Source: a bacterium (GTDB taxonomy: Bacteria; CG2-30-53-67; CG2-30-70-394). Taken from it: a DNA stretch of 31,961 nt. Position 1 is the first letter of the stretch. Every line of letters starts with the position of its first letter. A program made the translations under genes and the position numbers. A model generated the notes under the pieces. It saw only the letters and a program-made list of their open reading frames with translations. It made no database searches and was not told the DNA's origin. The DNA lies in assembly GCA_024278555.1 (NCBI GenBank), contig JAJRSX010000045.1, positions 1 to 31,961 of the forward strand, read 5' to 3'. Shown here piece by piece: positions 1 to 31,961 of the stretch.

Positions 1-737
1 ACGACTACCTAAAGGTGGTCCGCCACGACTCCCGCGGCCTGCCCGCCCGCTACAAGCTCGGCGGCCAGCTCGTCCTCGCCGCCGGCGTCGGCCTCTTCCT
101 GGTCCTGCATCCGGGGGAGGGCTCGACCCTCCTCTCGGTCCCCTTCTTCAAGAACCTCCACCCGGACCTCGGCCTCCTCTACATCCCCTTCGCAGTGGCG
201 GTGATCGTCGGGGCGAGCAACGCGGTCAACCTCACCGACGGCCTCGACGGCCTGGCGATCATGCCGGTGATCATCTGCGCCACGGTCTTTGCCCTCATCG
301 CCTACGTCGCCGGCCACGCCAAGCTCGCCACCTACCTCCACCTCCTCTACGTCCCCGGGGTGGGGGAGGTGTCGGTCTTCCTCGGAGCGGTGATCGGCGC
401 CGGCCTCGGCTTCCTCTGGTTCAATGCCTACCCGGCCACCGTCTTCATGGGCGACGTGGGCTCCCTCGCCCTCGGCGGCGCCTTGGGGACAGTGGCGGTG
501 CTCGCCAAGCAGGAGCTCTTGCTGGCGGTGGCCGGCGGCCTCTTCGTGGTCGAGGCGGTGTCGGTGATCCTCCAGGTCGCCTCCTTCAAGCTCTTCGGCC
601 GGCGGATCTTCCGCATGGCGCCGATCCACCACCACTTCGAGCTCAAGGGGTGGCCCGAGCCGAAGGTGATCGTCCGGGCGTGGATCATCACCATCGTCCT
701 CGGCTTCATCGCCCTCTCCACCCTGAAGCTGCGGTAG
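1..737 (+). CDS. mraY: Phospho-N-acetylmuramoyl-pentapeptide-transferase, 3' part
   Basis: MraY is an integral inner-membrane enzyme that transfers phospho-MurNAc-pentapeptide from UDP to undecaprenyl phosphate, making lipid I. Only about the last 244 residues are present; the frame is open from base 3 and the start lies upstream of the window (the family is usually about 360 aa). Visible hallmarks are the cytoplasmic DDY(x)KVV-type loop at the very beginning, [10 protein letters not shown] (bases 228-257) with the catalytic and Mg-binding aspartates, [12 protein letters not shown], and the HHHFELKGW signature near the C-terminus, with hydrophobic membrane segments between them. It is followed by murD, ftsW and murG in normal dcw order, but a Fic-family gene separates it from murD. 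Identification is secure. Confidence 0.97.
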
Positions 738-749
738 GGCAGAGGAATA

Positions 750-780
750 CTATTAAAGATACAGGTGCAGTCTTTGATAG
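750..780. promoter_or_regulatory. Imperfect palindrome upstream of the Fic-like gene
   Basis: Two 10-base arms, CTATTAAAGA (750-759) and TCTTTGATAG (771-780), are inverted repeats matching at 9 of 10 positions with an 11-base spacer. They lie in the 101-base gap between mraY and the Fic-like gene, which is clearly more AT-rich than the surroundings. This could be an operator, possibly for the Fic-like protein itself, which retains a C-terminal helix-turn-helix-like region. No convincing -35/-10 pair or terminator T-run is visible, so the function is inferred only from symmetry and position. Confidence 0.35.
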
Positions 781-838
781 CCCCACCCCTTATTCAAGTG
801 TCGCTCCACAACGAACAGACAGATCGGAGCTACCCCCC

Positions 839-1528
839 ATGCAGCGCGGCCCCACCGGGAGCTACGAGACCTCCACCACCGCCGGGGAGGCGGTGCGCGC
901 CTTCGTGCCCCACCCCCTGCCGCCGTGGCCGCCCCTGGACCTCTCCCCGGACCACCAGCGGCTGTTGGAGCGGGCGACCCTCGCCCTGGGCCGGCTCGAC
1001 AGCATCACCCTGTTGCTGCCCGATCCCCACATCTTCCTCTATGGCTATGTCCGCCGTGAGGCGCTGCTCTCCTCCCAGATCGAGGGGACCCAGTCCTCCT
1101 TCTCGGACCTCCTCCTCTTCGAGCTGGAGGAGGTGCCCGGCGCCCCCCTCGATCGGGTGCGGCGTGAGGGGGACTGGGAGCAGTGGCTCGCCTTCTTCCT
1201 CACCGGAGTGGAGCAAACGGCGGTCGGCGCGGTGCAGACCGCGAGGCGTCTGGTGGAGCTGTTCGCGAAGGACGGGGAGCGCATCCACACCCTGGGGCGC
1301 GGCGCGGGCAGTGCCCTGCGCACCTTCCGCGCCCTGTGCGAGCGGCCGCTCCTCGCCGTCCGGGAGATCGAGCGGCGCACCGGCCTCTCGTACCCCACCG
1401 CCGCCAAGGCGGTGGCCGCCCCGGAGCGTCTCGGCATCGTCGCCGAGATCACCGGCCGTAGGCGCAACCGCATCTATGCCTACCGGCACCACCTGGACAT
1501 CCTGAGCGAGGGAGCGGAGCCCCTCTGA
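839..1528 (+). CDS. Fic-family protein lacking the catalytic Fic core (in-frame internal deletion)
   Basis: The 229-residue product begins like a Fic_N-type Fic protein (MQRGPTGSYETSTTAGE, then PDPHIFLYGYVRREALLSSQIEGTQSS in two adjoining stretches) and keeps the inhibitory-helix motif S78-S-Q-I-E82-G83. At residues 104-106 (bases 1148-1156) it jumps to the sequence that in full-length relatives follows the catalytic domain (RVRREGDWE), then continues to the usual C-terminal winged-helix-like region (LSYPTAAKAV). The Fic motif HPFxDGNGR and everything around it, about 150 residues, is absent, so AMP-transfer activity is not expected. The frame is otherwise intact, and LD at the join suggests recombination at short homology. 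The start at 839 is where relatives begin; an upstream extension would overlap mraY. It may be a decaying gene or a reduced regulator. The family assignment rests on my recall of full-length sequences. Confidence 0.82.
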   Translation: MQRGPTGSYETSTTAGEAVRAFVPHPLPPWPPLDLSPDHQRLLERATLALGRLDSITLLLPDPHIFLYGYVRREALLSSQIEGTQSSFSDLLLFELEEVPGAPLDRVRREGDWEQWLAFFLTGVEQTAVGAVQTARRLVELFAKDGERIHTLGRGAGSALRTFRALCERPLLAVREIERRTGLSYPTAAKAVAAPERLGIVAEITGRRRNRIYAYRHHLDILSEGAEPL

Positions 1529-1570
1529 GGCTCCGCCGCGCCCTCCGCACGACCCTCCCCCCCCGGACCC

Positions 1571-2905
1571 ATGACCCTCCCCGACCTCTCCGGCTCGACC
1601 TACGCGGTGATCGGCGCCGGCCGCTCCGGCGTCGCGGCGGCGCGCTTCCTGGCGGCCGCCGGGGCCGCCGTGCGCCTCACCGACGCCGGGGAGCCCGCCC
1701 TGCCGGAGCTCCCCGGCGTCGAGCTCTTCCTCGGCGCCCACCCGGAGACCTGCTTCGCCGGGGTCGATGAGGTGGTGCTGTCGCCGGGGGTGCCGCGCGC
1801 CGCTGCCGTGGTCCGGGCGCTCCTGGCCCGGAGCGTCCCGGTGGTCGGCGAGGTGGAGCTCGCCGCCCGCCACTCCGAGCGGCCGCTGTTGGCGGTCACC
1901 GGCACCAACGGCAAGTCGACCACGGTGGCGTGGCTCCACGCGATGCTGAAGGCGGCGGGGGAGGGGGCGAGCCTCGGAGGCAACATCGGCACGCCCCTCA
2001 TCGAGGCCTGCTTCGACGGCGCCACCGGCCCGTGCGTGGTGGAGCTCTCCAGCTTCCAGCTCGAATCGATCGTCCGCTTCCGGCCGCGGGTCGCCGCGCT
2101 CCTCAACGTCACCCCGGACCACGAGGACCGCTACCCGGACCTCGCCGCCTACGCCGCCGCCAAGGCGCGGATCTTCGAGAACCAGCAGGCGGGCGACGTG
2201 GGGATCGTCAACCTCGACGACCCGACCCTGGCGCCGTGGGCGGCCGGCCGCCTCGGCTTCACCGTGGCCGGCGCACCCCACGCCGCCGCGCGCCTGGAGG
2301 CGGGCACCCTGTGGTTCGAGACCGACCCCTTCACCGGACCCCTCGTGGAGGTGGGTGAGATGGCCCTGTGCTCCCGCCACGACCAGGCGAACGGCCTCGT
2401 CGCCGCCCTCATGGCCCTGGCGTGGGGGGCGGCGCCGGAGGCGATCGCCGCCACCCTGCGCAGCTTCACCGGCCTGACCCACCGGGGCGAGGTGGTGGCG
2501 GAGCGCGGCGGCGTCTGCTTCGCGGACAACTCGAAGGCGACCAACGTCGGCGCGGTGGAGACGGTCCTCGCCTCCTTCGCCGATGGCGAGGTGGTGCTCA
2601 TCGCCGGGGGCTCCTCCAAGGGGGGGGGCTTCGCGTCCCTCCGGCCGGCGGTGGCCCGCGCCTGTTCCCACGTGCTCCTCATCGGTGAGACCGCGCCGGA
2701 GCTCGCCGCCGCCCTGGCTAGCTGCTGCGCCGTGGAGGTGGTCGGCGAGATGGCGCAAGCGGTGGCCCGCGCCGCCGCCGTGGCCCGCCCCGGCCAGACC
2801 GTGCTCCTCGCCCCGGCGTGCGCCAGCTTCGACCAGTTCGCCAACTACGGCGCGCGCGGCGATCGCTTCGCGACCCTGGCGCGCGGGCTCCCCGATCCTC
2901 TCTAA
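1571..2905 (+). CDS. murD: UDP-N-acetylmuramoylalanine--D-glutamate ligase
   Basis: MurD is the cytoplasmic ATP-dependent ligase that adds D-glutamate to UDP-MurNAc-L-Ala. The 444-residue protein has the N-terminal Rossmann-like UMAG-binding domain (VIGAGRSGVAAARFL from about residue 13), the Mur-ligase P-loop GTNGKST at 111-117, the central-domain segments ELSSFQLE and LNVTPDHEDRY, and the C-terminal domain start LTHRGEVV followed by FADNSKATNVGAV, all expected for MurD. Length is normal for the family. The gap to ftsW is only 32 bases, so they are probably co-transcribed. The ATG at 1571 has no clear Shine-Dalgarno sequence but fits the family N-terminus. Upstream, a Fic remnant replaces the usual direct mraY-murD junction. 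Confidence 0.97.
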   Translation: MTLPDLSGSTYAVIGAGRSGVAAARFLAAAGAAVRLTDAGEPALPELPGVELFLGAHPETCFAGVDEVVLSPGVPRAAAVVRALLARSVPVVGEVELAARHSERPLLAVTGTNGKSTTVAWLHAMLKAAGEGASLGGNIGTPLIEACFDGATGPCVVELSSFQLESIVRFRPRVAALLNVTPDHEDRYPDLAAYAAAKARIFENQQAGDVGIVNLDDPTLAPWAAGRLGFTVAGAPHAAARLEAGTLWFETDPFTGPLVEVGEMALCSRHDQANGLVAALMALAWGAAPEAIAATLRSFTGLTHRGEVVAERGGVCFADNSKATNVGAVETVLASFADGEVVLIAGGSSKGGGFASLRPAVARACSHVLLIGETAPELAAALASCCAVEVVGEMAQAVARAAAVARPGQTVLLAPACASFDQFANYGARGDRFATLARGLPDPL

Positions 2906-2937
2906 TCCCCTCCCTCCCCCCTCCCCACGGTGACGCG

Positions 2938-4026
2938 ATGCAAAACCTCGACCGCCCCCTCTTTTTTACCGTTGCCGCGCTACTGTTCTTCGGCCTCGCC
3001 TCCCTCTACTCCGCCTCGGTCACCACCGCGATCCGTCTGACCGGCAACCTGAACTACTTCTTCTTCCACCAGCTCATCTGGGCGCTGATCGGCATCGGGG
3101 TGGTGGCCCTCTTCGTCCAACTCAACGTCCACGGCTGGGAGAGCCTGGCGATCCCAATTTTTCTCCTCTGCCTGGTGCTCCTGGTGGCCATCCTCATCCC
3201 CGGGGTAGGGGTGGAGGTAAAGGGGGCGACCCGGTGGCTACAGGTGGGGCCCATCCGCTTCCAGCCGGCGGAGGCGGCCAAGGTGGCGATCGTGCTCCTG
3301 CTGGCGCGCACCCTGTCGCGCCACCCGGATCGGCTGCACAGCTTCCGCGACGGCCTCCTGCCGCAGCTCGGCCTGGTGGGGTTTGTCGTGGTCCTGATCC
3401 TCGCCGAGCGCGACCTCGGCAACGCGGTGGTGATCACCCTGGTCACCCTGGTGATGCTCTTCCTGGCCGGCGCCCGCCTGCGCCACCTCGGTGGAATCGC
3501 CCTCGGCTGCCTCCCCCTGGTGGCCCTGGCGATCGCGGTGGAGCCGTACCGGGTGCGCCGAATCCTCACCTTCCTCCACCCGTGGGACGACCCCACCGAC
3601 ACCGGCTGGCAGATCACCCAGTCGCTCATGGCGATCGGCAGCGGCGGCCTCTTCGGCACCGGCGTCGGCGCCGGCATCCAGAAGCGATACTTCCTCCCCG
3701 AGGCGCACACAGACTTCATCTTCGCGGTGGTGGGGGAGGAGGCGGGGCTCATCGGCACCCTCCTGCTGCTTGGCCTCTTCCTCTTTCTCGCCTGGCGCGG
3801 CGTGCGCATCGCCCGTCGCGCCCCCACCCCCTTCGCCCAGCTCCTCGCCGCCGGGGCCACCACCCTGATCACCCTCCAGGCGCTGCTCAACATGATGGTG
3901 TGCACCTCCATGGTGCCCAACAAGGGGCTGCCGCTCCCCTTCTTCAGCGCCGGCGGCTCCGCCCTGGTCGTCGACCTGGCGTGCGCCGGGCTGCTCCTCG
4001 CGGTCTCTCGCTGGGTCGCTGAGTGA
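2938..4026 (+). CDS. ftsW: Septal peptidoglycan polymerase FtsW (SEDS family)
   Basis: FtsW is the SEDS glycosyltransferase that polymerises lipid II at the division septum together with FtsI. The 362-residue protein has about ten hydrophobic segments and the SEDS signatures GATRWL, FQPAEAAK, ILAERDLGNAVV and, near the C-terminus, NKGLPLPFFSAGGSA (the family more often has FISYGGSS at the last motif). The ATG at 2938 gives the short cytoplasmic N-terminus MQNLDRPLFF typical of the family; an upstream in-frame start at 2818 would overlap murD and add a basic non-FtsW tail, so I reject it. The stop codon overlaps the murG start (GTGA), implying translational coupling. Confidence 0.95.
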   Translation: MQNLDRPLFFTVAALLFFGLASLYSASVTTAIRLTGNLNYFFFHQLIWALIGIGVVALFVQLNVHGWESLAIPIFLLCLVLLVAILIPGVGVEVKGATRWLQVGPIRFQPAEAAKVAIVLLLARTLSRHPDRLHSFRDGLLPQLGLVGFVVVLILAERDLGNAVVITLVTLVMLFLAGARLRHLGGIALGCLPLVALAIAVEPYRVRRILTFLHPWDDPTDTGWQITQSLMAIGSGGLFGTGVGAGIQKRYFLPEAHTDFIFAVVGEEAGLIGTLLLLGLFLFLAWRGVRIARRAPTPFAQLLAAGATTLITLQALLNMMVCTSMVPNKGLPLPFFSAGGSALVVDLACAGLLLAVSRWVAE

Positions 4027-5111
4027 CCCGGGTAGCGATCGCCGGGGGCGGCACCGGCGGCCACCTCTTTCCCGCCCTGGCGGTGGCCGAGGCCCTCGTC
4101 GAGGCGGGCCTCGGCCGCGCCGAGATCCTCTTCGTGGGCGGCGAGCAGGGGCTGGAGCAGCGCCTCGTCCCGCCCCGCGGCTTCCCCCTCGAATGCCTCC
4201 CCGCCCGCCCCTTCCAGGGCCAGGGGTGGCGGCTCCGCCTCGCCACCCTCATCGCCCTCCCAAGGGTGGTGGTCGCGGCACGCCGACGGCTGGCCCGCTT
4301 CGCCCCGGATTGCCTCCTCGGCGTCGGCGGCTACGCCTCGGTGCCCGCGGCCCTCGCCGCCCGCACCCTCGGCGTGCCCCTTATCCTCCAGGAGCAGAAC
4401 CGCTGGCCGGGGCTCGCCAACCGACTCCTCTCCCGCCTCGCCCGGCGGGTCTGTGTGGTCGACGACGGCGTCGCCCGCTTCTTCCCGGCCGGCCGCTGTA
4501 TCGCCACCGGCAACCCGGTCCCGGGGGAGCGGCGCCAGGGGGGGGCGCCGGAGGAGCTGGGGCTGGAGGCGGGCCGCTTCACCCTCCTGGTCATCGGCGG
4601 CAGCCGCGGCGCGGTGGCCCTGAACGAGGCGATGGCGGCGGCGGCGGCCCGCCTCGTTGACCGCGGCGCGGAGATCCAGATCCTCCACGCCTGCGGCGAC
4701 CACCCAACCGCCCCCCTGGAGCGGGCCTACGCGGACGCCGGGATCCACGCCCGGGTCGTGCCGTTCATCGACCGGATGGGCGCCGCCTACGGCCTCGCCG
4801 ACGCCATCATCGCCCGCGCCGGGGCCCTCACCTGCCAGGAGATCGCCAACGCCGGCCTCCCCTCGCTCCTCATCCCCTACCCCTACGCCACCAACGACCA
4901 CCAATGGCACAACGCCTTGCGCCTGAAGGAGGCGGGGGCGGCGGCGGTCGTCCGCCAGGAGGCGGCCACCGGCGACCTCATCGCCACCACCCTCCACGCC
5001 TGGCTCGACGACCCCGAGGAGCGCGCCCGCCAGGGGGCCGCCGCCCACAGCCTCGCCGCCCCGGACGCCGCCAAAAAGGTCGCCAAGGAGGTGCTCGCGG
5101 CGATCGGGTAA
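4023..5111 (+). CDS. murG: UDP-GlcNAc--MurNAc-(pentapeptide) pyrophosphoryl-undecaprenol GlcNAc transferase
   Basis: MurG is the membrane-associated GT-B enzyme that adds GlcNAc to lipid I to make lipid II. The 362-residue protein shows the N-terminal glycine-rich loop GGGTGGHLFPALAVAEAL, the segment GVGGYASVPAALAA, QEQNRWPGLANR, the second-domain loop GGSRGA, and the UDP-GlcNAc-binding stretch ARAGALTCQEIANAGLPSLL. It starts with GTG at 4023, overlapping the ftsW stop by four bases (GTGA). Its last 37 codons plus two short upstream stretches reappear about 1.9 kb downstream beyond the DUF4143 gene (6879-6991), so the 3' end has been partly duplicated. The copy at 4023 is full length and presumably the functional one. 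Confidence 0.97.
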   Translation: MTRVAIAGGGTGGHLFPALAVAEALVEAGLGRAEILFVGGEQGLEQRLVPPRGFPLECLPARPFQGQGWRLRLATLIALPRVVVAARRRLARFAPDCLLGVGGYASVPAALAARTLGVPLILQEQNRWPGLANRLLSRLARRVCVVDDGVARFFPAGRCIATGNPVPGERRQGGAPEELGLEAGRFTLLVIGGSRGAVALNEAMAAAAARLVDRGAEIQILHACGDHPTAPLERAYADAGIHARVVPFIDRMGAAYGLADAIIARAGALTCQEIANAGLPSLLIPYPYATNDHQWHNALRLKEAGAAAVVRQEAATGDLIATTLHAWLDDPEERARQGAAAHSLAAPDAAKKVAKEVLAAIG

Positions 5112-5478
5112 GGCGACCGGCTACGACGGGAAATTAGCCACGCTCCACGGAAGGACACGGAAAGGTGCGGCCTGCGGCCGTGATAATTCAGGAGCTAAGC
5201 CGAAAATGAACGCGAATGGGCGCAGAGGGTCTGGCGTCGCTGGCGGCCATCCTGCAGGTCCGGTCTCAGCCTGGAAGGCAACCGCTCAACGCAAGGACGC
5301 AAAGGCGAAGCGCGAGGAGCGGCGACGAGAGGCTCACGGACGTCGGGGCGTGGGTGGAGAGAGGAGACGCCAGCTTGGCCTTGAAGGAGGGCTCGCCACA
5401 ACCAGGCATTCCTCATGAAGGTGGCGTCGATGCAGCAAACGGACGGACCTTGAACTAGCGATTAGACGACATGCTAAC
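5112..5478. repeat. Non-coding junction DNA with fragments of two dispersed repeats
   Basis: No gene is credible here. Bases 5112-5165 duplicate the DNA after the murG fragment at 6992-7045, including a decayed copy of the CACGGAANN repeat arm (5136-5165, for example CCACGGAAGGACACGGAAAG). Bases 5199-5312 resemble a second repeat: GCGCAGAGG at about 5220, then GGCGTCGCTGGCGG, then CTCAACGCAAGGACGCAAAG at about 5285-5304. The same order of motifs occurs at 17089-17275 and, inverted, at about 7313-7395. From about 5400 onward the DNA becomes AT-richer and probably belongs with the DUF4143 gene. Confidence 0.6.
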
Positions 5479-5508
5479 TTGCAATTAGCCGTAGGGCGAA
5501 ATTACGAT
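5479..5508 (+). promoter_or_regulatory. Possible sigma70-type promoter of the DUF4143 ATPase gene
   Basis: TTGCAA (5479-5484) and TACGAT (5503-5508) are spaced by 18 bases in a locally AT-rich stretch directly upstream of the ATPase gene. The -10-like box ends only eight bases before the ATG at 5517, so a transcript from it would be leaderless or nearly so. No Shine-Dalgarno sequence is evident, which fits. This is a prediction from motif matches only. Confidence 0.35.
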
Positions 5509-5516
5509 CAGCCGCC

Positions 5517-6764
5517 ATGGGGCAGACTGAGCTCATTTCCCGGCTGTTGGCACCGCGTATCCGCGAGGCGCTCGCCGACACGCCGGTCGTGCTGATCCAT
5601 GGCCCGCGCCAGAGCGGCAAGACGACGCTGGCACGTCTGGTGGGTGAGCCACTGGGTTACCGGTACCTCTCTTTCGATGAGGACGCGGTCCGCATGGCCG
5701 CGGAACGCGATCCGGCCGGTTTTGTGGACGAGCTCCCCGAACGCACCATCTTGGATGAGGTCCAGCGCGTACCGGCACTCTTTACCGCCCTCAAGGTCGC
5801 TGTGGACCACCGCCGGATTCCGGGGCGGTTCATCCTGACCGGTTCGGCGAACGTGTTGCTGGTGCCGGCGCTTGCCGATTCTCTCGCAGGACGTATGGAG
5901 ATCCTCAGGCTCCACCCCATGGCCCAATGCGAGCTTGCCGGCGCGCCGCCCCGATTTGTGGACACCCTCTTCAACGGATGTTTTCGTACCCGGATCCGGG
6001 AGCGGCTGGGTGCGGACCTAGCCGAGCGGATCGTCGCCGGCGGCTATCCCGCAGCGCTCGCACGACAACAGACCGCGCGGCGCCGCGCCTGGTATCGCGC
6101 CTACTGCGAGAGCGAGATCCAGCGTGACGTCCGCGACCTCTCCCGCATACGCTCGCTGGACACGCTTCCGCGCCTGCTCTCGCTCGCCGCGAGTCATACC
6201 GCACAGCTCCTCAACGTAAGCGAGCTGGCAGGTCCGTTCCAGCTCACCCGGCAAACGATCCATGACCATGTCGCATTGCTCGAAGGCGTCTTCCTGGTGC
6301 AGCGCCTGCCTCCCTGGCACAGCAATCGACTCACGCGCCTGGTGAAGACGCCCAAGCTCCACATGGGAGACACCGGTGTGGCCTCTGCCCTCCTCGGCAT
6401 GGAAGGCGCCGCGCTGCGACGCGACCGCGGCGTCTTCGGCGCCATGCTCGAGACCTTCGTATTACAGGAGCTCCAGAGGCAGGCCAGCGGCCAGGATGAG
6501 CCGCTGGCGTTTTTCCACTTCCGAGACCGCGACCAGTATGAAGTCGACATTGTGGTCGAACGCGGGGCATATGCGCTGGCAGGCATCGAGGTGAAGGCGG
6601 CAGCGAGCGTCACGGAAAGAGACTTGCGCGGGCTCCGCAAGCTGCGTGACGCCGTGGGCGATCGTTTCGCTCACGGCGTGGTCCTCTACGATGGCACGGC
6701 GACGATCCCTTTCGGGGACCGGTTGCACGCCGTGCCCATTCGCACCCTGTGGGAGGCGCAGTAG
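5517..6764 (+). CDS. AAA-family ATPase with DUF4143 domain
   Basis: This 415-residue protein belongs to the widespread AAA_14/DUF4143 ATPases, whose cellular role is not established. The ATPase part has Walker A GPRQSGKTT at 29-37, Walker B-like ILDEVQ with D80 and E81, and the sensor-like segment ILTGSAN. A winged-helix-like segment (LNVSELAGPFQLTRQTIHDH) follows near 220-245. The C-terminal DUF4143 region has GDTGVASALLG, an E-rich helix (ETFVLQELQRQ), EVDIV (342-346) and IEVKA (357-361), a layout resembling PD-(D/E)xK nuclease folds. Base and codon use is visibly less GC-biased than in murG and murC. It interrupts the murG-murC junction and is followed by a duplicated murG fragment, indicating insertion by recombination or transfer. 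Confidence 0.9.
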   Translation: MGQTELISRLLAPRIREALADTPVVLIHGPRQSGKTTLARLVGEPLGYRYLSFDEDAVRMAAERDPAGFVDELPERTILDEVQRVPALFTALKVAVDHRRIPGRFILTGSANVLLVPALADSLAGRMEILRLHPMAQCELAGAPPRFVDTLFNGCFRTRIRERLGADLAERIVAGGYPAALARQQTARRRAWYRAYCESEIQRDVRDLSRIRSLDTLPRLLSLAASHTAQLLNVSELAGPFQLTRQTIHDHVALLEGVFLVQRLPPWHSNRLTRLVKTPKLHMGDTGVASALLGMEGAALRRDRGVFGAMLETFVLQELQRQASGQDEPLAFFHFRDRDQYEVDIVVERGAYALAGIEVKAAASVTERDLRGLRKLRDAVGDRFAHGVVLYDGTATIPFGDRLHAVPIRTLWEAQ

Positions 6765-6878
6765 CCAGTGGGTTGGCTGAATCCGTCGTCGGCCACCGAC
6801 GGCGCCGATCCCCGCCACTCCCCCTCTGCGGCTCAGCGTTCACCCCCCACCCCTCGTGAACGGACCCCGAGGCTCTTG

Positions 6879-6991
6879 GTATCCACGCCCGGGACGTCCC
6901 CTTCATCGACCGCATGGGCGCCGCCTACGGCCTCGCCGCCCAGGACACCGCCAAAAAGGTCGCTAAGGAGGTGCTCGCGGCGATCAGGTAA
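6879..6991 (+). pseudogene. murG 3'-end fragment, duplicated and internally deleted
   Basis: The 38-codon frame ending at TAA 6989-6991 matches MurG: GIHARDVPFIDRMGAAYGLA corresponds to murG bases 4741-4800 (55 of 60 bases identical), then AQDTAKKVAKEVLAAIR corresponds to murG bases from 5051. Identity continues past the stop through 7020 (84 of 90 bases over 5051-5140). Relative to murG, 258 bases (86 codons, in frame) are missing between two copies of GCCTCGCCG (4792-4800 and 5050-5058). No start codon or fold-forming length remains, so it is a relic. Bases 6765-6878, between the ATPase gene and this fragment, show neither a gene nor murG similarity. Confidence 0.9.
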
Positions 6992-7016
6992 GGCGACCGG
7001 CTACGACAGGACATTA

Positions 7017-7177
7017 GCCACGGAATCCACGGAAAGGCACGGAAGTAGGGGTTTCCCGTTGGGTTGAGCGGGCAACCCGGACCCCGTTGCTGCTCGAAGC
7101 ACGGCAGGCACCACCTCGTTTTCTTTCCCCCGCCGCCCGCTCTCGCCCCTTCCGTGCCCTTCCGTGGATTCCGTGGC
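7017..7177. repeat. Inverted-arm repeat element (CACGGAANN type)
   Basis: The left arm 7017-7045 and right arm 7149-7177 are 29-base inverted repeats matching at 28 positions, with a 103-base centre. Each arm has three 9-base units (CCACGGAAT, CCACGGAAA, GGCACGGAA). The left arm is in the same position after the murG fragment as the decayed arm at 5136-5165 is after intact murG, so the element was probably already next to murG before the duplication. It contains no open frame of note and no transposase, so it would be non-autonomous if mobile. Confidence 0.75.
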
Positions 7178-7544
7178 AAAAAAACGCCTTCCAGGCCGTT
7201 GCGCGCCGGTTGATGGCGCCGGTGACGTCAGACTGGCGGCGGCCACTATTCACGTCCACTCGCGCCCTATTTGCGGCTCGATCTATGGATTGGCCTTCCG
7301 GGCCGCATCCCCACCGCGTTGCACCACCGGTGACGCCTGCCCTCCGGCCCACCCCCCTTTGCGTCCTGGCCCCTTTGCGCCTTTGCGTTGAACCGCTTCC
7401 GGCCACCCCCCCCCGCCCCGGCGCGCCACCCACGACACCGTCCCGGCGGGGTCTCCGCCGCCACCCCCTTTGCCTCGGCTGCGCTTTGGGTTAAACCCGG
7501 TTACCGTCCCGCCTTCGCAGTTCCCCCCCTCTCCCCGAAGTTCC
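7178..7544. repeat. Non-coding DNA before murC with an inverted copy of the AACGCAAAGG repeat
   Basis: No gene is credible here. The segment about 7313-7395, read on the minus strand, runs TTCAACGCAAAGGCGCAAAG, then GGACGCAAAGGGGGG, then GGCGTCACCGGTGGT, the same motif order as 17166-17236. Further upstream, 7200-7260 contains minus-strand GACGTGAATAGTGG-like sequence that loosely resembles 5206-5220. GGGTTAAACCC at 7488-7498 is a short palindrome of unknown meaning. No convincing promoter for murC was found. Confidence 0.55.
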
Positions 7545-8948
7545 ATGTCCCTCTTCCACACGGCACACCACGTCCACTTAATGGGGATCGGCGGGGTCGG
7601 GATGAGCGGGATCGCCGAGATCCTGGTCACCCTCGGCCACCGGGTCTCCGGCTGCGATCTCAAAGAGAACGAGGCGGTGGCGCGGCTGCGCGCCCACGGC
7701 GCCACCGTGGCGATCGGCCACCACCCGGACCATGTGGCCGGCTGCGACGTGGTGGTGACCTCGTCGGCGATCCCCGCCGACCACCCGGAGATCGTCGCGG
7801 CGCGGGCGGCGCGGATCCCGGTGATCCCGCGGGCGGAGATGCTCGCCGAGCTGATGCGGCTGAAGTACGGGGTGGCGGTGGCCGGGGCGCACGGCAAGAC
7901 GACCACCACCTCGATCCTCGCCGCCCTCCTGGAGGGCGCCGGCCTCGACCCGACGGTGGTGGTGGGGGGCAAGGTGAAGGGGGGCAGCGGCGCCCGCCTC
8001 GGGGCCGGTGAGATATTGGTGGCGGAGGCGGACGAGTCGGACGGCTCCTTCCTCACCCTGTCGCCGGTGGTGGCGGTGGTCACCAACCTCGACGACGAGC
8101 ACCTCGACCACTACCACTCCTCGGCGGCGATCGACGACGCCTTCGTCGCCTTCTGCAACCGGGTCCCCTTCTTCGGGGCGTGCGTGGTCAACGTCGACGA
8201 CCCGCGCCTGGCGCGGCTCCTGCCGCGGTTGACGAAGCGGACGATCACCTACGGCACCTCGCCCCAGGCGGAGCTGCGGATCATCCCGTCGGAGGTACCG
8301 ATCGGCGACGGCCCCCAACCCTTCCAGCTCGTGGAGGAGGGACGCGACCTCGGCGCCTTCCACCTGTGGGCGGCGGGGCGCCACAACGTGAGCAACGCGG
8401 CGGCGGCGATCGCGGCGGCCCGCTTTCTCGGCGCCGAGGTGGAGGCCCTGCGCACCGCCCTGCCCACCTACACCGGGGTGGGGCGCCGCTTCGAGCTCCT
8501 CTTTGACGGCGGCGGGATCCGCCTGATCGACGACTACGGCCACCACCCGACGGAGATCGACGCCACCCTGGCCGCGGCGCGCGCCGCGTGGCCGGGGCGG
8601 ATCGTCGCCCTGGTGCAGCCGCACCGGTACTCGCGCCTGGCGGCGCTGACCGATTGCTTCGCCACCTCCCTGCTGGCCACCGATGTCTGTCTGATCACCC
8701 AGGTCTACGCCGCGGGCGAGCGACGGGGCAGCGGCCCGGACGGCGGCGACCTCACCGACCTCCTGCGCCGCCACGGCCACCGCCAGGCGAGCTTCCACCC
8801 GGACCTCGACGCCCTGGAGGAGGCGGCGCTGGAGGTGGTCCGCCCGGGCGATCTGCTGCTGACCCTCGGCGCCGGCGACATCACCCGCCTCGCTCACCGC
8901 CTCGCCGAGCGGCTGGCCGCGCGCCACGGCGCGGCGCAGACCCTCTGA
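7545..8948 (+). CDS. murC: UDP-N-acetylmuramate--L-alanine ligase
   Basis: MurC is the cytoplasmic ATP-dependent ligase that adds L-alanine to UDP-MurNAc. The 467-residue protein has the N-terminal loop HLMGIGGVGMSGIAEIL, SSAIPADHPE, the P-loop GAHGKTTTT at 114-122, EADESDGSFL, the nucleotide-binding segment NLDDEHLDHY, and the C-terminal hallmarks YTGVGRRFEL and DDYGHHPTEI. The ATG at 7545 is chosen because the family N-terminus (HxxHLMGIGG) follows within ten residues; in-frame starts further upstream would run into repeat DNA. It is separated from murG by the DUF4143 insertion and from murB by another repeat, although these genes adjoin in many relatives. Confidence 0.97.
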   Translation: MSLFHTAHHVHLMGIGGVGMSGIAEILVTLGHRVSGCDLKENEAVARLRAHGATVAIGHHPDHVAGCDVVVTSSAIPADHPEIVAARAARIPVIPRAEMLAELMRLKYGVAVAGAHGKTTTTSILAALLEGAGLDPTVVVGGKVKGGSGARLGAGEILVAEADESDGSFLTLSPVVAVVTNLDDEHLDHYHSSAAIDDAFVAFCNRVPFFGACVVNVDDPRLARLLPRLTKRTITYGTSPQAELRIIPSEVPIGDGPQPFQLVEEGRDLGAFHLWAAGRHNVSNAAAAIAAARFLGAEVEALRTALPTYTGVGRRFELLFDGGGIRLIDDYGHHPTEIDATLAAARAAWPGRIVALVQPHRYSRLAALTDCFATSLLATDVCLITQVYAAGERRGSGPDGGDLTDLLRRHGHRQASFHPDLDALEEAALEVVRPGDLLLTLGAGDITRLAHRLAERLAARHGAAQTL

Positions 8949-8991
8949 CCCGGTGGCCCCTCCTTCTCTCCCGCCTCCCTGCACACCGCCG

Positions 8992-9075
8992 GAGCACGAA
9001 ACCACGAAAGGGGGAGAGCACGAAAAACAACCAATTGAATTTTTCGTGTTTTCAAATTCTTGTGCTTTCGTGTTC
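8992..9075. repeat. Inverted-arm repeat element (CACGAAANN type) between murC and murB
   Basis: Left arm 8992-9027 (GAGCACGAAACCACGAAAGG and onward) and right arm 9040-9075 (ending GTGCTTTCGTGTTC) form imperfect inverted repeats of 36 bases around a 12-base centre. The stretch is strikingly AT-rich compared with its surroundings. The arm unit is a 9-base-spaced CACGAAA variant of the same design as the elements at 7017, 12106 and 29302. No coding frame is supported in the 207 bases between murC and murB. Confidence 0.65.
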
Positions 9076-9155
9076 CTTTCCGCGCGAGCACTCAGACATA
9101 TCGGAATTTTCGGCAGTCATGATTTCCGCTCGATCCTCTTCGCCGTGAGCCGGTG

Positions 9156-10055
9156 ATGGCCCCCCCCGCGACCCTGCCGTTTGCCGCCCTGCCCGCCGAC
9201 CTCGACGGGGAGGTGCGGCTGCACGAACCGATGGCCGCCCACACCACCTTCCACATCGGCGGCCCCGCGGACGTCTGGGTCCGGCCGCGGACGGTGGCGG
9301 CCTTCGCCCGGCTGCTCGCGGCGTGGGAGGGGGAGGTCACGGTGGTCGGGCGGGGCTCCAACCTCCTGGTCCGCGACGGGGGTATCCGCGGGGTCGTGGT
9401 CGACCTCCACCACCTCGACCACAGCGACCGCGACGGCGACACGATCGTGGTCGGCGGCGGCCTCGCCCTCGGCCGCCTCGTCCGGCGGATGGGCGAGATG
9501 GGGCTCGGCGGCCTTGAGGAGCTAGCCGGGATCCCCGGGACGGTGGGGGCGGCGGTACGGATGAACGCCGGCGCCCATGGGCGCGAGATCGCGGATCTCC
9601 TGATCGAGGCGCGCATCGCCATCCGCGATGGCCGCCTCGCCTGGCGACCGGCGGAAGAGCTGGAGCTGGCCTACCGCACCAGCGGCCTGGCAAGAGATGA
9701 ATGGGTGGTGGAGGCACGCCTCGCCGCCCGCCCGGCTGCCCCGGCCGCAACCGAGCGTCTCCACGAGCTGCTGGCGCAGCGAGCCGCCTCCCAGCCGGTC
9801 TCCCTCCCCTCGGCCGGCTCCATCTTCAAGAACCCGCCGGAGCGGGCGGCGTGGCGGCTGATCCGCGACGCCGGGCTGGCCGGCGAGCGGATCGGCGGGG
9901 CGCAGATCTCGCCGCACCACGCCAACTTCATCGTCAATCTCGGGGGCGCCACCGCCGCCGACGTGGAGGCCCTCATCCACCTCGCCCGGGAGCGGGTCGT
10001 CGCCGATTGCGGCGTCGCCCTGGCGTTGGAGGTGGTGGTCCTCGGGGAGCAGTGA
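9156..10055 (+). CDS. murB: UDP-N-acetylenolpyruvoylglucosamine reductase
   Basis: MurB is the FAD-dependent reductase that converts UDP-GlcNAc-enolpyruvate to UDP-MurNAc using NADPH. The 299-residue protein has HTTFHIGGPADVWVRP near residue 29, the FAD-binding GRGSNLLVRDGG (65-76), LAGIPGTVGAAVRMNAGAHG, the substrate-loop YRTSGL, and AGSIFKNP with the proton-donor serine at about 222; the C-terminal catalytic glutamate is probably in LALEVVVLG. ATG 9156 is preceded directly by an in-frame GTG at 9153, so the start could be one codon earlier. There is no clear Shine-Dalgarno sequence. The ddl gene follows two bases after the stop, so they are probably co-transcribed. Confidence 0.96.
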   Translation: MAPPATLPFAALPADLDGEVRLHEPMAAHTTFHIGGPADVWVRPRTVAAFARLLAAWEGEVTVVGRGSNLLVRDGGIRGVVVDLHHLDHSDRDGDTIVVGGGLALGRLVRRMGEMGLGGLEELAGIPGTVGAAVRMNAGAHGREIADLLIEARIAIRDGRLAWRPAEELELAYRTSGLARDEWVVEARLAARPAAPAATERLHELLAQRAASQPVSLPSAGSIFKNPPERAAWRLIRDAGLAGERIGGAQISPHHANFIVNLGGATAADVEALIHLARERVVADCGVALALEVVVLGEQ

Positions 10056-10057
10056 CC

Positions 10058-10981
10058 ATGCGCGGCAGGTGGAAGGGAAAGCGGGTTGGGGTCCTCATGG
10101 GGGGCAGCTCCCACGAGCGGGAGATCTCCCTGGCCACCGGCGAGGCGGTCCTCGCGGCGCTGGTGCGCAAGGGGTACGACGCGGTGGCGGTGGACCCGGC
10201 GGCGGACCCGGTAGCCCGCCTCGCAAACGCGGGGATCGACGTCGCCTTCATCTGCCTCCACGGCCGGTTCGGCGAGGACGGCCGGGTGCAGGGGTGTCTG
10301 GAGCTGATGGGGATCCCCTACACCGGCTCCGGGGTGCAGGCGTCGGCGGTGGCCATGGACAAGGTGCTCACCAAGCGGATCTGGGAGACCTACCACATCC
10401 CCACCCCGGAGCACTGGGTGGTCTCCGGCCCGGGCGAGCTCGCGGCGCTGGTGCGCCACCTGGGCGCGCCGGTGGTGGTGAAGCCGATCTACGAGGGCTC
10501 CAGCTTCGGGGTGGAGATCGTGCGCGCCCCGGAGGAGGCGGAGGCGGCCCTGGCGCGTGCCCGTGGCTTCGGCTCCCGCTGCTTTGTCGAGCGGTTCGTG
10601 CGCGGCCGCGAGCTCACCGCCGGCCTGCTCAACGGCGACCCCCTGCCCCTGGTGGAGATCCGCGCCCCGGACGGCCTCTACGACTTCGACGCCAAGTACA
10701 AGGGCGAGGCGACCGAGTACCTCTGCCCGGCGCCGATCGACAAGCCACTCCGCCGCGAGATCCAGCGCACCTGCGCCCGTGCCGCCGCGGCCGTCGGCTG
10801 TCGCGGTGGGGTGCGGGTCGACGTCCTCCTGGACGTGGCGGAAAACTTCTACCTCCTGGAGGTGAACACGATCCCCGGCATGACCGACCACTCGCTGCTC
10901 CCGAAGGCGGCGGCTGCGATGGGCATCGACTTCGACGACCTGGTGGAGCTCCTCCTCGATGGCATCCCGGAAAGGCGGTAG
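10058..10981 (+). CDS. ddl: D-alanine--D-alanine ligase
   Basis: Ddl is the cytoplasmic ATP-grasp ligase that makes the D-Ala-D-Ala dipeptide for the peptidoglycan stem. The 307-residue protein shows GVLMGGSSHEREISL near the N-terminus with the conserved glutamate, FICLHGRFGEDG, YTGSGVQASAVAMDK, the ATP-grasp segment VVVKPIYEGSSFGVE, the flexible-loop region YDFDAKYKGEATEY, and the metal- and substrate-binding LEVNTIPGMTDHSLLPKAA. It starts two bases after the murB stop and overlaps the start of ftsQ by 23 bases, so the three genes form a compact unit. Length is normal for the DdlB type. Confidence 0.97.
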   Translation: MRGRWKGKRVGVLMGGSSHEREISLATGEAVLAALVRKGYDAVAVDPAADPVARLANAGIDVAFICLHGRFGEDGRVQGCLELMGIPYTGSGVQASAVAMDKVLTKRIWETYHIPTPEHWVVSGPGELAALVRHLGAPVVVKPIYEGSSFGVEIVRAPEEAEAALARARGFGSRCFVERFVRGRELTAGLLNGDPLPLVEIRAPDGLYDFDAKYKGEATEYLCPAPIDKPLRREIQRTCARAAAAVGCRGGVRVDVLLDVAENFYLLEVNTIPGMTDHSLLPKAAAAMGIDFDDLVELLLDGIPERR

Positions 10982-11906
10982 CCGCACGCGCAAGGGGCAT
11001 CGCCTCTTCTCCCTCTGGCCGGGCCGACGACGCGGGCCGAAGCGGCAGGCGCCCAAGCCGAAGCCGCGGTCGAGGCCGAAGGCCAAGGGGACGCCGCGGC
11101 GCGCCGCCGCCGCGACCCCGCGTACCCCCAAACGCGCCGCCCGCCGCGGCCGGCGGTCGTGGTGGCGGCGGCCGCTCCAGGCCATCGCCATGGTCGCGGT
11201 TATGGCCCTCGTGGGCGGCGGGGTCTGGGGGGTGAGGTGGGTCGCCGCCCTCCCCTACTTCACCATCCACCAGGTCGAGGTGGTGGCCACCGGCCTCGGC
11301 GGTCCGGGGATGGACCGGGAGGCGGTGGAGCGCCGCTACCTGGCGCCCCACCTCGGCGAGCCGATCTTCTCCATCGACCTCGCCGCCCTCCGCGGGGAGG
11401 TCGAGGCGAACCCGTGGATCGCCGAGGCGACCACCGCCCGCCACCTCCCCGACCGCCTGATTCTGCGGGTGCGCCTGCGCGAGGCCGCGGCGGTGGCCAC
11501 CTCCGGCAGCCGCGCCTGGCTGCTCGACCGCGAAGGCAGGGTGATCGTCGAGACCAAGGGGGCGGCGAGCGCCGCCCTGCCGCAGATCCGCCTGCGCCCC
11601 TCGCAGCGCGGCTGGAGCGCGCGGCCCGAGGCGATGCACCGCTGCCTGCGCCTCGCCGAGGCGATCCGCCACCGCCGCTTCCCCGCCGCCGACGAGGTCC
11701 GCTGCCTGAGCCTCGACGAGCGCGGCGACCCGGTGATCGTCGGCGCCCACAAGGAGGGGATCGAGATCCTCATGGGCCGCGGCGGCTACGGCGAAAAGCT
11801 CGACCGCCTGGCGGCGATCCTCCCCGACCTCGTCGAGACAAAGCGCAAGGTGGCGCGCATCGACCTCCGCTTCAAAGACCAGGCGGTGGTCCAGGGGCCG
11901 GGGTGA
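10959..11906 (+). CDS. ftsQ: Cell division protein FtsQ
   Basis: FtsQ is the bitopic inner-membrane divisome protein that links FtsB/FtsL to the rest of the machinery through its periplasmic POTRA and beta domains. The 315-residue protein has a long, very basic cytoplasmic tail (about residues 1-71, rich in Arg, Lys, Pro and Ala), one membrane helix at about 73-97, the POTRA start YFTIHQVEVVATG near 100, NPWIAEATTARHLPDRL, and the FtsQ beta-domain motif AWLLDREGRV. It overlaps ddl by 23 bases. The tail is longer than the roughly 25 residues of E. coli FtsQ. In most relatives ftsA and ftsZ follow; here they do not. Confidence 0.93.
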   Translation: MASRKGGSRTRKGHRLFSLWPGRRRGPKRQAPKPKPRSRPKAKGTPRRAAAATPRTPKRAARRGRRSWWRRPLQAIAMVAVMALVGGGVWGVRWVAALPYFTIHQVEVVATGLGGPGMDREAVERRYLAPHLGEPIFSIDLAALRGEVEANPWIAEATTARHLPDRLILRVRLREAAAVATSGSRAWLLDREGRVIVETKGAASAALPQIRLRPSQRGWSARPEAMHRCLRLAEAIRHRRFPAADEVRCLSLDERGDPVIVGAHKEGIEILMGRGGYGEKLDRLAAILPDLVETKRKVARIDLRFKDQAVVQGPG

Positions 11907-11947
11907 GGCTCGATACCCGCGAGGACGGCAGCCTCCCGCAGATCCGT

Positions 11948-11983
11948 TTCACCACGGGGGACACGGGGGGACTTGGGGGCAAG
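11948..11983 (+). repeat. Single arm of a 9-base-period repeat (CACGGGGGN type)
   Basis: TTCACCACGGGGGACACGGG followed by GGGACTTGGGGGCAAG has the same layout (TTCACCAC, then units nine bases apart) as the CACAGAG arm at 12106-12138, but with G-rich units. No matching inverted partner was found in the gap. It may be a decayed or one-armed copy. Confidence 0.5.
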
Positions 11984-12040
11984 AGAGCCGCGAGAATTTC
12001 CGCACCACCATCGCAAACGCCGTTTTTCGAGTCAGGGGAG

Positions 12041-12236
12041 GCGTTTTCAAGTACGACATCTCACTCTTCTTCGATCGGGAAATGGACAATCCCTGGAAGG
12101 GGAAATTCACCACAGAGACACAGAGGGCACAGAGAACTACATCAGAAAACAGCATGATGTTTGCAGCGTCCGCGGTTGTCGTCCCTTCTTGACGATCCCT
12201 TGCAGTTCTCTGTGCCCTCTGTGTCTCCGTGGTGAA
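12041..12236. repeat. Inverted-arm repeat element (CACAGAGGN type), copy 1
   Basis: Arms 12106-12138 and 12204-12236 are 33-base inverted repeats matching at 32 positions around a 65-base centre; each arm is built of 9-base units (CCACAGAGA, CACAGAGGG, CACAGAGAA). Similarity to the second copy (31546-31832) starts upstream of the arm, at GCGTTTTCAAGTACG (12041), and continues into the centre (AACTACATCAGAAAAC). The repeat unit is thus larger than the hairpin. It lies in the 457-base gap between ftsQ and dapA, which otherwise holds only the arm at 11948 and the dapA promoter region. Confidence 0.8.
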
Positions 12237-12300
12237 ATGGCCTTCAAGGCCGGCACCCTGGTATCGAGTCGGGACGAGGTAGGCAGGCCAGCCCGGCCCG

Positions 12301-12329
12301 TTCACAGTCCGGCGGGGGCGGTTTAGACT
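12301..12329 (+). promoter_or_regulatory. Probable sigma70-type promoter of dapA-his
   Basis: TTCACA (12301-12306) and TAGACT (12324-12329) are separated by 17 bases and lie 35 bases upstream of the dapA ATG, after the repeat element. This is one of the better -35/-10 matches seen in the window. It would make dapA the first gene of its own transcript rather than an extension of the dcw operon. Confidence 0.55.
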
Positions 12330-12363
12330 CGCCCCTCTTTCTCTGCCGAGGTCAACGAGCAAT

Positions 12364-13242
12364 ATGGATATCCGCGGCTCCATGGTGGCCCTGATCACCC
12401 CCTTCACCCCCGACGGCGGGGTGGACGAGGGGGCCCTGCGGAGGCTGGTCGCCTTCCACGTGGAAAACCACACCCACGCCCTGGTGCCGTGCGGGACCAC
12501 CGGCGAGTCGGCGACCCTCACCCACGCGGAGCACCGGGAGGTGATCCGCATCGTGGTGGACGAGGCGGCCGGGCAGATCCCGGTGATCGCCGGCACCGGC
12601 TCCAACTCCACCGCCGAGTCGATCGAGCTCACCCTCTTTGCCAAGGAGGCGGGGTGCGCCGCGGCCCTGCTCATCTCGCCCTACTACAACAAGCCGTCGC
12701 AGGAGGGGGTCTACCTCCACTACAAGCGGATCGCCGAGGAGACGAGCTTCCCGCTGATCGTCTACAACGTCCCCGGCCGCACCGCCCTGAACATCCTGCC
12801 GCCCACGGTGGCCAGGCTCGCCGAGCTGCCGGGGATCGTCGGGATCAAGGAGGCGACCGCCAACCTCCAGCAGATCGCCGAGGTGATCGACTCCACCCCG
12901 GACGACTTCGCGCTGATCTCCGGCGACGACGCCACCGTCTTTCCCACCCTCGCCCTGGGCGGCGTGGGGACGATCTCGGTGGTGGCGAACGTGGCGCCGG
13001 CGGACATGGCCGCCCTGTGCGACGCCTGGTTCTCCGGCGACGTGGACGAGGCGCGGCGGCTGCACTACAAGACCCTGCCGCTCTCCAAGGTCCTCTTCGT
13101 CGAGACCAACCCGGTGCCGGTGAAGGAGGCGTGCGCGATGATGGGCTTCTGCCGCCCGGACCTCCGCCTGCCGCTCACCGGCCTGGCGCCGGCAAACCGC
13201 GAGCGGCTGCGCGCCGCCCTGGTCGACTGCGGCCTGGTGTGA
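12364..13242 (+). CDS. dapA: 4-hydroxy-tetrahydrodipicolinate synthase
   Basis: DapA condenses pyruvate with aspartate semialdehyde, the committed step towards meso-diaminopimelate and lysine; DAP also feeds the MurE step of peptidoglycan synthesis. The 292-residue TIM-barrel protein has GTTGES (44-49, with Thr45 and Thr46), SPYYNKPSQEG, the catalytic tyrosine Y134 in VYNVPGRT, and the Schiff-base lysine K162 in GIKEAT. The start at 12364 gives the family N-terminus MDIRGSMVALITPF. A good promoter lies just upstream, and hisD follows after 36 bases on the same strand. Confidence 0.97.
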   Translation: MDIRGSMVALITPFTPDGGVDEGALRRLVAFHVENHTHALVPCGTTGESATLTHAEHREVIRIVVDEAAGQIPVIAGTGSNSTAESIELTLFAKEAGCAAALLISPYYNKPSQEGVYLHYKRIAEETSFPLIVYNVPGRTALNILPPTVARLAELPGIVGIKEATANLQQIAEVIDSTPDDFALISGDDATVFPTLALGGVGTISVVANVAPADMAALCDAWFSGDVDEARRLHYKTLPLSKVLFVETNPVPVKEACAMMGFCRPDLRLPLTGLAPANRERLRAALVDCGLV

Positions 13243-13278
13243 GCCTACCGCCTCGCCGATTCCCGAACCGAGAAGCCC

Positions 13279-14589
13279 ATGAGTGAGCTGATCCGCACCC
13301 TCGACGCCCGTGACGACGCCCAGGTGGCCGAGCTCGCCGCCGTCCTCGCCCGCTCCACCGACCAGGCGCCGGAGGTCGAGCGGGTGGTGGCGGAGATCCT
13401 CGCGGCGATCGAGCGCGACGGCGACGCCGCCCTGGTCGCCTACACCGAGCGGTTCGACCACTTCTCCGTAGAGACCCCCGCGGCCCTGGAGATCACCCGC
13501 GACGAGATGGCCGTTGCCGCCGCCGCCCTCGACCCGGAGCTGCGCAAAGCCCTGGAGCTCGCCGCCGAGCGGATCCGCACCTTTCACGAGGAGCAGCGGG
13601 AGGAGACGTGGGAGATCACCGACGCGTACGGCTCCCGCCTCGGCCAGCTCGTCCGCCCCCTGCACCGGGTGGCGGTCTACTGTCCGGGCGGCAAGGCGGC
13701 CTACCCGTCGTCGGTCCTGATGAACGCGGTGCCGGCGAAGGTGGCCGGGGTGGGCGAGGTGGTGATGTTGGTGCCGACGCCCGGCGGCGAGCGCAACCCG
13801 GTGGTCCTCGCCGCCGGCCACATCGCCGGGGTCGACCGCGCCTTCGCCATCGGCGGCGCCCAGGCGGTGGCCGCCGCCGCCTTCGGCACCGCCACGGTGC
13901 CGGCGGTGGACAAGGTGACCGGCCCCGGCAACATCTACGTGGCCACCGCCAAGAAGCAGCTCTTCGGCCGCATCGACATCGACATGGTGGCCGGCCCCTC
14001 CGAGGTCCTCATCGTCGCCGACGAGAACGCCGACCCGGAACAGGTGGCGATCGACCTGCTCTCCCAGGCGGAGCACGACGAGCTCGCCGCCTCGGTCCTG
14101 GTCACCCCGTCGGAGCCGCTCATCGCCGCCGTCCGCGCGGCGCTGAGCCGCTGGCTGGAGCGCCTGTCGCGGCGCGAGATCGCCGAGGCCTCGCTCGCCG
14201 GCTACGGCGCCCTGGTGCGGGTGGCGGACATGGAGGCCGCGTGCCGCCTGGCCAACCGCTTCGCCCCCGAGCACCTGGAGGTCCTCACCGACGAGCCGCG
14301 CCAGTGGTTGCCGCTGCTCACCGACGCCGGCGCCATCTTCCTCGGGCCGCGCTCGCCCGAGCCCCTCGGCGACTACATGGCCGGCCCCAACCACGTCCTG
14401 CCCACCGGCGGCTCGGCGCGCTTCTTCTCGCCGCTCGGGGTGGCGGACTTCATGAAGCACACCTCGCTGCTGGAAATCTCCGCGGCGGGGCTGGCGGCGC
14501 TGGGTCCGCCCACCGTCCGGCTGGCGGAGGAGGAGGGGCTCACCGCCCACGCCGCGGCGGTCCGCATCCGCCTGGAGGGGGGCGCGTGA
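13279..14589 (+). CDS. hisD: Histidinol dehydrogenase
   Basis: HisD carries out the last two steps of histidine synthesis, oxidising histidinol to histidine with two NAD+ in the cytoplasm. The 436-residue protein has [36 protein letters not shown], and [13 protein letters not shown]. Zinc ligands align as Q263 and H266 (SQAEHDE), D365 (GDYMAGPNH) and H424 (LTAHAAAVR); the catalytic pair is E331-H332 (APEHLE). These sit four or five residues beyond the E. coli numbers. Its stop overlaps the hisC start by GTGA, so the two are probably translationally coupled. Confidence 0.97.
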
Positions 14590-15683
14590 GCACGCCGTCC
14601 GCGGAGCGCGGCTCGGTCCTCGCCTCGGTGCGCCTGGCGGTACGCGAGCTCACCGGCTACAAGGCGGACACCACCCCGGCGGAGGTGGTCCTCGACGCCA
14701 ACGAGTGCGCCTTCCCCCTGCCCGAGGAGCTGCGCCGGTCGATCGACCGGAAGATCGCGGCGATCGACCTGCGCCGCTACCCCGACCCGGAGCAGCGCGG
14801 ACTCAAGCGGGCGATCGCCGAACGGCTCAACCTCGATCCGGCGGGGCTGGTGGTGGGCAACGGCTCGGACGAGCTCATCGCCATCCTCATCACCGCCTTT
14901 GGCGAGCGGCCGGCGAAGGTCCTCTTCCCGACCCCGACCTTCGCCATGTACGAGATCACCGCCACCTGCCACGGGGTCCTGCCGATCCCCCTGCCGCTCG
15001 CCCCGGACTTCGACCTCGACGTCGAACGGATGGTCGAGGTGGCGGCCACCGAGGAGCCGAAGCTCATCTTCCTCGCCACCCCCAACAACCCCACCGGGCG
15101 GCGGTACGACGAGGGGGCGATCCTGCGGCTGCTGGAGGAGACCGGCGCGGTGGTGGTGGTGGACGAGGCGTACGCCGACTTCTGCGGCGCCACCCACACC
15201 GGGCTCCTCGCCCGCCACGACAACCTGGTGGTGATGCGAACGCTCTCCAAGGTGGGGCTGGCCGCCCTGCGGGTCGGCTACCTCGCCACCAACCCGCTGC
15301 TCGCCTACCAGCTCGACAAGGTGCGCCTGCCGTACAACGTCGGCGCCATCCCGCAGGTGGCGGCGACCGCGGCGCTCAACCGATGGGAGGAGATCCAGCC
15401 GGCGATCGACCAGGTGGTCGCGGAGCGCGACCGCCTCGCCGCCGCCCTCGGGGCGATCGGCGGGGTGAAGCCCGTCCCCTCGGACGCCAACTTCATCCTC
15501 TTCCGCGTCGCCCGCGCCGCGGCCGTCCACCAGGGGCTCCTGGAGCAGGGGGTGCGGATCAAGCGGCTCTCCGGGCCGGCGCTGGAGGGCCACCTGCGGG
15601 TCACCGTGGGCCAGCCACACGAGAACCAACGCTTCCTCGCCGCCCTCGCCGCGGTGGTCGAGGCGCTTGAGGAGGAGGGGTGA
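14586..15683 (+). CDS. hisC: Histidinol-phosphate aminotransferase
   Basis: HisC is the PLP-dependent class I/II aminotransferase that converts imidazole acetol phosphate and glutamate to histidinol phosphate. The 365-residue protein has the N-terminal LDANECAFPLP, YPDPEQRGLKRAIAERL, VVGNGSDELIAIL, the cofactor-binding NNPTG and VDEAYADFCG, and the Schiff-base lysine K222 in TLSKVGLAALRVG. The start is GTG at 14586, overlapping the hisD stop by four bases; no later in-frame start preserves the conserved N-terminus. hisB begins immediately after, with a ribosome site inside the hisC 3' end. Confidence 0.96.
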   Translation: MSTPSAERGSVLASVRLAVRELTGYKADTTPAEVVLDANECAFPLPEELRRSIDRKIAAIDLRRYPDPEQRGLKRAIAERLNLDPAGLVVGNGSDELIAILITAFGERPAKVLFPTPTFAMYEITATCHGVLPIPLPLAPDFDLDVERMVEVAATEEPKLIFLATPNNPTGRRYDEGAILRLLEETGAVVVVDEAYADFCGATHTGLLARHDNLVVMRTLSKVGLAALRVGYLATNPLLAYQLDKVRLPYNVGAIPQVAATAALNRWEEIQPAIDQVVAERDRLAAALGAIGGVKPVPSDANFILFRVARAAAVHQGLLEQGVRIKRLSGPALEGHLRVTVGQPHENQRFLAALAAVVEALEEEG

Positions 15684-15685
15684 GC

Positions 15686-16285
15686 ATGGCACGCACGGCA
15701 CAGGTGAGCCGCAAGACCGCGGAGACCCAGGTGAAGGTCGAGGTCGACCTCGACGGCACCGGCGACTTCGCGATCGACACCGGCATCCCCTTCTTCGACC
15801 ACATGCTCGCCCAGCTCTCCCGCCACGGCCTCATCGACCTGAAGGTCGAGGCGAGCGGCGACCTGGAGGTCGACCTCCACCACACGGTGGAGGACGTCGG
15901 CCTCGGCCTCGGCTCGGCCCTGGCCGAGGCCCTCGGCGACCGCGCCGGGATTACCCGCTACGGGAGCGCGACCATCCCCTTCGACGAGACCCTCACCGAG
16001 GTGGCGGTGGACCTCTCCGGTCGGCCGTACCTCGTCTACAACCTCGACTGCCCCACCACCCCGATCGGCGGCTTCGACCCGACTTTGGTGAAGGAGTTTC
16101 TCCACGCCTTCGCCGTGGAGGCGGGGGCCAACCTGCACGTCAACGGCCGCTACGGCGCCAACGGCCATCACATCGTCGAGTCCTGCTTCAAGGGCCTCGC
16201 CCGCGCCCTGCGCCAGGCCGTCACCCTCGACCCGCGCCTCGCCGGGGCCCTGCCCACCACCAAGGGCAAGCTGGGACGGGGGTAG
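15686..16285 (+). CDS. hisB: Imidazoleglycerol-phosphate dehydratase
   Basis: HisB is the Mn-dependent dehydratase that converts imidazole glycerol phosphate to imidazole acetol phosphate. The 199-residue single-domain form (no phosphatase fusion) has FFDHMLAQLSRHG, DLHHTVEDVG, GRPYLVYN and NGRYGANGHHIVESCFKGLARALR, the two metal-binding HHxxE-type motifs included. ATG 15686 is preferred because GGAGGAGG at 15671-15678 is well placed for it; a GTG at 15680 that overlaps the hisC stop is an alternative adding two residues. The 168-base gap to hisH, filled with GC-rich hairpins, is unusual within an otherwise very tight operon. Confidence 0.96.
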   Translation: MARTAQVSRKTAETQVKVEVDLDGTGDFAIDTGIPFFDHMLAQLSRHGLIDLKVEASGDLEVDLHHTVEDVGLGLGSALAEALGDRAGITRYGSATIPFDETLTEVAVDLSGRPYLVYNLDCPTTPIGGFDPTLVKEFLHAFAVEAGANLHVNGRYGANGHHIVESCFKGLARALRQAVTLDPRLAGALPTTKGKLGRG

Positions 16286-16310
16286 GGATGCTGACGCAAG
16301 CCTACAGATT

Positions 16311-16417
16311 GCCCCCTCCCCCTCCGGGGAAGGGTTGGGGAGGGGGCGTTTGGAACTAGCGAGTAACCTCAGTAATACATCCCACCCTCCTCCCCCCCGC
16401 CCCTCCCGGAGGGAGGG
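16311..16417. repeat. GC-rich hairpins between hisB and hisH
   Basis: GCCCCCTCCCC (16311-16321) and GGGGAGGGGGC (16337-16347) are perfect 11-base inverted arms. A second small hairpin, CCCTCC (16401-16406) with GGAGGG (16412-16417), lies within a C/G tract. A related hairpin occurs at 26033-26053. They lack a following T-run, so they are better read as dispersed palindromic repeats than as terminators, though they could attenuate or stabilise the his transcript. Confidence 0.6.
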
Positions 16418-16453
16418 GGGCCGATAGGACTCCCTTTCAGGGAAGATAACTGA

Positions 16454-17074
16454 ATGATTGCCGTCGTCGACTACGGAATGGGCAACCTCCACTCGGTGGC
16501 CAAGGGGCTGGAGCGGGTGGGGGGCGAGGTGGTGGTGACCCACGACGCGCAGGTGGTGACGGCGGCGGACAAGGTGGTCCTCCCCGGCGTCGGCGCCTTC
16601 CGCGACTGCCTCGCCAACCTCGACCGCTACCGCCTGCGCGCGGCAGTCGCCGCACGCCTCACCGACGGCCGCCCCTTCCTCGGCATCTGCCTCGGCTTTC
16701 AGCTCCTCTTCGAGCGCTCCCACGAGTTCGGCGAGCATGCCGGCTTCGGTCGGATCAAGGGTGAGGTCGTCCCCTTCCCGACCGACCTCGCCGAGGGCGA
16801 CACCCGCCTCAAAGTCCCCCACATGGGGTGGAACGAAGTGGTCCCGCACGGCGACAACCCGCTGTTCGCAGGCATCCCCGCCGGCGCCACCTTCTACTTC
16901 TGCCACTCCTACTACGCCCGCCCGGCCGACGAGGCGTCGATCGCCGCCACCTGCCACTACGGCCTCGACTACTGCTGCATGGTCGCCGAGGGCAACCTCT
17001 TCGGCGTCCAGTTCCACCCGGAGAAATCGCAACGGTGGGGGCTGAAGGTCCTGGAAAACTTCGTCCGCTTGTAG
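16454..17074 (+). CDS. hisH: Imidazole glycerol phosphate synthase, glutamine amidotransferase subunit
   Basis: HisH hydrolyses glutamine and channels ammonia to HisF for imidazole glycerol phosphate formation. The 206-residue class I amidotransferase has the N-terminal VVDYGMGNLHSVAKGL, LPGVGAFRDCL, the nucleophile C79 in GICLGFQLLF, PHMGWNEV, FCHSYYARP, and H188 and E190 in GVQFHPEKS, completing the triad. Length is normal. hisA, hisF, hisG, hisI and hisE are not in the window; the gene is followed by tandem repeats and an unrelated hydrolase, so the his operon ends here or has been split. Confidence 0.96.
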   Translation: MIAVVDYGMGNLHSVAKGLERVGGEVVVTHDAQVVTAADKVVLPGVGAFRDCLANLDRYRLRAAVAARLTDGRPFLGICLGFQLLFERSHEFGEHAGFGRIKGEVVPFPTDLAEGDTRLKVPHMGWNEVVPHGDNPLFAGIPAGATFYFCHSYYARPADEASIAATCHYGLDYCCMVAEGNLFGVQFHPEKSQRWGLKVLENFVRL

Positions 17075-17088
17075 GGGGGCCTCGCGCG

Positions 17089-17275
17089 GAGACGCAGGGG
17101 CGCAGAGGGGGGCCGGGGGCTCGGTGTCACCGGCGGTCGACGGGAAGACCGTGCCGAGTGGGATTTCAACGCAAAGGCACAAAGGCGCCAGGGCGCAAAG
17201 GGGGGAGTAGCCGGGGGTGTGGCGTCACCGGGGGTGGGCCGAGGGGTCGTGCCGAGTGGGGTCTCAACGCAGAGA
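17089..17275 (+). repeat. Tandem ~98-base repeat with AACGCAAAGG arms
   Basis: Two direct copies lie 98 bases apart: GTGTCACCGGCGGT at 17124 and GCGTCACCGGGGGT at 17222, each continuing to GTGCCGAGTGGG and TCAACGCA. Between them is AACGCAAAGGCACAAAGGCG (17168-17187) followed by GGGCGCAAAGGGGGG; before the first is the related GACGCAGGGGCGCAGAGG. Relatives occur at 5199-5312 and, inverted, at about 7313-7395. The whole 274-base gap between hisH and the hydrolase gene is made of this repeat plus a short leader. Confidence 0.7.
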
Positions 17276-17348
17276 GGATCCAACCGACGATGATGGCGGG
17301 ACCGGGGGCATGGCCCCCTCCTACCATTCTTTTTATCCTCCCCTCCCC

Positions 17349-18089
17349 ATGCCCACCTACCTCGACGCCCCCTCGGGCGAGCGGATCGCCTGCCACCTCA
17401 CCGCCGGTGAGGGACGGGTGGGGATCTGCTTTGCCGGCGGCTTCCGGTCGGTCTGCGCCGGGACCAAGGCGACCACCTTCGAGGCGCGCGCCCGCGCCGC
17501 CGGGTTGCCGTACGCCCGCTTCGACTACCGCGGCATCGGCGAGTCCGAGGGGCGCTTCGAGGAGACCACGATCAGCCGCGAGGTCGAGGACCTCGCCCTC
17601 GTCCTCGACCGGCTGGCCACCCCCAAGGTGGTCCTCATCGGCTCCTCCCTCGGGGGGGTGGTGTCGCTGCTCACCGCCCAGCGCCGGCCGCGCCAGGTGG
17701 CGGCGCTGCTCCTCATCGCCCCGGCCTTCGACTTCTTCGAGCGCAACGAGCACTACCTCGGGGCCGACGGGGTCGCCCGGTGGCGGCGCGACGGGGTGGT
17801 GGAGACCACCGACGCCTACACCGGCGAACGATACCGCCTGCGCTACGACTTCCTCCGCGACGGCCTCGCCCACCAGGCGGCGGTGTGGGAGGGGGGCGCC
17901 CCGTATACGGTGCGGATCTTCCACGGCACCCTTGATGCGACCGTCGCCATCGGCGCCTCCGAACGGTTCCTCGCCGAGGCGCCCTGCCCCGATTGCCACC
18001 TCACCCCGATCCCCGGTGGCGACCACCAGCTCCTCGACCACCTTGATCTGATCTGGGAGGCGGCCGTGGGGCTTGCCCACCGGGGGTGA
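17349..18089 (+). CDS. Alpha/beta-hydrolase fold protein
   Basis: A 246-residue serine hydrolase of the small thioesterase/lipase-like group (ABHD10-type similarity by eye). The nucleophile elbow is G98-S-S100-L-G102, preceded by KVVLIG, with D196 in HGTLDATV and H226 in GGDHQLL completing a plausible triad. FAGGFRS near residue 30 is a likely oxyanion-hole loop, and FDYRGIGES is the usual strand-turn. No signal peptide is seen, so it is probably cytoplasmic. ATG 17349 is chosen because upstream in-frame codons run into the repeat. The substrate cannot be inferred and the neighbours give no pathway hint. Confidence 0.85.
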   Translation: MPTYLDAPSGERIACHLTAGEGRVGICFAGGFRSVCAGTKATTFEARARAAGLPYARFDYRGIGESEGRFEETTISREVEDLALVLDRLATPKVVLIGSSLGGVVSLLTAQRRPRQVAALLLIAPAFDFFERNEHYLGADGVARWRRDGVVETTDAYTGERYRLRYDFLRDGLAHQAAVWEGGAPYTVRIFHGTLDATVAIGASERFLAEAPCPDCHLTPIPGGDHQLLDHLDLIWEAAVGLAHRG

Positions 18090-18133
18090 CGGCCGTGGGG
18101 CCAGGATCCCGGTCGCCCCTCCCCGACGAGGCA

Positions 18134-18390
18134 GGAGCGGGTTGTACCTGCGATTCCGGCCCGTAGGGCCGGCGGGGCCGGTGGCCCCGGGCCGCGGGTA
18201 TGACCCGCTCCTACATTTCCTCCGCGAGCGCAGCGGGCCTCCTTTTTTCGCACAGCGAAAAAAGGGCGCAATAAATGGACCCGGCCCCCGAGTCTGGCGG
18301 GAGGAGGAGCATCCAGACTCAGGAACCGGGCCGTTGGCGGTTACGCCACTGACCCCCTTGTCGGCGGGCGGAGCGGGGACTTGAGGGGGT
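18134..18390. repeat. Hairpin-dense non-coding segment with a REP-like inverted pair
   Basis: The 354-base gap 18090-18443 holds no credible gene but many inverted repeats. GGAGCGGGT (18134-18142) pairs with ACCCGCTCC (18203-18211) and encloses two perfect hairpins, CCGGCCC/GGGCCGG (18156-18172) and GGGGCC/GGCCCC (18174-18188). Then come CCTTTTTTCGC/GCGAAAAAAGG (18241-18265, 11-base perfect stem, 3-base loop), an 18-base imperfect pair (18280-18297 with 18313-18330), TGGCG/CGCCA (18335-18348) and ACCCCC/GGGGGT (18352-18390). The outer pair resembles REP-type GTAGGAGCGG elements known from gammaproteobacteria. No T-run follows any stem. Confidence 0.7.
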
Positions 18391-18427
18391 AACCTCGCCG
18401 GCGCGGGCGCGATGGTGGCGGGATCCG

Positions 18428-18433
18428 TATACT
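18428..18433 (+). promoter_or_regulatory. Possible -10 box of the CDF gene
   Basis: TATACT lies ten bases before the ATG at 18444. No -35 match is found at the normal distance. A transcript starting from it would have almost no leader, and the hairpin-rich DNA upstream would then not be part of the mRNA. Confidence 0.35.
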
Positions 18434-18443
18434 CCCCGACCCC

Positions 18444-19565
18444 ATGCACTCCCACGCCCACCCCCATCCCCACGACGGCCACGACGCTACCACCATCACC
18501 TGGATGGGGACCGTCGCCAACCTCCTCCTGTCGGTGGTGAAGATCGGCGGTGGCCTCGTCGGCCACTCCCAGGCCCTGGTGGCGGACGGGGTCCACTCCC
18601 TCTCCGACCTCCTCTCCGACGTCGCCACCCTCATCACCCTCCGCTACGCCGCCGAGCCGGAGGATGAGGGCCATCCGTACGGCCACGGGAAGATCGAGTC
18701 GGTGGGGGCGGCGATCGTCGGCACCATGCTCGGGATGGTCGGCTTCGAGCTGATGGTGGACGGCGGCCAGCGCCTCTACCGGTATTGGGAGGGCGGCGCC
18801 GAGGCGGTGCACGCGGTCTCCCCCTTCGTCCTCGCCCTGGCGCTCCTCTCCATCGTCACCAAGGAGCTCCTCTACCAGCTCACCGTGCGCATCGGTCGCC
18901 GGGAGCAGAACGCGGTCCTCATTGCCAATGCCTGGCACCACCGGAGCGACGCCCTGTCGTCTATCGTCGTCCTGGTGGGGGTGGGCGGGGCGCTCCTGTG
19001 GAACCTCCTGTGGCTCGACGCCGCCGCCGCCCTGCTGGTGGCGGCGATGGTCCTGAAGGTGGCGGTGGAGATCCTCCGCGACGCGGTGGCCGACCTCACC
19101 GACCGATCCCTCTCGGACGAGGAGCGGGCCCGGCTGCGGAAGGTGGTGGAGTCGATCGACGGGGTGGTCGCCTATCATGAGATGCGCACCCGCCGCTTCG
19201 GCGGCCGCGCCCTCGTCGATCTCCACATCCAGGTGGCGCCGTACATCTCGGTCTCCGAGGGCCACCAGATCGCCGAGGCGGCGCGCTGGGCCCTGCGCGA
19301 GGCCGACCCCCACCTGATCGACGTGATGGTCCATGTCGACTCGGAGAACGACCTGTACGCGACCCCCGGCGGCAACCACCTACCGAGTCGAGAGGAGTTG
19401 GAGGTCTATCTTCCAGGCCAGATCCATCAGCTCCACTATCGCAAGGGCAGGGTGGAGGTGGACCTCCTGCTACCCGCCGGGGAGGCGGTGGATCCGGCGG
19501 CGGTGGCGGAGCTCCAGCACCGCTGGCCCGAGGTGGAGATCCGCGAGACCTTCAGAAATCGGTAG
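18444..19565 (+). CDS. Cation diffusion facilitator family transporter
   Basis: CDF proteins are inner-membrane dimers that export divalent metal ions in exchange for protons. The 373-residue protein starts with a His-rich tail (HSHAHPHPHDGHD), followed by about six membrane segments. The transport site reads H51-x3-D55 in DGVHSLSDLLSD and H165-x3-D169 in HHRSDALSS, the His/Asp arrangement associated with zinc-type CDFs, and GHPYGHGKIE is the usual inter-helix loop. The cytoplasmic domain (VVAYHEMRTRRFGG, VDLHIQV) is followed by about 80 extra residues, from roughly 295 to the end, that look like a second short alpha/beta module. Metal choice is inferred; zinc, iron or manganese are possible. 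Confidence 0.92.
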   Translation: MHSHAHPHPHDGHDATTITWMGTVANLLLSVVKIGGGLVGHSQALVADGVHSLSDLLSDVATLITLRYAAEPEDEGHPYGHGKIESVGAAIVGTMLGMVGFELMVDGGQRLYRYWEGGAEAVHAVSPFVLALALLSIVTKELLYQLTVRIGRREQNAVLIANAWHHRSDALSSIVVLVGVGGALLWNLLWLDAAAALLVAAMVLKVAVEILRDAVADLTDRSLSDEERARLRKVVESIDGVVAYHEMRTRRFGGRALVDLHIQVAPYISVSEGHQIAEAARWALREADPHLIDVMVHVDSENDLYATPGGNHLPSREELEVYLPGQIHQLHYRKGRVEVDLLLPAGEAVDPAAVAELQHRWPEVEIRETFRNR

Positions 19566-19579
19566 CGGTTCGCAAATGG

Positions 19580-19600
19580 ACCATGGTCGTTGACCATGGT
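19580..19600. promoter_or_regulatory. Perfect palindromic operator of the toxin-antitoxin pair
   Basis: ACCATGGTC (19580-19588), spacer GTT, GACCATGGT (19592-19600) is a perfect 9-base inverted repeat, centred about 35 bases before the antitoxin ATG. A third ACCATGG covers the antitoxin start codon (19622-19628). Type II antitoxins of the Phd/YefM group usually bind such palindromes to repress their own operon, so this is the likely autoregulatory site. Confidence 0.65.
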
Positions 19601-19624
19601 ACGATTGCAATCCGGAGGCAGACC

Positions 19625-19867
19625 ATGGAGACCATCCCCATCTCGCGGTTCAAGGCGACCTGCCTGGCGGTCTTGGAGCGGGTGCGGCGCACCGGAGAGC
19701 CGATCCTCATCACCCGTCGCGGCCAGGCGGTGGCCGAGGTGGTGCCGCCGCACGCCCCCGTTGCGGGGAGCTCATGGCTGGGGCAGATGCGCGGGACGGG
19801 GCACATCGTCGGAGATGTGGTCGCACCGGCCGCCCCAGAGGGGGAGTGGGAGGCCCTCGGGGAGTGA
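19625..19867 (+). CDS. Type II antitoxin, Phd/YefM family
   Basis: An 80-residue antitoxin expected to bind and neutralise the PIN toxin encoded next and to repress the operon. The N-terminus METIPISRFKATCLAVLERV is the Phd/YefM DNA-binding fold, and GEPILITRRGQAVAEVVP is the family's conserved strand motif; the C-terminal part is the probable toxin-binding tail. ATG 19625 has a good Shine-Dalgarno sequence (GGAGG, 19614-19618), which favours it over the upstream in-frame GTG at 19583 that lies inside the palindrome. The stop overlaps the toxin start by GTGA. Confidence 0.9.
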   Translation: METIPISRFKATCLAVLERVRRTGEPILITRRGQAVAEVVPPHAPVAGSSWLGQMRGTGHIVGDVVAPAAPEGEWEALGE

Positions 19868-20253
19868 AACCGCTCCTTGACACTCACATCTTCCTCTGGG
19901 GGCTCCTGGAGCCGGCCCGCCTCCGCAGCGAGGTGGTCGCGGCACTGGAGGCGGCCGTCGAGGTGTGGCTGTCGCCGATCACCGTGTGGGAGAGCCTGCT
20001 GCTCGCGGAACGCGGCCGGGTGGTCCTGGAGCCCGACGTCCCTACCTGGATGCGCAAGGTTCTCCGTGCCACCGCTTTTCGGGAGGCCCCCCTCACCCAT
20101 GAGGTGGCAATCGCCGGCCGTGGGGTCGACCTTCCCCACCAGGATCCGGCGGACCGTTTCCTCGTCGCCACCGCCCTCACCTACGGGCTCACCCTGGTCA
20201 CCGCGGACACGCGGATCGTGGCGGCGCGGGCGTGTGACCTGCTCCCGGCGTGA
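19864..20253 (+). CDS. Type II toxin, PIN-domain ribonuclease (VapC-like)
   Basis: A 129-residue PIN-domain protein, typically a Mg-dependent RNase that arrests translation when free of antitoxin. The acidic active-site residues are visible: D6 in LLDTHIFLW, E43 in TVWESLLL, D97 in DPADRFLVATAL and D115 in LVTADTRI. The LLDTHxxLW start is typical of PIN toxins paired with Phd-like antitoxins. GTG 19864 overlaps the antitoxin stop by four bases. The gene converges on coaE with only 16 bases between the stops. Confidence 0.92.
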   Translation: MKPLLDTHIFLWGLLEPARLRSEVVAALEAAVEVWLSPITVWESLLLAERGRVVLEPDVPTWMRKVLRATAFREAPLTHEVAIAGRGVDLPHQDPADRFLVATALTYGLTLVTADTRIVAARACDLLPA

Positions 20254-20269
20254 CCGTCCCGACAGACTC

Positions 20270-20941
20270 CTAACCGCCCTCGGGCGGATCCCCCGGGCAG
20301 CGGGGGGGTGGGCCGGCGAGGGGGTTGTGGGTGGCGTCGCGCGCCGCGCGGCAGAGCTGGCGGTAGAGGGTCGCCACCGCGCGTGCGGTCGCCGCCCGGT
20401 CGCCGCTGTTGTCGATGAGAAAATCGGCGAGGTCGCGCTTCGCCTCGATCGGGAGCTGGGCGGCGAGGCGCGCCCGTGCCTCCGCCTCGTCGATCTCGTC
20501 GCGCGCCACCATCCGTTCGATCTGCACCGCTGGCGGGGTGTAGACGAGGATCGTGCCGTCGAGGGCCCAGTCGCGGTCCACCTCGAAGAGGAGCGGGATC
20601 TCCGCCACCACCACCCGGGCCGGCTCCGCCAGGCGGGCGGCGCGCAGGGCGCCAACGCCGATGGCGGCGATTCTGGGGTGGAGGATCTGCTCCAGGTCGC
20701 GGCGTGCCCCGGAGTCGTGAAAGACGATGGCGGCGAGCGCCTCGCGGTCGAGGGTGTGGTCGTCGGCAAGAATTTCGGTGCCGAAGCGCGCCACCACCTC
20801 GCGCAGCCCCGCGCTCCCCGGTTTCACCGCCTCCCGTGCCCAGGTGTCGGCGTCGAAGACCCGCGCCCCCTCCTGCTCCAGGAGGCGGAGGACAAAGGAC
20901 TTGCCGGTGGCGATGCCGCCGGTGAGGCCGTAGAGGGGCAT
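20270..20941 (-). CDS. coaE: Dephospho-CoA kinase
   Basis: CoaE phosphorylates the 3'-hydroxyl of dephospho-CoA with ATP, the last step of coenzyme A synthesis, in the cytoplasm. The 223-residue P-loop kinase has Walker A GGIATGKS at 8-15, FDADTWAREAV (substrate-site DAD), the HPRI segment, EIPLLFE with the conserved lid-region residues, and VYTPPAVQIERMVARD. The C-terminal 20 residues are Pro/Gly-rich and not conserved. It lies 96 bases downstream of tonB on the same strand; the functions are unrelated. In many proteobacteria coaE adjoins pilD, which is not seen here. Confidence 0.95.
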   Translation of the reverse strand: MPLYGLTGGIATGKSFVLRLLEQEGARVFDADTWAREAVKPGSAGLREVVARFGTEILADDHTLDREALAAIVFHDSGARRDLEQILHPRIAAIGVGALRAARLAEPARVVVAEIPLLFEVDRDWALDGTILVYTPPAVQIERMVARDEIDEAEARARLAAQLPIEAKRDLADFLIDNSGDRAATARAVATLYRQLCRAARDATHNPLAGPPPRCPGDPPEGG

Positions 20942-21037
20942 GGGGAGTCGCCTCGGGGATGGGGGGAGGGCGGGGGTCAGGATAACCGTGGCGACGGTAT
21001 TTAAGGAAAGGGGACACTCCGCCGCGCCGCACCGCTC

Positions 21038-21802
21038 CTACTCCCCCACCAGGCGGAAGGTGAGGTCGACGGTGATCGGCTCGCCGGCGAGTTGGCGGGC
21101 GGCGGTCGGGTCGAGGGGGAAGCAGCGGTCGAGGGTGCGCAGGGCGGCGCGGTCCAGCAGCCGCGAGCCGGAGGTGCGGGCGACCTCCGCGCCCCGGAGG
21201 CGGCCATCCGGCGCCACGGTGAAGCGCAGCCCCACCCTCCCCTCGATCCCCCGCCGCCGCGCCTGGAGAGGGTAGCGGCGGTGGCGCTCCAGCCGCCGGT
21301 AGAGGGCGGCGATGGCGGCGGCGCGGCCCCGGCCGGGGGGTCCGGCCACCCCGGTGGAGGACGCGCCGCCGGGGCGGCCGACCGGGCCGGAGGGGGGTGC
21401 CACCGGCGGCGGGGTGGCCGGCGCCACCGCCGCCCTCTCCACCGCCGGTACGGGGGTGGGGGGCGGCGGCACCGCCCCGGTGGGAGGCGGTGTGGGGCGG
21501 ACCACCGGCCGCGCCACAGGTCGCGGGCGCGGCGGCGGCTTCGGTTTCGGCCGTACCTCGGGTTCGACCTTGGGCTGCGGTGGCGGCGGCGGCGCCACCG
21601 GGCGGGGCGGCGGCGGCCGGGGCGGGGTCACCGCCGCCGCCGGAACGGCGGTTGCCGGCGGTGCGAGGAGCTCGACCTGCACCACCCGCACCTCGCCCTC
21701 CCCCCTGCCACCGCGGGGGAGGGCGAGGACGAGTGCCCCGGCGACGGCGTGCGCCGCCACCGATGCCGCGATCGCCCAGGAGAGGGAGTCGCCCCGTCTC
21801 AT
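21038..21802 (-). CDS. tonB: Energy transducer TonB
   Basis: TonB couples the proton-motive force (through ExbB/ExbD) to outer-membrane receptors. The 254-residue protein has an N-terminal membrane anchor with the S14-x3-H18 motif (AASVAAH) that matches the functional Ser/His pair of E. coli TonB, a long periplasmic Pro/Lys/Arg/Val-rich spacer (about 50-150), and the C-terminal domain (RRYPLQARRRGIEGRVGLRF, then ARTSGSRLLDRAAL). ATG 21802 lies seven bases after the receptor stop, so the receptor and this TonB form one operon and are probably partners. No exbB or exbD is visible in the window, so those must be supplied from elsewhere. Confidence 0.94.
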   Translation of the reverse strand: MRRGDSLSWAIAASVAAHAVAGALVLALPRGGRGEGEVRVVQVELLAPPATAVPAAAVTPPRPPPPRPVAPPPPPQPKVEPEVRPKPKPPPRPRPVARPVVRPTPPPTGAVPPPPTPVPAVERAAVAPATPPPVAPPSGPVGRPGGASSTGVAGPPGRGRAAAIAALYRRLERHRRYPLQARRRGIEGRVGLRFTVAPDGRLRGAEVARTSGSRLLDRAALRTLDRCFPLDPTAARQLAGEPITVDLTFRLVGE

Positions 21803-21809
21803 CGCCGCC

Positions 21810-23897
21810 TCAGAAGCGCGCCGCCAGGCTGACCACCGCGCCGACGCCAGGCTCGGCGATCTCGTCGCCGGGGGCGAGGCCGCCCACGGCGGCGAGGGCC
21901 TCGCGGGTGAGGTGGCGGTGGTAGGTGCGGTCGAGGAGGTTGGCCACCTTGCAGGTGAGCTTGATCCGCTCGTTGATCTGCCAGCCGCCGCCGAGGTCGA
22001 TGACGGCGTAGCCCGGGGAGTCGTCCTCGCCGAAGGCGCCATCGGCGCGCGTCTGGGGGGCCGCCCAGTCGCTGCCGGCGGCCGCCCAGAAGCGGCCCTC
22101 CGGGTCGTCGTAACGCACCTCGACGCGGCCGGTCAGCGGCGCGATCTCCGCCAGGTGCCCGTCGGTGTCGCCGTTGACCCCCTCGGTATAGCTGGCGTTC
22201 GCGGACATTTGCCACGTATCGGTGAGCGCCCAGGCGGCAGTGATCTCGCCGCCGTAGAGGAGGGCGTGGTCGAGGTTGGCGTACCCCTTGAGCGGCGCCC
22301 CGTCGGGGGTCGGGATCCCGGGCAGGAGGGAGGCGAGGACGTAGTTGTCCACCCGGTTGACGAACACGGAGGCGTCCAGCGACAGGGGGCCGGTACTCCC
22401 CTTGGCGCCCAGATCGGCCTCGAAGCTGCGCTCGTCGGTGAGCGCCGGGTTGCCCACCCGCCAGCCGCCGGGCGCCGGGCCGAAGACCGCGTACCGCTCG
22501 GTGGCGTCGGGGGCGCGCGCGGCGGTGCCGAGGGCGGTGTAGAGCTCCCACCGGTCGTTCGCCTGGTAGCCGAGACGGAGGTTGCCCCCCACCTCCAGAT
22601 CGGTCTGGTCGAGGTCGGCCCCGTCGGGACCGTTGGCGGCGACGAAGGTGTCGATCACCGTCCGGCCGGCGAGGCCGGAGGCGCCGTCACCGGCGCGCGC
22701 CTCGCTGTGGATCCAGTCACCGCGCACCCCGACGCGCACGGTGAGGTGCGAAGCAAGGGGACGGCTCACCTCGGCGAAGAGGCCGAGGTCGGAGAGGCGG
22801 GTGTCGGGCCACAGCTTCATCCGTCTGCCCATGCCGCTCATCACCATGGTCATCCGCCGGTTGGCGTCGCGGGTCAGGCGGTAGCCGTCCATCCCCACCG
22901 CCACGGTGCCACGGGCCAGCGCCAGGTCCACCTGCGCGCGGCCGCCCACGGTGTCGGCGTCGGAGCGGGTCTCCATGCGCATCATCGCCGCCGCGTCGCG
23001 GTCGAAGTTGTCCATCGTGTGGCTCACCCGGTTCCAGTAGAGCTTCGCGTGGTAGGCGGTCAGCCGCGCCTTGGCCCCATCTTGATCGAGGGCGAGGGCG
23101 TAGCGGTAGCTGCTCGCGTCGCGAGCGTCCATGGGGAGGGCCGGGTAGTCGACGTTGGCGTCGCGGTGGGTGGCGAAGGCGAGGCCGATGCGGCCGAACT
23201 CCGTGGTGTAGCCGAGGTTGAGGGCACCGTCGAGGGCGCGGAAGTCGGCCGGCACGGTCGTCCCATCGGCCGCGTTGTAGTCGCCCGAGACCGCGGAGCC
23301 GGCGGTGGCGGCCCCGTCCCACGGGCCGTGGCCGCCGCCCACCGACGCCTCCACCCGCTGGCCCTGGCGCGCGGTGTCGTAGCCGATGGAGCCGGCCACC
23401 TCACGCTTGTTCGTGTTGGCGAAGGTGTGGCTCTTCAGCTCGACGGTGCCGCCGAGGCCGCCGGGGCCCTTGGTCACCGAGTAGGGCCCCTTGACCACCT
23501 CGATCGACTCCAGGGACCACGGCGCCACGTACATGGTGGGCGGGTCCATGCGCGAGAGGCAGGCGCCGTAGATCCGGGTCCCGTCCACCAGCAGGTTGAT
23601 CCGATCCTCCTTGAGGCCGCGGACCACCGGGTCGAGGCCACAGCCGCCGCGCTTCACCGCGTCGACGCCGGGGAGGGTGGAGAGGATGGCGCCGGTGCCC
23701 GGCGCCGGGGTTTCGAGGATCTCCCCCCGCCCCTTGGCCGCCATTGTCGCGGCGGCGGCGGGCGGGGCGGACCGGTGGCCGGTCACCTGGATATCGAGGT
23801 GGTCGCCGGCGTGGGCGAGAGGGGTGAGGGGGTTGAGGGAGAGGATAAGGGTAACGACAGCGGGACGGACGGCCCCGCTCCACAGAGAGGGATTCAT
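21810..23897 (-). CDS. TonB-dependent outer-membrane receptor, copper (OprC/NosA) type
   Basis: A 695-residue TonB-dependent receptor: signal peptide about 1-30 (cleavage after AHA), plug domain (LPGVDAV, VVRGLKEDRINLLVDG, SIEVVKGPYSVTKGPGGLGGTVEL) and a 22-strand barrel ending in aromatic Phe. The plug contains C113-L-S-R-M117 within YGACLSRMDPPT, and the barrel contains H293-T-M295 (SHTMDN). This CxxxM plus HxM combination is the copper site described for Pseudomonas OprC, so copper uptake is the best prediction. ATG 23897 is supported by GGAGG in the right position just upstream. A Cys-rich small protein gene precedes it and tonB follows, which fits a metal-import operon. Confidence 0.9.
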   Translation of the reverse strand: MNPSLWSGAVRPAVVTLILSLNPLTPLAHAGDHLDIQVTGHRSAPPAAAATMAAKGRGEILETPAPGTGAILSTLPGVDAVKRGGCGLDPVVRGLKEDRINLLVDGTRIYGACLSRMDPPTMYVAPWSLESIEVVKGPYSVTKGPGGLGGTVELKSHTFANTNKREVAGSIGYDTARQGQRVEASVGGGHGPWDGAATAGSAVSGDYNAADGTTVPADFRALDGALNLGYTTEFGRIGLAFATHRDANVDYPALPMDARDASSYRYALALDQDGAKARLTAYHAKLYWNRVSHTMDNFDRDAAAMMRMETRSDADTVGGRAQVDLALARGTVAVGMDGYRLTRDANRRMTMVMSGMGRRMKLWPDTRLSDLGLFAEVSRPLASHLTVRVGVRGDWIHSEARAGDGASGLAGRTVIDTFVAANGPDGADLDQTDLEVGGNLRLGYQANDRWELYTALGTAARAPDATERYAVFGPAPGGWRVGNPALTDERSFEADLGAKGSTGPLSLDASVFVNRVDNYVLASLLPGIPTPDGAPLKGYANLDHALLYGGEITAAWALTDTWQMSANASYTEGVNGDTDGHLAEIAPLTGRVEVRYDDPEGRFWAAAGSDWAAPQTRADGAFGEDDSPGYAVIDLGGGWQINERIKLTCKVANLLDRTYHRHLTREALAAVGGLAPGDEIAEPGVGAVVSLAARF

Positions 23898-24041
23898 GAC
23901 GGACCTCCAGGGTGGGTGAGCGTAGGGAGACCGGTACCTGCACCGGTCGGATCCGGGGTGCGGCATCGCCGCCTGACGGCGGCGGGTGCCGAAGGGGGGC
24001 CGGCGCGTCTCACCCTCGCGGGCGGGCGCGCGCGGCCCGGC

Positions 24042-24452
24042 TCACCCCACCTGGGGCGGGGGCAGGGGCGGCGGGTCGCTCCACCCGGTGAGGACCATCC
24101 CGGCCATCGTCATGCCGGGGCCGGCCGGTGGCGCCACCGGCGGCGCTACCACCGCCAGGAGGGTCGGCGGCCAGTCGGTGTGGATCAGCCCGGCCCGGTC
24201 GTGGCGCACCGGCGTGGCACTACAGAGGCAGCTCCCACCGGTGGGGGTGCAGCGGCGGGCCACCAGTTTGTGCGCGTGGCCGCACCGGCAGTGGCCCGGC
24301 GCGCAGCCACAGCAGGCCACGGTTTGGGCCGCACCGGCCGCCGGTACCCCCATCCGGAAGGCCGACTGGTTGCTCACCAACAGCAGGGCCACCACCATCC
24401 AGAGGAGGCGGCACCACGGGCGGCGGAGGGCGGTGGGACGGCGGAGATCCAT
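24042..24452 (-). CDS. Small Cys-rich exported or membrane-anchored protein
   Basis: I do not recognise a named family. The 136-residue product has a basic N-terminus (MDLRRPTALRRPWCR), one hydrophobic helix (LLWMVVALLLV, about 19-30), then a cluster of eight cysteines and several histidines (VACCGCAPGHCRCGHAH, then RRCTPTGGSCLC) and a Pro-rich tail ending in a Met-containing stretch (GPGMTMAGM). This layout suggests a periplasmic metal-binding protein. It lies 144 bases upstream of the copper receptor on the same strand, where other genomes often have small DUF2946-like or Cys-rich genes, so a role in copper handling is likely but inferred. An upstream in-frame start at 24572 would add 40 residues without a signal; the shorter start is preferred. 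Confidence 0.65.
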   Translation of the reverse strand: MDLRRPTALRRPWCRLLWMVVALLLVSNQSAFRMGVPAAGAAQTVACCGCAPGHCRCGHAHKLVARRCTPTGGSCLCSATPVRHDRAGLIHTDWPPTLLAVVAPPVAPPAGPGMTMAGMVLTGWSDPPPLPPPQVG

Positions 24453-24573
24453 GGGATTGAAGGGGAGACAAACGTACCACAGGGGCGCGCCCCACCCGAT
24501 TCTCAGATTCCGAGGCGCGGCCGCGGCACCGGCAGACCAACGGGGTGGGAAGCCCGCCGCACCCACCTCCACC

Positions 24574-25941
24574 TCACCCCACCGGCGGCAAGTGGGTGGT
24601 GGTGCCGGTGAACAGGGACGCCGCCTCCATCACCGTCTCCGAGAGGGTCGGGTGGGGGTGGCAGGTGGCGGCGATCTGGGTGGCGGTGGCGCCGAGGGTG
24701 AGGGCGAGGGTGGCCTCTCCGATGAGCTCGCCGGCGTGGGGGCCGGTGATCCCCCCACCCACCAGGCGGCCGTCTGCGTCCCAGACAAGGCGGGTGACCC
24801 CCCCCTGGTCGCCGAGGGTGGCGGCGCGGCCGGAGGCGGACCACGGGAAGCGGGTCACCCGGCCCCCCGGCGGCGGGGTCTGGGCGCCGACCCAGGCAAC
24901 CTCGGGCCGGGTGTAGACCACCGACGGCACCGGCGCCGGAGCTTGCGCGGCGTCGCCGCAGATCGCCGCCACCGCCGCCACCCCCTGGTGGCTCGCCCGG
25001 TGGGCGAGGAGCGGCTCTCCGGTGAGGTCGCCGATCGCCCAGAGGGTGGGCTCGGCGGTGCGGCCCTGGCCGTCCGTCTCCACGAAGCCGGCCGCGTCGA
25101 GGACCACACCGGTGGCCTCCAGGCCGAGACCGTCGCTGTTCGGCCGCCGACCGGTGGCCACGAGGATGCGGTCGGCCGCCACCGCCTCCGCCCCCTCCAG
25201 CTCTACCCGTAGCGCCCCGGCCTCCGGGGCCACCGAGGCGACCCGACAGCCGGTGTGGATGGCGGCGAAGCGCCGCCTCAGCACCCGGTAGACCGGCTGG
25301 ACGAGCTCCGCCTCGACCCCCGGGAGGAGCTGACCCTGCTGCTCTACCAGGGTCACCCGAGAGCCGAAGGCGGCATAGGCGGCGCCCAGCTCCAGGCCGA
25401 TGGCGCCGGCCCCCACCACTAAGAGGCGCTCGGGAATCGCCTCCACCGCCAGGGCGGTGGCCGCCTCCATGCACCCGGGCACCCCGGCCAGGGGCGGCGC
25501 CACGGCGGCGCGGGAGCCGGTGGCGAGGAGGCCGTGACGAAAGCGGATCCGCTCCTCGCCCCCCTCGGTCGCCACCACCGCCTCGGTCGGGGAGAAGAGC
25601 CGCGCCTCGCCCGCCACCAGGCGGACCCCACGCGCCTTGGCCAGGGAGGCGACGCCGCGCGCCATCCGCCCGACCACCCCCTCCGTCCAGGCGCGCAGGC
25701 GGTCGAGGTCGATCGTGGGCTCGCCGAAGTCGATCCCCATGCGGCGCGCCGCGCGCCCCTGCTCCACCGCCTCGGCGGCGGTGAGCAGCGCCTTCGACGG
25801 GATGCACCCCTCGTAGAGGCAGACGCCGCCGGGCGCCGCGCGCCGCTCCACCAGGGTGACCGCCATACCGCGGTCGGCGGCCGCAAAGGCGGCGGTGTAG
25901 CCCCCCGGTCCACCGCCGATGATCAGTAGCTCCGTCTCCAT
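24574..25941 (-). CDS. lpdA: Dihydrolipoyl dehydrogenase (E3)
   Basis: E3 re-oxidises the lipoyl groups of 2-oxoacid dehydrogenase complexes or the glycine cleavage system with FAD and NAD+. The 455-residue flavoprotein has GGGPGGYTAAFAAAD near residue 9, the redox disulfide C41-x4-C46 (GGVCLYEGC), the second Rossmann loop VVGAGAIGLELG, the FAD motif PTLWAIGDLTG, and the catalytic H430 and E435 (HPTLSE) at the dimer interface. All key residues are present. No E1 or E2 gene accompanies it, so it stands alone here; a mercuric-reductase-like role is less likely because the N-terminal and C-terminal Cys motifs of MerA are absent. Confidence 0.93.
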   Translation of the reverse strand: METELLIIGGGPGGYTAAFAAADRGMAVTLVERRAAPGGVCLYEGCIPSKALLTAAEAVEQGRAARRMGIDFGEPTIDLDRLRAWTEGVVGRMARGVASLAKARGVRLVAGEARLFSPTEAVVATEGGEERIRFRHGLLATGSRAAVAPPLAGVPGCMEAATALAVEAIPERLLVVGAGAIGLELGAAYAAFGSRVTLVEQQGQLLPGVEAELVQPVYRVLRRRFAAIHTGCRVASVAPEAGALRVELEGAEAVAADRILVATGRRPNSDGLGLEATGVVLDAAGFVETDGQGRTAEPTLWAIGDLTGEPLLAHRASHQGVAAVAAICGDAAQAPAPVPSVVYTRPEVAWVGAQTPPPGGRVTRFPWSASGRAATLGDQGGVTRLVWDADGRLVGGGITGPHAGELIGEATLALTLGATATQIAATCHPHPTLSETVMEAASLFTGTTTHLPPVG

Positions 25942-26032
25942 GCGCTCTCCCGCCGCCTCCCCGTGGGGCGGTCATGATGCCACGCCGTCCGGCGGGCCGC
26001 AGCTCCCCGACAGGCGACCGCCCCCACCCCGG

Positions 26033-26053
26033 CCCTCCCCCGGAGGGGGAGGG
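26033..26053. repeat. GC-rich perfect hairpin
   Basis: CCCTCCCCC, loop GGA, GGGGGAGGG is a perfect 9-base stem lying between lpdA and the next minus-strand gene. It resembles the hairpin at 16311-16347. The rest of the 146-base gap (25942-26087) shows nothing recognisable. Confidence 0.55.
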
Positions 26054-26087
26054 GCACGGCCCGCCGGGCGGCCCGTGGGTGGCCGCG

Positions 26088-27176
26088 CTACCCCCTCAGT
26101 CGCTCGCCGGCGACGATCGCGGCGACGGTGGAGAGGAGGAAGAGGAGGATGGCGACGGCGTTGAAAAGCCCCCCCCAGCCACGCGCCGGCAGGAGGCCGG
26201 TGAGGTCGCCCGCGATGCGCGCCGCCAGGGAGAGGTGCAGCAGGGCGAGGTGGAGGTAGAAGCGGGGGAAAAACGGCAGCGGCCGGCCGAGGATGGCGGG
26301 GAAGATGATCGGCGCGTGGCCGAAGATCATCGCCATGACAAAGCCGAGGAGGATGGGATGGAGGAGGAGGTCGTACGGCAGGTCACCCCCCGGCGGGGCG
26401 CCCACGGCGAGGGCGAGGCAGCCGCCCAGGGCCAGCCAGAGGTAGCCGGAGAGGAGGCAGACCGCGACGAAGCGTGGCAGGCCGTGCTGGCGCACCGTGT
26501 AGCGGGCGATATCGTAACGGCCGAGCCACGCCGCCAGGGCGACCTCGCCGACGCCGAGCAACCGCCACCCCGCGCCGGGTTGGACGACGGTGAGGGCGGT
26601 GCCCGCGAGGTACAGCCCGGCGGCAGCCAGAAAGAGGCGCTCACCGAGCCGCCCGGGGGGGCGGAAGCGGCTCAGCTCCAGCCGCTCACCGACGATGGTC
26701 AGCAGCAGAAAGGCGAGCCACCACGGCGCCACGGTCGGGATCTCCCAGCCGGCGAGCCAGAGGAGGTTACCGGCGAGCCAGCAGGCCGCTCCGAGGGCCA
26801 TGGTGGCGGTGTGGGTGGTGAGCCGGCGGGCGAGGAGGGTGGCGTAGAGGGCGGCCAGGCCGGCGGCGGCGAGGGCCAGGAGGGTGGCACCGAAAAGCCG
26901 CGGCAGGCCCACAAGGAGCGCGAGGCCACCGGCGGCGGCCAGCACTGGGACCAGAAAGGCGGGCCGCCGCCCCACCGCCACCGCCCGCTCCAGGGCGATC
27001 ACCGTGCCGAGAAAGCCGCCCGCCATGAGGGGGCCGTGGTAGGTGATCCAGCTCCCGGTGACCAGGGGGAAGCGCCAGTGGAGGCGCGCCAGCCCCCCGG
27101 CGAGGGCGGCGAGGAGCGACGCCATCCCCAGGGCGAGGAGGGGCAGGCGACGCCAGTGGAGCGGTGGGGTGGTCAT
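26088..27176 (-). CDS. Polytopic membrane protein, NnrS-like
   Basis: The 362-residue protein is almost entirely hydrophobic with about ten to twelve membrane segments. ITYHGPLMAGGFLGTVIALERA near residue 42 recalls the HxxxMxxGFxxxxIxGF motif of NnrS-family proteins, and GHAPIIFPAILGR near residue 280 is another conserved-looking His motif. NnrS proteins are haem- and copper-containing membrane proteins linked to nitric oxide stress; whether this one belongs there is a guess from these motifs. The start at 27176 (MTTPPLHWRRLPLL) is chosen over a longer frame because it begins just before the first membrane helix. No other gene of nitrogen oxide metabolism is nearby. Confidence 0.65.
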   Translation of the reverse strand: MTTPPLHWRRLPLLALGMASLLAALAGGLARLHWRFPLVTGSWITYHGPLMAGGFLGTVIALERAVAVGRRPAFLVPVLAAAGGLALLVGLPRLFGATLLALAAAGLAALYATLLARRLTTHTATMALGAACWLAGNLLWLAGWEIPTVAPWWLAFLLLTIVGERLELSRFRPPGRLGERLFLAAAGLYLAGTALTVVQPGAGWRLLGVGEVALAAWLGRYDIARYTVRQHGLPRFVAVCLLSGYLWLALGGCLALAVGAPPGGDLPYDLLLHPILLGFVMAMIFGHAPIIFPAILGRPLPFFPRFYLHLALLHLSLAARIAGDLTGLLPARGWGGLFNAVAILLFLLSTVAAIVAGERLRG

Positions 27177-27231
27177 GGCTCCGATCGTCGCCCGGGATCG
27201 GCCTCGGCGACAAGAAAGCTCGCGCGGGTTC

Positions 27232-27315
27232 GCGGTGCGCCGCCCTTCGCTGGGCACACCCTACGTCCTTCCCTGCATCGCCGTAGGGTGCTGCCAAGCG
27301 AAGCGCGGCGCACCG
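27232..27315. repeat. Dispersed palindromic repeat (CGTAGGGTG type)
   Basis: The left arm 27232-27265 (GCGGTGCGCCGCCCTTCGCT and onward to CACCCTACG) and right arm 27282-27315 (CGTAGGGTGCTGCCAAGCGA to GGCGCACCG) are long imperfect inverted repeats. Sequences of this style, with AAGCGAAGCG inside the arm, occur as dispersed repeats in many bacteria. It lies in the 194-base gap between two minus-strand genes and could also end the upstream operon's transcript, though no T-run follows. Confidence 0.7.
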
Positions 27316-27370
27316 AGCCGCGGTCTCTTAGGACCGGCGAAAAACCACTCTGTAGTCTCTTCCCAGGCCC

Positions 27371-27667
27371 CTACCACCCGAGGGCCGCGCGCGCCGCCTC
27401 GCTCATCCGCTCCGGCGTCCACGGGGGCTCGTTCACCAGTTTCACCTCGACCGCGCCGGCCGCCGGCAGGTGGCGGCGGATCGCCGCCTCCGCCTCTCCC
27501 TTCAGGTGGCTCCCCAGGGGGCAGGCGGCGCTGGTCATGGCGAGGTCCACGGAGATCGCGTCCCCCTCCACCACCACCTCGTAGACGAGGCCCAGGTCGA
27601 CCACGTTGACCCCCACCTCCGGGTCGACCACCTCGCGCAGGGCGTCGCGCACCGCCTCGGGGCTCAC
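27371..27667 (-). CDS. MIP18/DUF59-family metal-sulfur cluster assembly factor
   Basis: A 98-residue single-domain protein of the DUF59 family, which includes SufT and PaaD and helps insert Fe-S clusters. It shows the family core ALREVVDPEVGVNVVDLGLVYEV and the conserved cysteine C49 in MTSAACPLG, then EVKLVNEPPWTPERMS near the end. The start is GTG at 27667, overlapping the yqgE stop by four bases (GTGA), which places it as the third gene of an htpX-yqgE operon. The client protein is unknown. Confidence 0.88.
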   Translation of the reverse strand: MSPEAVRDALREVVDPEVGVNVVDLGLVYEVVVEGDAISVDLAMTSAACPLGSHLKGEAEAAIRRHLPAAGAVEVKLVNEPPWTPERMSEAARAALGW

Positions 27668-28350
27668 GGTCGCCTCCCCCAGGGGAGGGGCCGCGGGACC
27701 ATCAGCCGGGTGAGGATCGCCCGCGGCTCGGCCCGCTCGATGAGGGCGGGCCACATCTCCGAGGGCTCGGTGTCGAAGCAGGTGGCGGCGTCACCGGCGA
27801 CGACGTGCCAGCCGCCGCGGCGGATCTCCGACTCGAGCTGCCCCGGCGCCCACCCGGCGTGGCCGGCGTAGGCGTGCAGGGTCACCCCCTTCGGCACCGC
27901 CTGGACCAGCCGCAGGAGGGTGGCGAGGCGGTCGGAAAAGTAGACCTGGCCAAAGAGGTGGCGGGCGTGGTTCTCCGGCAGAGGTTTGGGGGAGCGCACC
28001 AGCAACCCCACCCGGTAGCGCGCCACCGGGCCGCCGAGGTAGAGATTGATGCCGAGCCGCTTGAGGGCGTCGATCTCCGGGATCGCCTCGGCAAACGGGA
28101 CCTTGGTGGGGCGGTTGAGGATTAGACCGGTGGCCCCCTGGTCGGAGACCTCCACCAACAGGACCACCGACCGGCGAAAGTTGGGGTCTTGCAGGTCGCG
28201 GCTCGCCACCAGGAAGCTCCCCGCGTGCAGGCGCGTGGTGGCCGCCTCCCGTTCCGGCCAGCCCGCGTGGGCCGGGGCGGGGAGGAGGAGGGCGAGGAGG
28301 AGGAGCGCCGCGACGAGGGGGCGGCGGCCGGTGGCGAAGGGGGCGATCAT
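27664..28350 (-). CDS. YqgE/AlgH family protein with an apparent signal peptide
   Basis: The 228-residue protein has the YqgE/AlgH (DUF179) signature: [54 protein letters not shown] and GGWHVVAGD. The family's role is unsettled. Unlike the usual cytoplasmic form of about 185 residues, this one begins with [20 protein letters not shown] and reaches PAPAHA at residue 29, a convincing Sec signal peptide, so it is probably periplasmic. ATG 28350 overlaps the htpX stop by ATGA, and its own stop overlaps the DUF59 gene start, so the three genes are translationally coupled. A longer start would erase the signal and overlap htpX. Confidence 0.92.
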
Positions 28351-29186
28351 CCGCGCGCCATCTGCTCCAGCCGCCGGATCCGCTCCTCCATGGGCGGGTG
28401 GGTGGCGAAGAGCTTGGCGAGGCCGCCGCCGCGCAGGGGGTTGACGATGAACATGTGGGCGGTCGCCTGGCTTGCCTGCATCGGCGCCTGGCGATTGGCG
28501 AGCTCCAGCTTCTTCAGCGCCGAGGCGAGGTAGCGCGGCTCGCCGCACAGGGCCGCGCCGGAGGCGTCGGCCTGGTACTCGCGGGAGCGGGAGATCGCCA
28601 TCTGGATGAGCATCGCCGCCAGGGGCGCGATGATCATCATGGCGATCAGGGCGAAGGGGTTGCTGTCGCCGTCGCGGTCACGGCCGAGGCCGCCGAACAG
28701 GGCCGCCCACTGGGCCATGGTGGCGAGGTAGGAGATGGCGCCGGCGAGGGTGGCGACGATGGTGCCGGTGAGGATGTCGCGGTTCTTCACGTGGCTCATC
28801 TCGTGGGCCATCACCCCCATGAGCTCCTCGCGCGAGAGCATCCGCACCAGCCCGTCGGTGGCGGCCACCGCCGCGTGGCTCGGGCTGCGGCCGGTGGCAA
28901 AGGCGTTGGGGGTCGGCTGCGGCAGGGTGTAGACCTTCGGCATGGGGAGCCGGCCGCGGGTGGCGAGCTCGCGGACCACGTCGTAGAGGGGGCCGGAGGT
29001 CACCTCGCGGCCGCGGTACATGCGGATCACCACCTTGTCGGAGAACCAGTAGGAGCCGAGGTTCATCACCCCGGCCAACACCAGGGCGATGATCGCCCCG
29101 CCGCGCCCGCCGAGGGTACCGCCGGCCCACATGAGGACGGCGGTGAGCAGGGACATGAGGACGATCGTCCGCAGGGTGTTCTTCAT
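28347..29186 (-). CDS. htpX: Membrane zinc metalloprotease HtpX
   Basis: HtpX is an inner-membrane M48 protease that degrades misfolded membrane proteins, usually under heat or envelope stress. The 279-residue protein has two N-terminal membrane helices (about 8-45), [18 protein letters not shown], the zinc motif H128-E-M-S-H132, two further hydrophobic segments, and [11 protein letters not shown] supplying the third zinc ligand. ATG 29186 has a strong Shine-Dalgarno sequence (AGGAGAGG on the minus strand). It heads the htpX-yqgE-DUF59 operon. Confidence 0.97.
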
Positions 29187-29301
29187 AACCTCTCCTTTCG
29201 TGGGCAGCCGGCCCGATTCCGACCCCTCAATATGGGGCCGGAGGGGCGTGAGCGCCACCGGGTGGCCGGCTCCACCCCCGTCGGCTCCCTTCTCCGGACA
29301 G

Positions 29302-29520
29302 AACCACGAAGCCCACGAAGGACACGAAGAGGATCAGCGGAAATCATGGCTGTCGAGCAATCCGGTGTCTCCGAGTCCTTGCGCAGGTGGGAACACGAAT
29401 TAATGCGATCGGTTGCTTTTCGCCCCTCTGGTGTTTTCGTGGCCCGGCGGTGTGGCGGTTGGCGGAACCCTCAGGGCTATTTCCGCTGACCCTCTTCGCG
29501 TCTTTGCGGCGACCGCCCCC
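29302..29520. repeat. Decayed repeat elements between htpX and cstA
   Basis: The gap 29187-29681 has no credible gene. AACCACGAAGCCCACGAAGG followed by ACACGAAGA (29302-29330) is a 9-base-unit arm; a short inverted partner TCTGGTGTTTTCGTGGC lies at 29427-29443. Bases 29484-29520 (CTTCGCGTCTTTGCGGC) look like a worn minus-strand copy of the AACGCAAAGG arm. The first 100 bases upstream of htpX and the last 160 before cstA show no repeat. Confidence 0.55.
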
Positions 29521-29681
29521 CTTCCAGGCCGCCCCCGTGCCGAGGTGCTGGCGGCCCCGTGACCCGGGGGGCGCGGCGACCGCCCCGGTCCGACAGACGC
29601 CGGCGGGAGGTCGGTGCCGCCGACCCGGCCACGGTGTATTCTCGCCGACTGCCGGGCCCGCCCGCCCTCGGAGGTCTCCCG

Positions 29682-31406
29682 ATGTCACCCGTCGCCATCA
29701 CCTGCTGCGTCCTCGCCCTCTACGTGCTGTTTTTCCGCCTGTACGCCAAGCGGGTCCTGGCGCGACGGGTCTTTGTCCTCGACGACGCCCGCCCGACCCC
29801 GGCCCACACCCTGCGCGACGAGGTGGACTACCTGCCGTCGAACCGCTATGTCCTCTTCGGCCACCACTACGCCTCCATCGCCGGTCTGGCGCCGATGCTC
29901 GGGCCGGCGATCGCGGTGATCTGGGGGTGGCTGCCGGCGATGCTGTGGGTGGTCTTCGGCACCCTGATGGTGGGGGCGGTCCACGACCTCTCCGCCCTGG
30001 TCCTGTCGGTACGCCACGACGGCCGCTCGGTGGGCTCCATCGCCAAGGATGTGATCTCGCCGCGCGCCCGCATCCTCTTCTTGTTGGTGATCTTCTTTCT
30101 GGTGGCGCTGGCCATGGGGGTCTTCGTCCTGGTGATCGCCGGGCTGTTTGCCGCCCCGGACGCGGTCCACATCCCCAAGGGGGCCCACCCGGAGGCGGTC
30201 TTCCCCACCTACTCCCTGATGCTCATCGCCATGGTGATCGGCTTTCTCATCCACAAGCGGCACATGCCCCTGTGGCCGCTCATCGCGGTGGGGTTCGTGC
30301 TCATGCTGATCACCACCTGGATGGGGCTCTCCATGCCGATCACCGGGGTCACCAAGGAGGGGTGGATGTGGACCCTGCTGGTCTACGCCTTCGCCGCCTC
30401 GGTCCTGCCGGTGTGGCTGCTGCTGCAGCCGCGTGACTTCCTCAACTCCCTGCTCCTCTACACCGCCCTCTTTGCGATGCTCGCCGGCTTCTTCTTCCTG
30501 CGCCCGGACTGGGCGGCGCCGGCGGTCAACCCGCACCCGGTGGGTGCGCCGCCGCTGCTCCCCTTCCTGTTCATCGTCATCGCCTGCGGCGCGGTCTCCG
30601 GCTTCCACGGCCTGGTCGCCTCGGGGACCACGGCGAAGCAGCTCGACCGCGAGTCGGACGCGCCGTTTGTCGGCTACGGCGGGATGATCGGCGAGTCGCT
30701 CCTGGCGCTGATCGCGGTCCTGGCCACCACCGCCGGCGCCTTCGCCAACCACGGGGAGTGGACCGCCTTCTACGGGAGCTGGGCCCAGGCGGCGGGGCTG
30801 CATCAGAAGCTCGGCATCTTCATCCAGGGGACCGGCCACTTCCTCGCCGCCCTCGGCCTGCCCATCAACCTCGCCATGGCCTTCATCTCGGTGGTGGTGG
30901 TCGCCTTCGCCCTCACCTCGGTGGACACAGGCGCCCGGCTCCTGCGCTTCAACATCGAGGAGATCGCCGGAGTGATCGGGGTGAAGCCGCTGCAGAACCG
31001 CTACCTCTCCACCGTGGTGGCGGTGGCGGCGATCGGCTTCTTCGCCTTCTTCAAGGTCTCGGTCCACGGCAAGGCGACCCCCGCCGGCCTCTTCCTCTGG
31101 ACCCTCTTCGGGACCACCAACCAGATCCTCGCCGGCCTCGCCCTGCTCACCGTCACCGTCTACCTCTACCGGCGGGGGCGGCCGATCATCTACACCCTCG
31201 TCCCCATGGGGCTGGTCCTGACGGCAACCATCTCCGGGATGGTGATCGGCATCGCCAAGGCGATCCGCGGCGAGCAGTGGACCGTGGCGATCGTCGGCGC
31301 GGTGATCTTCTGCCTCGCCCTCGGGGTGGTGGCGGAGGCGGTGACCACGGTGGTGGGCTTCCGGCGCGACCGGCGGGCGGGGAGGGCGGTGGAGATAGAG
31401 GAGTAG
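29682..31406 (+). CDS. cstA: CstA-family carbon starvation/peptide (pyruvate) transporter
   Basis: CstA-family proteins are large inner-membrane transporters linked to peptide or pyruvate uptake. The 574-residue protein has about 15 membrane segments, and the family signatures FGHHYASIAGLAPMLGPAIA (near residue 60), VGAVHDLSALVLSVRHDGRS, and GAVSGFHGLVASGTTAKQLD (about 305-325), followed by VGYGGMIGESLLAL. It is shorter than E. coli CstA (701 aa), as in many other bacteria, and no LytTR or LytS regulator genes are visible. ATG 29682 has a good Shine-Dalgarno sequence (GGAGG, 29670-29674). A possible -10 box, TATTCT, lies at 29637-29642. Confidence 0.94.
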   Translation: MSPVAITCCVLALYVLFFRLYAKRVLARRVFVLDDARPTPAHTLRDEVDYLPSNRYVLFGHHYASIAGLAPMLGPAIAVIWGWLPAMLWVVFGTLMVGAVHDLSALVLSVRHDGRSVGSIAKDVISPRARILFLLVIFFLVALAMGVFVLVIAGLFAAPDAVHIPKGAHPEAVFPTYSLMLIAMVIGFLIHKRHMPLWPLIAVGFVLMLITTWMGLSMPITGVTKEGWMWTLLVYAFAASVLPVWLLLQPRDFLNSLLLYTALFAMLAGFFFLRPDWAAPAVNPHPVGAPPLLPFLFIVIACGAVSGFHGLVASGTTAKQLDRESDAPFVGYGGMIGESLLALIAVLATTAGAFANHGEWTAFYGSWAQAAGLHQKLGIFIQGTGHFLAALGLPINLAMAFISVVVVAFALTSVDTGARLLRFNIEEIAGVIGVKPLQNRYLSTVVAVAAIGFFAFFKVSVHGKATPAGLFLWTLFGTTNQILAGLALLTVTVYLYRRGRPIIYTLVPMGLVLTATISGMVIGIAKAIRGEQWTVAIVGAVIFCLALGVVAEAVTTVVGFRRDRRAGRAVEIEE

Positions 31407-31545
31407 CAAACAGCGACAAACTCCGTCCCTTCCAGCACGCGAAGCCGGGCAACGGTGCAACCGCAAGGCATCTTTCTCCACCGCACCCGCGGCGCCCCTC
31501 CGCTGATCGCCGAAACTGCCTATCCACTGGGAGGCGAGAGGATTT

Positions 31546-31832
31546 GCGTTTTCAGGTACGGCGTCCCTCCAGTCCTCGGCCGGGCGATGGAGAACTCCCG
31601 GAAGGGATTTTTCACCACAGAGACACAGAGGACACAGAGAACTCCATCAGAAAACGACACGATTTTGCGCTGGCCTCCTTCGTGGCAACCCCTTGGCGAT
31701 CCCTCGCGAGGCCGACCCTTCCCCCCCTCGGAACACAAGCGGTTCATCGCGAACGTCGATGGAAGCCATTGAGACTGACGCAAGAGGGGGGAAGCGCCTT
31801 TCCTTTGAGGTTCTCTGTGCCCTTCCATGAGG
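31546..31832. repeat. Inverted-arm repeat element (CACAGAGGN type), copy 2, decayed
   Basis: The left arm 31611-31643 (TTCACCACAGAGACACAGAG and onward) is nearly identical to 12106-12138. Upstream GCGTTTTCAGGTACG (31546) and downstream AACTCCATCAGAAAAC also match copy 1. The right arm is reduced to GGTTCTCTGTGCCCTTCC near 31809-31826, and the centre is longer than in copy 1. No gene is credible in 31407-31961; beyond 31833 only weak short palindromes are visible. Confidence 0.7.
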
Positions 31833-31961
31833 AGGCCGCTCCCTGTCAACACCGTGGAGGCCGGGTGGCGGGATACCGGAGGGGGAGACGAGATGCGCGA
31901 CCGCGCAGCGAGTCGTCCCCCGAGAAGGAAAAGAACTTCTCCTCCGTCGCCATACTGGGGA

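What the first reader, a model, noticed from the sequence alone, without database searches (positions are those of the whole stretch)
4741..7045. DUF4143 ATPase gene inserted at the murG-murC junction and bounded by a murG 3'-end duplication
The murG tail and its following about 50 bases occur before (5051-5165) and again after (6931-7045) the ATPase gene at about 93% identity, so the gene lies between long direct repeats. This looks like capture by duplicative recombination or integration of a circular molecule carrying a murG tail. DUF4143 ATPases are very common, yet how they spread is not known, and this locus may preserve one event.
Basis: partly seen in the sequence, partly recalled or inferred. 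Interest (0 to 1): 0.72.

Follow-up and report, generated by a model that had tools for sequence, protein, structure and literature searches.

The report
ATPase gene inserted beside copied murG tail
A mobile ATPase gene sits between two cell-wall genes and has a copy of the upstream gene's tail on its far side; the same mark surrounds about one in eight such genes, and some toxin genes, in unrelated bacteria, which matches an insertion pattern so far described mainly for restriction enzymes.

Summary
The DUF4143 ATPase gene (5517-6764) lies between intact murG and a broken second murG tail (6878-7045), which copies 4740-5165 minus 258 bp. In six same-class genomes murG and murC are 67-252 bp apart, so the gap was invaded. 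In the only same-genus relative, murG is followed by type I restriction-modification (RM) genes, and murC is preceded by a Fic fragment, a related but not sister DUF4143 gene and hsdR, with no murG copy (the contigs do not join). The window keeps a 13-base hsdR-start match behind its ATPase, unique in its genome.

Direct repeats of 45 bp or more bracket 15 of 121 DUF4143 genes, against 2 of 269 random windows and 0 of 28 murG genes; several are neighbouring gene ends (cobB, thiG, ccmB). PIN (4/23) and HEPN (4/25) genes show the same, so it is not specific to DUF4143. This is the published pattern 'insertion with long target duplication' of RM genes, here found around DUF4143. Across anchors, copies differ mainly at third codon positions, suggesting that one tail was often imported; for murG this is undecided.

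The parts
4023..5111 (+). murG, intact; its tail 4740-5111 is the duplicated stretch
   Evidence: ORF; Glyco_transf_28 N and C domains; 78% aa identity to the same-genus relative
5112..5165 (.). bases after the murG stop that are also in the second copy; 5135-5165 is an arm of a dispersed repeat
5166..5516 (.). left flank of the insert, origin unknown; holds a small dispersed repeat at 5269-5307
   Evidence: no significant match to the relative's island; dispersed matches
5517..6764 (+). AAA_14-DUF4143 ATPase gene, 415 aa; Walker A GPRQSGKT at residue 29; C-terminal D...ExK motif of PD-(D/E)XK type (EVDIVVERGAYALAGIEVK)
6779..6791 (+). GAATCCGTCGTCG, identical to the hsdR start that follows the DUF4143 gene upstream of murC in the relative; possible fossil of a lost hsdR
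   Evidence: 0 of 500 shuffles reach the match; only here and in the relative's two hsdR copies among fetched loci; once in the 3.06-Mb genome
6878..6991 (+). displaced murG tail fragment (= 4740-4800 joined to 5058-5111), non-functional
   Evidence: (murG hit at 6824-6937 with a stop)
6992..7045 (.). second copy of the bases after the murG stop; 7014-7045 is the left end of a dispersed repeat
7014..7180 (.). MITE-like dispersed repeat with 32-bp inverted ends (94% complementary), tens of copies in the genome
7545..8948 (+). murC, intact; 86% aa identity to the same-genus relative

Best explanation
The murG-murC junction of this genus was invaded by mobile defence-type DNA (RM genes plus DUF4143 in one species, DUF4143 alone today in this one). 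In the window lineage the insertion left a long direct repeat: intact murG upstream of the cargo and a displaced murG 3' end downstream, later cut by a 258-bp deletion. [quoted passage not shown] The step I think most likely to create it (inferred, about 45%) is homology-anchored, single-crossover-like integration of a cargo piece joined to a related copy of the anchor gene's 3' end; the host gene keeps a working tail and the other tail is stranded beyond the cargo. Shown: the repeat, the empty site in relatives, the recurrence, the excess over controls, the coding-type divergence of copies pooled over anchors. Inferred: the crossover, circularity, the order of events, and that the window once held RM genes.
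For: murG and murC adjacent with 67-252 bp gaps in G002-G007. Same-genus G001: murG then hsdM-DUF1016-hsdS; murC preceded by Fic fragment-DUF4143-hsdR on another contig, no murG copy found. hsdR-start 13-mer behind the window's ATPase. Brackets: first sample 8/54, second, independently drawn sample 10/64 new genes; matched flanks 15/121 DUF4143, 4/23 PIN, 4/25 HEPN, 0/28 murG, random windows 2/269; Fisher 9e-7 for DUF4143 against random. Gene-end repeats: cobB, thiG, ccmB, GT1, ABC permease, Pfam-checked; SDR and gamma-carbonic-anhydrase tails read from translation only. Pooled copy differences by codon position 18/7/49. Serial tails in arrays: cobB in G049, thiG in G050.
Against: Some brackets are dispersed repeats, not gene ends (L154, L170, L205), so the gene-end rate is lower than the bracket rate. 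Random windows had longer downstream flanks than the gene sets, which is conservative, but they are not matched for intergenic surroundings. For murG, 8 of 9 coding differences are in the broken copy (two-sided p 0.04), as expected from in-place duplication and decay. G001 has no murG copy. Later allele replacement of the intact gene could also give coding-type divergence. Codon-position counts pool sites within anchors and treat them as independent. No read data: MAG assembly error is unlikely (diverged copies) but not excluded.
Confidence: 0.68

Rival explanations
1. True target duplication: the cargo was joined into a staggered break or widely spaced nicks, and fill-in copied the murG tail; the second copy then decayed in place. 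No foreign tail is involved.
For: 8 of 9 coding changes lie in the broken copy with G001 as outgroup; this is how the RM literature describes the products, with long and variable target duplications.
Against: Pooled over anchors, 49 of 74 differences are at third positions and 7 at second; against a rough decay expectation of 0.436 for third positions p is 7e-5. Serial tails at one anchor need repeated events at the same spot.
Confidence: 0.27
2. Tandem duplication: murG tail plus neighbouring island was duplicated by unequal exchange, and the second island copy was later deleted; the repeat then says nothing about how DUF4143 arrived.
For: Dispersed repeats at the ends could seed unequal exchange; the second copy already carries a 258-bp deletion.
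Against: Needs an extra deletion removing just the second cargo, repeatedly across unrelated genomes; the association with mobile genes and not with murG or random windows is unexplained.
Confidence: 0.15
3. Site-specific integration at gene 3' ends by an integrase acting in trans, like phage e14 in icd, the element supplying a replacement tail.
For: Intact gene upstream, displaced 3' end beyond the cargo; in G049 the cobB tail copies all include a stretch close to the end of the gene, with serial insertions.
Against: No integrase seen among the ORFs of the window insert; repeat lengths vary from 32 to about 430 bp; 5' ends (hsdR, tmRNA) are also copied.
Confidence: 0.1
4. Coincidence: intergenic junk rich in dispersed repeats, with no link between repeat and cargo.
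For: The dispersed repeat at 7014-7180 has many copies; some brackets elsewhere are such repeats.
Against: The murG coding tail occurs only here in the genome; 17 of 128 DUF4143 genes against 2 of 269 random windows at E<1e-10.
Confidence: 0.03

Closest known systems
Insertion with long target duplication of restriction-modification genes (Nobusato, Uchiyama, Ohashi and Kobayashi 2000, Gene 259:99; cited in PMC3031569, PMC1643837, PMC3154945, PMC3874152)
   Same: Cargo in a site that is empty in relatives, long variable direct repeat (order of 100 bp, PMC3874152) derived from the target, no transposase; RM genes occupy the same chromosomal gap in the same-genus relative
   Different: Cargo here is a lone DUF4143 ATPase; the comparison is between genera of a class, not strains; pooled copies differ like coding orthologues; repeat reaches ~430 bp; at other anchors copies form serial arrays
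e14/icd-type integration into a gene 3' end (own knowledge; no paper read on it)
   Same: Gene keeps a working tail, displaced original tail beyond the insert, silent differences between the tails
   Different: No integrase, 1.7-kb insert, no fixed core shown, 5' ends also used elsewhere
Accretion of islands at an attachment site, and integron cassette arrays (own knowledge)
   Same: Serial cargo modules separated by copies of one sequence (cobB tails in G049, thiG tails in G050)
   Different: Separator is the 3' end of a housekeeping gene; no systematic integrase search was made around the arrays
AAA_14-DUF4143 ATPases (Pfam PF13173 + PF13635)
   Same: Both domains above cut-off
   Different: None; ordinary member, 13 in this genome

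Membership tests
Insertion with long target duplication | Site empty in related genomes | tested here: met
   murG-murC 67-252 bp apart in G002-G007; no same-species comparison available
Insertion with long target duplication | Direct repeat of about 100 bp or more flanking the insert and derived from the target | tested here: met
Insertion with long target duplication | Cargo is an RM system | tested here: not met
   Only DUF4143 present; a 13-base hsdR-start match hints at lost RM genes
Insertion with long target duplication | Repeat copies identical at the time of insertion (host-derived) | tested here: inconclusive
   murG: 5 of 9 differences at third positions, 8 of 9 changes in the broken copy; pooled anchors argue against
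Site-specific element in a gene 3' end | Integrase gene in the insert | tested here: not met
   Only one gene recognised in the 1.7-kb insert
Site-specific element in a gene 3' end | Short fixed core shared by all integrations | tested here: inconclusive
   cobB copies all overlap the last part of the gene; other anchors vary
DUF4143 ATPase family | AAA_14 and DUF4143 domains above curated cut-offs | tested here: met
DUF4143 ATPase family | Nuclease activity of the PD-(D/E)XK-like C-terminus | not testable with these tools
   motif only; no close solved structure

The most novel reading that the evidence does not exclude
Lone defence and toxin-antitoxin genes (DUF4143, PIN, HEPN, Panacea-type) move as 'tail cassettes': cargo joined to a piece of an anchor gene's 3' end, which recombines into the same anchor in related bacteria and can stack into arrays in which copies of the anchor tail separate the modules (cobB array in G049, thiG array in G050). 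The murG locus would be a single-cassette case.
Probability: 0.25. Interest if true: 0.8.

Novelty: new member of a known kind. Interest (0 to 1): 0.55.

Why it matters
DUF4143 genes are very common and their spread is almost undiscussed in the open-access library searched (one paper names DUF4143). A footprint left by roughly one in eight of them, shared with PIN and HEPN genes, gives a countable, testable signature of how lone defence-type genes enter chromosomes without a transposase, and extends a pattern described mainly for restriction enzymes.

Tried and rejected
Pure coincidence of dispersed repeats: rejected by the controls. DUF4143-specific mobility: rejected, PIN and HEPN genes show the same rate. 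Vertical descent of one DUF4143 gene in the gap: the tree places the window's gene outside a 96%-supported group that holds the relative's gene (quick method), so independent or replaced cargo is likelier. A murG copy upstream of murC in G001: not found. RM remnants in the window's left flank 5166-5516: none significant. Rfam: no RNA family in the window. Solved structures: only weak AAA-type hits. Papers on DUF4143 or COG1373: nothing found on its spread in titles and abstracts listed. Furuta 2010 (PMC2853133) and Nobusato 2000 could not be read and are cited through others. Structure prediction was not used, as it would not bear on the insertion question.

Full report
What is there. The window carries mraY, a Fic-like fragment, murD, ftsW, murG, a DUF4143 ATPase gene, murC, murB, ddl and ftsQ (mraY, murD, ftsW, murB, ddl and ftsQ named from their translations, not Pfam-checked). 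murG (4023-5111) and murC (7545-8948) are intact by Pfam. Between them lies one AAA_14-DUF4143 gene (5517-6764). The murG tail returns at 6878-7045: 6878-6938 matches 4740-4800 at 92%, and the sequence then continues as the murG end and the bases after its stop. The two stretches differ in offset by 258 bp, so the copy lost 86 codons between two occurrences of GCCTCGCCG.

The last bases of the repeat belong to a dispersed repeat: 7014-7180 has 32-bp inverted ends and, with its neighbour up to about 7355, gives 98 mostly partial matches in the genome. The murG coding tail itself occurs nowhere else in the genome.

Is it an insertion? In six same-class genomes murG and murC are adjacent with gaps of 67-252 bp (coordinates). 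In the one same-genus genome (G001, also found as MNYW01000061, Nitrospirae bacterium CG2_30_70_394), murG is followed directly by hsdM, a DUF1016-type gene and hsdS (names from translations), and murC is preceded, on another contig, by the end of a Fic-type gene, a DUF4143 gene (49% aa identity to ours) and hsdR. The two contigs do not overlap, so one continuous island is an inference. No murG copy was found upstream of murC there. The gap was therefore invaded in both species. The two DUF4143 genes are relatives but not sisters in a quick tree.

A fossil of the RM genes. Fourteen bases after the ATPase stop the window reads GAATCCGTCGTCG, the same 13 bases that open hsdR right after the DUF4143 gene in G001. 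No shuffle of 500 reached the match, though the best came close; the word, followed by NNC, occurs once in the 3.06-Mb genome, and among the loci fetched by then it was found only here and in the two hsdR copies of G001. This suggests that the window's insert is a reduced RM island, but 13 bases first noticed by eye is not proof. In G001 the DUF4143 gene is itself flanked by two copies of the hsdR 5' end (81 bp, 80%).

Is it general? In a first set of 54 DUF4143 loci, 8 were bracketed by a direct repeat of 45 bp or more with a gap of 0.9-4 kb. A second set drawn afterwards gave 11 of 65 genes, one of them the cobB locus again, so 10 of 64 new genes, with nearly the same criteria (the upstream edge tolerance was 200 instead of 60 bases). 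With equal 1.5-kb flanks and E<1e-10, 15 of 121 DUF4143 genes are bracketed, 4 of 23 PIN genes, 4 of 25 HEPN genes and 0 of 28 murG genes; of random windows in the same loci and in control stretches of the window's genome 2 of 269 pass the same E-value. Fisher's test for DUF4143 against random windows gives 9e-7, while DUF4143 does not differ from PIN or HEPN; against the 28 murG genes alone p is 0.07. The mark thus belongs to mobile defence- and toxin-type genes, not to DUF4143 alone.

What the repeats are. Several are the 3' end of a neighbouring gene: cobB/Sir2, thiG, ccmB and an ABC permease with the gene present beside them, and a glycosyltransferase tail (Pfam); an SDR tail and a gamma-carbonic-anhydrase tail were read from translations. 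In the SDR and glycosyltransferase cases both copies are fragments. 5' ends occur too: hsdR in G001, tmRNA in contig C112 and a Y1 transposase in C27. Other brackets are dispersed repeats and say nothing about gene ends.

Arrays. In G049 copies of the cobB end lie at 274404-274435, 275901-276086, 280372-280564 and 281848-281884 of contig C4, with the DUF4143 gene, two further genes and a Panacea-type antitoxin module between them. In G050 thiG is followed by a HEPN/nucleotidyltransferase pair, a thiG tail, the DUF4143 gene and another thiG tail; both tails share a 22-bp deletion.

How the copies differ. Over murG, cobB, SDR, GT, thiG and ccmB, 74 substitutions fall 18, 7 and 49 on codon positions 1, 2 and 3. 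That is the pattern of coding sequences that diverged in separate lineages; with a rough expectation of 0.436 for third positions if one copy decays freely, p is 7e-5 (the 0.436 is my estimate, and sites are pooled). It suggests that one tail was often imported with the cargo, or that the intact gene was later replaced by another allele. For murG alone there are nine coding differences, five at third positions, and G001 agrees with the intact copy at eight of them, which leans the other way. The mechanism at this locus is therefore open.

Known or new. RM systems are reported to insert with long and variable target duplications, of the order of 100 bp (PMC3874152, PMC3031569, PMC1643837, PMC3154945, all citing Nobusato 2000). 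The murG locus meets the empty-site and long-repeat features; the cargo differs. It is a new member of that kind, with the rate around DUF4143, PIN and HEPN genes and the serial arrays as the new observations.

Limits. Genomes are mostly draft assemblies without reads; other strains of the window's species were not available; bracket counts used BLAST thresholds and mechanical ORFs, not annotation; the bracket criteria were set after the window case was known, though the second set was drawn later. The gene-end subset was sorted by eye.

Noticed in passing
window 738-1570: A second insertion in the cell-wall gene cluster: a Fic-type gene (Fic_N only, Fic core not found by Pfam) between mraY and murD, where the same-genus relative has the two genes overlapping; no long target duplication found.
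   Followed up: partly
window 7014-7180 and 7149-7355: MITE-like dispersed repeat with 32-bp inverted ends and an adjoining dispersed repeat; 98 mostly partial matches in the genome.
   Followed up: partly
L258 2960-11885 (G049 contig C4): Array of cargo modules (DUF4143, two other genes, a Panacea-type antitoxin module) separated by copies of the cobB 3' end.
   Followed up: partly
L206 3055-6921 (G050 contig C54): thiG, then HEPN/nucleotidyltransferase pair, thiG tail, DUF4143, thiG tail; both displaced tails share a 22-bp deletion.
   Followed up: partly
L101 443-519 and 4181-4257 (window genome contig C112): Promoter region and first 20 bases of the tmRNA gene are repeated beyond a DUF4143 gene that lies just downstream of tmRNA.
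   Followed up: partly
L090 11829-11909 and 13301-13380 (G001 contig C126): DUF4143 gene of a type I RM locus lies between two copies of the hsdR 5' end, 80% identical.
   Followed up: partly
window 12100-12270: Inverted pair of the widespread CCACAGAGACACAGAGG repeat; similar repeats were seen around DUF4143 genes in G003 and G006.
   Followed up: no
window 19583-20253: Phd/YefM antitoxin and PIN toxin gene pair.
   Followed up: no
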